This document shows, one piece after another, positions 1-64,000 of a stretch of DNA of 64,000 bases. Both the position numbers and the translations under genes were made by a program. The notes below the pieces were generated by a model, which did no database searches, was not told where the DNA came from, and saw only the letters and a program-made list of their open reading frames with translations. The stretch is from Opitutales bacterium (GTDB lineage Bacteria > Verrucomicrobiota > Verrucomicrobiia > Opitutales > JAJFLR01), in assembly GCA_021772565.1 (NCBI GenBank), contig JAJFLR010000030.1:1-64000 (forward strand), read 5' to 3'. How positions within the stretch are numbered: position 1 is the stretch's first letter; each line of letters opens with the position of its first letter.

Positions 1-285
1 AGACTTGTATGTTTTTAATACACCAATATTTTATGAAAAAATCAAGTAAATTTTTCAAAAAAAAAGAAAAATTCGAACAATATTATTTATCTAAGTGACT
101 GGAATGTAGAAAGTTCTGTTTTTTCGTTCAGGCACTAATTATTAGTTTTAAATTCAAGCCCAATCTGGGTGAAGTAATTATTCCTGTGTGTTACAATCCC
201 TCGCAAAACATTATCTTCATATCAGCTTTAGAAAATAAGATACTATATCACCCTTTCAGGGCTCGTTAATTTATAACTATTATTC

Positions 286-308
286 CCCAGGGCTGTAACC
301 CCTGGGCT
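286..308. repeat. Perfect hairpin CCCAGGG-(9 nt)-CCCTGGG in a repeat-rich intergenic region
   Basis: CCCAGGG at 286-292 and CCCTGGG at 302-308, read directly. Confidence 0.6.
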
Positions 309-335
309 GGTTTAGAGCTGCCTTACAGGCATGTA

Positions 336-731
336 TAGCATCTGCAATAATAAATGTAGATGTCCTTTTCAACTCGGTAGCGAAAAGAATTTTGGTAGAG
401 AGGCTTGTCCGTTCGACTGAGTTCACGCCGAAGTCTCATCGAACACTCACGATCAAAGCTGAGGCATCCGTGGGTTAATTGAGGTTATTGATATAGATGT
501 GAAATCACGGACGACTCGGGACAGTCGTCCCTACCAAATTTACTGTATTCACCATTCGACTGTAAATTCAATAAATTATCAAATCCTTCGGTTACTAAAA
601 TTATCCATTATTTCGGTAATTTATTTTGTCAAATGCTATAAAATCAGAATCACGCCCTACCAGATAAAGACAGTTACTTAATTTTACGCAATCCATGTAC
701 ATTTAACTCAGCACTCTTATAGCAGATGCTT
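336..731. repeat. MITE-like non-coding element with imperfect terminal inverted repeats
   Basis: Left end TATAGCATCTGCAATAATAAATGTAGATG (336-364). Reverse complement of the right end (about 697-730) reads AGCATCTGCTATAA-(about 11 nt)-TAAATGTACATGG. No credible ORF inside. Confidence 0.5.
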
Positions 732-750
732 TAATTGCAAGCTAACTGCA

Positions 751-2550
751 TTATGTAGTCTTCAGTACTTTAATAAAAGCATCTTGAGGGATAGAAACTT
801 TACCAATTTGCTTCATCCTTTTTTTACCGGCTTTTTGTTTATCCAATAATTTTCGTTTGCGAGATATATCTCCTCCATAACATTTGGCCGTTACATCTTT
901 TCTCATCGCACTGATAGTTTCACGAGCAATGACAGTACCACCAATTGCGGCTTGAATGGCTATTTTAAACATCTGTTTCGGTAAAATTTCTTTAAGTTTA
1001 TCACATAACGCTCTGCCCTTGCTATCAGCTTTTTTTCTATGCACTATGGAAGAAAACGCATCGACTGATTCACTGTTTACTAAAATATCTAACTTTACCA
1101 AATCTGATTTTTGATATTGATCAAATTCATAGTCCATGGATCCATAACCTTTAGTTATGCTTTTTAGTTTGTCATTAAAATCAATCAGAATTTCATTCAA
1201 TGGTAAGTTACAGTGTACCATTAAACGAGTTTCATCTAACGTCTCAGTATGATCACAGATTCCGCGTCTTTCCATTATTAAATGGAGTATATCTCCAATA
1301 CTTTCAGTTGGCAGATGAATAACTACTTTTATAAATGGTTCAGATATTGATTCAATAGTACTCGGATCTGGTAGATGAACAGGGTTATCAACATGAATTT
1401 TTTCACCATCGGTTGTTTGAACAATATAGACCACACTTGGATAAGTGGAAATGATATCCAGATCATACTCTCGCCGCAATCGTTCAATAACTATTTCCAT
1501 ATGCAGCAGACCAAGAAACCCACAGCGAAATCCAAATCCCAACGCAGTCGAACTTTCAGGTTGGTAAATAAATGCAGCATCATTGAGTCTCAGTTTGCCA
1601 ACTGCAGTTTTTAATTTTTCGTAATCAGATGTGTCGAGCGGATATATTCCGGCAAAAACCATTGGTTGTACTTCCTGGTAACCGGGCAACATTTCAGCAG
1701 CAGGGTTAGATAATTGTGTAATAGTATCGCCAATTTTTATATCAGCTACATCTTTTATATTAGTTACAATATAGCCTACACCTCCAGTGGGCAATTCGTC
1801 TTTTGCATCCATTCCAGGTGAAAATACTCCGACCTCTTTAACCTCGGCACGGACATTATCACTCATCATCAGAATAGGAACTCCTTTTTTTAATGATCCT
1901 GAGAATACGCGAACATAGCAAATAACACCTTTGAACGCATCGTAAACACAGTCAAAAATAAGGACTCTGGTTTCTTTGATTTCAGACCATCTAGGTTTTG
2001 GAATTCGAGAAATTATTGATTCCATTATATCCTCGATGCCAATACCTGACTTTGCACTTGCTAAAATTGCATCTTCTGAAGGTATCGCTAAAATGTCTTC
2101 TAACTGTTTAGAAACATGGGCAACATCTGCGCTCGGTAAATCTATTTTATTGATTACAGGCAAAATTTCTAGTTTTTGATTGTGAGCAAGATTTGCATTG
2201 GCTACAGTTTGAGCCTCGATACCCTGTGCTGCGTCAACCAAGAGAACTGCACCCTCGCAGGCAGCTAAACTTCGGGACACTTCGTAAGAAAAATCAACGT
2301 GTCCAGGTGTGTCAATTAGATTAAATTGATAGTGCTCACCACTTTTTGAAGTGTAGTTTAAAGTAACAGGATGACTTTTAATTGTTATGCCTCTTTCTCG
2401 TTCTAAATCCATAGAATCGAGGAGCTGTTCTTTCATGTCACGCTTTTGAACAGTATTTGTAGCTTCAAGCAATCGATCAGACAATGTAGTCTTTCCATGA
2501 TCGATATGTGCTATGATACAAAAGTTGCGAATGTGATTGATTGTTGGCAT
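751..2550 (-). CDS. lepA: Elongation factor 4 (LepA GTPase)
   Basis: MPTINHIRNFCIIAHIDHGKTTLSDRLLE N-terminus, NKIDLPSA G4 motif, LepA C-terminal domain. Confidence 0.97.
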   Translation of the reverse strand: MPTINHIRNFCIIAHIDHGKTTLSDRLLEATNTVQKRDMKEQLLDSMDLERERGITIKSHPVTLNYTSKSGEHYQFNLIDTPGHVDFSYEVSRSLAACEGAVLLVDAAQGIEAQTVANANLAHNQKLEILPVINKIDLPSADVAHVSKQLEDILAIPSEDAILASAKSGIGIEDIMESIISRIPKPRWSEIKETRVLIFDCVYDAFKGVICYVRVFSGSLKKGVPILMMSDNVRAEVKEVGVFSPGMDAKDELPTGGVGYIVTNIKDVADIKIGDTITQLSNPAAEMLPGYQEVQPMVFAGIYPLDTSDYEKLKTAVGKLRLNDAAFIYQPESSTALGFGFRCGFLGLLHMEIVIERLRREYDLDIISTYPSVVYIVQTTDGEKIHVDNPVHLPDPSTIESISEPFIKVVIHLPTESIGDILHLIMERRGICDHTETLDETRLMVHCNLPLNEILIDFNDKLKSITKGYGSMDYEFDQYQKSDLVKLDILVNSESVDAFSSIVHRKKADSKGRALCDKLKEILPKQMFKIAIQAAIGGTVIARETISAMRKDVTAKCYGGDISRKRKLLDKQKAGKKRMKQIGKVSIPQDAFIKVLKTT

Positions 2551-2672
2551 GGCTGGGGATTAACAACGCTTCGTTTCAGAAAATCAAGCTTTCCTAAAGA
2601 TTTTATTGTAAAAAATAGGCGGCCACTGTTAATTTATCGAATTAAAAATTTTGTTGTGGCTAATATATATCG

Positions 2673-3416
2673 ATGACTAAATCTAAAGATCAGATAACTC
2701 AAATTCCCAATCATGTAGCGATTATTATGGATGGCAATGGTCGTTGGGCTAAAAAAAGGAAGCTGCCCAGAATAGAAGGTCATAGGAAAGGCGTTAATAA
2801 TGTTAAGAAAATCGTACGCCATGCATCTGATCTTGGGATAAAGTATTTAACTTTATTTGCATTTTCTGTTGAAAACTGGAACAGACCAAAACTTGAGGTA
2901 GACGCACTGATGCAATTGCTTCTTAGATTTATTAAGAGCCAAACCAAAGAAATGAAAAAAAATAAAATACGGCTTGGGGTTATAGGACGTATTAAAGAGT
3001 TACCTTCAAAAGTAGTTAAAGCACTTGAGAAATCTATGGATGAAACCAAACACTTCGATCATTTAAATTTGGTTTTAGCATTAAATTATGGATCCAGAAC
3101 GGAAGTATTGGATGCAGTTAAATCGTTTTCTACTGCCTTTAAAAATAATGAAGAATCAATAGATGACTTAGACTGGAACAGATTTTCAAATTATTTATAT
3201 ACCGATAATATCCCTGATCCTGATTTAATCATTAGAACATCCGGAGAAAAAAGAATCAGTAATTTTTTACTGCTGCAAGGTGCGTACTCTGAATATTATT
3301 TCACAGATAAATATTGGCCTGATTTTCATGAACAAGAACTTTCAGAAGCTATCGAGTCATATAAAAAAAGAGAACGCAGATTTGGAAAAACTGGAGAGCA
3401 GGTTAACACTAATTAA
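2673..3416 (+). CDS. uppS: Isoprenyl transferase (undecaprenyl diphosphate synthase)
   Basis: HVAIIMDGNGRWAKKR and RTSGEKRISNFLL motifs. Confidence 0.95.
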   Translation: MTKSKDQITQIPNHVAIIMDGNGRWAKKRKLPRIEGHRKGVNNVKKIVRHASDLGIKYLTLFAFSVENWNRPKLEVDALMQLLLRFIKSQTKEMKKNKIRLGVIGRIKELPSKVVKALEKSMDETKHFDHLNLVLALNYGSRTEVLDAVKSFSTAFKNNEESIDDLDWNRFSNYLYTDNIPDPDLIIRTSGEKRISNFLLLQGAYSEYYFTDKYWPDFHEQELSEAIESYKKRERRFGKTGEQVNTN

Positions 3417-3423
3417 TTTATCA

Positions 3424-4263
3424 ATGAAAAATAGAGTCATATCAACTGTCACTTTATGGTTAATAATCTTGTTAGTGCTTTTTTTTATGGGCGCACCCGC
3501 AGGTGCAATATTACTCACAATACTTTCTGGTTTAGCTCAATATGAATATTATCAGCTGGCAAAAAAAGGTGGTTTTGCATCCCATGCAACACTTGGAATA
3601 ATTCTAGGATCTTTTCTGATATTGGGTGCATATTTTCTGCCTAAAATAGAGTTATTCAATAGTGTAAACTCGGCGGGATTATTGATAGTGGAAATTGTAA
3701 TATATTGTATCGTGGTATTATTTATGAGTGGAACCAATAATAAGTTTATCACAATGATAACAACACTGTCCGGTATCATATATTTCCCATTGTTGTTGTG
3801 TAGTTTTGTGAATATTATTTTATTATTTCACAATGAGCGTATTGGGCTTTTTATAGCGGTATGGGTGGTTATAATTGCTAAATTTACAGATGTTGGAGCT
3901 TATCTTATAGGATCCAAATTTGGGAGAAATAAACTAGTACCAAAAATTAGTCCAAAAAAAACCTGGGAAGGTGCGATAGGTGGAGTTTTGATTTCCATCT
4001 CAATAGCTACATTTATTTTTCTAATTTTCAACAGATCCTTTCCTGTCGAATTTAATTTGATTAACGTTATGTTAATAGCTTGTTTTGTTTCTATAGTCTC
4101 AATATTTTCTGACCTATTTGAGTCATTAATTAAACGTGAGGTAAAGGTAAAAGATTCGGGTAATATTATTCCGGGAATAGGTGGTGCATTTGATCTAATG
4201 GACAGTTTGTTGTTTGCGGCGCCGTTGGCTTATCTGCTGATTAAATTTATTTTGTTAGTTTAA
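3424..4263 (+). CDS. cdsA: Phosphatidate cytidylyltransferase
   Basis: Multi-TM protein with C-terminal SxxKRxxxxKDxGxxxPGHGGxxDxxDS-like signature (SLIKREVKVKDSGNIIPGIGGAFDLMDSLL). Start chosen at MKNRVIS; directly follows uppS. Confidence 0.92.
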   Translation: MKNRVISTVTLWLIILLVLFFMGAPAGAILLTILSGLAQYEYYQLAKKGGFASHATLGIILGSFLILGAYFLPKIELFNSVNSAGLLIVEIVIYCIVVLFMSGTNNKFITMITTLSGIIYFPLLLCSFVNIILLFHNERIGLFIAVWVVIIAKFTDVGAYLIGSKFGRNKLVPKISPKKTWEGAIGGVLISISIATFIFLIFNRSFPVEFNLINVMLIACFVSIVSIFSDLFESLIKREVKVKDSGNIIPGIGGAFDLMDSLLFAAPLAYLLIKFILLV

Positions 4264-5358
4264 TAATTTCTGGTATATTTTATGCCATTCAATTGAAATT
4301 TTTTCTGAAGAATAGGGTGTTAGATATTTTCTGAAATCTTTTGGTGATGCAAAAATCGGATGGTAAATAAATTTTCTTAAAGCTTCAGTTAAATCTTTAA
4401 TATCGCCGTTGGAAAAAATAAATCCGTTTTTATTATCTTCGATCAATGTACTGGTAAATATCTTATCTGAAATAATTACTGGCTTTCCGTAACTTAGCGA
4501 CTCAAGTGTAACAATTGAAAAGCTATCACTTACTGATGGCACAATTAGTACATCAATTTTTTTAAAAAATATTGCTATATCATATTGGTAATTATTCCAT
4601 GTAAAATGCTCATTTAAATTTAATTCTAAAATTCTTTTTTTAAGAGATTGATAATAATATTTTCCATTATTTTTATTAGGCACTGATCCAATGTGATTAA
4701 TCCTGATTTTAGATTTTTCGCTCGCTGATAAATTACCAATTGCCTCTACTAGTAAGTGCCATCCCTTATGGTGTGCAATTTCTCCTATTCCTCCAATTAC
4801 TATAGGAGGTTCATGGTCAAATGATGGATTATCAATTGCAATTTCTTCTATAAAAATTGAGTTGGGGACTACCGAGTAATAATTTTTATTTTTAATTCCG
4901 TAGTACTCACCCATCCATGCTGACACAAAATTTATTCTGTATTTCATAAAATAAACGACTAATTTATAAAACCATTTTTGACGTCCAAGAACGTGAACAG
5001 TAGCAACAGATCTTTTTAATCCAAATAATTTTAATATTAAGGCAATAAGTATACCAGTACGAGAATGGCCGTGGAATATTAGTTTGGGATTATTTTTGAT
5101 TCTTTTGTAAACAGTTAAAGCAAATATAATGGATCTTATGCCGGTTGATAAATTTATTTTTTCGGCATCAATTTTATTACATTTTAATAGTTTAAGCTGT
5201 TCTTTGGATTTCTGTTTGAAATTTTTACTAACAATTAAACATGAGTTAAATGAGTTAATTTTATTAAGATTTCTAATTTGCTTAATGATACCACCTTCAT
5301 CAGATTCGTATCCAACAAAATGTATTACTGTTAACTTACTCACGGTATTTAGAATCAA
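4255..5358 (-). CDS. Glycosyltransferase family 4 (GT-B)
   Basis: GGIGEIAHHKGWHLLVEAI and VLIVPSVSDSFSIVTLESLSYGKPVI, typical Glycos_transf_1 motifs. Confidence 0.88.
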   Translation of the reverse strand: MILNTVSKLTVIHFVGYESDEGGIIKQIRNLNKINSFNSCLIVSKNFKQKSKEQLKLLKCNKIDAEKINLSTGIRSIIFALTVYKRIKNNPKLIFHGHSRTGILIALILKLFGLKRSVATVHVLGRQKWFYKLVVYFMKYRINFVSAWMGEYYGIKNKNYYSVVPNSIFIEEIAIDNPSFDHEPPIVIGGIGEIAHHKGWHLLVEAIGNLSASEKSKIRINHIGSVPNKNNGKYYYQSLKKRILELNLNEHFTWNNYQYDIAIFFKKIDVLIVPSVSDSFSIVTLESLSYGKPVIISDKIFTSTLIEDNKNGFIFSNGDIKDLTEALRKFIYHPIFASPKDFRKYLTPYSSEKISIEWHKIYQKLLN

Positions 5359-6185
5359 TCATGAATAGTGTGATAGACTGAAATTCCAAAGTATATTTTT
5401 ATTTTACGGATAATTGATCTAAGCCAATTAATTCTTCTTAAGGGATGTGATATTAAATAAAAGTTAAGTTTTATCTCTTGGAGAGAAAATCGACTACACT
5501 TGTATTTTCTGCGAATTGATAAAAAATCTTTGTGTTGTTTGTAAGTGCCCTCAAGTGTGTCTGTAATTGAATCCTTGCGTCTTCTATATATGCTCAATAC
5601 ATCTGGTATAACAATTGTTTCATAATGTTTTGCCGCCCTTAATATCCACTCATAATCCATTGTATAAAACATATGATTTTCTTCATCAAGTAATCCGACC
5701 TTTTCATAAACTTCTCTGTGTACTATTGTTGATGCTTGAATGATTCCAGTTTGTTTTTCTAATAGATCATTGACACTATACTTATAGCCCTGGTTTGTGA
5801 ATTCTACATTACCATCATAATTCAATACGTTTTGAGCACCACAAAACATTTTGCATTTAGGGAATTTAATTATATGTTGAATTAATATTTTGAGCGCATT
5901 TGGGGCTAACATATCATCTGCATTTAACCATATAATCCAATCACCACTTGATAATTTAATACCCTTATTAACAGCATGAGATAATCCGTTGTCAGGCTCG
6001 CTTATCCATTTAATATCTAATTCTGAACTCAGATAATCAGTAGTCCCATCTGTTGATAAGCCATCAATAATCCAATGTTCAATTTGGTTATTATTGATAT
6101 CCTGATTTTTTACAGATTTAATATTTTCAGAAATATATTCCCGGCAATTTAATGAAGGTGTAATAATTGAAAAAGTAATACTCAT
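5355..6185 (-). CDS. Glycosyltransferase family 2 (GT-A)
   Basis: FSIITPSLNCREYISENIKSVKNQ, DWIIWLNADDML. Confidence 0.9.
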   Translation of the reverse strand: MSITFSIITPSLNCREYISENIKSVKNQDINNNQIEHWIIDGLSTDGTTDYLSSELDIKWISEPDNGLSHAVNKGIKLSSGDWIIWLNADDMLAPNALKILIQHIIKFPKCKMFCGAQNVLNYDGNVEFTNQGYKYSVNDLLEKQTGIIQASTIVHREVYEKVGLLDEENHMFYTMDYEWILRAAKHYETIVIPDVLSIYRRRKDSITDTLEGTYKQHKDFLSIRRKYKCSRFSLQEIKLNFYLISHPLRRINWLRSIIRKIKIYFGISVYHTIHD

Positions 6186-6366
6186 AAAGTATTTATTTTG
6201 TATCTTAAAAAATATAGTTTGATTATGGAACTCTTGTGGTTATGTGCTTAGCGAATTATATTTAAATGAATATGAAATTTCTAATCTTAAAAAATCAAAA
6301 CACATTTATATATATTGAATCAATCACTTTAGTTATTATTTCTCAGTTAGGTTATAGCTTGTTGTA

Positions 6367-7827
6367 ATGGATATTAAGTTCAAACGAATAATTTGTATTA
6401 TTATTGGAATTATTTTAGCACCAATTATTGGCAATTGGATAGCAGAAGAAAGTTATTTCAAAATTGGATTATTTTTTATTATTTTTACGACTTTAATATT
6501 ACTACCTGTTATGAAACCATCTGTGATAATGGCATTTGGATTTTCTGCACCAATATTAATTCCTATTCCAATTATCCAAAAATTCCCATTAATATTTATC
6601 TGTCTATGTTGTGCTTTTTTTATTCGAATAATTTCAGATTCACGAGAGGGTGCTATAATTGTACAAAATTATAGAATAAGAATTGATTATTTAGTGATCT
6701 TTTTTTTCGGGTGGGTCTTGATGAGATATCTTCTTGATCCCGTAGTGCCAAGACACTTATCAGGACAGAGTGAAGATGTGTCCGGGTTTTTAGCATATTT
6801 TAAATACTTTTGTTGTTTATTAATATTTCTACTTCTTCCTATCGCTTTAAGAACAAAAGATGAAATAAACAATTTTTTAAAGTGGAGTGTTATAATATCT
6901 ATAATATTCGGATTTATCTTTCTTGTGGCCTCATTCGCCAATAATTTATTATTAAATAATATCCTTAATGTTTTTGGTATATTTACTGTCGGCGGAAGTG
7001 GTACTGTTCGTATTATTATGCTACCGTTTCTGGGGTTACACTTAGTTAGTCTATCATTGTATTGGCGAATTTTAAATTATTCACGTTTAACTAGAACGTT
7101 ACTGTTAGGAATAGGATTAATATTTATTTTATTTGGTGCTGGTAGATTGGGCGTTCTTCAGTTGATAGTAGTAATTTTTTCTACTAGTTTATTTTTAAAG
7201 AAATATCGATTGTTCTATTCTTTAACTATTTTATCAATTATTGTACTTATATCTGGTCATTTTATAGGTGAAAATGTCGAACTTAATCCTGAATTCAAAC
7301 CTGTAAGGCTACTTTCTATTGTTAGTCCTAAAATTGCATCATTAACTGATGCAAGTGACAATAATGAATGGCGTAAAGATAGGTGGAAATCAGCAGTTGA
7401 AGGTATTTTGGAGAAACCATTTATCGGTTATGGATATGGAAATTTGAAAGGCATTTTCGGAAACTATTTTAATTCAGCAGAATTATTAAAAGAGGCTAAA
7501 GTTCAACTTTCATTAGCCAGTGGTGAGACTCACAATGCATTATTATCTGCTGCATTTTCTTTAGGGATTCCATCAGTGATACTATTTCTTCTTTTATATT
7601 TTAAAATATTTTACAAGACTTGTTGCAAGATCTATGCAGAAAATAATTCTTATGCAAACCACCTATTTGCATGGATTAGTTGTTATTTATTATCAACTTT
7701 TGTGTCGATACAAGGAGGTGGAGAATTTAATAATACTAGACTGTGGTTTTTGATTACAATGGCTGTAATTATCAGTCATTTAGATATTAATAACGAAAAT
7801 AAAACAGAAGAAACTATATTTACTTAG
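6367..7827 (+). CDS. O-antigen ligase/polymerase-like membrane protein
   Basis: Multi-TM protein with large C-terminal loop (GYGYGNLKG...ETHNALLSAAFSLGIPSVILFLLL), typical of Wzy_C/WaaL. Confidence 0.8.
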   Translation: MDIKFKRIICIIIGIILAPIIGNWIAEESYFKIGLFFIIFTTLILLPVMKPSVIMAFGFSAPILIPIPIIQKFPLIFICLCCAFFIRIISDSREGAIIVQNYRIRIDYLVIFFFGWVLMRYLLDPVVPRHLSGQSEDVSGFLAYFKYFCCLLIFLLLPIALRTKDEINNFLKWSVIISIIFGFIFLVASFANNLLLNNILNVFGIFTVGGSGTVRIIMLPFLGLHLVSLSLYWRILNYSRLTRTLLLGIGLIFILFGAGRLGVLQLIVVIFSTSLFLKKYRLFYSLTILSIIVLISGHFIGENVELNPEFKPVRLLSIVSPKIASLTDASDNNEWRKDRWKSAVEGILEKPFIGYGYGNLKGIFGNYFNSAELLKEAKVQLSLASGETHNALLSAAFSLGIPSVILFLLLYFKIFYKTCCKIYAENNSYANHLFAWISCYLLSTFVSIQGGGEFNNTRLWFLITMAVIISHLDINNENKTEETIFT

Positions 7828-8488
7828 AATGGATTGTTGTAACCATAGAATGTAATGCAATTAATGAATAGTAATCAGCAGTTAAGCTTTGGAAATATGT
7901 ATCTTCTTCAAAAGACCAAATTATTTCTTTTGATATCTGCCAGCGTTTGTTCATTGTGATTTTTTTTATAGACCAGTTATAGTAATCTTTATCATCAGTT
8001 CGAAAAAAAATTAATCCGCCTTTTTTTGTTTTACTAGCTAGTTTATTTAAAAAATTTTCCTGTATAATTCTTCTAGAGTTATGCCTTCTTTTAGGCCATG
8101 GATCAGGAAACAGCAAAACTATTTTATCAAATAAAAATTCAGGGGTTAATGCATTTAGCCATTCACAAGCTTCAGCTTTTATGAAAACTAAGTTATCTAA
8201 ATTACGTTTATTTTTTTTATGATTTGCTTTAGTCAATCGCTTACTAATTAGGTCAATTCCAATGCAGAGTTCATTAGGATTCTTTTCTGAATATGCTGTT
8301 ACCCAATGGCCGTGACCGCAGCCAATCTCTAGTAATATTTTATCATAGTCAGCAGCATTTTTTGTTATCTCATTGCAAATCTTATTTAGTTTACAACTGC
8401 GAATTATTTTTTTTTCGTTGAATTCTTTAAATGAGTTCGAAATGAAGTCATTTGTTATTAATTCGATTGGTTTTATATCAATATTCAT
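7820..8488 (-). CDS. trmB: tRNA (guanine-N7-)-methyltransferase
   Basis: LLEIGCGHGHWVTAYSEKNPNELCIGIDL, LLFPDPWPKRRHNSRRIIQENFL, FRTDDKDYYNW. Confidence 0.95.
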   Translation of the reverse strand: MNIDIKPIELITNDFISNSFKEFNEKKIIRSCKLNKICNEITKNAADYDKILLEIGCGHGHWVTAYSEKNPNELCIGIDLISKRLTKANHKKNKRNLDNLVFIKAEACEWLNALTPEFLFDKIVLLFPDPWPKRRHNSRRIIQENFLNKLASKTKKGGLIFFRTDDKDYYNWSIKKITMNKRWQISKEIIWSFEEDTYFQSLTADYYSLIALHSMVTTIHSK

Positions 8489-8549
8489 TTAATTATAATT
8501 TTTTTATAATAATAGATATCAAATTTCCAAATATTTTTAAAGTAGGTAA

Positions 8550-10211
8550 ATGCTGCAGTATTTAAGAGTAGAAAACTTGGGACTAATGCAAAAAGCTGTA
8601 TTAGAGTTCGATAGTGGTTTCACAACAGTAACTGGTGAAACCGGTGCGGGCAAAAGCGTATTGCTAGGGGCTTTACAATTACTGTCCGGGGCAAGAGCTG
8701 ATAAATCATTAATTCGGCAAAACTCAGATACTTTATCGGTTGAAGCAGGGCTCTATTTTGAAAATTCAGACACTGTAAATAAAAGGCTTGTAGAACTGAA
8801 TTTACCAATCTGTGAAGAGGGTAGTCTTATTTTATCCCGAACTTTTTCTCAGACTAAAATGCCAAAAATTCAAATTAATGGTAATTTGACGACCCTAGCT
8901 AATCTACAAAAAATGGGTGAAATTTGGATTGATTTTCACGGCCCAGGCGAACCCCAAAAACTGTTCCATCAAAAATGGCAGTTATCATTGCTTGATCTCT
9001 ACTCTAAAACATATAATTTATTGGATAATTATATTCCATTGTATCGGGATTGGAAAATTCAATTGAAAAAAATTGATGAAATAAAAAATAGTGATCAACT
9101 CACCTTAGATGAGGCTGATTATATTCGTAGCCAATTAGATTTATTCGAACAGATTGATTTATCAACTGAGGCAATTGAAAAATTAGAGAATAAGTTTAAT
9201 AGATTAAACAAATCACAGGAAATTATTCAGATATCATCTCTTATAATGAAATCGATTTCTGATGATGATGGAATCACTGCTCAACTTGGTACTATTTTAA
9301 ATTTCTCAAGAGAACTAAGTCAGCTTGATCATGAGACAGTGTCATTGTCAGATAGAGTAGAATCACTGATTATTGAGATTGAAGATTTGGCTTCTGAATA
9401 TAATCTAGTTACAAATGAATCTGAATTTAGTGAAGAAGATACAGCAGATTTAACTAAACAGATGGAGTTGTGGCTGGAGTTAAAACGCAAATTTGGCGGA
9501 GATATAAATTTAATTTTGGAAAAACAAAAAAAATTGGCTGAAAAATTAAATGATCAAAGTAATATTGAAGAAACTCTACTTAGACTTAAAGTTGATGTAG
9601 AAAAGTTAGAATCTCAACTTTTTGAGATTGCAGAAAATATTCGAGTTAAAAGAATTTCATCGGCAAAATCTCTTTCGACTAAAGTATTGAAACTTGTAAA
9701 TAAATTAGGGTTTAAAAATGCTAAATTTGAAATAGATGTTGTCAGAGAGTCAGAACTTAAAGAGTGCGGAAATTCAACTTGTAACTATCAATTTGCGTCA
9801 AATTTTGGGCAAAAATTAATGCCACTTAATAAGATAGCATCCAGCGGTGAAATCGCTAGAGTTATGCTTGCTCTTAAAGCAGTTTTAGCAGATGTAGATG
9901 ATACACCGGTCTTAGTTTTTGATGAAGTTGATGCTAATATTGGTGGGGAAATTGCTGGAATAGTCGGTGAAAAACTGTCGGAATTGGGTAAACGGCATCA
10001 AGTTTTTTGCGTGACTCATCAACCACAGGTTGCAGCACGCGGCGATAATCACCTTGTCGTTACAAAAATTCAGAAAAAGAACGATGTTGCAATTTCCATA
10101 AATTCAATACATAAGAATCCTCATAATCGTAAGATTGAAATTGCTCGTATGTTGGGTGACAGATCGTCAAGTTCAGCTCTCAATCACGCAGAAGAGCTAC
10201 TTGTTAATTGA
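8550..10211 (+). CDS. recN: DNA repair protein RecN
   Basis: MLQYLRVENLGLMQKAVLEFDSGFTTVTGETGAGKSVLLGAL; C-terminal SSGEIARVMLALKAVLA...VFDEVDANIGG. Confidence 0.95.
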   Translation: MLQYLRVENLGLMQKAVLEFDSGFTTVTGETGAGKSVLLGALQLLSGARADKSLIRQNSDTLSVEAGLYFENSDTVNKRLVELNLPICEEGSLILSRTFSQTKMPKIQINGNLTTLANLQKMGEIWIDFHGPGEPQKLFHQKWQLSLLDLYSKTYNLLDNYIPLYRDWKIQLKKIDEIKNSDQLTLDEADYIRSQLDLFEQIDLSTEAIEKLENKFNRLNKSQEIIQISSLIMKSISDDDGITAQLGTILNFSRELSQLDHETVSLSDRVESLIIEIEDLASEYNLVTNESEFSEEDTADLTKQMELWLELKRKFGGDINLILEKQKKLAEKLNDQSNIEETLLRLKVDVEKLESQLFEIAENIRVKRISSAKSLSTKVLKLVNKLGFKNAKFEIDVVRESELKECGNSTCNYQFASNFGQKLMPLNKIASSGEIARVMLALKAVLADVDDTPVLVFDEVDANIGGEIAGIVGEKLSELGKRHQVFCVTHQPQVAARGDNHLVVTKIQKKNDVAISINSIHKNPHNRKIEIARMLGDRSSSSALNHAEELLVN

Positions 10212-10246
10212 GTAGGCAAGATTATTTACTTTAAAAATTATTAAGT

Positions 10247-11329
10247 ATGGATGGTATTCCGGATATTGGACCTTTTAAAAAGCGTATACAAGAAATTGAT
10301 GGGTTAATGGCTCTGCCTGATTTTTTTCAAGATCAACGTAAAGCTGCATCTATTTCTAGAGAACAGATAAAGTTACAGAAGGCTGTTGATATTTTTACTG
10401 AACTGGAAAAAATTAAATCTGAAATCACAGATCATAAATCTATCATAGATGACCCAAGTAGTGATCAGGAATTTAGAGAACTAGCCGAGGCTGAACTACC
10501 GGAATTAAATAAAAATTTAGAAGAGCTCCATCAAAACTTATTAGTTGAAATGATTCCTCCTGACTCGAGTGACTCTAGAAACACAATAGTTGAAATAAGA
10601 GCAGGAACCGGGGGGGACGAAGCATCGTTATTTGCCGGTGATCTTTATCGAATGTATTTGCGTTTTTCAGAAACCAAAGGTTGGAGAGTTGAAGCATTAG
10701 GCTCAAGTCCATCTGAATGTGGTGGGTTTAAAGAAGTTACCTGCCTTATAAATGGCGAAGATGTGTATAAAACATTAAAATTTGAAAGTGGTGTCCATCG
10801 AGTTCAACGTGTGCCGACAACAGAAACTAACGGACGAGTTCATACTTCAACTGCTACTGTTGCAGTACTTCCTGAAGCAGAAGAGGTCGATATTGAGATA
10901 GATCCATCAGATCTTGAAATATCAGCATGTAAGGCCAGTGGTCCCGGTGGCCAAGGTGTGAATACAACAGATTCAGCTGTACAATTATTACATAAACCAA
11001 CAGGGCTAATGGTCTTTTGTGCGGATGAAAGATCGCAATTAAAAAATAAAAATAAAGCGATGAAAGTATTACGCGCACGATTATTGCAAAAGAAAGAAGA
11101 TGAAGAACGAGCTAAGTATGCACAGAATCGTCGTAGTCAGGTTGGTACCGGAGATCGTTCAGAAAGAATTCGAACTTATAATTTTCCGCAGGGTAGATTG
11201 AGTGACCATAGAATTGGATTAACTTTATATAATTTACCACAAATAATTGAAGGTGAAATTGATGGTGTAATTCTATCCCTTCAAAAAGCTGATAAAGAAG
11301 AAAAGATTAAGGAATTGCTTTCAATTTAG
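10247..11329 (+). CDS. prfA: Peptide chain release factor 1
   Basis: RAGTGGDEASLFAGDLYRMY, GGQ motif (SGPGGQGVNTTDSAV), RVPTTETNGRVHTSTATVAVLPE. Confidence 0.96.
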   Translation: MDGIPDIGPFKKRIQEIDGLMALPDFFQDQRKAASISREQIKLQKAVDIFTELEKIKSEITDHKSIIDDPSSDQEFRELAEAELPELNKNLEELHQNLLVEMIPPDSSDSRNTIVEIRAGTGGDEASLFAGDLYRMYLRFSETKGWRVEALGSSPSECGGFKEVTCLINGEDVYKTLKFESGVHRVQRVPTTETNGRVHTSTATVAVLPEAEEVDIEIDPSDLEISACKASGPGGQGVNTTDSAVQLLHKPTGLMVFCADERSQLKNKNKAMKVLRARLLQKKEDEERAKYAQNRRSQVGTGDRSERIRTYNFPQGRLSDHRIGLTLYNLPQIIEGEIDGVILSLQKADKEEKIKELLSI

Positions 11330-11365
11330 AATATTGCTTAGTAATTATCATAGTAAAATATAACT

Positions 11366-12370
11366 ATGTTAGAGAAAATAAAATTTAAAAATTTTAAAGC
11401 GCTTAAAAATGCTGAATTGAATCTTGGTAGATTCAACTTAATAGTTGGCCCTAACGGAAGTGGGAAATCTACAGTCATCCAATCACTGGATGCATTAAAG
11501 CAACCACACAAATATTACTATAATAGTATTAAAAATATCTTAGATAGTGGTGTTAATAATTCTCTATTATCAATTGATTACACAATAAATATTAAGAATA
11601 AAATTTATACTTATATAATCAATTGGAATATTGAAGGAAGTCCTGTTAAGGAGATAGGATTAGATAATAAAAATGTAGGCTCCAATGAGGTTTTATCTTA
11701 TACTCAACATATACAAACCTATCAATTTGATGCAAATAAAATGACAGAACCAGTTAAGGTTAATAAGATTGGAGCCATTTATAAAGACGGGTCAAATTTA
11801 ACTGGTTATTTAGATCATATTCGTGATAACGGTAAAGACCGTTTTGAGAAATTAGTGTCGGATCTTTCGCAATGGATCCCTGAATTTGATGATATAGGTT
11901 TTGATGTTCCAAATGAAGGTACTAAAGTTTTTAAGTTACGCAGAAAAATCGACAAAAAATTTATTACAGCTAATAACGTTAGTGAAGGCACCTTATATAC
12001 ACTTGCTATTCTAGCATTGGCACATCAATCTGATTCGCCATCTATAATTTGTTTGGAAGAACCTGATAGAGGCCTTCATCCACGATTATTTCATTTTGTT
12101 AAAGATGCATTATACCGTCTTTGTTATCCTGAACAATTTAATGATGACAGAGAACCAATTCAAGTGATTGCCACAACTCACTCACCATACTTTGTTGATC
12201 TATTTAAAGATAATCCGGAACAAATTATTATTACTGATAAACAAGATGATGGTTCTGTATCTTTTAAAAATTTGAGTAAAGATCCGGTTTTGGTTGACAA
12301 TATTGGTGAAGCTTCACTTGGAGAAATTTGGTATAGTGGGATACTCGGAGGAGTTCCGGCTAATACTTGA
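11366..12370 (+). CDS. AAA family ATPase (ABC/SMC-like, AAA_21/OLD-like)
   Basis: GPNGSGKST Walker A, IICLEEPDRGLHP Walker B, ATTHSPYFVD H-loop; C-terminal SLGEIWYSGILGGVP. Confidence 0.9.
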   Translation: MLEKIKFKNFKALKNAELNLGRFNLIVGPNGSGKSTVIQSLDALKQPHKYYYNSIKNILDSGVNNSLLSIDYTINIKNKIYTYIINWNIEGSPVKEIGLDNKNVGSNEVLSYTQHIQTYQFDANKMTEPVKVNKIGAIYKDGSNLTGYLDHIRDNGKDRFEKLVSDLSQWIPEFDDIGFDVPNEGTKVFKLRRKIDKKFITANNVSEGTLYTLAILALAHQSDSPSIICLEEPDRGLHPRLFHFVKDALYRLCYPEQFNDDREPIQVIATTHSPYFVDLFKDNPEQIIITDKQDDGSVSFKNLSKDPVLVDNIGEASLGEIWYSGILGGVPANT

Positions 12371-12696
12371 TGAAAATAGCGTTTTACAGTGAGTCAGAAG
12401 CTGACGAGGAAGTTCTGCGTATATTTACTGAAGCTCTTTTGGGAAGTAATATCGAAAGAACTGAACTGGGTTTTATCAGACATAGAGTAATGACTCAAAA
12501 AAGTAAAGATCAACTGAACAGACAAAAGAAAAATTTAAAAACTATATTATATGGGACAGAGACTGTTAGTCTTGAGCTTGAAAAAAAGATTATGATGAAG
12601 TCGGCTAATTCACTAGTTCCTAGTCTAAACTTAATAGAACAATATTTCCCGCTTGGCTTTAGAGAAATGGCTAAAACTATACGATCCTGGAAATAG
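12370..12696 (+). CDS. Small protein translationally coupled to the AAA ATPase; possible internally deleted TOPRIM/DUF4276-like partner
   Basis: ATG overlaps the ATPase stop codon. N-terminus MKIAFYSESEADEEVLRIFTEALLG and C-terminus IEQYFPLGFREMAKTIRSW; no central D-x-D segment. Confidence 0.5.
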   Translation: MKIAFYSESEADEEVLRIFTEALLGSNIERTELGFIRHRVMTQKSKDQLNRQKKNLKTILYGTETVSLELEKKIMMKSANSLVPSLNLIEQYFPLGFREMAKTIRSWK

Positions 12697-12715
12697 TTTT
12701 AAAAAGATAAATTAA

Positions 12716-14920
12716 ATGTTAGGAGTGAAATTAAATAAGTTTATACTGGTTATTATTTTTGCAAGTATTTTATTTTCATGCTTTGTAGATTCCAAAGAAC
12801 TAAATAATAGCATCACTTCAAAGAAAAGTAATCGATTAATAAATCAACAATCACCCTATCTTTTACAGCACGCTTATAATCCGGTGGACTGGTATCCATG
12901 GGGTGAAGAGGCATTTTTAAAAGCTAAGAAAGAAAATAAGCCTATACTACTTTCAATAGGGTATTCTACATGTCATTGGTGTCATGTTATGGAAGAGGAA
13001 TCATTTTCTAATAATGAAATTGCCGCATACATGAATGATAACTTTGTCTGTATCAAAGTTGATCGAGAGGAACGTCCGGATGTAGATAAAATTTATATGA
13101 ATTTTGTGCAACGTTTAAGCGGTTCTGGAGGGTGGCCATTAAATGTCTGGCTAACGTCCGAACTAAAACCATTTTTTGGAGGGACATATTTTCCTCCTGA
13201 AGACAAGCAGGGTAGAACTGGATTCAAATCCATTTTAAAATTTATCTCTGAAAAATGGAAAACTGAAAATGATAAAATTGTTCAAAGTAGTAATGAGATA
13301 TTAAAGATTATGAAATCTCAGCTGATGGAAGCAAACGCTCAGAGTAATTCGTTTAATTTAGAAATAGCCGATAAAGCCTTTGAAAAATTTGTGCAAATAT
13401 ATGATGAAAAAAATGGAGGGTTTGGCAATGCCCCCAAATTTCCCAGACCCGTAGTACTGGAGTTTTTATTGCGTTATGCAGAAAGAGAAAATTTAGATGT
13501 TGAGAAAAAAGTTAAAGCCAGGGAGATGGTTTTTCATACTCTCAAGAGTATGGCAGAAGAGGGTATTCACGATAAGATTGGCGGTGGATTTCACCGTTAT
13601 GCTACAGATGCCCAATGGAGACTACCGCATTTTGAAAAGATGCTCTATAATCAGGCTCAGCTAGCTTCAATATATTTACGTGCCTATCAAATTTCACAGG
13701 AAACTATTTATAAAACGGTAGCTGAAAATATTTTTAAATATGTAATTCGTGATATGACGAATGCAACTGGAGGATTTTATTCTGCTGAAGATGCTGTGAG
13801 TTATTCGAGTAAAGACTCAAAAAAGAAAGAAGAGGGCGCATTTTATATTTGGTCATTTGATGAAATAAAAGAAATTCTTACAGATAAAGAATTTGAAATT
13901 GCCAATAAATATTATGGCATTTCTGAGAAAGGAAATATTTCTCCACAACTGGATCATTTTAAAGTGTTTACTCAGAAGAATATACTTTTGATGAATAATT
14001 CAGAAAATTTCATCGATGATGATATCATAAAAACTATCCAAAAAAAATTATTCGATTACAGAAATAATAGACCCCGCCCGCATCTCGATGACAAAATAAT
14101 TGCTGCATGGAATGGTCTAATGATATCAGCTTTGGCCAGATCTGCACACGCATTTCAAAAACCTGAATATTTGGAACATGCAACACAAGCAGCTGAGTAT
14201 ATTTGGAAAAATTTATATGATGAAAATCAAAAAATATTAAAACGAAATTACAGAATTACTGTTTCGGATACTGAAGGAGCACTTTCAGATTATGCATTTT
14301 ATATACAGAGTCTTCTGGATTTGTATGAATCCAGCGGTGAATTAAAATGGTTAATTCGAGCAATTGAATTACAAAAACTACAGGATAATAAATTTTTAGA
14401 TACAGAAAATGGCAGTTATTTTTCTTCTTTAGATAAAGAGGATTTAATTATTCGAATGAAAGAGGAATATGATGGGGCAGAACCAGCAGGTGTGTCTGTC
14501 ACCTTGTTTAATTTAATACGACTAGGTCAAATTACACAAAATAAGAATCTCGATCAGAATGCTGAAAAAATATTAAGCCACAATTATCGTTACTTAAAAA
14601 ATAATCCTACGGCGATGCCCCATTTATTATCTGCTTTTGAATTTAGTAAAAGTTCAATCAAGCAAATCATATTGGCTGGTGATATTGATACTACTGAAAT
14701 GACTTCTATTTTAAATCTCATTAATCAAAAATTTTTACCGAATAGAATTATATTATATGCAGATGGAGCTCTTGGGCAGGAGTTTTTAAGTAAGCATAAT
14801 CCTGAGATTAAAAGAATGAATCCGATTAAGAATATTACAACAGTATATCTTTGTCATGACTTTGTTTGTCAACTTCCGACAAGTGATTTAAAAGTAATAT
14901 CACAATTGTTAGAAAAATAA
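12716..14920 (+). CDS. DUF255 thioredoxin-domain protein (YyaL/SPATA20 family) with lipoprotein-like N-terminus
   Basis: [52 protein letters not shown]. Confidence 0.95.
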
Positions 14921-14996
14921 TTCTTGTGGTCATGTCGGTCTGTTAGGTATTGGAATATATTAACTTAGATAAATTAAACTTAGATTTTTTGGATCG

Positions 14997-16268
14997 ATGA
15001 TAGATATTAAATTAATTCGAGAGCAGACAGACATAGTTAAGAAGGGAATTTCGAAAAAGAAATTCGATTGTGATTTGGATCTTGTTTTGCAACTCGATTC
15101 GAAACGCCGTAAAATAATTACAGAAGTTGAGCAAATTCGGGCTCAACAAAAATCTGCAAATTCAGAAATGGCAAAATTGCCAAAGGGAGCACCGGAGTTT
15201 CTTCAAAAGGTTAAAGAACTGAAAGAATTGTCGAATACGTTTAAAAGTTTAAATACGGATCAACTGAAAATTGAAGAAGATTGGCAGAATGCACTTTTAA
15301 CCATTCCTAATATTCCGCATGAGTCTGTTCCTGTCGGCGACAGTGAAGATGACAATAAAGAAATTCGAACTTGGGGTGATATTGATAAATTAGTCTCAGC
15401 TGATGCAGTTCCACATTATGATATCCCGTGGTTAAAAAATCTAATTGATTTTGATAATGGAGTTAAAGTGACTGGCGCGGGGTTCCCATTTTTTAAAGGA
15501 GATATAGCCAGATTGGTTCGCGGTCTTATCCAGTTTTTTTTAGATGAAGCAAATACTAGTGGTTATATCGAGATCATGCCACCTGTTTTAGTAAATGCTG
15601 ATAGTGCTACTGCAACCGGACAATTGCCAGACAAAGAAGGTCAGATGTATTATGTTACAAATGATGAGTTATATTTGATTCCAACAGCCGAAGTGCCAGT
15701 TACTAATCTATATCGTGATGAAATTTTTAAAATGGATGAGTTGCCAATCAAACATTGTGCTTATACGCCATGCTTTAGAAGAGAAGCGGGTAGTTATGGA
15801 AAAGATGTTCGCGGGTTAAATCGTCTGCATCAGTTTGATAAAGTTGAATTGGTTAAATGGGTGCACCCTGAAAGTAGCTTTGATGAACAAGATAAAATGT
15901 TGGCAGAAATTGAAGGGCTGTTACAAAAACTTGCGTTACCTTACCGCGTCTTGTTAATGTGTTCAGGTGACATTGGATTTCCTCATGCTAAACAGTACGA
16001 TGTTGAAGTTTGGGCCGGTGGACAAAAACGTTGGCTGGAAGTTTCCAGTTGCAGTAATTTTACAGATTTTCAGGCACGGCGAGCTAATATTCGCTTTCGT
16101 GATGAAAACAACAAACCCCGGCCAGTTCATACATTAAATGGATCTGCGTTAGCAATTCCTCGTGTTCTTGCAGCTATAATTGAAAATAATTTTAGTAGTG
16201 AAAATGGTATACAAATTCCAAATGAACTAGTTGCAATCTTAGGTAATGAGTATATCAAAATGCTTTAG
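14997..16268 (+). CDS. serS: Seryl-tRNA synthetase
   Basis: MIDIKLIREQTDIVKKGISKK; class II motifs FRREAGSYGKDVRGLNRLHQFDKVELV and LNGSALAIPRVLAAIIEN. Confidence 0.97.
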   Translation: MIDIKLIREQTDIVKKGISKKKFDCDLDLVLQLDSKRRKIITEVEQIRAQQKSANSEMAKLPKGAPEFLQKVKELKELSNTFKSLNTDQLKIEEDWQNALLTIPNIPHESVPVGDSEDDNKEIRTWGDIDKLVSADAVPHYDIPWLKNLIDFDNGVKVTGAGFPFFKGDIARLVRGLIQFFLDEANTSGYIEIMPPVLVNADSATATGQLPDKEGQMYYVTNDELYLIPTAEVPVTNLYRDEIFKMDELPIKHCAYTPCFRREAGSYGKDVRGLNRLHQFDKVELVKWVHPESSFDEQDKMLAEIEGLLQKLALPYRVLLMCSGDIGFPHAKQYDVEVWAGGQKRWLEVSSCSNFTDFQARRANIRFRDENNKPRPVHTLNGSALAIPRVLAAIIENNFSSENGIQIPNELVAILGNEYIKML

Positions 16269-17811
16269 AATTTCTAAATTGTTTGATTAAAGTTCTGAAT
16301 GCTGAGATAAGTGTACTCCATCTGTCATATTTTGAAAAACACCTGGTTTCTATTAACCAGACTGAAATTAGGCCTATAATTAATGTAAGAATTGATATGA
16401 AAAATTTCCCCAATAAATTTCCATTTATAATGCTTTCTGACACTAGTGCTGAAAAACTCCAAATAATCATGAGAATAATGGGTGAATAATACGCACTGAA
16501 AGTTATTTTAAAAGAGCTGTCTGTTGAAATTATTTTCATTACCCAATACCCATTAAATATAACAGCTAGGATAACCCATAGATGTGCTATGCTCGCACCT
16601 ACATATCCCCAAAGAGGAATTAGAATAATCATTGATAATATAACAAATAAACCATTGAGAAATTGTGTGAGTGCATTTGGTGCACCTTTGCCAAGTGACC
16701 AACTATAATAATGAAAACTTATTATTTGTGCACTAATAATTCCTTGAATACATGCTAGATATAAGGGTAATTTAGTTTTATTGCTAAACTCCGGCGACAC
16801 AATAATACTTAAAATTTGTGGTCCATATAAAACACAAAATCCATAAGTAATAACGCTTATCAACGCAATAAACCAGCGCATTCTGTCATCAATATCTCTG
16901 ATTTTTTCAGCAGTGTTTTTCTCGAATGACGATAACATTGGTAGTAAAAACCTGACTTGGTTCGAAAGTGCGGTGTGGATTTGGCTACAAATTCTTTGAG
17001 CATATGCGTAGTAGGGTAAATTTGAGCTGCCTAAATAATAGGTTACTAATATTCTATCAAAATTACTAGTGCATAAAGCCCCCAATAAGCCAAAAAAATT
17101 CCATCCGGCAAAACCTGATATTGATTTAATCTCTTTCCAGTTCCAACATAAAATAGGAAATTTACCTAACACTTTTAAAAATATTAAAAAAACAGAAATT
17201 AATTCGATTAGTCGAAATACAAAATAAATTAGACCAACTGTAATCATAGTATTATATATATTTAAAAATATTATACCACTGATACTTGTTAGCAACGGGA
17301 AGATAAAATTTAAAAATGTAAGGATATCGTAACGTTGATTTGATTCAAGCACTGGCAGACTCAATTTAGTTAATTGCATAAATATAATACTGAGACCCAG
17401 CAAGATGGTCGTCCAGAATGCTTCATTATGATATGAGTCTGAAATTTTACTTATATCAAAAATATAAGGGAATGCACAAAAGAGTATAAGTACAAAGGAT
17501 AGAGCTGTGACTAAATTAATTAAAAATAATGAGCTGATTAATTCTGTGGAAGTTTTCAGATCATTATTTTTATTCAAGATTGATAGTCTTCGCAAAGCTG
17601 GTACATTTAACCCGATGTCTCCAATCATTACACTTATACTCATAATAGCTTGAATAGTAATAATAAACCCGGCTCTCGATTCATTGAGATATCGGATAAT
17701 AAAACCTGCAAAGAGCAATCCTAATACTAAATTTGCAACTGAGCCCAAGCCCAGAAAAAATGAATTATTGGTTACTGATTTTAATAAAGAATTTGGCTTA
17801 CTACTTATCAT
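16255..17811 (-). CDS. Flippase / oligosaccharide translocase (MATE/MVF-type polysaccharide exporter)
   Basis: Multi-TM, Wzx-like organisation (NSFFLGLGSVANLVLGLLFAGFIIRYLNESRAGFI); next to surface polysaccharide genes. Confidence 0.8.
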   Translation of the reverse strand: MISSKPNSLLKSVTNNSFFLGLGSVANLVLGLLFAGFIIRYLNESRAGFIITIQAIMSISVMIGDIGLNVPALRRLSILNKNNDLKTSTELISSLFLINLVTALSFVLILFCAFPYIFDISKISDSYHNEAFWTTILLGLSIIFMQLTKLSLPVLESNQRYDILTFLNFIFPLLTSISGIIFLNIYNTMITVGLIYFVFRLIELISVFLIFLKVLGKFPILCWNWKEIKSISGFAGWNFFGLLGALCTSNFDRILVTYYLGSSNLPYYAYAQRICSQIHTALSNQVRFLLPMLSSFEKNTAEKIRDIDDRMRWFIALISVITYGFCVLYGPQILSIIVSPEFSNKTKLPLYLACIQGIISAQIISFHYYSWSLGKGAPNALTQFLNGLFVILSMIILIPLWGYVGASIAHLWVILAVIFNGYWVMKIISTDSSFKITFSAYYSPIILMIIWSFSALVSESIINGNLLGKFFISILTLIIGLISVWLIETRCFSKYDRWSTLISAFRTLIKQFRNSKAF

Positions 17812-18698
17812 TTAAAACTAGTAAGTTTTTTTATGTCGGCAATTTTCCAAATTATACCAATTAAATGTTTACATTCGTGATTGCCCAGCCATCCATTATA
17901 TCTATTGAGGGCTAAGTTATTTTTATTCAGGCTAAGTTTAGTAGACAGTGATTTATAAATTTTAATAAATTGTTTTGTCATTGGGCCACCAAGATCATCC
18001 CATATTAATATGAAGTTTTCTGTATCGATTAATTCATACTTTAATAGCATTTTAAACTCAAATTCAAGTGCATCGGGTGAATGAAAAGCGTCAGAAAAAA
18101 TAATATTATATTTTTGCCCTTTTAAGTTTTTCCATGATTCCTCATCAAATATATCACCCGATAAATAATATACATCGTTTGATGAATATCTATATTTACT
18201 AAAGGTGGATTCGTCTTGTTTTAAGGAATTTGAAAATGTTTTCCATTTAGCGATCAGATCTTTGTTGGAAAAATGATCTTCTAAAGTTGGATTTATATTT
18301 TCTAAATCAAAACCCGTTAGTCTGGAATTTTGAAGAAAACGACATATTTGGAAAAAATTTTTCCCAACGCTGACTCCCAGCTCAAGATAATTTATTTTAC
18401 TCGTAAGGTTTGTTTGGAGAAAGCAGATAATATCGGTATATGTAATATTATTATCAATTGGTTTATTAATTAGGGGTTTTAGATTTTCAGGTAACCCATA
18501 TCTAAAAACAGAGTTCTCATATATATTATCGTCTATCCAGTCATTAACTATTGAAATTGACTCTCTATTTTTTTGTATAACTTCAGCTATTTCTTGCATT
18601 GAGCAAAATTCGTTAGAATACCTATATTCATGATATTTACTATAACTCGCATAATAAATAGACTGAAGCTTTTTTATTATCCTAATTATTATATTCAT
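17808..18698 (-). CDS. Class I SAM-dependent methyltransferase-like protein
   Basis: KINYLELGVSVGKNFFQICRFLQNSRLTGFDLENI and IIFSDAFHSPDALEFEFKMLLKYELIDTENFILIWDDLGG. Confidence 0.65.
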   Translation of the reverse strand: MNIIIRIIKKLQSIYYASYSKYHEYRYSNEFCSMQEIAEVIQKNRESISIVNDWIDDNIYENSVFRYGLPENLKPLINKPIDNNITYTDIICFLQTNLTSKINYLELGVSVGKNFFQICRFLQNSRLTGFDLENINPTLEDHFSNKDLIAKWKTFSNSLKQDESTFSKYRYSSNDVYYLSGDIFDEESWKNLKGQKYNIIFSDAFHSPDALEFEFKMLLKYELIDTENFILIWDDLGGPMTKQFIKIYKSLSTKLSLNKNNLALNRYNGWLGNHECKHLIGIIWKIADIKKLTSFK

Positions 18699-18788
18699 TT
18701 TTATCGAGTATGGACTTGTTTCTTACTGAGATAGTGTTTGGGAAAATATTTATTTGCTTAATTCTTCGAGTTTTTCGAACTTCATGAA

Positions 18789-19580
18789 ATGATTTATCTA
18801 GTTAACTATGCAAATAAGGAATTTTTTGCTAGTCAGAAATTAAATACTAAAACCGGATGGGAAGTTTGTAACTTTGACAAAGTTATTTCTTATACACCTG
18901 ATGATATTGACCAAAAATTTTATGAACGTAATCAGCATATTCTTTCCCGTAAACTTGGTAATGGGTACTTTTTGTGGAAACCGTATATCATTAAAAAGAC
19001 ATTAGAAACAATGCATAATGATGACTATCTATTTTATGCAGATTCAGGATGCTATTTTAAGCATTCAATCAATCCTATTATAAATGCCTCACATGAGAGT
19101 AAGCAATGTATCATTCCATTTGATCTAATTCACTTGGAATATAAATGGACTAAAAGAGATACGTTTGTTTTAATGAATTGTGACAAAGAATGTTATTACA
19201 AAAGCAGACAGCGTCTAGCCAGTTTTTGCCTGTTAAAGAAATGCAAATTGACTATGGATTTTATAAATGAATTTATTAATTATGCACAGGATGAACGTGT
19301 GATAACAGATATTGAAAACCAATGTGGGTTGGGAAATTACGAAGGATATATTAAACACAGACATGATCAAAGCATTTTTAGTTTGTTATCAAAAAAATTT
19401 GAGTTGAAATCTTTTCGTGATCCTTCTCAATATGGTAATGAAATGATTGCTGACTATCCTAACTCTCGGTATGGTCAATTAATACAGCATACTAGAAAAA
19501 AATATCGTCCAATATATCGGAGGATATATTTAAAAATCAGAAATATGATTAATGAAGATTATCGAGAGAAAAAAAAGTAA
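18789..19580 (+). CDS. Putative glycosyltransferase-like protein in polysaccharide cluster
   Basis: DDYLFYADSGCYF (possible DxD-like site), LGNGYFLWKPYIIKKTL; gene context. Confidence 0.5.
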   Translation: MIYLVNYANKEFFASQKLNTKTGWEVCNFDKVISYTPDDIDQKFYERNQHILSRKLGNGYFLWKPYIIKKTLETMHNDDYLFYADSGCYFKHSINPIINASHESKQCIIPFDLIHLEYKWTKRDTFVLMNCDKECYYKSRQRLASFCLLKKCKLTMDFINEFINYAQDERVITDIENQCGLGNYEGYIKHRHDQSIFSLLSKKFELKSFRDPSQYGNEMIADYPNSRYGQLIQHTRKKYRPIYRRIYLKIRNMINEDYREKKK

Positions 19581-20505
19581 TAGAAACCCAATTTTAGTTA
19601 CAGGTTCACATCGATCTGGAACAACATGGGTGGGTCGAATGCTTAGAATGTCTTCAGAAATTGGTTATATTCATGAACCTTTTAACATTAATCTTCACCC
19701 TGGAATTTGTAATCTCAAATTAGATTATTGGTTTACCTATATTTGTGAAAGTAACTGCAATATGATTGAGGAATCTATGGGAAAAATCTTGTCCTTTCAA
19801 ACCAACATATTTAATGAATTAAAGACCAATACTAATCTAAAAGATTTACTCTATACCACTGTTAAACTATTACAATTAAGTTATTACAGGTTAATGAAAT
19901 TAAGACCGTTGTTAAAAGATCCAATTGCTATTTTTTCAGTCGAATGGCTAGTAAAAAAGTTTAATATGGATGTAGTTGTATTGATAAGACACCCAGCTGC
20001 GTTTGTGAGTAGTTTGAAAGTTGCAAATATGCAGCACCCATTTAAAGACTTTTTAAATCAGCCATTACTTATGCGTGATCATTTAACATTATTTAAAAAT
20101 GAAATAGAACAGTTTTCTAATTCTAAAAAGGATATTGTAGATCAAGGAATACTATTATGGAATATCATTCACTCGGTTATTTTAAGGTATAAGAAAAAAT
20201 ATAAAGACTGGATTTTTTTAAAACATGAAAAAATTTCTAATAATCCATCGGAACAATTTAAAAAATTATTTAATAATTTAGACTTAGAATTTACTGATAA
20301 AATTGATAAAAAAATCCAACTATTTTCAGATGAAAGAAATCCTGTCGAACAACATGGCGGAAGCCAAATATTGCGTAATAGCAAATTAAACATATGGAAT
20401 TGGAAAAGTAGGCTCTCTATGGACGAAATTGATAAGATATATAATCATACTCACTGTATTTCTAAATCATTTTATACAGATGATGAATGGGAGAGTGTAG
20501 TATAG
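19552..20505 (+). CDS. Sulfotransferase family protein
   Basis: ILVTGSHRSGTTWVGRML (5'-PSB loop) and VVLIRHPAAFVSSL (3'-PB region). Confidence 0.88.
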   Translation: MKIIERKKSNRNPILVTGSHRSGTTWVGRMLRMSSEIGYIHEPFNINLHPGICNLKLDYWFTYICESNCNMIEESMGKILSFQTNIFNELKTNTNLKDLLYTTVKLLQLSYYRLMKLRPLLKDPIAIFSVEWLVKKFNMDVVVLIRHPAAFVSSLKVANMQHPFKDFLNQPLLMRDHLTLFKNEIEQFSNSKKDIVDQGILLWNIIHSVILRYKKKYKDWIFLKHEKISNNPSEQFKKLFNNLDLEFTDKIDKKIQLFSDERNPVEQHGGSQILRNSKLNIWNWKSRLSMDEIDKIYNHTHCISKSFYTDDEWESVV

Positions 20506-20600
20506 TTTTGCTTAAATTTAATTTGCTTTAAAATCAGTTATTGATCTTGTTGACATTTTGATAATTACAATCAAGAAACGCCCCATAAAATATACATAAA

Positions 20601-22412
20601 ATGTCTGAATCTAAGCAAAAAAAGGAGAATGTTAATGATGTGGTTATACGATTGGCTGGAAATTCCCAGGATGGAATACAGACTATCGGTGGGTTTTTGG
20701 CTAGACTGGCAGGCAGAAGCGATCAGGAAGTCATAACATATATGACTATACCTTCAACTATATCTGGGGGCCCTTCAATATTTCAAGTTAGAATAGGATC
20801 AGGTGAAGTTTTATCTGCTGGTGACTCAGCAGATTTTTTATTGGCATTTTACCAGCACAGCTATGAGGAACATCTTTCTTTTCTTAAAGAAGGTGGCGTG
20901 CTTATATATGATACTGAATATGTAAAGCCGGATGTGGATGATAAACGTTTTGTCTATGTGGGTGTGCCGATTACAGGACTTACTATTGAAGCGATGGGGG
21001 GTTCAGCTAAGGATAAAGGAAAAAATATTTTTGTCCTTGGGCTACTTGCTAGAATGTTTAGTCTGAATGTAGAAAAATTGAGAACATTAATGTCAGAAAA
21101 ACTTCTGAATAAAGGTGAAGATGTACTACGAAATGTACTGGTAGCCTTTGATGCTGGTTATGGGTATCAAGTTGATAATGTTCTGGATCGTTATTATGCA
21201 TTTGAACCATCTAAACAAGTTGATGGAAAATCTCAAGTGACCATGGATGGAAATCAAGCCATGACACTAGGTCTAATTACCGCTGGCATTCGATACGGAG
21301 CTGGTTACCCAATTACACCTTGGTCATCCATAATGGAAGCCCTTCGTTCAGAATTACCAAAATATGGTGGAAAATTCATTCAAGTCGAAGATGAATTAGC
21401 TGCAATTTCTATGGCAATCGGATTTTCATATAGTGGCAACTTGGCCGTTACAGGCAGTTCAGGACCTGGAATATCTTTAAAAATGGAAGCGCTTGGTTGG
21501 GCTGTAATGGCTGAGATTCCAGTAATTTTAATAAATGTCCAAAGAGGTGGTCCAAGTACTGGGTTACCAACAAGTGTTGAACAAAGTGATCTTCTACAAG
21601 CAATATATGGAAGCCATGGTGATACTCCAAGGGTTGTATTATCTCCCAAAAATGTTGAGGACTGTTTTTATGTTGCATTGGAAGCAGCTAGAATTGCAAA
21701 AAAATATAGTACACCGGTAATTATTCTTTCAGACCAAGCTTTAGCAACTCGCATTGAAGCTTTTGATGAACCTAATTTAGAAGAACTCGTAGTTGATCCT
21801 CAGCTTAATTTAAAGACCAGACCATCTGATTATTTACCATATTCTATGGATAAAATTACTCAACATGCTCCTCCTGGAACAATTATTGAAGGGGGGAAAT
21901 ATCCAGTTGTAACTGGATTAGAACATGACGAAGCAGGGCATCCATCAGGAAATCCTGAACTTCATATGAAGATGACTGCTAAAAGACGCGAAAAATTACA
22001 AATTTTAGCTAATGAAATTGATATACCTGAAGTTCATGGCGCACAAGAAGGAGATATATTATTTGTCGGTTGGGGATCAACATATGGACCATTACGCGAA
22101 GCAGTTTTAGGTAATACGAAATTTGCTAAAAAGCTCGGCCATTTACATATTCGACATCTGCATCCGTTACCAAATGGTCTTGAAACAATTTTTAGTAAAT
22201 TTAGACAAATATTTGTCGTTGAAATGAATGACTCAGGAATTTATGGCTACGGTCAACTGGCAACGCTACTGAGAGCTCGTTATTGTAATTCATCGATTCG
22301 GAGTATAAATAAAACAGATGGTTTACCGTTTAAAGTTCGTGAGATTTTAGAAGGAGCTAAACGATTAAGTGGTGATGCAGTTTCAAACTATTCAGCATAC
22401 CCATATGAGTAA
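20601..22412 (+). CDS. korA: 2-oxoacid:acceptor (2-oxoglutarate:ferredoxin) oxidoreductase, fused gamma-alpha subunit
   Basis: N-terminal gamma domain (VVIRLAGNSQDGIQTIGGFLARLAGR) followed by alpha domain (GNQAMTLGLITAGIRYGAGYPITPWSSIMEAL). Confidence 0.92.
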   Translation: MSESKQKKENVNDVVIRLAGNSQDGIQTIGGFLARLAGRSDQEVITYMTIPSTISGGPSIFQVRIGSGEVLSAGDSADFLLAFYQHSYEEHLSFLKEGGVLIYDTEYVKPDVDDKRFVYVGVPITGLTIEAMGGSAKDKGKNIFVLGLLARMFSLNVEKLRTLMSEKLLNKGEDVLRNVLVAFDAGYGYQVDNVLDRYYAFEPSKQVDGKSQVTMDGNQAMTLGLITAGIRYGAGYPITPWSSIMEALRSELPKYGGKFIQVEDELAAISMAIGFSYSGNLAVTGSSGPGISLKMEALGWAVMAEIPVILINVQRGGPSTGLPTSVEQSDLLQAIYGSHGDTPRVVLSPKNVEDCFYVALEAARIAKKYSTPVIILSDQALATRIEAFDEPNLEELVVDPQLNLKTRPSDYLPYSMDKITQHAPPGTIIEGGKYPVVTGLEHDEAGHPSGNPELHMKMTAKRREKLQILANEIDIPEVHGAQEGDILFVGWGSTYGPLREAVLGNTKFAKKLGHLHIRHLHPLPNGLETIFSKFRQIFVVEMNDSGIYGYGQLATLLRARYCNSSIRSINKTDGLPFKVREILEGAKRLSGDAVSNYSAYPYE

Positions 22413-22470
22413 TAATGTTCTATAAGATATATTAAAAATTTTAAATTAAATAATTGTTTAACTGAAAATA

Positions 22471-23403
22471 ATGAGTACTACCGCAACACCTGAAGCACCG
22501 CGAGAAAAACTGACTAAAAAGATTTTGACTGCAGATCACCCAACCTGGTGTCCCGGATGTGGAGACTTTGCTGTATTACACGCATTCTATAAAGTTTTAG
22601 AAAAATTTCAGTTTCCGCATGAAAATATTGTTACGTTAGCTGGAATAGGATGCTCTTCTAGATTTCCATATTTTGTTAACACACATGGCGGTCATTTCAT
22701 ACATGGTAGAGCTGTTCCATTTGCAACTGGTGTGAGTCTCGCTCGCGATGACTTACAAGTATTTGTATTTGGCGGTGATGGAGATGGGTTTTCAATCGGT
22801 GGTAATCATTTGGATCATGGTGCAAGAAAAAATGTTAATTTAACTTATGTCATCATGGATAATTTCGTCTATGGTTTGACCAAAAAGCAGACATCGCCCA
22901 CATCACCTATCGGATTTCGTTCGAAAACAGATCCAACAGGCGCAGTTGATCAACCAATTAATCCGATGAAAAAGCTTGTTACAAGTGGTGCTACATTTAT
23001 TGCAAGAACTCACGCAACACAAATTAAACACATGATGGAGATGTACCAGCGCGCAATTAACCACAATGGTTTTTCTGTTATTGAGTGCCTTTCTGAATGT
23101 GTTGAGTTTTATGCGGGTGCATTTGATGCTGGAAATCCACGTAAAGGCGGCGAGTTTAATTTAATTGATGAAAAGAAATTTGATGGAACTCCTGAGGATG
23201 AAGATCGACATGATACATCAGATAGTATGGCAGCCTATCAACTAGCAGATATGGAATGGCCAGGAATCTTTGGTGTTTTTTATGAAAAAGATAGACCGAC
23301 TAAAAATGATTTAGAGAATGGTATTATTAAAAAAGCTCGTGAAAAAACAAAAGAAGCAAGCGATTTAGAATTACTTCAGAAGACCTTTAATCGGTTGAAA
23401 TAA
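22471..23403 (+). CDS. korB: 2-oxoacid:ferredoxin oxidoreductase, beta subunit
   Basis: TWCPGCGDFAVLHAF, GGDGDGFSIGGNH TPP-binding motif. Confidence 0.93.
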   Translation: MSTTATPEAPREKLTKKILTADHPTWCPGCGDFAVLHAFYKVLEKFQFPHENIVTLAGIGCSSRFPYFVNTHGGHFIHGRAVPFATGVSLARDDLQVFVFGGDGDGFSIGGNHLDHGARKNVNLTYVIMDNFVYGLTKKQTSPTSPIGFRSKTDPTGAVDQPINPMKKLVTSGATFIARTHATQIKHMMEMYQRAINHNGFSVIECLSECVEFYAGAFDAGNPRKGGEFNLIDEKKFDGTPEDEDRHDTSDSMAAYQLADMEWPGIFGVFYEKDRPTKNDLENGIIKKAREKTKEASDLELLQKTFNRLK

Positions 23404-23460
23404 TTATTGAGTATTTTTCCCCCGATAACTGATTTATTAATTTTTCAGGGTTGTTTTTAT

Positions 23461-24159
23461 ATGAAGTGGAATAATAAAAATTTAAAACTTCTCGATTGGA
23501 ACAATGAGATTAGCAACAAGGAGGAAAAATTAATTGTAGCTGAGAAAATTGCCCAAAAGGTTTCTGATGGTGATGTAATTGGTTTTGGTTCGGGGTCTAC
23601 CTCATTTTTAGCAATAAAGGAAATTGCAAAGAGAATTCACAAAGAAAATTTAATATGTAAAGGAATTCCAACATCGCCTGAAATTGCCTTCGCTTGTTCA
23701 GCTTTGGAAATTCCAACAACATCTCTCATACAGGATAAACCGGATTGGTGTTTTGATGGAGCTGATGAAGTAGATTTAAGTAATAATTTGATTAAAGGGC
23801 GAGGCGGTGCATTACTGCTAGAAAAGATTATAATGTCAGCTTCACCTAAAGCGTTTATCTTGGTTGATAGAACTAAATTAGTTGATAAATTATCAACTCG
23901 TTTTCCTATACCTGTAGAAATTAATTCTCAGGCTATTCATCAAGTTACTGAGGAATTGATAAAATTGGGTGCAATAAACACTTCACTACGTCTAGCTAAA
24001 GAAAAAGATGGGCCTGTTATCACAGAAGCTGGTAACTATCTGCTCGATGTAAAATTTAGCAGTATGCGGAATACTCTAGAGAAAGAAATTAAGTGTATTA
24101 CTGGTGTTGTAGAATCGGGGCTATTTATTGGGTATAATGTCGAAATATTGAAACCATAA
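23461..24159 (+). CDS. rpiA: Ribose-5-phosphate isomerase A
   Basis: GFGSGSTSFLAI, CFDGADEVD, LIKGRGGALLLEKI. Start chosen at internal MKWNN. Confidence 0.93.
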   Translation: MKWNNKNLKLLDWNNEISNKEEKLIVAEKIAQKVSDGDVIGFGSGSTSFLAIKEIAKRIHKENLICKGIPTSPEIAFACSALEIPTTSLIQDKPDWCFDGADEVDLSNNLIKGRGGALLLEKIIMSASPKAFILVDRTKLVDKLSTRFPIPVEINSQAIHQVTEELIKLGAINTSLRLAKEKDGPVITEAGNYLLDVKFSSMRNTLEKEIKCITGVVESGLFIGYNVEILKP

Positions 24160-24190
24160 ATAGTTTTTGTCGATTTATTAAAACAAAATA

Positions 24191-25714
24191 CTATTTTATA
24201 CGAATGGCAATATACCCATAGGTTCCACTGTCATAAACATAAAGGCGGTTGGCACCTTTTCGGAGCGCATTTTTTAAACTTTTAATATTAGTAGTTGGTT
24301 TATCATTGGCTTCAAGAATTACCATGTTTTCTCGAAATGCTTTTGCATAGGGTGAATCATTTTCAATATTTTTCACGATTAACCCATTAATACCATCTTC
24401 AATATTAAGTTCTTGTTTTAATTTGTTATCTAATGGGACTAACCCTATTCCAATTAATGGTGTATCAGAGTGAGATTTTGATTTTTGACTGGATGAACCA
24501 AGGCTTCCAAGTTTAATATCAAAGTTCTTAATTTTTCTATTTCTAATCAATTGGACGTTTATAATTTCGCCGGGTGTAATTTGAGAGATTATTAACCGGA
24601 GTTGAGCAGAATTTTTAATTTTGTAATTATTTATAGAAGTAATGATATCACCTCTTTTTAAGCCTGCTTTTTGAGCCGGAGTATCATGCTCAATTTGAAT
24701 TATAATTGCACCGTTAGAACTATCAATTCCTGAAGCTTCAGCAAGATCTGGCGTTAGATTACTTATTCTTACACCGAGAAATCCTCGTACAACCTCACCT
24801 GTGTTTATCAAGCTTAACATTATTTTTTGAGCTAGATCTATCGGTATAGCAAAACCTATTCCTATACTTCCACCAGTTCTTGAATAAATTGCAGTGTTGA
24901 TACCAATAATTCTACCATCCGCATCTACAAGTGCACCCCCTGAATTTCCAGGATTTATAGATGCATCAGTTTGTATGAAATTTTCATAGCCACGATTTCC
25001 AGTGTGAGAACCAATAATATTCAACCCCGTTCTTTGGGTTGCAGAAATAATTCCCATAGTAACTGTAGTCCCTACACCCAGTGGATTTCCAATTGCAAAA
25101 ACGACATCACCCACTTTCAGATTACTACTACTTGCCATACTAATAATCGGTAAATCTTTAGCATCAATTTTTAATACTGCTATATCAGTCCTGGGATCAT
25201 TACCAATTATTTTTGCAGGCAATGTTCTGCCATCATTTAATTTTACTTCAATTTCATCAGCGCGATTGCCCCTTTCGTCAGTGATGACATGATTATTTGT
25301 CAGTATATAACCATCTTTTGAAACAATTACACCCGAACCTAATCCATACGGTATTTTTTCTTCTCTAATACTATTATTGTCTTTTCTTTGTGGAATTTGT
25401 AATCCGTAAAACCGACGTAATATATCTTCCCAAGGATTGGCTGATTGATTTTGATTGATCCTAACAATACGAGATGGATATACTGATACAACAGCCGGTG
25501 TAACCGGATCAAGTACATCTGCATAACTTGATACGCGATTTGGATTTGATCGATTAATTTGTTTGCTATCAATTGGAAAGTCAGTCTGGTCTCTAACTGC
25601 TCGAGGTGATTCAATGGCGTCCTGGCTTCCAAAAATTAGATGAGAAACATATCCTGTAATAAAAGCTATTATTATAATTATGTAATGTTTTGAACGCATA
25701 TCTGAAAAATCCAT
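24191..25714 (-). CDS. HtrA/DegP-type periplasmic serine protease with PDZ domains
   Basis: Intact triad motifs: ILTNNHVI (His), RTDIAVLKI (Asp), NPGNSGGAL (Ser); two PDZ domains. Confidence 0.93.
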   Translation of the reverse strand: MDFSDMRSKHYIIIIIAFITGYVSHLIFGSQDAIESPRAVRDQTDFPIDSKQINRSNPNRVSSYADVLDPVTPAVVSVYPSRIVRINQNQSANPWEDILRRFYGLQIPQRKDNNSIREEKIPYGLGSGVIVSKDGYILTNNHVITDERGNRADEIEVKLNDGRTLPAKIIGNDPRTDIAVLKIDAKDLPIISMASSSNLKVGDVVFAIGNPLGVGTTVTMGIISATQRTGLNIIGSHTGNRGYENFIQTDASINPGNSGGALVDADGRIIGINTAIYSRTGGSIGIGFAIPIDLAQKIMLSLINTGEVVRGFLGVRISNLTPDLAEASGIDSSNGAIIIQIEHDTPAQKAGLKRGDIITSINNYKIKNSAQLRLIISQITPGEIINVQLIRNRKIKNFDIKLGSLGSSSQKSKSHSDTPLIGIGLVPLDNKLKQELNIEDGINGLIVKNIENDSPYAKAFRENMVILEANDKPTTNIKSLKNALRKGANRLYVYDSGTYGYIAIRIK

Positions 25715-25853
25715 GACAAAATAATATTATTACAGTTCCACTCTTTCTTGAATTTTACTTAATCTGTCTGTTACTAAATTATTGATAACTAGCTAAGAAT
25801 ATTTAAGTATGCTGTAATATTGAAAAAACTTTCAATCATAAATTTTTATAATT

Positions 25854-26273
25854 TTGAAAATAAAACTTCAAGAACTTCTTGAGCAAAAATCTAATTTAGA
25901 AAAGCATTTACATTGGCTCAATTCCAAAATAAATCAGCTTGAGCTAGAGTGTGATGATTCTGATATAAAATTGGATACTATTTCTGATTCTCATACAAAT
26001 GATAATAAGGATCAAAACGATGTAGAGTCGATGCATAGATCTGAGAACCAACTGGAAAAAACTGTTGAACCCTCGGATGACATATTTATATCGCAGACAC
26101 AAAATATTCAGCAGCAGACAAAGCAGGGGTGTTTGTGGACAATTATTATTGCTACGTTATTACTTCTAACAGTATCATACTTGGTTTATACATTTTGGCC
26201 TGAATGGGATGATGATAAAATTCAAAAATATAAAGAAAAAAACGCTAAACAAAAACAGTCTCAAAAATATTAA
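25854..26273 (+). CDS. Hypothetical protein, N-terminal coiled coil plus one TM helix
   Basis: TTG start; heptad-rich N-terminus; GCLWTIIIATLLLLTVSYLVYTF. Confidence 0.5.
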   Translation: MKIKLQELLEQKSNLEKHLHWLNSKINQLELECDDSDIKLDTISDSHTNDNKDQNDVESMHRSENQLEKTVEPSDDIFISQTQNIQQQTKQGCLWTIIIATLLLLTVSYLVYTFWPEWDDDKIQKYKEKNAKQKQSQKY

Positions 26274-26294
26274 TAAATTTAATTTGTATGCAAA

Positions 26295-27440
26295 ATGACA
26301 ATTGAAGATTTACACAAAAACAAAGCTGTCTTAATAAAAGAGTTTCCCGTTGTTGAAAACGAAATTTTTTTAGCTAATGCTGCTGTATGTCCATTACCAA
26401 GTAGAGTTGCTGAAGCGATGAGTAATTATGCGTTAAGTGCGACTAAGGGTGATCAAGAATTAAGATTCCCATTAACGCTTCTTGGTGAAACTCGACAGTT
26501 AGCAGCCGAATTGCTAAATACTGATGCAGATAATATTGCCTTGGTAGGCCCAACGTCTATAGCTTTGTCAATTGTTGCAAATGGGGTTAATTTTAAAAAG
26601 GGTGACAACGTAATTTATGCCCCAGGCGACTACCCATCTAATGCGGTGGTGTGGATGAATTTAGCAAAACGGGGTATTGATCTGCGCCCGATAGAACCTA
26701 AAGTGCCCGGAAGAATTACTGTTGATGACCTAAAACTGTTAGTTGATGAGAAAACCAAGTTAGTCTCACTGGCATCCGTTCATTTTATTAGCGGTTATCG
26801 AATTGATCTGGATACAATCGGGGAGTACCTTCAAAATCGTAATGTTTTATTCTGTGTAGATGCAATACAATCAGTAGGAGCTCTTCAGACCTCCGTTAAA
26901 TATGTGGACTTTTTAGCAGCAGATGCACACAAATGGATGCTTGGCCCATGTTCTGCCGGAATACTATTTGTCAGTACGAAAGCTAGAGAAATCTTGGAGC
27001 CGACGCTTGTAGGCTGGAATAATGTATTATGTCCTAACTTTGTTACACCTGATTCGATTAAATTTAAAACACATGCAAATCGATATGAAGCTGGCAGCCA
27101 TAATCTAGTGGGGATAATTGGTCTGAATGCATCACTAAAACTAATTAGAGAATTTAAATTGATTAATATTGAAAATTATATATTAGATCTCAGTAAATTT
27201 ATTAGAGATAATATAAAAATAAAAGGTTATCTATTAGCTAACGATGATGATAATAATTATTCGGGAATTACTTCTGTTAGAAAAGACGACTTTGACATAG
27301 AGGCACTATACGATAAACTTAAAGATATAAAAATGACGCTGTCATGTCGTCAGACTCGGGATAGAAGATATTGGCTAAGATTCTCTCCTCATTTGTATAA
27401 TTCAAAGGAAGAAATAAAAAAAGTTTTAGAGGTGATATAA
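26295..27440 (+). CDS. Class V aminotransferase / cysteine desulfurase-like protein
   Basis: FCVDAIQSVGALQTSVKYVDFLAADAHKWMLGPCSAGILFV (PLP-lysine region). Confidence 0.85.
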   Translation: MTIEDLHKNKAVLIKEFPVVENEIFLANAAVCPLPSRVAEAMSNYALSATKGDQELRFPLTLLGETRQLAAELLNTDADNIALVGPTSIALSIVANGVNFKKGDNVIYAPGDYPSNAVVWMNLAKRGIDLRPIEPKVPGRITVDDLKLLVDEKTKLVSLASVHFISGYRIDLDTIGEYLQNRNVLFCVDAIQSVGALQTSVKYVDFLAADAHKWMLGPCSAGILFVSTKAREILEPTLVGWNNVLCPNFVTPDSIKFKTHANRYEAGSHNLVGIIGLNASLKLIREFKLINIENYILDLSKFIRDNIKIKGYLLANDDDNNYSGITSVRKDDFDIEALYDKLKDIKMTLSCRQTRDRRYWLRFSPHLYNSKEEIKKVLEVI

Positions 27441-27534
27441 ATATAATTCATTTCTGATTAAATTTAAAGATAAAAAATTTTGTGCTATCTGTGAAAAAAA
27501 ATAGTTATTTAAAGTTCATTTGTTTTTGGCAAAT

Positions 27535-28074
27535 ATGAAGGTGAGTAATCTTTTTATCCTTTTGCTCGTCACTCTATTATCTTCCTGTGTTTCAATTACA
27601 AATAAATTAAAAGAACCAACTGATTCTAACGATACTTTGTTGGTTGGAAGGTTAGTTTTTAAATGCCTTGGAACTAATTTATATACTATTCCTACTGGTG
27701 ATTATCGATCGGGTATTAAAATTGAATTCTTTGATCAAATTTCAGGTGATGTAATAATTGTCTACAGTTATAGTAAATATGGATTTTTTAAAATCAATAA
27801 CCCTGATATATCATCATATATAATAACAGAAATAATGTATGAAGCACCCCTGGGAGGAGTAGTTTTAATTGAACCGGTATATGATAATAGATTTATCATT
27901 AAAAAAGGCAAAGTTAATAATTTGGGTTTATTGACTTGGACTGGGAATCTACCTAAATTTAAACATATCACTGTTTTCAATAAAGAATATGAAGAAACTA
28001 GGAATTTGTTTTTTGATAAATATTCACGTAGTTTATGGAACAAGAAAGAATGGGTTAACTTGAAAGGTAGATAA
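27535..28074 (+). CDS. Putative lipoprotein, paralogue of the next gene
   Basis: Start at MKVSNLFILLLVTLLSSC (lipobox LSSC); DSNDTLLVGRL...GDYR...KKGKVNNLGLL. Confidence 0.7.
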   Translation: MKVSNLFILLLVTLLSSCVSITNKLKEPTDSNDTLLVGRLVFKCLGTNLYTIPTGDYRSGIKIEFFDQISGDVIIVYSYSKYGFFKINNPDISSYIITEIMYEAPLGGVVLIEPVYDNRFIIKKGKVNNLGLLTWTGNLPKFKHITVFNKEYEETRNLFFDKYSRSLWNKKEWVNLKGR

Positions 28075-28139
28075 TGTTTTTTGTCATAAATTATAAGATA
28101 TCTTGACTCGATTATTAAAGGCTATGAATTGTTATTTCT

Positions 28140-28703
28140 ATGATTTATCAATTGAGCAAAAAATTGAAATTATATTTAGTTTTTTTTATTATAATTCTTT
28201 TTACAACCGGATTTGAAATTACAATAAAAAGTAGGATAAAGGATCCAGTTGATGCTAATGATACATTAATTATCGGTAGAGTAATTTTAAGAATTACTGA
28301 AAGTGATAATCCAGAATTATTTAAAGGTGACTATCGCAAATTAATTAAAGTACACTTTAAAAATTTAAAAACTAATGAAGTTACAATAATAAATAGTAAA
28401 GATAGACGGGGACTTTTCTACTTATTAAACCCTGAAAGTGGTGATTATCAAGTTACTAAGATAACTTATAAAAATGTCCGTGGGGGAAAATTAGAGATAT
28501 TAACCAAAAACAAAAATATTTTTACTGTAAAAAAGGGTAAAGTAAATAATATTGGTTTATTAGAGTTTAACTCTGATTTAGTTAAATCAGAACACGAGAA
28601 TTTGTTTTATCGGGGGTTTAAAAGAACTAGAAAAAGATTTGAAAAAAAATACCCCGAATCAAAATGGAATTTTAATGATTGGATGATTATTAAGGCAAAA
28701 TAA
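28140..28703 (+). CDS. Putative exported protein, tandem paralogue of 27535-28074
   Basis: Shares DxNDTLxxGRxxxR, GDYRxxIK, KKGKVNNxGLL and a C-terminal W-N-x-x-x-W motif with its neighbour. Confidence 0.7.
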   Translation: MIYQLSKKLKLYLVFFIIILFTTGFEITIKSRIKDPVDANDTLIIGRVILRITESDNPELFKGDYRKLIKVHFKNLKTNEVTIINSKDRRGLFYLLNPESGDYQVTKITYKNVRGGKLEILTKNKNIFTVKKGKVNNIGLLEFNSDLVKSEHENLFYRGFKRTRKRFEKKYPESKWNFNDWMIIKAK

Positions 28704-28720
28704 TTTTTTTAATATAATAA

Positions 28721-29998
28721 TTAAATATTATTAATTGCAGTCGTTAACACTTCTAACGTTTTACTAATATTTTCGTCAGTATGCTGCGTACTTATGAAGC
28801 AAGTTTCAAAAGGAGAAGGTGCCAAATATATTCCTTTGTCTAACGCTGAATGAAATATTTTACTAAAAATTTCGTTTTTAGATTTCACAGCAATATCAAA
28901 ATTTGTAACTGGAATTTCGTTGAAAAAAAGTGCGAACATTGAACCGACTTGTGGTACTTGTAGCGGTAGCCCTTTTCTAATTGCACACTGTAGTAAAGCA
29001 CTTTGAACTTTTTTGCCGACAGCATTTAGTCTATTATAGGGCAGATTATTTTCTAATAATTTCAAAGAGGCAATACCCGCTGCCAGAGCCAAAGGATTTC
29101 CACTCAAGGTTCCAGCTTGATAAACAGGTCCATCAGGAGCAAGTCTGTCCATGATTTCTGATTTTCCACCAAATGCGCCAACGGGTAAACCGCCTCCAAT
29201 AATTTTGCCCAGGGCGGTTAAATCGGGTTTAATATTTTCTTTTTCCTGAACACCTCCGAGTCCAATACGAAAGCCAGTCATTACCTCATCAAAAATTAGT
29301 AGACAGTCATTATCACTACACATCTTACGTAAATTCGTTAAATAATTTTCTCCTGGAAATATTAATCCTACATTTGCCATATAAGGTTCAAGAATAACAG
29401 CCGCAATCTCATCTTTATACTTTTGGAATGCTTCTTCCACTGCGGATAAATTATTAAATGGCAAAACGATAGTTTCATTAGCAAATGATGTAGGGATTCC
29501 AGCACTATCAGGGTAGCCGCAATCTATTGCACCGGATCCCGCTTTGACTAACAGGGAATCAACATGTCCGTGGTAACATCCTGCAAATTTAATTATTTTA
29601 TCGCGACCAGTAAAACCTCTAGCCAATCTAATACACGACATCGTTGCCTCAGTGCCACTGTTTACCATCCGAATTTTCTCTATAGATGGGACATGTTTTA
29701 TAATTAACTCAGCCATCTCTATTTCATATGGATTAGGCGTGCCAAAACTCGTTCCGGATTCAAGTGCTGTAGATATTGCTTTTCTGATTTCAGCGTTATT
29801 GTGTCCGTGAATAGCAGGCCCCCATGTGCCAACAAAGTCAATTAACTCAGTTCCATCAACTGTAGTTAAGGTGGCACCATTTGCTTTAGTTGTGAAAAAT
29901 GGTAAGCCACCAACTGAGCGAAATGCTCGAACCGGTGAATTAACTCCACCTGGAATAAGTTTCTTTGCCTTATTAAAATATTTTTCAGATTGGTTCAT
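28721..29998 (-). CDS. hemL: Glutamate-1-semialdehyde 2,1-aminomutase
   Basis: [51 protein letters not shown]. Confidence 0.96.
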
Positions 29999-30116
29999 AA
30001 ATTGTAATATTTAAATAATAAAAATTGTATTATCTTCTTAGGCAATGAAAACTAATTCGATAAATTAATAATGAACAAAAAAGTTTTAAAATCTTTAACT
30101 GTGTATATAGCAATAC

Positions 30117-32828
30117 ATGTCAAATGAATTACAAATAATTGGAGCCAACGAAAATAATCTAAAAAATCTTAACGTTTCAATCCCACACCATAAAATTACG
30201 GTAATTACAGGAGTATCAGGTTCTGGAAAATCGACATTGGCATTTGACATTATTTTTGGTGAAGGCCAACGCAGATTTATGGAATCTATGTCCGCATGGT
30301 CGAGGCAGTTTATAGAGCAGATGCCAAGACCTGATGTTGATCGAATAACTGGTATTCCCCCCACAGTTGCTATTGAGCAACGTATAACCCGTGGCAGTTC
30401 AAAATCTACTGTAGCAACGATAACGGAGGTAGCCCAGTTTCTTCGTTTACTGTATGCACGTTGTGGCATTCAGTACAGTCCAAAAACCAATAAGCCGGTT
30501 TCTGGAATGACTCATTTTGAAATCGATAATTTATTTTCTAACTCGATAGCTGAATTTGCGGCAAAAAATTACACCTGTGGTTATTTGTGTGCTCCAATCG
30601 TTAGAGGAAGAAAAGGTCATTACCAACCGCTGATAAACTGGGCCATTGAGCATGGGTTTAAAACTATGAGAATTGATGGCTCTTATGTAGAATTATCAAA
30701 TTTTATAAAACTGGATCGATTTCGTGAACATGACTTAGAAATAGTTGTTGCAACTTTTATTTTCTCTAAGAAAAAAAATAAATTAGGGAGCTTATTTGAA
30801 TTATTATTAAATGCTTTAACATTAGGTAAAGGGAGTTGTTTTCTTTCTGATGTTAATGGAAAAATAATAAAATGGTTTTCAACAAAAAGAGTTGATTCGG
30901 AAACCGGTGAAGCATTTCCAGAACTTGACCCAAAGCATTTTTCATGGAACTCAGCAAAAGGGTGGTGCCCTACATGTCGTGGCTATGGTCAACTATTTAC
31001 CTGGATGAAACAGAAAGAAGATTTTGAGCATTTAGATTTAAATTTTGAAGACGGCATTATTTGTCCAAATTGTCATGGCGATAAATTAAATATTTTAAGC
31101 CGTAACGTTCATCTGCAACTTAAAAATAAAAGTACAATCACATTACCACAGCTTCTAAGATCGACGCCAAATAAGCTTATAAATATTTTAAATTCACTAA
31201 ATCTTGGTAATCGAGATCAAGCAATTTTAAATGAAATTAAACCAGAAATTACAGAACGTTTAAAATTTTTAGATAGTGTTGGATTAAATTACTTAACTTT
31301 AAACAGAGCAACGGCAACTTTGTCAGGAGGTGAGGCACAAAGAATTCGTTTAGCTTCTCAACTAGGCTCAAACTTGTCGGGTGTTTTATACGTTCTCGAT
31401 GAACCCTCAATTGGACTGCATGCCAGCGACAACGCTCGTTTGTTAGAGTCACTAATAAAACTGAGAAACAAAGGAAATACTCTGATAATTGTAGAGCATG
31501 ATGAAGGGACTATGCAGATAGCTGATCGGGTTATTGATCTCGGTCCAGGTGCTGGTATACACGGAGGTGAATTAATTGCCAATACCGGCTTAAAAAGTAT
31601 TTTAAAAAATAAATTATCTCTCACCGGACGTTATTTAAAAACTCCAATAAAACATCCGCTAAAAGGGAAATATCGTGCTCTGCCAAAATCTATTTCTTCA
31701 AAAAATAAACGAATTTCAGTAAACAATAATGCATGGTTAGTTGCAACAAAAGTTTCATTAAGAAATTTAAAAGGAGATGATTTGTTCATTCCAATTGGAA
31801 GATTAACTATGATTTGTGGTGTGTCCGGTGCGGGTAAGTCAACACTGATTAGAAATTTATTAAAGCCTGTTGTATCATATACGTCAAAAAATAAGTTAAA
31901 TAAATTTTTGGGAAAAGGCTATACAAAAGCAGGTATCTCTAAAACGGTAACAAATAATAACAATGAAAATAAATATCCGTTCAAAGAACTATTGAATGGG
32001 GATATTTTTAGAAATGTTATTGAAGTCGATCAATCTCCGATTGGCAAAACTTCTCGATCTACACCTTCTACATATGTAGGCGCTTTCGATATTGTCAGAA
32101 TGTTTTTTGGCCAACTACCTGAAGCCAAGATGCGAGGTATGAATGCAGGAACTTTTTCTTTCAACACAACAGGCGGTCGTTGTGAATATTGTAAAGGTGC
32201 TGGACGAATAAAGCTTGAAATGAATTTCATGCCCGATGCATTTGTGAACTGCGATGGTTGCAATGGCAATCGTTATGGCAGTGAACTCGATGATATTCGT
32301 TGGAAGGACAAAAATATTTCTGATGTTCTGAATCTAACTTTTGAAGAAGCATTGGAATTTTTTAGTTTTCACAGTCGGTTAAAGGATATCTTGAGTTTGA
32401 TTGTGGAAACTGGTTTAGGATACTTAAAATTAGGTCAAAATAGTGCAACATTGTCTGGAGGTGAAGCACAACGATTGAAGCTGGCCACAGAATTAGCTAA
32501 AGGCTTACAGACTTTTAGAGAAAAATCTTACAATATAAAATTTAGGAATCTCTACATATTGGAAGAACCGACAATCGGTCTCCATTTATACGATTGTGAA
32601 AAATTAATTTTATTACTGCATCGTTTAGTTGATCAGGGACACACAGTAATCGTTATTGAGCATCATCTAGATCTAATTGCCGAAGCTGACTATGTTGTTG
32701 AGCTGGGGCCCGAAGGTGGCGATGGTGGGGGTGAGATTTTGTATCAAGGAGATATAAGAGGTTTAATTATTTGTAAGAAAAGCAAGACTGCTAAATATTT
32801 AAATAATCTCTTAAATAAAATATTTTAA
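30117..32828 (+). CDS. UvrA-like excinuclease ATPase (divergent/short UvrA)
   Basis: Two Walker A (GVSGSGKSTLAFDI, GVSGAGKSTLIRN) and two signature motifs (LSGGEAQRIRLA, LSGGEAQRLKLA); zinc motif CEYCKGAGRIKLEMNFMPDAFVNCDGCNGNRY. Confidence 0.9.
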   Translation: MSNELQIIGANENNLKNLNVSIPHHKITVITGVSGSGKSTLAFDIIFGEGQRRFMESMSAWSRQFIEQMPRPDVDRITGIPPTVAIEQRITRGSSKSTVATITEVAQFLRLLYARCGIQYSPKTNKPVSGMTHFEIDNLFSNSIAEFAAKNYTCGYLCAPIVRGRKGHYQPLINWAIEHGFKTMRIDGSYVELSNFIKLDRFREHDLEIVVATFIFSKKKNKLGSLFELLLNALTLGKGSCFLSDVNGKIIKWFSTKRVDSETGEAFPELDPKHFSWNSAKGWCPTCRGYGQLFTWMKQKEDFEHLDLNFEDGIICPNCHGDKLNILSRNVHLQLKNKSTITLPQLLRSTPNKLINILNSLNLGNRDQAILNEIKPEITERLKFLDSVGLNYLTLNRATATLSGGEAQRIRLASQLGSNLSGVLYVLDEPSIGLHASDNARLLESLIKLRNKGNTLIIVEHDEGTMQIADRVIDLGPGAGIHGGELIANTGLKSILKNKLSLTGRYLKTPIKHPLKGKYRALPKSISSKNKRISVNNNAWLVATKVSLRNLKGDDLFIPIGRLTMICGVSGAGKSTLIRNLLKPVVSYTSKNKLNKFLGKGYTKAGISKTVTNNNNENKYPFKELLNGDIFRNVIEVDQSPIGKTSRSTPSTYVGAFDIVRMFFGQLPEAKMRGMNAGTFSFNTTGGRCEYCKGAGRIKLEMNFMPDAFVNCDGCNGNRYGSELDDIRWKDKNISDVLNLTFEEALEFFSFHSRLKDILSLIVETGLGYLKLGQNSATLSGGEAQRLKLATELAKGLQTFREKSYNIKFRNLYILEEPTIGLHLYDCEKLILLLHRLVDQGHTVIVIEHHLDLIAEADYVVELGPEGGDGGGEILYQGDIRGLIICKKSKTAKYLNNLLNKIF

Positions 32829-32890
32829 TTATGTCAGTTTTCTTATTCTTTACTCCCTCTCTGCTTTAGTGCACTTTCTCCTCCCTTATT

Positions 32891-34843
32891 ATGATATCAT
32901 TGGATAAAATACAATTGCGTTATGGTGCGCGCGAACTCTATAGAGGAGTATCCGGTCTTATTGGTGAGCATGATCGAATAGCTCTTATAGGACCAAACGG
33001 TGCCGGCAAATCAACATTTTTCCGTTTACTTTTAGGAGAGGAAGAAGTCGATGTCGGAAATATAAATATCGCAAAACATGTTCGTTTCGGCCATTTACCA
33101 CAAGAACAGTTAGTCAAAAAAGGTAAATCTGTTTACGATGAAGTTGAATCTGTTTTTGAAGAAATAATTGAGTTGAGAAAATCTATCGATGATGATTCCA
33201 AGCAGCTGCATGAATTGCCAGAGGGCAGTAAATCTTATATAGCAATTATTGAAAAAATAGGGGAGTGTGAGCATCGCCTGGAAGAATTGGAGGTGCACAA
33301 ACTACGTTCCAGGATAGAAAAAGTTTTGATGGGTCTCGGATTTCGAGTTTCAGATATGCAAAGGGACACCGGTGAATTTAGTGGTGGATGGCAGATGCGA
33401 ATTGCTCTTGCAAAATTATTACTACTTGAACCGACAGTTCTTTTACTTGATGAACCGACTAATCATTTGGATATAATTTCTCAACGTTGGTTAGAGAATC
33501 AATTGAAGTCTTACGATGGTGCCGTTATTATCATTTCACATGATCAGGCATTTTTGGATGTACTCTGTAAGCGAACGTTTGCTTTAGGGAATGGAAAACT
33601 TGAAATTTTTGAAGGAAATTATTCTTATTATTTAAGAGAAAGTCAGCATAGACAAGAATTGAATATTAAAGCCTACGAGAGTCAGCAAAAGAAAATTCAA
33701 AAGACTGAAGAGTTCATCGATCGTTTTCGCTATAAAGCGACAAAGTCAAAGCAGGTTCAAAGTAGGATTAAAGCATTGGATAAAGTTGAGAGACTTGTTG
33801 TTGATAAAAATTCATCATCTGTATCTTTTTCTTTTCCACTCTCAAGAAGAAGTGGAAAGACTGTCATAAAACTCAATCAAATCAAGAAAAGTTTTGGAGA
33901 GTTAGTATTATTTGAAAATTTTGATTTGCAAATCGAACGTGGAGAAAAAATTGCCGTTGTCGGTCCAAACGGTTGTGGGAAATCTACTCTTGTCAGTATA
34001 CTTTCCGGCGAAGTGCCGATTGACTCTGGTGAAAGAGTGGAAGGACATCAGGCAGATATCGCATTTTTTGCCCAGCAGCAAGCAGATGTATTGGATGGGA
34101 ATTTAGATGTACTGACAACGTTAGAGAATTCTGTCAGTGGGACTTACAACAAGCCAATAAACTATCGCAATGTATTAGGTACATTTCTTTTTCAGGGTGA
34201 TGATGTTTATAAACCGGTCAAAGTTTTGTCTGGCGGGGAGAAAAGTCGGCTGGCGTTAGCAAAAATTTTATCATCACCCAGTAATTTACTTATATTGGAT
34301 GAACCGACTAATCATATCGACATTCAAACAAAACAAGTCCTGCAAAAAGCATTACTGAAATATGAAGGTTCGTGTGTAATTGTTTCGCATGACAGAATGT
34401 TTCTAGATCCGATTGTAACTAAAGTTGTTGAAATTAGTCACAGTGGTGTGCGTTTCTTTTTTGGTAACGTTACTGAATATTTACAGAAGTTAGATGAAGA
34501 GGAACAGAAGGGAAGTTTAAGTAAACTCGGTGGAGAAAAAAATCCTGATGACAAAGTTGGGAATGATAAACTTACTCATAAAGAGCGTCGTCGTGCTAGA
34601 GCAGCTATACAAGCAGAGATAAGTCGACATAAAAAAGATTTAAGCAAGCTGGAACAGAAAATAGAATCCCACGAAAAAAGAAAATTAGAGATGGAAATAC
34701 AAATGGCTGATCCAGAATTTTATAAAAATATGACTAAAGGTACAATCGATGAACATCTATCCTTGGAAAATGATTTATCGAATTATTATGCACGTTGGGA
34801 AGAGTTAGGAAATAAAATAGCGGAGATTCAAAAAAAGCAGTAA
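32891..34843 (+). CDS. ABC-F family ATP-binding protein
   Basis: Tandem ABC domains without TMs (GPNGAGKST, GPNGCGKST; LLLDEPTNHLD, LILDEPTNHID), linker and C-terminal coiled coil. Confidence 0.93.
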   Translation: MISLDKIQLRYGARELYRGVSGLIGEHDRIALIGPNGAGKSTFFRLLLGEEEVDVGNINIAKHVRFGHLPQEQLVKKGKSVYDEVESVFEEIIELRKSIDDDSKQLHELPEGSKSYIAIIEKIGECEHRLEELEVHKLRSRIEKVLMGLGFRVSDMQRDTGEFSGGWQMRIALAKLLLLEPTVLLLDEPTNHLDIISQRWLENQLKSYDGAVIIISHDQAFLDVLCKRTFALGNGKLEIFEGNYSYYLRESQHRQELNIKAYESQQKKIQKTEEFIDRFRYKATKSKQVQSRIKALDKVERLVVDKNSSSVSFSFPLSRRSGKTVIKLNQIKKSFGELVLFENFDLQIERGEKIAVVGPNGCGKSTLVSILSGEVPIDSGERVEGHQADIAFFAQQQADVLDGNLDVLTTLENSVSGTYNKPINYRNVLGTFLFQGDDVYKPVKVLSGGEKSRLALAKILSSPSNLLILDEPTNHIDIQTKQVLQKALLKYEGSCVIVSHDRMFLDPIVTKVVEISHSGVRFFFGNVTEYLQKLDEEEQKGSLSKLGGEKNPDDKVGNDKLTHKERRRARAAIQAEISRHKKDLSKLEQKIESHEKRKLEMEIQMADPEFYKNMTKGTIDEHLSLENDLSNYYARWEELGNKIAEIQKKQ

Positions 34844-34920
34844 ATGTTAACATAAAATCTACCTGATTTTATTTGCTATAATTATGATGAATGAATCAAT
34901 TAATTTTAAAATGTAAGTGT

Positions 34921-35254
34921 TATCGCATCTGCCACAAGAAATTTCCGAAATAGATAGAATGTTCTGTATCAATTGCGTTTGGTTGTAAATTAAAAAAAGT
35001 CGTTTAGCAATTCGTAAAAGTTCTAGCTGTAACCAGGCTAAATATGTCATCCCGACTTGTCGGGACGTCACGCTACTCCTCGCGATGACAAAGTAAAAAC
35101 CTAAATTGTCATGTTTTCTTGTGATCATCTCGTCCCAATAAATTGGGACTCGGTAGCGAGCTCTGCCAAAACAAAGTGTGGCAATCTATCAGACTTATGT
35201 CTATTGATTGCATACACTGATTTATTTCGGAAATTTATTATGGCAGATGCTATA
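34921..35254. repeat. MITE-like non-coding element with about 33 bp imperfect TIRs and internal REP-like palindromes
   Basis: Left TTATCGCATCTGCCACAAGAAATTTCCGAAATA; reverse complement of right end TTATAGCATCTGCCATAATAAATTTCCGAAATA. Interior contains GTCATCCCGACTTGTCGGGACGTCACGCTACTCCTCGCGATGACA. Confidence 0.75.
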
Positions 35255-35455
35255 ATATTTTGAGTTTAACCACTTCAATTTCTTAGACATACCTGATTAT
35301 AAATTTAAACTACACTTAACTCTTCGAGGTTGTTTGAAAAAAATATAAAGAGCCCTTGACTGATCGCGCGGGAGGGGAATAATATTCTCATCGTTATTTA
35401 TTTAAGGATCATATCTCAGAATTATGAGGATGTATGATACTATAATTGCAGATTA

Positions 35456-36046
35456 TTAATTGCCTGCCATCAACCTCTCAACGTACTTTGCTAATATATC
35501 AAATTCTAAATTGACAATATCCCCAGAATTCTTGTCACACAAATTTGTCACATTGAAAGTATGTGGAATAATCCAAACGGAGAAGTTGTGGCTATCGACT
35601 TCTGCAACAGTTAAAGATATACCATCGATTGTAATACATCCTTTCAGTGCAATGTATTTTAAATTTTGCGGATCAGATTTGATTTTTAAAAAATAATCTT
35701 TATCACGTTGTTCCAAAGTCTCTATCTCGCCGGTTGCATCAATATGGCCAGTGACAAAGTGCCCGCCAATTTTTTCGTTAAAATTCAAACTCGGCTCGAG
35801 ATTAACCAGATTATTTACTTTTAAAATTTTGAATGATGTTAAGCGAATTGTTTCATTTAGCAGATCAAAAGAAATTGAGCTGGCATCAAAACTTGTAACA
35901 GTAAGACAACAGCCATTTACAGCAATACTATCACCCAGTTTTATTTCTTCTAAAATTTTATCAACTGATACCGTGAGTACCGTTGAGTATATTGATTCTT
36001 TAATACTAATTATTTTACCGGTTTCAACTATCAGTCCGGTAAACAT
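35456..36046 (-). CDS. ribE: Riboflavin synthase, alpha subunit
   Basis: MFTGLIVETGKI, GDSIAVNGCCLTVT, GHFVTGHIDATGEI, GISLTVAEV. Confidence 0.95.
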   Translation of the reverse strand: MFTGLIVETGKIISIKESIYSTVLTVSVDKILEEIKLGDSIAVNGCCLTVTSFDASSISFDLLNETIRLTSFKILKVNNLVNLEPSLNFNEKIGGHFVTGHIDATGEIETLEQRDKDYFLKIKSDPQNLKYIALKGCITIDGISLTVAEVDSHNFSVWIIPHTFNVTNLCDKNSGDIVNLEFDILAKYVERLMAGN

Positions 36047-37473
36047 TATTTATTCAGTTTTACTCTGATGACAGATGTCTCATTGTTTCGATCAATAAGC
36101 ATAATAAAATCATTACGATCTTTCGATTCTTCTATTTCATTGAGTAAGATAATTGCATCTTCATAATATTGAATTTCGACTCCATCGATTTCTTTTATCC
36201 AATCACCATTTTGCAGACCTGCAGTGTTTATCTGGCTATTGGGTTTTACAAATGATGCGATTACTCCAAATGAAGTATTGAATTGTAATCTTCGATTAAT
36301 TGCATCTGATAGTATGAATTCCCTGACTGTAATTCCCAGTTTCTCGAAATAAAAACGAGAGGCTTCACTTAAGCTTTTAGGGTGGCGGGCAATTAACAAC
36401 TCAAAGTCTTTTCTATTTTCGCCACGGGCGATATTTAACACAATTTTATCACCTGGTTTTTTTAATAGTATTTGTCTTTCAAAAAATCGTTGTACAACGA
36501 CGTCGGGCTTAAGTTTTGGTAATTTAATACCGTTAACACTTAATATTATATCTTTATTTTTAATACCGGCAATTGTAGCCGGTGAGTCATCTAAAACTTT
36601 GCTTAAGACGACAGCACCTTGATTTTCCAAGCCTAAAAAGCTGGCAACTTCACGATCTATCGGTTGTAAGCCTGCAATACCAATCCACGGCCGTGTCGTA
36701 TTTTTTGATTTTTTTATGGGGATTGCTATATCATTGAAAAAATCTTCAGCTAAAAGAAATGCAGAACTTTCTCTAGGATCTCTGAGTCCAACTTGCATTT
36801 GCTCTTGTCTCATTATCAACACTCTTTCATCTGTAAGAGAATTTCCTGCCCAGCCGAGAAAGTTGCCGTCATTGTCAAAAACAGGACCTCCCGGGACTGA
36901 AACTGCGGTGTTTGAGAATACAACATTTAGAGGTAACTGTTGAATTGTCGCAACTCCACCTTGCAGTAAATATGCGTTATAAACGAAACTTTTTGGCATC
37001 ACACCAATTCCCCATACTTCCTGGCCTAAATAAACTTTAGAAGAGGGAAATTTTTTAACTGAAACAATTTCACTAAGAGCGTCTTTGTTAACTTTTATAT
37101 AATGCCAACCATTCAAATATTCATAGCCTAGGTATTCGCCATTATATCCATCACTATCTTTACCGGGAATGAAAACTTTAATGCCTTTAATTCTGTCTGA
37201 CGGTACCCATCTGGGTATTGAACTATCCAATAAAATTATTACGCCTTCATCGTTGATAACAATACCGGCTGCTTCGTAAGATTGTCTATCAAGTTCACGC
37301 TGTATAAAATATTCAACAATAACGACTGATTTAACTCTTTCATCAAAGAGCTCTTGTAGCTTTGATGTATTTGGTTTAGCATTTATTTGAGCCTGAGTAA
37401 TTAGTAACAATGTACTAATTATAAAAATAAAATATTTGCAGCATTTAAGAAACGTAAAACTTTTAATACACAT
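36046..37473 (-). CDS. HtrA-like PDZ protein without recognisable catalytic triad (pseudo-protease candidate)
   Basis: Signal peptide, trypsin-like fold region, two PDZ domains. GNSGG position reads SVPGGPVF; no NNHV or DIAVLK motif. Confidence 0.75.
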   Translation of the reverse strand: MCIKSFTFLKCCKYFIFIISTLLLITQAQINAKPNTSKLQELFDERVKSVVIVEYFIQRELDRQSYEAAGIVINDEGVIILLDSSIPRWVPSDRIKGIKVFIPGKDSDGYNGEYLGYEYLNGWHYIKVNKDALSEIVSVKKFPSSKVYLGQEVWGIGVMPKSFVYNAYLLQGGVATIQQLPLNVVFSNTAVSVPGGPVFDNDGNFLGWAGNSLTDERVLIMRQEQMQVGLRDPRESSAFLLAEDFFNDIAIPIKKSKNTTRPWIGIAGLQPIDREVASFLGLENQGAVVLSKVLDDSPATIAGIKNKDIILSVNGIKLPKLKPDVVVQRFFERQILLKKPGDKIVLNIARGENRKDFELLIARHPKSLSEASRFYFEKLGITVREFILSDAINRRLQFNTSFGVIASFVKPNSQINTAGLQNGDWIKEIDGVEIQYYEDAIILLNEIEESKDRNDFIMLIDRNNETSVIRVKLNK

Positions 37474-37535
37474 AATTTTTTTAATACCATTAATTCAGCT
37501 TGGATGCTGATAAGGTTAAATAGTTTCGTTTAGCT

Positions 37536-40500
37536 TTAGTTTTTAGAATTGATGTAATTTTGTAGCGAATTCACATTGATCTTTTTATTGTTGAGTGAAT
37601 TTATTGCTTCAACAGCCGCTTTAGCAGCAGTCATAGTTGTGATAATACAAATCCCTCTTTTAACTGATTCAGTACGAATTACATTTTCATCTTTTCTGGG
37701 TAAGGTACCTGATGGAGTATTAATTATCATATCGACATCATTTTTAATCATCAGATCCACAACATTTGGATGGCCCTCTAACACTTTTTTCAAAGGGGTC
37801 ACTTCCAATCCAGCTAATTTTAATTTGGCTGCAGTATTATTTGTAGAGAAAATATTGAAACCTAAATTTATTAATTCTTTTGCTATTTCTAACGCTGCCG
37901 GTTTATCATTATCTTTAACACTGATAAATACGTTTCCTTTAGTGGGTAATTTAGATCCAGCAGCCATTTGGGCTTTAGCAAACGCTAAACCGAAATTTGA
38001 ATCTATACCCATGACTTCGCCAGTACTTCGCATTTCAGGTGATAATCCAATTGTTGATCCATAGTACCTTGAAAAAGGAAAAACAGATTCTTTAATTGAA
38101 TAATAATCTGGAATGATTTCTTTAGTGAACCCGAGGTCTTTTAGTTTTTCTCCAGTCATAATGAGTGCAGCTAATTTTGCCAATGGAACACCTATAGCTT
38201 TGCTGACAAATGGAACAGTACGAGATGCTCTTGGATTAACTTCCAGAACGAATAACTCATTATTTTTAATTGCATATTGAACATTCATCAAACCGGAAAT
38301 TTTTAACTCACGTGCGAGTGATTGAGTAGCAACTCTAACTGTATCAAGCATCTCGTTAGACAATGAATGAGGTGGAAGAGCCATGGCGGCATCACCACTA
38401 TGAACGCCTGCTTGTTCAACATGCTCGAGCATGCCACCAATGACTGAAGTTTCTCCATCGCTTATACAATCAACATCCAGTTCAATCGCATCCTCTAAAA
38501 ACTTATCGAGTAAAACCGGTTTGCCCGGTGCAACATCAAATACCTCATTGATAACTTTTGTTAATGCAGATTCATCGTAAACTATAAACATACCTCTTCC
38601 GCCTAAAACAAATGATGGTCTTAACAATATTGGATAACCAATCTTTTTTGCCATCGAAACCGATTCTTCCGGATTCATCGCAATATCATTTACCGGCTGT
38701 TTTAGCTGCAATTTATTTAGTATATCTTTGAATAGTTTTCGATCTTCAGCTGCATTAATATTTTCAGGTGATGTTCCTATGATATTAACACCATTTGCTT
38801 TTAAAGACTCAGCAAGGTTTAACGGTGTTTGGCCTCCGAATTGAACAATTGCGCCGCTGCAGTTTTCCTGATGATAAATCTCCAACACATCTTCTAGCGT
38901 TAGTGGTTCAAAATAAAGACGATCAGAAATATCATAGTCGGTGCTTACAGTTTCTGGATTTGAGTTAACCATAACTGTTTCAAATCCAGATTTTTGCAAA
39001 GCAAATGATGCATGAACACAACAATAGTCAAATTCAATACCCTGGCCAATTCGATTTGGGCCACCTCCTAAAATCATAATTTTCTTTTTATCTGAAGGAA
39101 TAATTTCATTATCATCGCCGTATGATGAATAGTAGTAGGGGGTAACAGCCTCAAATTCTGCCGCACATGTGTCAACGAGTCTAAATACTGTCTGAATATT
39201 ATTATCCTTTCTAAGTCGTGAAATTATATCCGGAGAAACTTCAGAAATTTCAGAAATCTGTAAATCTGTAAATCCATATTCCTTAGCACGTCTTAAGAGG
39301 TTAGGGTCGATATCATGATTTTTAACTGCTGCTAATTGGTTTTCTAAAGCTACAATATCCTCAAGTTGTTTGAGAAACCAATTATCTATATATGTGTGCT
39401 GATGAATTTCCTCAACAGTCATGCCAATTTTAAAAGCATAACGCAGGTAAAAAACTCTTTCTGCTGATGGTCGTGTAATTCCGTCGATTATATCTGTACG
39501 ATCAATCAAATTGTTGTCACCAAATTTTCCACCACCACCAAATCCTCTGGAACCAATTTCTAAAGAACGTAAGGCTTTTTGAAATGACTCTTTGAAAGTA
39601 CTCCCGATAGCCATGGCTTCGCCAACAGATTTCATGGAAGTCGTTAAAGTAGAATCAGTCCCCGGAAATTTTTCAAATGTAAAGCGTGGAATTTTTGTAA
39701 CTACGTAATCTATGGTGGGTTCAAAACATGCCGGGGTTTTTTGTGTAATATCGTTTTGGATTTCATCCAGACTGTAGCCCACAGCTAATTTAGCTGCAAG
39801 TTTAGCAATTGGGAAACCGGTTGCTTTGGAAGCTAACGCAGAAGAACGCGACACTCTAGGATTCATCTCAATGATACAAAGACGGCCATTTTTGGGATTT
39901 ACAGCAAATTGAATGTTACTTCCACCCGTTTCCACACCAATTTCTCTAATGCAGGCAAAAGAAGCATCGCGCATTATTTGATATTCCTTGTCCGTTAGTG
40001 TCATTGCAGGTGCAACAGTTATCGAGTCACCAGTGTGAATCCCCATTGGATCAAAATTTTCAATTGAGCAGATGACCACGCATTGATCTTTATAGTCACG
40101 CATAACTTCCATCTCATATTCTTTCCAGCCCACTAAACATTCTTCGATTAAAATTTCATTAACCGGTGATAGATCGAGACCATTTTGTACCATTTGAATA
40201 TACTGGTCATGATCGTCTGCAACACCGCCTCCTAAACCACCAAGCGTAAAACTTGGTCGTATAATAAGAGGAAATTCTCCAATATGTTCCAGCGCACTTT
40301 TTGCCTGCTCAATTGAATTTATGTATGTTGACCTTGCAGTATCGAGACCTATTTTAATCATTGCTTCTTTGAATAGATTCCGATCCTCACCTTTTCGTAT
40401 AGCATCAATTTTTGCACCAATTAGCTCGATATTATATTTTTCTAGAAGACCTTTTTCAGCTATTTCGATAGTTAGATTTAGAGCAGTTTGTCCACCTAGT

Positions 40501-40766
40501 GTAGGTAAAATTGCATCGGGGTTTTCTTTTTCTAAAATTAAATCAAGGATGTCTAGAGTTAAGGGCTCAATATAAGTAACATCAGCAAAGTCAGGATCAG
40601 TCATTATCGTTGCCGGATTGCTGTTGACTAAAATTACTTTATATCCCTCTTCACGCAGTGCTTTACACGCCTGTGTTCCGCTGTAATCAAATTCACATGC
40701 CTGACCTATGACAATAGGGCCAGATCCGATAATAAGTATTGATTTTATATCTTTACGCTTTGGCAT
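37536..40766 (-). CDS. carB: Carbamoyl-phosphate synthase large subunit
   Basis: [37 protein letters not shown]; duplicated ATP-grasp domains; MGS domain. Confidence 0.97.
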
Positions 40767-40913
40767 CAGTTTTTATATTTGGGATTTTAATAGATAGTAG
40801 ATATCATTTAGGGCAAGCGAAATGTGGTTATAAATTAACAATTTAATTTAAGAAGATTCATTTATTTGAGTTTAAACTGGAATTCAGTAAGACCATTCAA
40901 CTATTATTTTTAT

Positions 40914-41726
40914 ATGAATTTTTATGAAAAACTTGAAAAATCCTGGAATAAATCAAATTCTCTTATTTGTGTGGGTCTTGATACTGATAAAAATAAAATA
41001 CCTGTACACCTGAGTTCAAATAAATTTCCAATCTTTGATTTTAATCGCGAAATTATTGATGCTACTGCTGACTTAGTCTGCTCCTATAAACCTCAAATAG
41101 CATATTACTCGGGACAAGGTGCGGAAGCAGAATTAAAGATGACGATTGATTATATTTTAAATGAATATCCTGACATCCCGCTTATTTTAGATGCAAAACG
41201 TGGTGATATCGATAGTAGTGCTGAATTTTACGCCAAAGAGGCTTTTGAACAATATTGCGCTGATGCTGTTACCGTGAACCCTTACATGGGAAGTGATACC
41301 TTGAAACCTTTTTTAGACTGGTCTGAAAAAGGTGTCATTGTTCTTTGTAGGACATCGAATCCGGCAGCAAAGGATTTTCAGGATATTACCGTAGGTGGGA
41401 AAAAGCTTTTTCATTATATTGCCCAAAAAGCTTCTGATGAGTGGAATTATAACAAAAATGTCGGTCTGGTTGTCGGCGCAACTTACCCAGATGAATTAGC
41501 TGAAATACGGTCAATTATTGGCGAAATGCCAATATTGACCCCTGGAATTGGAAAGCAGGGAGGGGACGTCAAAGCAGTTTTAAAAAATGGTTTAAATAAG
41601 AATAAAACGGGTCTTATTATTAATTCTTCGCGATCGATTATTTATGCTGGATCTGCTAAGGATTTTGCTATCCAAGCCAGAAATGCAACATCAGCATTGC
41701 TAGATGAAATAAATATATATCGATAA
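40914..41726 (+). CDS. pyrF: Orotidine 5'-phosphate decarboxylase (PyrF type 2)
   Basis: LICVGLDTD, PLILDAKRGDIDSSAEFYA, PGIGKQGGDV. Start chosen at MNFYEK. Confidence 0.94.
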   Translation: MNFYEKLEKSWNKSNSLICVGLDTDKNKIPVHLSSNKFPIFDFNREIIDATADLVCSYKPQIAYYSGQGAEAELKMTIDYILNEYPDIPLILDAKRGDIDSSAEFYAKEAFEQYCADAVTVNPYMGSDTLKPFLDWSEKGVIVLCRTSNPAAKDFQDITVGGKKLFHYIAQKASDEWNYNKNVGLVVGATYPDELAEIRSIIGEMPILTPGIGKQGGDVKAVLKNGLNKNKTGLIINSSRSIIYAGSAKDFAIQARNATSALLDEINIYR

Positions 41727-41812
41727 TTCTAGTAGTAATCGAGCACTGATAACAAAAATGTTATGGTATTTTAATCTATATTTAGATTATTTATCATTTT
41801 GAAAAATTTATT

Positions 41813-42568
41813 ATGAGATTCAAATATTTAACAATTAATATTTTATTATTTTCTTTAATTTCTACTTATAGCTTTGGATTATCTATTGATCCCATCAGAA
41901 CTATAAAATATAGAGATGCCGGAACTATTACTAATGATGTTATTATTTTAAAAAATATCAAAGATACCGCTACAGCTTTTGACATAAGCTTTAGGGATAT
42001 GTCTATAAATAATACGAGTTCACTTGAATGGATGAAAATTCCAGAAAAAAGTGTTCAATTTAAGCCTAATGAAAGCATCAATTTAAATTATGAATTACAT
42101 ATACCTGAAGATGCAAAAGGTGAATACTACGGTAGACTATCATTTGTTGAAAAGGATATTGATGCTGATAATTCAGAGGCAACAGGGATGATGTCGATTA
42201 AGACAAAAATTTCGGTTCCAGTTTTCATAATAGTTAATGGTACCCAGAATTATGATTCAGAATTAGTAAGTTTAAGACTTAATCCTCGTAATGATAAGCA
42301 ATTAGAAATTTTGCTTCATAATAAGGGCAATGTTCATATTAGGCCTTTAGGTGAATGTAATATTATGAAAGAGGGTAGTGAAGAAATCCTTAATAAATAT
42401 CCAATCAATTCAGACGCTTTTCCTGTCTATCCTCAAACTAGTCGCGTTCTGGTTGTCAATATGACTCAAAAATTAAAACCGGGGAATTATACTATAGATG
42501 TATATTTTCCCAAAGATACACTTGGCATCAATTTATCAGGATCGTATAATCTAGTAACTTCTAACTGA
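41813..42568 (+). CDS. Exported Ig-like / pilus-chaperone-like protein
   Basis: Signal peptide, beta-rich FKPNESINLNYELHIPEDAKGEYYGRLSF. Confidence 0.5.
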   Translation: MRFKYLTINILLFSLISTYSFGLSIDPIRTIKYRDAGTITNDVIILKNIKDTATAFDISFRDMSINNTSSLEWMKIPEKSVQFKPNESINLNYELHIPEDAKGEYYGRLSFVEKDIDADNSEATGMMSIKTKISVPVFIIVNGTQNYDSELVSLRLNPRNDKQLEILLHNKGNVHIRPLGECNIMKEGSEEILNKYPINSDAFPVYPQTSRVLVVNMTQKLKPGNYTIDVYFPKDTLGINLSGSYNLVTSN

Positions 42569-42700
42569 AATAATCAATTGACGTAAATTTTGATTAGAAT
42601 AAGATCACCATTTTATTATGATATATCGATTATATTTGTCGGCAGATTTAAATTAAAAAACAAAAAAATTATTGCATTATCTTCATACTTTTAAAACAAA

Positions 42701-44554
42701 ATGAAATTGATAAATAAACTTTGTCTCCCACTAATCTTCTTTACTTTATCACCTAATATATTTGGTATAGTTTTTTACTTTAATTCTGCAACAAGTCTTG
42801 GAGTTCCACCAACAAGTTGGGTTGATTCATCGCAAAATATTGTTTCAGGTGACACGCCAAATTATTTATCAACATCATTTCAGGGAGCTGGTGTTGTTCA
42901 ATTTACAATGCCCGAGGCAAAAACTGCAACGGCCACAGATGGTTTTGATTCTGTTGACAGGACAAGATACAAAATTAAAACTAGTAATGCTTATAAAGAA
43001 GGAATTTATCAATGGAGAATTTACATCCCGGATTTTGAAGATAATGCACAGTTGAGTATTGGTGCATTTTTGAATTTCAGTCAATCAGGCGCAAGTCTCG
43101 GATCTGGAACTAATAACCGTGAAATTGACTTTGAAATATTTCATGGTAAGTCATCTGACAGAAGCTCGGTTAATGGACTGCAAGCCAATAACCCAATTTG
43201 CTTAATGACTGTACAACAGGATGACAGCTCAGGAACAAGTTTTTCTAAAATATTTTTTGAGCCAACAAATGCCTCGGATCATCTTCAGGTAAATAATTGG
43301 TATACATTTACCATCAAGATGACTGTAGATAGTTCGGGACGTTATGTTGCATCCTGGTTTATTCAAAAAGATGGAAGTACCAGTGTTCAGGGAAGAAATG
43401 ATTTCACATGTGGATATGGGCCTAGCAATGCGTTTCCGACTGACTTTAATATTTTTTGCAGCTTAGAAAATTTAGAATTTGCTGGGGATATAAAACCAAC
43501 AGCTGATCAAAGTGTAAATTTTGATCAAGTTGCTTTTTTAAATCTGGAAACTACATTATTTGAATTTGAATCTATAAATGATGCGGATGTCTGGTCGGTA
43601 TTTGGTGGTGGAACAAGTAATCCAGTTAAATCAATATTTGCTGAAGGAGCTAATGGTACTAGCAGATCACTTGAATTCAAACATGTGCAATCCGCTGCAT
43701 TTGGTGGATTACATTACAAAAACTCATCAGAAAGTGGGGGAGTAGATCTTCCTGTAACTGACTGGAGCCTATTTAATACTATTTCATACTGGGTAAAAAC
43801 AACAGATGTTAGTACTGATAATACTGTAGAAATTGAAATAGCTGAACTTGGTGGAGAAATTTGGAAACAAAGTGTTCCAACAACTATTACAAATAGTTTT
43901 CAAAAAATTGAAGTTAATTTATTTAAAGGCCATTTTATAGTTTCTGATTTCAGGGGACAAGACGGTGTAGCTCTAGACTTGAGTCAGATTGAATTTATTA
44001 ATTTTGTTTTTAGACCAGACCCGATTGATAATGGGTTAACTTCTTATAGAGTAGATGAAATTATTTTAGCGGATAACGCACTTACACCAACGTTAGCTGT
44101 CAGTGTATCAACTGTCGATTTTAATGGTCCCTTGGTGGCAACTTCAACTGATCATCGATTTTCTTCTGATATAATTTCTTTGGATTACAATGCACCTAGC
44201 AATACTTGGGAATTGCGTGTTTATACTTCAAATACAAATGACGCAGTTGGGCTGGTTAATAGTAACGGAAGTACAATTCCGCTAAAAATTGATCTCGGTG
44301 CTGACGACGATCCTGAAATTGATTCTGCTTGGGCGCCTGTTAATGGTGATGAGAGTAACCTTAAGTTTTTTAATGTATTTGATGACAGTACCGTTAACGA
44401 TAGTGGTAATCCTGTTTACACAACAGTTGTTTCATCTGCAAATTCAGATTCAAATTTAAATAACAATTTTCAGGTAAGTTTTGCCATAGATCTAGCAGGT
44501 GCAACTACTACCACGTATTCTTCAAATGTTACATTTGAATTATTTATCGAATAG
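42701..44554 (+). CDS. Secreted GH16-like protein with additional beta-sandwich domains
   Basis: Signal peptide; NREIDFEIFHG matches the GH16 catalytic ExDxE motif (codons at about 43121-43135). Confidence 0.65.
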   Translation: MKLINKLCLPLIFFTLSPNIFGIVFYFNSATSLGVPPTSWVDSSQNIVSGDTPNYLSTSFQGAGVVQFTMPEAKTATATDGFDSVDRTRYKIKTSNAYKEGIYQWRIYIPDFEDNAQLSIGAFLNFSQSGASLGSGTNNREIDFEIFHGKSSDRSSVNGLQANNPICLMTVQQDDSSGTSFSKIFFEPTNASDHLQVNNWYTFTIKMTVDSSGRYVASWFIQKDGSTSVQGRNDFTCGYGPSNAFPTDFNIFCSLENLEFAGDIKPTADQSVNFDQVAFLNLETTLFEFESINDADVWSVFGGGTSNPVKSIFAEGANGTSRSLEFKHVQSAAFGGLHYKNSSESGGVDLPVTDWSLFNTISYWVKTTDVSTDNTVEIEIAELGGEIWKQSVPTTITNSFQKIEVNLFKGHFIVSDFRGQDGVALDLSQIEFINFVFRPDPIDNGLTSYRVDEIILADNALTPTLAVSVSTVDFNGPLVATSTDHRFSSDIISLDYNAPSNTWELRVYTSNTNDAVGLVNSNGSTIPLKIDLGADDDPEIDSAWAPVNGDESNLKFFNVFDDSTVNDSGNPVYTTVVSSANSDSNLNNNFQVSFAIDLAGATTTTYSSNVTFELFIE

Positions 44555-44561
44555 ATAAATA

Positions 44562-45113
44562 TTACTCCGTTGAGGGTTCTATCAATTCGATTCTATAAAA
44601 TTTAGAATTGTTAGATAATATTTCATTGCTGATAACTTGACTTGTAGCAAAATTGCTTGAATCAGCTTCAATTTCAGTTGAAAATGAATTAAATCCATCT
44701 TCAATATTACCTGTAGTGGTTAGGATTCTATATTTCCTTTTAATCGGATCAGGATTAGGAGATGATGCCCAAGTAATCTTTAGCTCATTAGATGCAATTC
44801 TTTCAATATTTGTGATTTTAAATACAGAGGTTGAATCTGTCGGGTCAGTACCTGCTAAATATTCAAAAAAATCCTTTAACCCATCATTATCAAAATCAGC
44901 ATCTCCATTACTAGAATTTAAATTGTCAAAAAATTGGTTCTCCCATTGATCCGGTAAGCTATCTGAATCAGAATCAGTAGGATCAAACCCCGCAACTACA
45001 AGTGATAATGTTACCGAGTTTTTTATGCTTTCAGAATATCCAATGGAGTTAAAAAGTGAACACACTAAAGCACAAAGAAAAAGTTTTTTTATTATCTGAG
45101 TATAGAATTTCAT
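44562..45113 (-). CDS. Secreted protein with calcium-binding thrombospondin type 3-like repeat
   Basis: DPTDSDSDSLPDQWENQFFDNLNSSNGDADFDNDGLKDFFEYLAGTDPTD after a signal peptide. Confidence 0.75.
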   Translation of the reverse strand: MKFYTQIIKKLFLCALVCSLFNSIGYSESIKNSVTLSLVVAGFDPTDSDSDSLPDQWENQFFDNLNSSNGDADFDNDGLKDFFEYLAGTDPTDSTSVFKITNIERIASNELKITWASSPNPDPIKRKYRILTTTGNIEDGFNSFSTEIEADSSNFATSQVISNEILSNNSKFYRIELIEPSTE

Positions 45114-45198
45114 TAGTTAATTAAATTTTATTAATTATTATAAAATTAAGATTGAATGTTATTAGTAAATTTAAGGATTATGAATTTTTCAATATCTT

Positions 45199-47682
45199 TT
45201 AATATATACCTCTCATCTTTAATAGTTTAAATTGGATAGATTTTCCACAGTCACTATAAATAGTATTAATTACATGTCGGATGAGAAACTTATTCTGGTC
45301 TAAATTATAGTCGTCTTTATTTTTCTTAATATAATCAGAAATTTCTAGAAGAATTTGTTGCTTGTCTATATCCTCTTCATTTCCAGATTTTGTGAGACAT
45401 TTTAATGAAAGTAATCTTTTTTCAGCTATAAAGTGTAGTAACTTGTGAGAATTACTAAAATCAATACAATTTAAGTTATCGATTTTACTTTCAATGATAT
45501 CGAAAGATTCATTAGTGGTCTTTAATAGTAATGCTTCAATTAGTAGAATGAACTGATTTTCTCTGTTGGGATCAATACTATTAGCAAAATCAACTACTTC
45601 TTGAATATCGTTTATATTGTCTAATAAAGCACACGATAATATTAAGGTTTCAAGCATATCTGTTTCCAGATTTTCCTTACTCTCGTAGTCTGACATCCAA
45701 TCAATACATGCTTTGAAATCTTCAAGTTTGAAGTAAGATTTCCCAACTGCAGACCAAGTATATGGATCTCTTCTAAGAGTTCCTTTGTGTCTTCGCATAT
45801 GATTAATAAATCCATCCAAATCATTGTGTTCAGTTAAAATTTCTAATAATCGAATATGGGCCTGTGCTTGAGCAGGACGATTCTTGTTTAATCGTCCAAT
45901 GTGTTTTCTGCTGTATTTTATTCTGTCATCAGTATGATTAATCTCTACCCAGATTCTTCCAATCATCGGAGAGGCATCAGGATTATTAAATAATTCTTCG
46001 ACTAGAATTAATATAGTGTTATCATTAAGGTAATTTTTTAATTCTGTTAATGCTTCTTTAATATCTGACAACGGGGCATCTGGTTTAAAAACTATATTTT
46101 CAAATGCTTTTCTTGCATTAGCTTCTTTCAATAAATTTATGCTGGCAATGACTTCAAGATTTTCCGGGTCAACAGCCTTAAGCTGGTTCAATATTTGATT
46201 GCAACTCTCAATTTCATCATCCTCAAGGCAAAGTCGAAAATACCAGGTAGAGCTGAAAATATATTTTGGATCCAGTCTATAGGCTCTGGCAAATTCTTGT
46301 TTGCCTTGATCTCTATGGCCTTTTTCCAAATATACCTGTCCAATTAAACCAAAATGTTTAGCATTTTTGGGTTCTAACTCAGCCATTCTTCTCAATGCGT
46401 TTTCATAGCGTTGGTTTTCTTTTAAAGTACGCGCAAGATCAGCAAACATTTCCCATGCCTCTAAATTATACAAATATTCTTTTAAATGTTCTTCCAATAA
46501 AAGTAACGCTTTTTGAGCTTTGCCTCTTTCTTTGGCAACAATTGCTCTGCAATATTTTAAACGTCTTCTATTTCTGTAACCTTTACTATATTTTCGATAT
46601 AATTTTGAAGCTACATCTAACGAACCCATTTTAATTTGAATCTGAATATCAAAATCTACTGCTATTATGAAGTCCGGATCAATTTCACGTGCTTTGTCAA
46701 TAGCTTCTTTCGCTTTTTTAATATCATCACAAAATAGATAATATCTTGAAAGATTCGCCTGATGAATGGCTTGACCAGGCTCTTTCCCAATAAATTCTTT
46801 AATAAACTCCTCAACTTCTTCAATACGGTTTTTTGAATCTAACCATCTTAGTAATCGTTGCCATGCCCAATCATTTGTAGGGTCTTGTAAAATAGCATTC
46901 TTTAAATTTTCAGTTGCTTTATCTATATCATCTTTTATCCAAAATTGATCAGCAGCTAAGGAGAAGCTTTCAGGATTATTAGGATCAATTTTAATATTGC
47001 CTGTAATAATATCCGATTGATCATCAATATCGTCATACCACAGACTTCCTTTTATCTCAGATAAATCTTTTGCTGCCTTGACAAAATTTGGGTCCAGTTC
47101 AAGAGCTTTTTCTAGAGCAGTGATCGCTATTTCTCTTTGATTTATAATCCGGTTGACACGTGCTAATTCATAGTGAGCCAATGCGTTGTCAGGAAACTGT
47201 TCTACTGCTTCTTTGACGTGATCAACTGCGATTCTTGTTTGATTATTTTCTAAATAATAATCTGTTAAAATAGGCCACACTGCCCATAAATCCGGAAATT
47301 GATCGATTAACGATTTTATAGCCAATTCAAATTCATGAGCACCCAACAATTTTAGTAAATGTTGACCATATGCTCTTATCCCTGTGCCATCGCCTTTTTG
47401 TCTGTTAATTTCATCGCGAATGAAATTGAGAGCTGCAAATTTTTCTTCTCTTCTTGCTCCCAATAAAATCAATTGGTGAATAGCTGGATCACAATCGATA
47501 GACCTTTTAATTGCCTTTTTAAATGCCTCTGCAGCAGTAGGTTTATCTCCAGCCCGCAATCTAATTGTTCCTTCTAAACTATAGTACAATGAATTTTCAG
47601 GATCAACAGCTTGTGCTTTTAATAACTGAGATATTACAATATCAGTTTCCTCGAGAATTGGCCTATCGACTAGAGTTTTCAC
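45199..47682 (-). CDS. Tetratricopeptide repeat protein
   Basis: Multiple TPR units (e.g. ALAHYELARVNRIINQREIAITALEKALELDPNF). Confidence 0.88.
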   Translation of the reverse strand: MKTLVDRPILEETDIVISQLLKAQAVDPENSLYYSLEGTIRLRAGDKPTAAEAFKKAIKRSIDCDPAIHQLILLGARREEKFAALNFIRDEINRQKGDGTGIRAYGQHLLKLLGAHEFELAIKSLIDQFPDLWAVWPILTDYYLENNQTRIAVDHVKEAVEQFPDNALAHYELARVNRIINQREIAITALEKALELDPNFVKAAKDLSEIKGSLWYDDIDDQSDIITGNIKIDPNNPESFSLAADQFWIKDDIDKATENLKNAILQDPTNDWAWQRLLRWLDSKNRIEEVEEFIKEFIGKEPGQAIHQANLSRYYLFCDDIKKAKEAIDKAREIDPDFIIAVDFDIQIQIKMGSLDVASKLYRKYSKGYRNRRRLKYCRAIVAKERGKAQKALLLLEEHLKEYLYNLEAWEMFADLARTLKENQRYENALRRMAELEPKNAKHFGLIGQVYLEKGHRDQGKQEFARAYRLDPKYIFSSTWYFRLCLEDDEIESCNQILNQLKAVDPENLEVIASINLLKEANARKAFENIVFKPDAPLSDIKEALTELKNYLNDNTILILVEELFNNPDASPMIGRIWVEINHTDDRIKYSRKHIGRLNKNRPAQAQAHIRLLEILTEHNDLDGFINHMRRHKGTLRRDPYTWSAVGKSYFKLEDFKACIDWMSDYESKENLETDMLETLILSCALLDNINDIQEVVDFANSIDPNRENQFILLIEALLLKTTNESFDIIESKIDNLNCIDFSNSHKLLHFIAEKRLLSLKCLTKSGNEEDIDKQQILLEISDYIKKNKDDYNLDQNKFLIRHVINTIYSDCGKSIQFKLLKMRGIY

Positions 47683-47825
47683 TATTTAAATAATAATATT
47701 GGTTTATTTATTAAAAATTCGTATTAATTTTACGTTTTTGTTCTACACGTTTTTGGTTTTAAAATAAAGACTTAAAATATTTGAAGATTCTTTAATTATA
47801 AAACAGAATTAATTATTATACTTAT

Positions 47826-48545
47826 CTACATTTGATTATCTAGATCAGTTTCCTTTAACGCCTTTTTTGCTACTTTTGTTACATAAATTGTAACAGCTAA
47901 AGTAGCGAATAAACCAATTATTGTGACTATGTTTTTTAATGTATCAGGGGTTCCACTACCAGCAGCTACATCTAAACTTGTTTTACCAATATGTCCCAAA
48001 TAAACATAAAGTAATGTACCCGGTATCATGCCAATCCAACTTGCTAATGCATAATGAGAAAATTTTACCGCTGTTATACCATAAAAATAATTACTTAATG
48101 CAAATGGGACGACAGGCGTTAAGCGTAGTAAAAAAATAATTTTGCCACCTTGTTTTCCAATCGCACTATCAATCACTTTAAATTTTGGATTTTGTTCAAC
48201 TTTGTTGGCAACCTTATCTCTGGCAAAATATCGCCCAATTAAAAATGACAGACATGCGCCCATTGTCGCGGAGAATGATACTGTAAGAAAACCAGGGATT
48301 AGTCCAAATATAAATCCGCCGCCAATGGTTAAGACTGAACCAGGGATAAGAAGGACAGTTAATATAATATAAGTGAGACTAAAAACAACAAATCCTATAG
48401 GACCCAAATCTTTTACCCAGTTATTAAATTGATTCAACCAATCGGTAACCGGCAAACTCCAGATTAAGATTAATATAAATAATAATACACTAACGACAGA
48501 TATAATCTTAAAAACTAACTGCTTACTCTTATCACTATTACTCAT
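47826..48545 (-). CDS. TVP38/TMEM64 (DedA/SNARE-associated) membrane protein
   Basis: GGGFIFGLIPGFLTVSFSATMGACLSFLIGRYFARD; LRLTPVVPFALSNYFYGITAVKFSHYALASWIGMIPGTLLYVYLG. Confidence 0.92.
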   Translation of the reverse strand: MSNSDKSKQLVFKIISVVSVLLFILILIWSLPVTDWLNQFNNWVKDLGPIGFVVFSLTYIILTVLLIPGSVLTIGGGFIFGLIPGFLTVSFSATMGACLSFLIGRYFARDKVANKVEQNPKFKVIDSAIGKQGGKIIFLLRLTPVVPFALSNYFYGITAVKFSHYALASWIGMIPGTLLYVYLGHIGKTSLDVAAGSGTPDTLKNIVTIIGLFATLAVTIYVTKVAKKALKETDLDNQM

Positions 48546-48552
48546 TTGAAAA

Positions 48553-50013
48553 TTATTTTAACTGTCGATCGAATAACCATTTGAAAATTGATTGTGCTCG
48601 AGGAGTCAAACGGGTCTTATTGTATTGATCTCCAAGTTTACGAGCAATTTCAGCAAAAGTGGGATAGGCGTGAATTGTTGATGAGATTTTTGACAACCCT
48701 ATATTATGTTTCATTGCTAATACCAGCTCATGTAAAAGATCACCTGCGTGATCACCAACAATTGTAACACCTATAATTACATCAGTTCCTTTTCTAGTTA
48801 ATACTTTTGCAAATCCTTCATCTTTGTTTTCAACAATAGCACGATCAACATCTGAAAATTCTACTTTAAAAATATCGTAATCAATATTTTGTTTTTTTGC
48901 ATCAGACTCATTCAGTCCAACTCTTGCAACTTCAGGAGATGTATAGGTTGCCCAGGGAATGACACGATAATCTAGTTTAGAGTATAAAAAACTGAATGGC
49001 ATCATAATATTGCGAACTAATATTCTCGCGTGATAATCAGCTACATGCGTAAACTGATAGGGGCCAACAATATCACCGGCGGCAAAAATGTGCGGTTGCG
49101 AGGTCTGTAATTTTTCGTTCGTAATAATACCACGTTTGTTGAAATTTACGCCAGCTTGCTCCAGGCCAAGATTTTCAATGTTAGGAGTGCGACCCGTAGC
49201 AACTAATAAGGCATCAGACATTAATGTTTGGCTTTTTGAATCATCTTTTCCAACAATATCCAAAAATATTTTACCCTGTTTTTGATAAACTTTTTTTGGA
49301 CTGACATTTGTTTTTAAAGTAACACCTTCAGCAATTAATTTTTTGCTGACAATGTCGATCGCGTCCGAATCTTCTCTGGGCAAAATATGCGAAGCCGTAT
49401 TTACAATAGTTACTCTGACTCCCAACCGATTGATTGCCTGTCCGAGTTCACTGCCAATGGGTCCACCTCCTAAAACGATCATACTTTCCGGTTTATCATT
49501 CAGCTCGTCGAATATCGTTTCGTTAGTATAATAGGGCACTTTGTCTAATCCTTCAATATCGGGAACACGTGCTCGACTTCCGGCAGTAATGGCAAAATAT
49601 TTTGCTTTCAGTTTTTGTCCGTTTACTTCGACTTCATGTGGAGATATAAATTTTGCAGCTCCTTCAAAGACATCGACTCCAAGCCCTTCAAATCTTTCCA
49701 CCGAATCATTTGGTTCTATTAATGCTCTACGCTGTCTCATTCGCTTGAAAACATGCTTAAAATTAAATTGCGGCTCCTGCTTCTTTAGACCCATTTTTTC
49801 CGCGTCACGGATATCTTGTATCAGTCGGGCCGATGAAATTAAACCTTTACTGGGAACGCAGCCGAAATTGAGACAATCACCGCCCATCTTATTTTTTTCG
49901 ATCAAAGCTGCACGTCCGCCCAATCCAGTTACTGCAGCTGTGGTAATTAGACCAGCTGATCCGGCGCCAATTGCTATAACATTGTAGAGACCTTCTCCTT
50001 TATTTTTTTTCAT
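48553..50013 (-). CDS. FAD-dependent pyridine nucleotide-disulfide oxidoreductase (mercuric reductase-like)
   Basis: GAGSAGLITTAAVTGLGGRAALIEKNKMGGDCLNFGCVPSKGL; C-terminal dimerisation domain HAYPTFAEIARKLGD. Confidence 0.92.
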   Translation of the reverse strand: MKKNKGEGLYNVIAIGAGSAGLITTAAVTGLGGRAALIEKNKMGGDCLNFGCVPSKGLISSARLIQDIRDAEKMGLKKQEPQFNFKHVFKRMRQRRALIEPNDSVERFEGLGVDVFEGAAKFISPHEVEVNGQKLKAKYFAITAGSRARVPDIEGLDKVPYYTNETIFDELNDKPESMIVLGGGPIGSELGQAINRLGVRVTIVNTASHILPREDSDAIDIVSKKLIAEGVTLKTNVSPKKVYQKQGKIFLDIVGKDDSKSQTLMSDALLVATGRTPNIENLGLEQAGVNFNKRGIITNEKLQTSQPHIFAAGDIVGPYQFTHVADYHARILVRNIMMPFSFLYSKLDYRVIPWATYTSPEVARVGLNESDAKKQNIDYDIFKVEFSDVDRAIVENKDEGFAKVLTRKGTDVIIGVTIVGDHAGDLLHELVLAMKHNIGLSKISSTIHAYPTFAEIARKLGDQYNKTRLTPRAQSIFKWLFDRQLK

Positions 50014-50422
50014 TTTTTATAATTAACTAATTTTGAACGATATATGCTTCAAAATTGATTAGTATGACGCAATGTAATTAATATTATTCCTGACATTGAA
50101 AATTTCGGGTAAATGGCAGTATTTTTAAAATAGTGCATTTTCTACTTTAAACTATTTGTAGCCAATAAAACTCTCTCGATATTTTTTTGCCGAGGGCGTC
50201 TATTTTTATTTAAACTATTTTTAGCTAGTAAGTTGAATAGTTAAAAAAGTCATTTAGTAGTCGGCATTATCACTTAATTAAAAGTATAATTATATTACTA
50301 CATATTATACATTTTAAAAATACGACTTGATTTCACAAAAAATTTTTATCTTATAGGGAACTCTTTTTTTTATTAATTTTCTGACAAAAAAATTAAATTT
50401 TCTCAATTTTAAATAACTGTAA

Positions 50423-51337
50423 ATGATTGAAGCGGATAAGCTAGTAAAAGATTATGGCCCGATACGGGCAGTCGACAATGTCAGCTTTAAAGTTGAAAAG
50501 GGCGATGTGCTTGGCTTTCTTGGCCCCAATGGTGCCGGGAAGTCGACATCTATGAAGATGATTACCGGGTTTTTGCGACCCACAAGTGGCACTGCCAGAA
50601 TTGGTGAAATCGATGTGAGAGAGAACCCGATTGAAGCTAAAAAACTTTTTGGCTATCTGCCGGAAAGTGGACCATTGTATGAGGAAATGACTGTTATGGA
50701 GTTTTTGGATTTTATCTGCTCAATGCGTGGAATTTGTAAAAAGAAGGATAAGACTGAAAAAATTCAAAGAGTTGTTGAAATCTGTCATTTAGAAGGTGTG
50801 CGCAATCAACCGATCGATACTTTGAGTAAAGGCTTTCGTCAACGTGTTGGCATGGCACAAGCCGTTATCCATGATCCGGCATGTCTGATTATGGATGAAC
50901 CAACTGATGGACTCGACCCCAATCAAAAGTTGGAAGTTAGAAAATTTATATCATCAATGGCAGAAGAAAAAGCAATAATTCTGTCGACTCATATTCTTGA
51001 AGAAGTGGAGGCGATGTGTAATAGAGTCATAATTATAGCCAATGGTAAAATTTTGGTCGATGAGACACCGGAAAATTTAAGAAAACGTCATCCTCACTTC
51101 AATGCAGTTAGACTAAAAATTCGCGGCGAAAAAGGAGAGGTTAAAGAATTTTTAAATGGCCATTCATTAGTTAAAGAAATTGTTGATGAAAGTGGACAAA
51201 TTCTAGTAGTGCCAAAAAATGGAGAAAATATCGACGAAACTTTATTCCAGGCTGCAAAAGACAAAAATTGGCAAGTTACTCAAATCGAAAAACCACATAC
51301 CGGTCTCGAAGAAGTTTTTGCAAATCTAACTAAATAA
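50423..51337 (+). CDS. ABC transporter ATP-binding protein (GldA-like)
   Basis: GPNGAGKSTSMKMITGF, LSKGFRQRVGMAQA, LIMDEPTDGLDP. Confidence 0.93.
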   Translation: MIEADKLVKDYGPIRAVDNVSFKVEKGDVLGFLGPNGAGKSTSMKMITGFLRPTSGTARIGEIDVRENPIEAKKLFGYLPESGPLYEEMTVMEFLDFICSMRGICKKKDKTEKIQRVVEICHLEGVRNQPIDTLSKGFRQRVGMAQAVIHDPACLIMDEPTDGLDPNQKLEVRKFISSMAEEKAIILSTHILEEVEAMCNRVIIIANGKILVDETPENLRKRHPHFNAVRLKIRGEKGEVKEFLNGHSLVKEIVDESGQILVVPKNGENIDETLFQAAKDKNWQVTQIEKPHTGLEEVFANLTK

Positions 51338-51409
51338 GAATCCTAACCAATGATATATATGCCACTACCGAGCAAAAGCGACACCTCAACGAACGAAGTG
51401 AGAATAACA

Positions 51410-51811
51410 ATGAAACACAGATTAAACACAGATGAAGATTTGGAATTTGAGCATAAAGAGATAACAAAGGAGATAATAGGTGCAGCATTTGAAGTATATA
51501 ATATTTTAGGCTATGGATTTTTAGAAAAAATTTATCAAAAAGCATTACAGGTAGAATTAAAAATAAGAGGTTTAGAGACTGAATTGGAACCACAATTGAA
51601 AGTAAACTTTAAAGGCTATAATGTAGGAGATTATTATGCTGATTTATTAGTAAATAAAAGTGTCGTCGTAGAAATCAAAACACATCAAGAATATAATAAT
51701 AAAGATGAAGCCCAATTGTTAAATGAATTAAAGAGTGGTGAAGTGAAAATTGGTTTGTTAATCAATTTCTCTAGAGAAAAAGTTGAGTTTAAGAGACTAA
51801 TTATTCAATAA
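51410..51811 (+). CDS. GxxExxY family protein (PD-(D/E)XK-like)
   Basis: GYGFLEKIYQKAL (GxxExxY), YYADLLV, VVVEIKTHQ (ExK), DEAQLLNELKSGEVKIGLLINF. Start at MKHRLNTDEDLE. Confidence 0.92.
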   Translation: MKHRLNTDEDLEFEHKEITKEIIGAAFEVYNILGYGFLEKIYQKALQVELKIRGLETELEPQLKVNFKGYNVGDYYADLLVNKSVVVEIKTHQEYNNKDEAQLLNELKSGEVKIGLLINFSREKVEFKRLIIQ

Positions 51812-51842
51812 ATCTGTGTTCGATCTGTGTTTAATCTGTGGC
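51413..51842. mobile_element. GxxExxY cassette bounded by inverted CACAGATTAAACACAGAT repeats
   Basis: Left AAACACAGATTAAACACAGATGAA (51413-51436); right AATCTGTGTTCGATCTGTGTTTAATCTGTGGC (51811-51842), reverse complement GCCACAGATTAAACACAGATCGAACACAGATT. Confidence 0.7.
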
Positions 51843-51878
51843 AAATAAATTACAATATATTAAAATGAAATATTTAAA

Positions 51879-52598
51879 ATGAGCGCAATTTTATCCATCT
51901 TCAAACGAGAGTTTTTAAGCTACTTCAGATCATCACTGGCTTATGTATTTTTGATTGTTTTTATATTATTGTCGATAAGTTTGACTTGGTTTGTTGGTAG
52001 TTTTTTCAAGTCTGATGATGCAAACCTAAATCGCTTCTTTGTGTTTTTGCCTTGGGTATTTGCTATTTTTACACCCGCTGTTGGCATGCGTTTATGGGCT
52101 GAGGAGCGAAAAACCGGAACATGGGAACTGCTGTTAACATTACCTGTATCTGTAACTCAAGCTGTAGTTGGAAAATTTTTAGCAGGATGGGCATTCATTA
52201 CGTTAGCATTGTTTTCTACATTTACTATGCCGGCAAGTGTCGCTTATCTTGGAGATCCGGATTGGGGGCCGATCATAAGTGGTTACTTTGGTGCTATTCT
52301 GATGGCAGGTGCTTATTTAAGTATTTGCTCTTTGACTTCAGCATTAACAAAGAGCCAGGTCATTGCTTTTGTTTTGGGATTTATAATTTGTCTTTTGTTA
52401 GTTTTGTCCGGTTGGAGTATTTTTAGTGAGCTCTTCAGTGGTTTGCCTGTTGCTATAGTCGATGCCATTTCAAATTTTAGTTTTATCACCCATTATGAAT
52501 CGATGATGAGAGGTTTAATAACGATCAAGGATATTTTGTTTTTTGTATCATTAATAATTTTTTCGCTTATCCTGAACATTGTAGTGTTGGAAAGATAA
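51879..52598 (+). CDS. ABC transporter permease (GldF-like)
   Basis: MSAILSIFKREFLSYFRSSLAYVFLIVFI; WAEERKTGTWELLLTLPVS. Confidence 0.9.
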   Translation: MSAILSIFKREFLSYFRSSLAYVFLIVFILLSISLTWFVGSFFKSDDANLNRFFVFLPWVFAIFTPAVGMRLWAEERKTGTWELLLTLPVSVTQAVVGKFLAGWAFITLALFSTFTMPASVAYLGDPDWGPIISGYFGAILMAGAYLSICSLTSALTKSQVIAFVLGFIICLLLVLSGWSIFSELFSGLPVAIVDAISNFSFITHYESMMRGLITIKDILFFVSLIIFSLILNIVVLER

Positions 52599-52620
52599 TA
52601 AAAATTTTAAGTAATATAAA

Positions 52621-54522
52621 ATGAATACTGCATCAAAATTTATTGCCTTCACACTGTTAATATGCGGATTAATTGCTGTCACATTTTTATCCAAATTAAT
52701 TCCCGGTCAATTGGATTTAACCGACAGTGATTTTTATACATTGTCAGATGGTAGTAAGACGTTATTGAAAGATATTGAAGAACCAATAAAACTAGAATTT
52801 TATTTTAGTCGTAGCGCTAAAGATATTCCGATAATGTTTAAAAATTATGCGACTCGTATCGAAGAGTTATTAAGGCAATACAGGAGAGCAGGGGGGAGTA
52901 ATTTAAAATTAACTATTATTGACCCAAAACCTGACACAAAAGAGGAAGAGTCGGCAATTCGCTATGGTATAAATGGACAGCCTTTACCAAACGGTGATAA
53001 GCTCTATTTTGGCTTGGCAATTGTGCAGGCAGATCAGGAAGAGAAAATCCCATTTTTTACTTTCGATCGCGAACGCTTTTTAGAGTATGATATTTCTCGT
53101 ATCATTCACAAAGTTCAACAATTTGATTTACCAACACTCGGAGTGATTTCATCTTTAGATGTAATTGGTGAAAAGGATCAAAGCATGCCTATGATGCCTG
53201 GACAACCTCCTGCAGCACCAGAGGATTGGGCATTTATTACGGAATTACGCAATAGTTTTAAAATTGAAAAAGTTAATATTGAAGAGGGAAACATTAAAGA
53301 AAAATTTAGTGTTCTGGCAGTTATTCACCCACAAAGTCTAGACGATGCGACATTATTTGAAATCGATCAATTTCTGCTTTCCGGTAAACCGGTTTTTATT
53401 GCTGTTGATCCGTCATCTTACTTTCAAAAAAGTTCACTAGGTCAAGCTGCAATGTTTGGTCAAACTCCGGTTTCCAGCGATCTGCCAAAACTATTTAAAA
53501 GTTGGGGTGTAGAATTTGATAGTGGTAAAGTTGTCGGTGATAAAAATTATGCGGCAAACGTTTCTCAAGGAGGCGCTGGCATTCGATATGCAGCATGGCT
53601 AAGACTAGATGTGGAAGCTTTGAACGATGCCTCACCACCTACTGCACAGCTTAAAGATATCCTCATGGCAGAAGCCGGTAGTATAGGAGTAACAGAAGAT
53701 AGTGGCTTAGAACTAACAACGCTTGCAAGCAGTTCTGAAAAAAGTGGCACACTAACCGCTAATATATTAAATTTTACGCAACCGGATGATTTGATGGGGC
53801 AAATTACTACTGATGGCGATAAACGTGTTTTAGCGGGATTTATCCGGGGGGAATTTAAAACCGCATTTCCAGATGGTAAACCAATCGTTGAAACTGAAGA
53901 TAAAGGTGAAGAAAATTTTGTAGAAAAAAAACCTGAAAAACCAAATCCAGTGCCTGGCATAAAAGAAGGTAACGGTAATTTATTTTTAATAGCTGATACG
54001 GATCTAATGGCTGATAGTTTCAGCATCAGAAAGCTCAATTTTTTTGGTCAAACCGCGATTCAAACTATTAATGATAATCTGAGTTTTGTTATTAACGTTA
54101 TGGAATATTTAGGCGGCAGCGAAGATTTATTAGCAATTCGTGGTAAAGGATCCTCTATACGGCCATTTAAAATAGTTAAAGATATACGTCAAAAAGCGCA
54201 GGAAGAGTTTCAGCAAGAGTATGAGGATATTAATGAAAAATTGACTAATATCACCAATAAAATTCGAAAAATACAAAATGAAGAAAAAGATAAGGGTAAT
54301 CTGGTTGCCAGTTCTAAATTGAGAGAAGCCTTAGAGAATATGAGAAAAGAGGAGGCCGACTTCAAAGGACAGAGGCGAGAGATTAAAAAGAAATTGAGAG
54401 AGGATGTCGAACGACTTGATCGTAAGTTAGCACTTATCAATTTATTTTCCATGCCATCTTTAATTACTATCTTTGGCATTTGGTTTTTTGTCTTTCGTAC
54501 TAAACGTCAGAAGAAGAAATAG
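52621..54522 (+). CDS. GldG-like ABC-type uncharacterised transport system protein
   Basis: N-terminal TM, DLTDSDFYTLSDGSKTLLKDIEEPIKLEFYFS, C-terminal TM. Confidence 0.88.
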   Translation: MNTASKFIAFTLLICGLIAVTFLSKLIPGQLDLTDSDFYTLSDGSKTLLKDIEEPIKLEFYFSRSAKDIPIMFKNYATRIEELLRQYRRAGGSNLKLTIIDPKPDTKEEESAIRYGINGQPLPNGDKLYFGLAIVQADQEEKIPFFTFDRERFLEYDISRIIHKVQQFDLPTLGVISSLDVIGEKDQSMPMMPGQPPAAPEDWAFITELRNSFKIEKVNIEEGNIKEKFSVLAVIHPQSLDDATLFEIDQFLLSGKPVFIAVDPSSYFQKSSLGQAAMFGQTPVSSDLPKLFKSWGVEFDSGKVVGDKNYAANVSQGGAGIRYAAWLRLDVEALNDASPPTAQLKDILMAEAGSIGVTEDSGLELTTLASSSEKSGTLTANILNFTQPDDLMGQITTDGDKRVLAGFIRGEFKTAFPDGKPIVETEDKGEENFVEKKPEKPNPVPGIKEGNGNLFLIADTDLMADSFSIRKLNFFGQTAIQTINDNLSFVINVMEYLGGSEDLLAIRGKGSSIRPFKIVKDIRQKAQEEFQQEYEDINEKLTNITNKIRKIQNEEKDKGNLVASSKLREALENMRKEEADFKGQRREIKKKLREDVERLDRKLALINLFSMPSLITIFGIWFFVFRTKRQKKK

Positions 54523-54542
54523 AAATTTTTTATATGTAGTTT

Positions 54543-55700
54543 ATGAAACTTAAAAATATTATAATTTTTGTCCTGATATTGTTCATAGCTGTGGGAGCAG
54601 TATATTGGAAATCAAAAAATGCGCCTGATGATGCTTCAACTGATAGTGTGAATTCTCTTGAAGGAGAAAAATTGCTTGCAGCTGACAAAGTTGAGAATGC
54701 AGAAAAAATTATTTTAGAAAATCCAGAAAGCAATCAACAAGTAACGATAATTAAAAATGGTGACGGTAACTGGATTTTACCGGATCATTATGGGTTGAAT
54801 GCAGATTTCAATAAACTGGAACGCCTGATTCGTAGCTTGAATGAAGGCACAGTCTTACGTTTAATTACAAAAAATCAAAAACGTATTGATCGTCTAGAGT
54901 TCATAAAAAATAAAGTTCAATTGATTTCAGCTGACTCAAAATACAACTGGTCAATTGATTTGGGTAAGACTGATGAAAAAGGTAATTATTACGTTAAACT
55001 TAATGAAACGACGGATGTTTATTTAGCAAAGATGAGATTTAATCTGGATACAACTATAGATAACTGGGCTGATAAAAAACTAATAAAATTTAAAGCTGAA
55101 GATGTTGCAGAAATTCAAATTGAATTTCCGGATAATGCAGCAAAATTTATTTTGAGCAGAAAAAATAATTCTGATTCGTTTACAGCATCTGATTTAAAAG
55201 AACAAGAATCTGTTAAGAATAACGAGGTAACACAATTTCTAAATGGAATTATTAATATGCGTTATTCAAAAGTCATGAAATCTGATGATGCATTAGCAGT
55301 TGCTGCAAAAACTTATTTAAGAAAATTTAATGTTAAATTATTCAGTGGTGATGAATACTCATTCTCTATTGGCAGAACACCAGCTCTTCCAATTGTTGAT
55401 GATAAAAAGGATACCGATACTACAAATGAAAATAAAGAAAATATTGAACCTGAGGAACCCAAAATGTCTGAGCCGGGTCCAGTATTTATATTTGTAAAGA
55501 ACAGTAATTCTAAGGATTCAATAAATGAAATAATGAATAAAGCAGCTTTTACTTTCGGTGATAATATTTTTAATTCACTCCCTGCAAGTAGGGATAAGTT
55601 TATTGAAATTAAAAACGAAGAAGCAAAAAACGAACTGCAACAACCTGTAAGTCCCAATGCAAATTTGCAGTTAATGCCAGAAATTAAAAATCAAAAATAG
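54543..55700 (+). CDS. DUF4340-like membrane-anchored protein
   Basis: MKLKNIIIFVLILFIAVGAVYW; ILENPESNQQVTIIKNGDGNWILPDHYGLNADFNKLERLIRSL; downstream of GldG-like gene. Confidence 0.75.
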   Translation: MKLKNIIIFVLILFIAVGAVYWKSKNAPDDASTDSVNSLEGEKLLAADKVENAEKIILENPESNQQVTIIKNGDGNWILPDHYGLNADFNKLERLIRSLNEGTVLRLITKNQKRIDRLEFIKNKVQLISADSKYNWSIDLGKTDEKGNYYVKLNETTDVYLAKMRFNLDTTIDNWADKKLIKFKAEDVAEIQIEFPDNAAKFILSRKNNSDSFTASDLKEQESVKNNEVTQFLNGIINMRYSKVMKSDDALAVAAKTYLRKFNVKLFSGDEYSFSIGRTPALPIVDDKKDTDTTNENKENIEPEEPKMSEPGPVFIFVKNSNSKDSINEIMNKAAFTFGDNIFNSLPASRDKFIEIKNEEAKNELQQPVSPNANLQLMPEIKNQK

Positions 55701-56603
55701 ATGAGGTCTTTCTTCGATATCAAAGCCTCATTTTATTTATTCATTTATATTTTAGTTTTAGGAAATACTAATGAGCTTTCTGCAGAAATTCCGGAAAGTG
55801 TAGAGTTGCTTTCCAATATTGAGTTTAAATCTATCAATGATGAAAAATTATTTTTAGATATTTATCTCAATAAAAATATAAGTGATAATATATTACCACT
55901 TGTAATATTTTTTCATGGTGGAGGATTCCGTAAAGGTAGCAAAAACGATGTCAGTAAATTAGAATTTTTCGCACAAACTTTATTGTCATTGGTAGATCAG
56001 GGTAAGATAGTATTAGCCGCTCCACAAATAAGAAATACTGATCAGACTACCTCTCTTTCAGATATTATTTCAGATGCCAATGATGCAGTTAATTGGCTAG
56101 TTGATAATAGTCGTATTTATAAAATTGATACTGATCGTATTGGATTAATTGGTTTTTCATCTGGAGGAACATTAGCTTTAAGCACCGGCTTGAACAGTTC
56201 AGCAAAATTTATAATTGCTATATCAGCTGCTACAGATTTTTTACGACATGTAAAAGAAAGTGAGTTAGACAATGTTAAAATTGGCCCGTCTAAAAAGAAA
56301 TTACTGAATAATTTATTTCTTGGTACAATTGATCAGTTTCCTGAAAATTATTCGACAGCAAGCCCGGTTAATTTTATTGAAAAGAATTCTCCTCCAATAT
56401 TATTAATAGCGGGTAAGAATGATAAAGATTTTTTTAAACATTCTATTTGGCTAAAAGAAAAAGGAGATAAAATTGGAGCAAATATAAATTTTATCACTGT
56501 TGAAAATGCACGTCATCAAGTTTATCGGAACTATAAAAACATGTCGCCTTCTGTGGAGCAGTTATCAGAAGAAATTAAAAAAGTTATAATAAACTATTTT
56601 TAA
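55701..56603 (+). CDS. Secreted alpha/beta hydrolase (esterase-like)
   Basis: VIFFHGGGFRKGS oxyanion motif, GFSSGG nucleophile elbow, ENARHQVY. Confidence 0.88.
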   Translation: MRSFFDIKASFYLFIYILVLGNTNELSAEIPESVELLSNIEFKSINDEKLFLDIYLNKNISDNILPLVIFFHGGGFRKGSKNDVSKLEFFAQTLLSLVDQGKIVLAAPQIRNTDQTTSLSDIISDANDAVNWLVDNSRIYKIDTDRIGLIGFSSGGTLALSTGLNSSAKFIIAISAATDFLRHVKESELDNVKIGPSKKKLLNNLFLGTIDQFPENYSTASPVNFIEKNSPPILLIAGKNDKDFFKHSIWLKEKGDKIGANINFITVENARHQVYRNYKNMSPSVEQLSEEIKKVIINYF

Positions 56604-56630
56604 AATCTGCTAAATACTGGAATTTAAAGA

Positions 56631-59600
56631 TTAATTGTGCTCATTAAAAGCGTTAACCAACGTTTCTTTCATTTGAGAAATTAAAAAGGGTTTAGGCAGA
56701 TAAGCATTCATGCCTATTTGTAGAAATTTTTCTTTATCGGCGTTTAGAGCAAATGCGGTCATTGCAACAATATAGAGATCTTTTTTCTCAACGCCACAAT
56801 CACCGGCTCGAATTTTTTGTGTTGCTTCTAATCCGTCTAACTCAGGCATTTGAATGTCCATCAGCACTACATTAAAATTTTCATCTTTTACCTTCTCAAC
56901 TGCCTGGAGACCATCATCTACAACTGTGACAGCGTAGCCAATTTTTTTCAAAATTTCTATTGCTACTCTTTGATTGGTTGGGTCATCTTCAGCCAGTAAT
57001 ATCTTCAATGGGTATTTTTTGGCAAAATTTACATTTACCGAGCTATCCATCTTCAACAAGTTACTTTTAGTAGACGATTTAGTGCGATGACAAATAATAG
57101 TAAATTGGAAATTTGAACCAACACCAGGCTCGCTCTCAACCCAAATTTTGCCGCCCATTTTTTCAACCAAACGTTTGCAAATAACTAACCCTAATCCAGT
57201 ACCACCAAATTTTCGGGTAGTCGAAGAATCAACTTGTGAGAAAGGTTTGAACAATCGATCCAGTTTTTCATCTTTTATTCCCGTTCCTGAATCTTGTATG
57301 GAAAAATGAAATTCCCAGTTTCCTTTTTCTAACTTGGTAGACTTGACGTTTACAAAAACTTTTCCCTCTTCAGTAAATTTAACTGCATTATTAACTATAT
57401 TTAATATGACCTGTTTAAGTCGGTGTGAGTCTCCTAAAATTAAACCAGAATAAGAATCTTCAATATTATAATCTAGAGTGATACCTTTTTGTCGTGCTTT
57501 AACGAGTACCAGTTCCAGAGCTTCCAGTAATGTATTTTCCAATTTAAATGGGGCAACTTCCAATTCTATACTTCGAGATTCAATTTTCGAATAATCAAGA
57601 ATATTATTGATGAGTTCGAGTAACGCTTTACCACTTCTATTTATTATTTTTAAATATTCTTGCTGAGAAGTTTCCATATCAGTCTGCATGAGAAGATCTG
57701 CAAAGCCTAAAATTGCATTCATTGGAGTTCGAATTTCATGACTCATCATGGCAAGAAATTCGCCCTTAGCTAAATTCGCTGAGTCAGCTGTATCCTTAGC
57801 TTTCTTTAATTTTTCTTCAGCAGTTTTGCTTTCTAGATAACCTCCTAGACTAGCACAGATTGAAATTAGCGCAGCTATTTCACTTTCCTCCCATTCGCGG
57901 TTAGCTTTAGCAACACCGATTGCCATAATTCCCCAATACTCATTATCTCTACTAATAGGTCCAACAAGTATGGATTTGGCTCCATCATTTATAAACCACT
58001 CCTTAACATCTGGTGAGATATCTTTGTTGAAGCCTTTAATTATGCCATTTTTCGAAAGTGTTTCGTACCAACCCGGCAACTCTCTTTCATAACTAATATA
58101 TTGCATCTCAGATATGTCAGTATCCTTATCATTTTTTTCCAAACTCCAATTGTATCGTTTGCTAATCGAAATTTCATTTGTCTTCTGATTCTTAATATTT
58201 TCAAAAATATAAAGGCGGTCAACATTTGCGGATTTGCCTACAGTATCGAGAGTTTTATATATAGCGGTATCAAGATCCTTTGTGGTTAATAAATTTGTTT
58301 CAGCATTTGCCACACCCTGTAACAAACTATCGCGATATTTTAACGCTTCTTCAGCTTTTTTTCGATCAGTTATATCATAAGCCATCCAGATAACAGATTT
58401 TTCAGGGCCAATTTGTTTTTCCATTGCAGCTAATCTACCCTCAAACCATCGAATATCTTTTCCCTCAAATGGCAATGTGTATTGAATCACCTGTACATGA
58501 TCAGATTTAATAGCATTATGAATTGCATTTTGCACTTTAGCATATTGATCTTTTGGCCAAATATCTTTCACATATTTTCCTTTTAAAAGAGGTGCTCTTT
58601 TAGCAAAAGTACTGTCTTTTGATGCAAAAATTTCTTCATATCTTCCAGATTCAGAAATTACAAATGCGATGTCCGGCATGGCATCAATAAATGCAAGAAG
58701 TCTCTGTTCATTTTGTAAAATTATACTTTCCCGCTTACGGTGTTCAGTTAGTATTGATCCCAGAAACAATGCTGTAGCAGATAAAATTCCGACAAAAACC
58801 CATAAGAAAGGAGGGGATTGTGAATGAAATTTTAATGCTTCGGGCCCCATTACATCGCTTAGTTCCCAAACTGCCATGATTGATATTATTACAATCCCTG
58901 CACTTGCCCCTCGCTGGCCAAATCGTATTGCAGCCCATGCCAATACTGGAAACAGAGCAAGCTCTAAAGGATATCGCAATGTATCTGTCGGTGCCCAATT
59001 ACCAAAAACCAACATGCCAACAAATACTATTGAAACAAGCCAAATGAAAATCTCCAAAGCCTGGCGATTACTCCACTTAATACTTGAATCAGTAAACCAG
59101 GCTAGCATCATTGGTGCTACAACTAACATTCCCAATGAATCACCGAGCCATCTAATTGACCAGATAATCTTAAAATCTAGCCAGTAGTCAGGTGTTAACC
59201 AACACAATGCTGATGTCGATATTATTGAGCTAACTAACGTGCTGATTATTACGCCAACTAGTAAAAAACCAAAAACATCTTTTCGACGTTCTAACGAATT
59301 TCTTAATTTAAAAACTTTCTTGAGTAAACTTGCTCCCAGGTAAGTACTAAAAGTATAAGCGATTAAAATACACGATGCATAGATGAAGCTACTCCCTTGA
59401 AAAATTTCAACTAAAAATGCTGCAATTGCTACTGGAATTAAGTAAATATATCCAAACAGCAAAACTGCTGCTATAGACAACCCCGATGATGGCCACAATA
59501 ATGATGCTTTTTGTTGCCATAGTGACATTTCAAGTCCGATTCCGGCACCGCCACAGTAAAGAGCAATAAAAAGTATAAACCTTACAGCGATTCGCTGGCG

Positions 59601-59660
59601 GTCTTTTACCGTAAACTTATTAATATTTTGGGGAACTGTATCTGTTTTTTTATCTTCCAA
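56631..59660 (-). CDS. Hybrid sensor histidine kinase (MASE1-like TM, PAS, GAF, HisKA, HATPase, REC)
   Basis: MSHEIRTPMNAILGFADLL, GTGLGLVICKRLVEKMGGKIWVESEPGVGSNF, VVLMDIQMPELDGLEATQKI. Confidence 0.93.
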   Translation of the reverse strand: MEDKKTDTVPQNINKFTVKDRQRIAVRFILFIALYCGGAGIGLEMSLWQQKASLLWPSSGLSIAAVLLFGYIYLIPVAIAAFLVEIFQGSSFIYASCILIAYTFSTYLGASLLKKVFKLRNSLERRKDVFGFLLVGVIISTLVSSIISTSALCWLTPDYWLDFKIIWSIRWLGDSLGMLVVAPMMLAWFTDSSIKWSNRQALEIFIWLVSIVFVGMLVFGNWAPTDTLRYPLELALFPVLAWAAIRFGQRGASAGIVIISIMAVWELSDVMGPEALKFHSQSPPFLWVFVGILSATALFLGSILTEHRKRESIILQNEQRLLAFIDAMPDIAFVISESGRYEEIFASKDSTFAKRAPLLKGKYVKDIWPKDQYAKVQNAIHNAIKSDHVQVIQYTLPFEGKDIRWFEGRLAAMEKQIGPEKSVIWMAYDITDRKKAEEALKYRDSLLQGVANAETNLLTTKDLDTAIYKTLDTVGKSANVDRLYIFENIKNQKTNEISISKRYNWSLEKNDKDTDISEMQYISYERELPGWYETLSKNGIIKGFNKDISPDVKEWFINDGAKSILVGPISRDNEYWGIMAIGVAKANREWEESEIAALISICASLGGYLESKTAEEKLKKAKDTADSANLAKGEFLAMMSHEIRTPMNAILGFADLLMQTDMETSQQEYLKIINRSGKALLELINNILDYSKIESRSIELEVAPFKLENTLLEALELVLVKARQKGITLDYNIEDSYSGLILGDSHRLKQVILNIVNNAVKFTEEGKVFVNVKSTKLEKGNWEFHFSIQDSGTGIKDEKLDRLFKPFSQVDSSTTRKFGGTGLGLVICKRLVEKMGGKIWVESEPGVGSNFQFTIICHRTKSSTKSNLLKMDSSVNVNFAKKYPLKILLAEDDPTNQRVAIEILKKIGYAVTVVDDGLQAVEKVKDENFNVVLMDIQMPELDGLEATQKIRAGDCGVEKKDLYIVAMTAFALNADKEKFLQIGMNAYLPKPFLISQMKETLVNAFNEHN

Positions 59661-59761
59661 ATCAAAAATACATTTGTATTAGTAAATGAATATTTATTTT
59701 TAAACTTAGAATCTGTTTTAAATTAATTCAATGCTAATACAAGAAATTATAGGGAGGTCAA

Positions 59762-60064
59762 ATGCCGGTTTATGTGTATGAAGTAATTGAGGATGCTGAA
59801 TCACCTGGCGAGAGATTTGAAATTGAGCAGTCTATGAAAGAAGACTCATTGACGCATCATCCAATTGATGGTCGTCCTGTTCGAAAAGTTTATCAGCCAC
59901 CAAACTTGGCATCTAAATATACTCCGATTGCTACAAAAAATAAGTTGGAAAATAAAAATGTAGAAAAAGCCGGTTTCACAAAGTACGAAAAAGATAAGCT
60001 TACTGGCCGCTACAATAGAGTTGCCGGTAAAAATGGACCTAGTGAAATAAGGCCGAATGGTTAG
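59762..60064 (+). CDS. FmdB-like small protein lacking zinc-ribbon cysteines
   Basis: MPVYVYEVIEDAESPGERFEIEQSMKEDSLTHHPIDGRPVRKVYQPPN resembles FmdB layout with CxxC replaced; strong upstream AGGGAGGT. Confidence 0.6.
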   Translation: MPVYVYEVIEDAESPGERFEIEQSMKEDSLTHHPIDGRPVRKVYQPPNLASKYTPIATKNKLENKNVEKAGFTKYEKDKLTGRYNRVAGKNGPSEIRPNG

Positions 60065-60073
60065 TTGTTATTT

Positions 60074-60235
60074 ATAAAATCTGCCATAATAAATTCCCGA
60101 AATAAATCAGTGTATGCAATCAATAAACGTAAGTCAGATAGATTATCACACTCTGCATGTGCAGAGTTCGCAATGACAAATAGGATTTTAATACATTGTC
60201 ATCGCGAGGAGCAACGCGACGTGGCGATCCATGAC
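60074..60235. repeat. Third copy of the MITE-like family (left end plus REP-like core; right end not found)
   Basis: ATCTGCCATAATAAATTCCCGAAATAAATCAGTGTATGCAATCAATAAACGTAAGTCAGATAGATT closely matches the reverse complement of about 35180-35250. Core TGTCATCGCGAGGAGCAACGCGACGTGGCGATCCATGA. Confidence 0.7.
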
Positions 60236-60388
60236 TTGTATAACCTCGATATAGACAGAACATTTGAGAAATATCTAATTATTCTTATACTTGAAACTAT
60301 CTGTCGCTAAATATCAAGAATTGCATATTGGTTTTACCGCTGTATAAACTTATCAAAAAATACTCATCAATACAAAAGATAAACAGCA

Positions 60389-62843
60389 ATGAGCGAGCAG
60401 GATATAATCAGGAAAATAGAAAAAAACCTCAATATAGAGCTTAAACATCTTGAAAATATAGATATCCTTGCGAAAGGTTACACCTTAACTCCAAACGGAG
60501 AGGTAAACGCTTTAAGTTTATATAATTGTAAAATAAAAAAAAACGAAACGGATTACTTCCTTTTTAAAAGAGCTCACGCAGTTACAGTCACTCGATATAA
60601 GTTATAATCAAATCAGCGATTTTTCAGTTTTAAAAGAGCTCACGCAGTTAAAGTCGCTCGATATAAGTTATAATCAAATTGAAACTCTTCCAATTTGGAT
60701 TACAGAGCTTAATTTGAAAATAACACTAGAACAATTTGACTTCGGAAAAATAATTAACTTATACGAAAATCCACTAAAAAGCCCTCCTCTTGAAATTATC
60801 AAAGAGGGTAACGAGGCAATAAAAAATTATTTTGAGCAGCTTGAAAAACAAGGGAAAGATTATATTTATGAAGCCAAATTAATGTTGGTTGGTGAACCTG
60901 GAGCAGGAAAAACCAGCTTGATGAACAAATTGTTTGATAAAAATTTTCCTGTGCCAAATAAAAATCAAAAGTCGACTTTAGGAATAGAAATTAAACCTAA
61001 CTGGGGATTTTCCTTTGACGAGAAAACCGAATTTAATGCGCATGTTTGGGATTTTGGGGGACAACAAATCCAATATATGTTACACCAGTTTTTTCTGACC
61101 TCTGATTGTCTCTATATACTATTGGCTGAAAAACGTCGTGAATTGGCCAACTTTGATTACTGGCTGAATATTTTAAATATTCTGGCTAAGAACAGGCCGA
61201 TTATAGTCCTATTTAATGAGATCAACATCGATTCAGTATCATCTTTTATATATGATGAAAAAAAATATAAGGAGCTATTTCCAAACCTGAGCTTACAAAA
61301 TCTGGATATTAACCTTTCAGACATCAAAGATGGCCGTTTTGACTTTCTGCTAAAAACTATCAAGAAAGGACTCAGTGGCCTGGAACATGTTGGTAAGCCA
61401 GTACCAGCCAGGTGGGTTGATATCCGCGATCAATTGGAAAAAGTCAGCGATAAAAAGCATATCCACATCAACGATTATTTTGATATATGCAGTGAAAACA
61501 AAGTTAAAAAAGAAAAAGACCAGTTACTGATCCTTCGTTACTTTCACCTCCTTGGTATTGTATTGCATTTTCACGATGATGAAAATCTTTGTGATACACT
61601 ATTTCTTGATCCTAACTGGACTGTCGATGCGGTTTATTCTGTCCTTACCGATAAAGAAATAGAAAAAAGCAACGGTGTACTGGATAAGATGGATATCTAT
61701 AAAATATGGAGCGCAAAAGGGTATATTTATGAAGAGAAAACAAAATTGCTTCAACTTATGTTAAAAGACAATTTTGAGCTCTGCTATAAGCTTTCTGGAC
61801 ACCACGATAAATTTATCGTACCGCTACTACTATCTCGTTTAAAACCGGAATACGAATGGGAAGAATATGATAATTTACAGTTCCGTTTTCAATATCCCTT
61901 TATGCCGAAAGGAATAGTAAGTCGTCTAATGGTCAGAATGCATGATTATATTGAACAAAATAAATTATGGCACGATGGTCTTGTATTAATCAAGGACGCT
62001 ACATTCGCACAAATCATAGAGAAGAAGCACCCAAAACTAGGATTAAAATATATAGAGATTCGCTTGAGAGGAAATAAGAGTAACCGCAGAGATCTGCTAA
62101 CCTTGATACGTGAAGAAATTAAAAATATACAAAAAATTTCTTTCCCTAATCTGCCGTACCTTGAAATGATTCCTTGTATTTGCCGGGAATGCGCTGGCCA
62201 GGCAGATCCTTACTTTTTTAATTATGAAGATATTCAAAATTACCTGAATAAAAAGAAAACCAAAATTGATTGCCGTGTCAGCACTGAAAAAGTTTTCATT
62301 TCTGAATTAATCGGCAGTGTTTTCAATATAGAAGAAATAGAATCGAGACTTAAAGAGAATATGGACAAAAGAAATATAAACATTGATTTTAGACCTAATA
62401 TTAAGGTGCATCAGGAACAAGAACAGCAGCAAAAGCAAAAGCAAGAAGTTTCACAGGAAGTAAAAGTGGAAGTCAAAAATGCCGAAGGTTTATTCAAGAA
62501 TCTCAAAGAAGATATTTTGGATGAGATTGATATAGAAATTAAAGATGAAAAAGAAAAGACCCGTATCAAAAACGATTTAAAAAAAGTAGAAAAGGCATTC
62601 AGCGAATTAAATGAAGCTGCCTGTGAAGGAAAGAAGGAACTGGAAACTGGAACCAAAAACCGATTGGAAGATTTTATTGACAAACTCGCTGACGAAAACT
62701 CTCGAATCAACAAAGCTCTTAACCTGGTTGAAAGAGGAAAAGATAAGGCGCAAAAGCTCGCCCGAGTTTATAATAAATTTGCTCCCTACTTTGCGTTGCC
62801 TTCAGTGCCTGATGTATTGCTGGGTAAAGAAAGTAACAGTTGA
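60389..62843 (+). pseudogene. LRR-Roc-COR (ROCO) GTPase, reading frame split by an apparent +1 frameshift
   Basis: Upstream frame MSEQDIIRKIEKNLNIE...LTPNGEVNALSLYNCKIKK; downstream frame FLKELTQLQSLDISYNQISDFSVLKELTQLKSLDISYNQIETLP, then GEPGAGKTSLMNKL, WDFGGQ and COR domain. Confidence 0.8.
60562..60679 (+). repeat. 66-nt direct repeat encoding 22-residue leucine-rich repeats
   Basis: TTTTAAAAGAGCTCACGCAGTTACAGTCACTCGATATAAGTTATAATCAAAT at 60562 and again, with 2 differences, at 60628. Confidence 0.9.
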
Positions 62844-62937
62844 ATTTTTGTTCAGTAAATCTAATGACGTCAGATTGTGGATTTCATAACTAACGGGAAT
62901 AAATCATACGAATTTAGTTACGGTAGTTGACGTGGAA

Positions 62938-63201
62938 ATATAGCGATTGCCATAAATGATTTCGTATATTTTAAATTTCAGGACTAATAAACAGAGTAAT
63001 TATACAGTTATCAAAAATTGAAAGCCAGATAGATTGCCACGACCTGCCCCAGCAGGTCTCGCAATGACAATCGTCATTACGTCTTCACCAGGAGCAAAGC
63101 GAGCCAACTCCACCATTGTAGCTTATGGCTACGACGGCTGGACGCGGCGATCCATGATTATTTTTTTGTTTAAACGAAAACATTTATGGCAATCGCTATA
63201 T
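62938..63201. repeat. MITE-like element with about 28 bp TIRs (ATATAGCGATTGCCATAAATG) and REP-like core
   Basis: Left ATATAGCGATTGCCATAAATGATTTCGTA; reverse complement of right end ATATAGCGATTGCCATAAATGTTTTCGTTTA. Core AGATTGCCACGACCTGCCCCAGCAGGTCTCGCAATGACA. Confidence 0.8.
63102..63141. repeat. About 40 bp hairpin repeat nested inside the preceding element
   Basis: AGCCAACTCCACCATTGTAGCTTATGGCTACGACGGCTGG, with stem GTAGC-TTATG-GCTAC and outer AGCC/GGCT, interrupts a GCG/ACGyGGCGATCCATGA core that is continuous at 60205-60235. Confidence 0.65.
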
Positions 63202-63318
63202 GTTAGCGTCTCAATATCCACGTTCATGGCAAAAAGAAAAATTTAGTGAAATTGCCAGTTGAAAGTTTTTGATTTCACCCGCAATCGTCCTGATATCTCA
63301 ACGGCTACTAAGCAATTT

Positions 63319-63876
63319 CTATTTCAGTAATTCATTTTTTAAAACTCCAATATGCGGTAAGTTTCTGTAGTTTTGTGCATAATCCAAACCATAGCCAACT
63401 ACAAATTCATCCGCGATTTGAAAACCAATATAATCGGGTTCAAAATCGACCTCCAGTCTTGAAGACTTTTGCAGTAATAGACAGGATTTTATACTAGCAG
63501 GGTTTTTATTTTTTATAATTTTATAAACCTCAAATAAAGTATGTCCAGTATCAATTATATCGTCGATAATTAAAATATGTTTATCTTTAATTTCAGTTTG
63601 AATCTTTTCTATAATTTCCGGTTTTTTATGAGGCAAAGTTTCATTTCCATAACTGGAAACTTTTATACAATCTAATTTTATAGGAACATTTATTTTTCTA
63701 ATTAAATCAGCGGTAAATATTATTGCTCCATTTACAATCGAAATTATAGTTAGCTCATCTACGGCTTTATAATAATCAGAAATTATTTTTCCAAGATCAG
63801 ATACTCTGCTTTGAATTTGTTCCTCAGAAATGATAATTTTTTCTAACGGGTCAGTTATTGAATTTGAATTTTTCAC
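63319..63876 (-). CDS. hpt: Hypoxanthine phosphoribosyltransferase
   Basis: HILIIDDIIDTGHTL PRPP-binding motif; PDYIGFQIADEFVVGYGLDYAQNYRNLPHIGVL. Confidence 0.94.
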   Translation of the reverse strand: MKNSNSITDPLEKIIISEEQIQSRVSDLGKIISDYYKAVDELTIISIVNGAIIFTADLIRKINVPIKLDCIKVSSYGNETLPHKKPEIIEKIQTEIKDKHILIIDDIIDTGHTLFEVYKIIKNKNPASIKSCLLLQKSSRLEVDFEPDYIGFQIADEFVVGYGLDYAQNYRNLPHIGVLKNELLK

Positions 63877-64000
63877 TTTGCTTCACTTGAATTAATTTTT
63901 TGAACTAACTATATTAGTCCCAACCCTACGTAGTCGGTACCAAAGCAGAATATCTCATGCTGTAGGGCCTTCGCTTGCGAAGTGCCGTTTTATGAAGGCT

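What the first reader, a model, noticed from the sequence alone, without database searches (positions are those of the whole stretch)
60389..62843. ROCO (LRR-Roc-COR) GTPase gene split by a single-base frameshift next to an A9 and a T5 homopolymer
The 60389 ORF ends at 60607. The LRR-encoding frame that runs into the GTPase is offset by +1 and has no start of its own except a TTG inside the LRR/Roc junction. The two frames join into one logical protein (...LSLYNCKI-KK...-FLKELTQLQSLDISYN...) if one base is removed near the A9 run (about 60535-60543) or the T5 run (about 60561-60565). This could be a sequencing indel, a phase-variable on/off switch, transcriptional slippage, or true inactivation. 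Bacterial ROCO proteins are poorly characterised, so a slippage-controlled one would be new.
Basis: partly seen in the sequence, partly recalled or inferred. Interest (0 to 1): 0.75.

Follow-up and report, generated by a model that had tools for sequence, protein, structure and literature searches.

The report
Frameshifted bacterial LRRK2-like GTPase gene
A gene for a bacterial relative of the Parkinson's disease protein LRRK2 is split by one extra base in a run of nine A's; it looks like an ordinary, recent and lineage-specific frameshift in a horizontally acquired gene (or a sequence error), not a conserved genetic switch.

Summary
ORF 60389-60607 and the +1 frame (open 60537-62843) are two pieces of one LRR-Roc-COR gene. 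Joined at the A9 run 60535-60543, the first 100 residues align without a gap to Chlorobaculum tepidum Roco (CtRoco). Junction scoring favours the A9 run (92.0 bits) over the T5 run (77.2) and over no join (59.2). Pfam, a PDB sequence search and a predicted fold all place the protein with CtRoco/LRRK2.

The closest intact relatives (60-68% identical) lie in other phyla. Those with the same N-terminal cap have no A-run at the site, so a conserved, programmed slippage site is not supported. In 1.6 Mb of this genome 29 of 31 coding 9-mer A/T runs are in frame, and up to sixteen possible frame breaks were found, this one included.

Best reading: a recent single-base poly-A indel in a horizontally acquired, solitary CtRoco-type gene. 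The full-length product is mostly off, perhaps leaky through ordinary polymerase slippage. A consensus error in this fragmented, MAG-like assembly cannot be excluded without reads. Low interest.

The parts
60389..60607 (+). Upstream ORF (72 aa): conserved N-terminal cap of a CtRoco-type protein (MSEQDIIRKIEKNLNIEL...GEVNALSLYNCKI), then about 23 residues past the frame break to the stop
   Evidence: ORF list; N-terminal 48 aa match CtRoco chains 5il7/8r4b/6hlu; same cap in L133, L134, L136, L138, partly L135
60535..60543 (+). A9 run, most likely site of the single-base frameshift; its first two A's complete the TAA that closes the downstream frame
   Evidence: sequence; best junction by profile score, 92.0 bits; absent from intact relatives
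60561..60565 (+).
   Evidence: junction score 77.2 bits against 92.0 for the A9 run
60537..62843 (+). Downstream +1 frame: LRRs, linker, Roc GTPase, COR-A, COR-B and C-terminal helical region, 768 codons without a stop
   Evidence: Pfam; AlphaFold2 model mean pLDDT 81, best PDB matches 6hlu and 3dpu
60557..60679 (+). Two leucine-rich repeat units, 57-nt copies 93% identical, spaced 66 nt (22 aa); a very short array compared with CtRoco
   Evidence: direct repeat D1; Pfam LRR_4/LRR_8; alignment with relatives
60714..60716 (+). TTG, first possible start codon of the downstream frame; starting here would leave out the LRRs and keep Roc-COR
60876..61223 (+). Roc GTPase domain: P-loop GEPGAGKT at 60891-60914, switch II DFGGQ at 61050-61064, Arg equivalent to CtRoco R543 at 61134-61136, altered G4 motif NEIN at 61215-61226
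   Evidence: Pfam PF08477 E 1.8e-22; alignment with CtRoco; conserved columns
61404..61832 (+). COR-A domain
   Evidence: Pfam PF16095 E 1.3e-40
61872..62312 (+). COR-B domain
   Evidence: Pfam PF25497 E 3.6e-34

Best explanation
This is a solitary CtRoco-type (LRR-Roc-COR) GTPase gene, probably acquired horizontally, that suffered a recent single-base indel in a lineage-specific poly-A run in the codons just after its N-terminal cap. In the sequence as assembled, translation from the conserved ATG stops after 72 codons, so the GTPase is not made, or is made at a low level from transcripts in which RNA polymerase slips on the nine A's. Shown: the split, its position, the homology, the lack of other lesions, and the absence of the tract in intact relatives. 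Inferred: that the indel is real in the cell, that it is recent, and that some leak-through occurs.
For: Ungapped 100-residue alignment of the joined frames to CtRoco. A9 is the best junction. Intact relatives exist in several phyla (L132-L136; L138 intact as far as its contig runs) and the capped ones have no A-run at the site, so the tract is a derived local feature. Protein-level constraint is seen in both frames: in the linker-Roc and COR regions pN 0.14-0.30 against pS 0.75-0.93, in the cap pN 0.33-0.41 against pS 0.68-0.83 for the capped relatives. The downstream 768 codons hold no second lesion, and identities to outgroups are like those of an intact relative (L133), so the break is young or bypassed. 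Closest matches are in other phyla; the class and phylum samples gave at best about 31-35% over most of the protein, and the order sample one 88-residue fragment. Breaks of this kind are not rare: 16 candidates, this one included, in 1.61 Mb of the same genome, and L140, L199 and probably L139 and L172 are damaged among 80 relatives. Slippage at runs of nine A's is efficient in bacteria (PMC5009743), so some leak is expected.
Against: No reads, RNA or second strain were available, so the indel may not exist in the cell. No genome of the same family was returned to date the event. The unbroken downstream frame is also what a consensus error or a tolerated, bypassed frameshift would look like.
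Confidence: 0.55

Rival explanations
1. The frameshift is an error of the assembled consensus; the real gene has an intact frame and encodes an ordinary Roco protein of about 817 aa.
For: The genome is a 124-contig, MAG-like assembly without a detected 16S gene. The only lesion lies in one of the longest homopolymers of the window, and the rest of the gene is intact.
Against: 29 of 31 scored coding 9-mer A/T runs, and all but one clear case among about 230 coding 8-mers, are in frame in 1.6 Mb, so this assembly is not generally unreliable at homopolymers.
Confidence: 0.25
2. The A9 run is a phase-variable on/off switch, selected for reversible loss of the GTPase.
For: The position close to the start is typical of contingency loci (own knowledge). 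In the same genome three copies of a transposase differ in the length of an A8/A9 run, which shows that such tracts change length here. LRR plus AP-GTPase/COR proteins have been discussed as immunity-type proteins (PMC8195603), a class for which switching would make sense.
Against: A9 is short for a contingency tract and ordinary in this genome. The tract is not conserved in relatives. No mixed lengths could be shown.
Confidence: 0.08
3. Transcriptional slippage at A9 is a maintained expression control: a fixed share of transcripts is in frame and gives the full-length Roco, the rest give the 72-aa cap.
For: Runs of nine A's slip efficiently in bacteria and add up to six nucleotides (PMC5009743); a comparable case is tssM1 of Citrobacter rodentium with A11, and Y. 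pseudotuberculosis tssM3 carries A9 (PMC4256274). Frameshifts in an 8A repeat were readily bypassed in a drift experiment (PMC3812077). The downstream frame is intact.
Against: No intact relative with the cap has the tract, so there is no sign of selection to keep it. The RNA upstream of the run shows only weak structure (z -2.0). Leakiness by itself is not regulation.
Confidence: 0.06
4. The gene now makes an LRR-less Roc-COR protein from an internal start such as TTG 60714.
For: TTG 60714 lies about 50 nt before the residue where the match to the crystallised CtRoc-COR fragment begins (3dpu). CtRoco and CtRoc-COR have the same kcat of about 0.1 per min (PMC5714945).
Against: The close relatives whose 5' end is held have LRRs upstream of Roc. 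TTG is a weak start, and use as a start here is not supported by relatives.
Confidence: 0.06

Closest known systems
CtRoco, the Roco protein of Chlorobaculum (Chlorobium) tepidum (PDB 6hlu, 8r4b, 3dpu, 5il7)
   Same: Same order of domains, same N-terminal cap without a gap, same C-terminal region; match E 5e-107; predicted fold closest to 6hlu and 3dpu
   Different: Reading frame split after residue 50; about 2-3 LRRs instead of a long array (LRR domain 1-411 in CtRoco, PMC5714945); G4 motif NEIN where CtRoco has NKID
Intact CtRoco-like genes of Ignavibacteriales (L132), LCP-89 (L133), Anammoxibacter (L135), Zixibacteria (L138, contig ends inside the gene)
   Same: 60-68% identical over the shared LRR-Roc-COR region; no conserved neighbours seen
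   Different: Unbroken frame, no A-run at the site, more LRR units; L132 has a different N-terminal cap
Human LRRK2 / LRRK1 (Roco proteins with kinase)
   Same: LRR-Roc-COR core (E about 1e-20; fold match)
   Different: No kinase or WD40 domain here
Transcriptional-slippage genes with disrupted frames: C. rodentium tssM1, T. thermophilus dnaX, Buchnera/Blochmannia genes
   Same: Frame junction at a run of nine or more A/T with an open downstream frame (PMC4256274, PMC5009743)
   Different: No evidence here for a slipped product or for conservation of the tract

Membership tests
Roco protein (LRR-Roc-COR group, prokaryotic) | Roc GTPase followed by COR | tested here: met
   Pfam Roc, COR-A, COR-B well above cut-off; fold match to CtRocCOR 3dpu, TM 0.83 by target
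Roco protein (LRR-Roc-COR group, prokaryotic) | N-terminal LRR domain | tested here: met
   LRR_4 and LRR_8 above cut-off, but only two or three units
Roco protein (LRR-Roc-COR group, prokaryotic) | P-loop, switch II DxGGQ and catalytic/dimer Arg (CtRoco R543) | tested here: met
   GEPGAGKT, DFGGQ, and R aligned with chain residue 548 of 8r4b, which is R543 after the 5-residue chain offset
Roco protein (LRR-Roc-COR group, prokaryotic) | G4 motif NKxD (usual in GTPases, not strictly defining for Roco) | tested here: not met
   NEIN; but 54 of 56 scored relatives also have NE here, so it is a trait of this subgroup and not decay
Roco protein (LRR-Roc-COR group, prokaryotic) | One continuous reading frame from cap to COR | tested here: not met
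   frame break at 60535-60543 in the assembled sequence; it is therefore filed as a broken Roco gene
Roco protein (LRR-Roc-COR group, prokaryotic) | GTP hydrolysis, nucleotide-dependent dimer-monomer cycle | not testable with these tools
   needs purified protein
Programmed transcriptional-slippage gene | Slippery run of nine or more A/T at the frame junction | tested here: met
   A9, best junction
Programmed transcriptional-slippage gene | Run and frame arrangement conserved among relatives | tested here: not met
   no A-run at the site in L133, L134, L135, L136, L138, L140
Programmed transcriptional-slippage gene | Slipped transcripts and full-length product | not testable with these tools
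   needs RNA or protein
Phase-variable contingency locus | Tract longer or rarer than background in coding sequence | tested here: not met
   29 other coding 9-mers in 1.6 Mb, in frame
Phase-variable contingency locus | Mixed tract lengths between cells or strains | not testable with these tools
   no reads, no second strain
Old pseudogene | Several lesions, relaxed constraint, long branch | tested here: not met
   no second lesion in 768 codons; identities to outgroups like those of intact relative L133

The most novel reading that the evidence does not exclude
RNA polymerase slippage on the A9 run sets the dose of a bacterial LRRK2-like GTPase, so that a small share of transcripts gives full-length protein and the rest only the 72-aa cap; to my knowledge no Roco protein is known to be controlled by recoding.
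Probability: 0.05. Interest if true: 0.55.

Novelty: new member of a known kind. Interest (0 to 1): 0.2.

Why it matters
Mostly as a correction: the gene is a clear CtRoco-type member that gene callers would annotate as a short hypothetical protein plus a truncated GTPase. It adds a short-LRR member to a CtRoco-like subgroup spread across phyla, and a simple test case for whether an A9 frameshift in a large signalling protein is bypassed. If the tract were shown to be maintained and leaky, it would give a rare handle on how bacteria use Roco proteins, whose physiological roles are largely unknown (PMC6337361).

Tried and rejected
T5 run as shift site: about 15 bits worse than the A9 run. Array contraction as the cause of the shift: rejected, because the joined frame keeps the exact spacing of CtRoco over 100 residues. 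Ribosomal -1 shift on A AAA AAC: gives the third frame, which runs into a stop within about a dozen codons, so it cannot join the two pieces. A second, intact copy in the same genome: none found. A close relative in the same genus or family to date the event: none returned. First genome-contig scan with the single protein found nothing; the alignment query worked. Phage-defence library: no meaningful match. A conserved partner gene: none seen among eight close relatives. Single-sequence structure prediction was useless (pLDDT 35); the alignment-based one worked.

Full report
Observation. The window carries an ATG ORF at 60389-60607 and, one base out of register, a frame that is open from 60537 to 62843. 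The downstream frame is closed by TAA at 60534-60536, has no start before TTG 60714, and its first ATG (60882) is at the start of the Roc domain. A coding-potential survey that used no homology detects the break independently.

Identity. The downstream frame matches Pfam LRR_4, LRR_8, Roc, COR-A and COR-B above their cut-offs and matches CtRoco from the last LRRs to its C-terminus (8r4b, E 5e-107). The 72-aa upstream ORF matches the N-terminus of the same protein over its first 48 residues. When the two are joined at the A9 run, residues 1-100 align to CtRoco with no gap, so the net change is a single base and not a loss of repeats at the junction. An AlphaFold2 model built on 18 sequences (mean pLDDT 81) is closest to 6hlu and 3dpu. 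P-loop, switch II and the arginine equivalent to CtRoco R543 are present.

Where the shift lies. A profile built from the N-termini of six relatives and CtRoco was used to score removal of each base in turn: A9 class 92.0 bits, T5 class 77.2 bits, unaltered 59.2 bits. Single positions just beside the run score within about 1-3 bits of it, so the profile alone places the shift at or next to the run; a homopolymer indel is the simplest cause. The R-I pair conserved in the first LRR unit of most relatives is in register only if the shift is at or near the A9 run. A -1 ribosomal shift there would enter the third, closed frame.

Relatives. A scan of GTDB contigs with an alignment query returned 80 relatives. 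The nearest are Ignavibacteriales L132 (67%), Zixibacteria L138 (68%), LCP-89 L133 (61%), L134/L136 (60-61%) and Anammoxibacter L135 (60%). Those with the MSDLDxIxxIE-type cap are unbroken at the site and have no A-run there. In the window's own class and phylum samples, matches covering most of the protein are at best 31-35% identical; the order sample adds only an 88-residue C-terminal fragment at 57% (L217). That pattern fits horizontal acquisition. No neighbour is shared among the close relatives apart from the near-identical pair L134/L136.

Constraint and age. Against the relatives, non-synonymous differences are far below synonymous ones in the cap (frame 0) and in Roc-COR (frame +1). 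Synonymous sites are saturated, so this shows long-term constraint on both pieces and not constraint since the break. There is no other lesion in 768 codons, and Roc-COR identities to L134 and L135 (0.65-0.66) are like those of the intact L133 (0.66-0.67). The break is therefore recent, bypassed, or not real.

Base rates. In 1.61 Mb of the same genome 29 coding runs of nine A/T are in frame and two are not: this one and a transposase. Among coding 8-mers, 226 are in frame and one clear break was found on inspection (L086, an RHS-like gene). Sixteen candidate breaks of any kind, this one included, were found in the sample, some of them probably ordinary gene borders. So the assembly is not generally broken at homopolymers, A9 in a gene is common here, and frame breaks are not exceptional. 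Among the 80 relatives, L140 (frameshift in Roc), L199 (stop), L139 (N-terminus lost) and L172 (C-terminus) also look damaged.

Mechanism. The likeliest account is a single-base indel in a lineage-specific poly-A run, leaving the GTPase mostly off. Some full-length protein may still be made, because bacterial RNA polymerase slips efficiently on nine A's and adds up to six nucleotides (PMC5009743), and indels in an 8A repeat are known to be bypassed (PMC3812077); that step is inferred, not shown. An internal start at TTG 60714 would give a Roc-COR protein much like the crystallised fragment, which keeps its GTPase activity (PMC5714945), but the close relatives whose 5' end is held carry LRRs upstream of Roc. 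Without reads a consensus error keeps about a quarter of the probability.

Known or new. The gene is a broken member of the prokaryotic LRR-Roc-COR group; the frameshift is of a known, common type. The functions of bacterial Roco proteins remain largely unknown (PMC6337361); LRR plus AP-GTPase/COR proteins have been discussed as part of immunity-type systems (PMC8195603), which was not tested here.

Noticed in passing
window 61215-61226; L132-L211: The guanine-specificity motif NKxD (NKID in CtRoco) is replaced by NE(I/K)x in 54 of 56 scored relatives (NEIN here); nucleotide specificity of this subgroup may differ.
   Followed up: partly
L070:2467-2475, L213, L214: Three copies of one transposase in this genome differ at an A-run: A8 in frame, A9 shifted by one, and A9 plus G in a classic A AAA AAG slippery setting.
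   Followed up: partly
L131:2536-5327 (Acaryochloris plasmid NZ_CP071723): Another Roco gene is annotated as three ORFs; by reading the sequence, the breaks fall at an A6 and a T8 run.
   Followed up: partly
window about 60065-60280 and 62940-63170: The Roco gene is flanked on both sides by copies of short repeats dispersed widely in the genome.
   Followed up: partly
window 60557-60679: The two LRR units are 93% identical in DNA; a short-read assembly could have collapsed a longer array.
   Followed up: no
L086:9725-9732: An RHS-like gene appears broken at an 8-base homopolymer.
   Followed up: no
L140:5362-5567: Anammoxibacter carries a second close relative with a frameshift just at the DFGGQ switch II.
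   Followed up: partly
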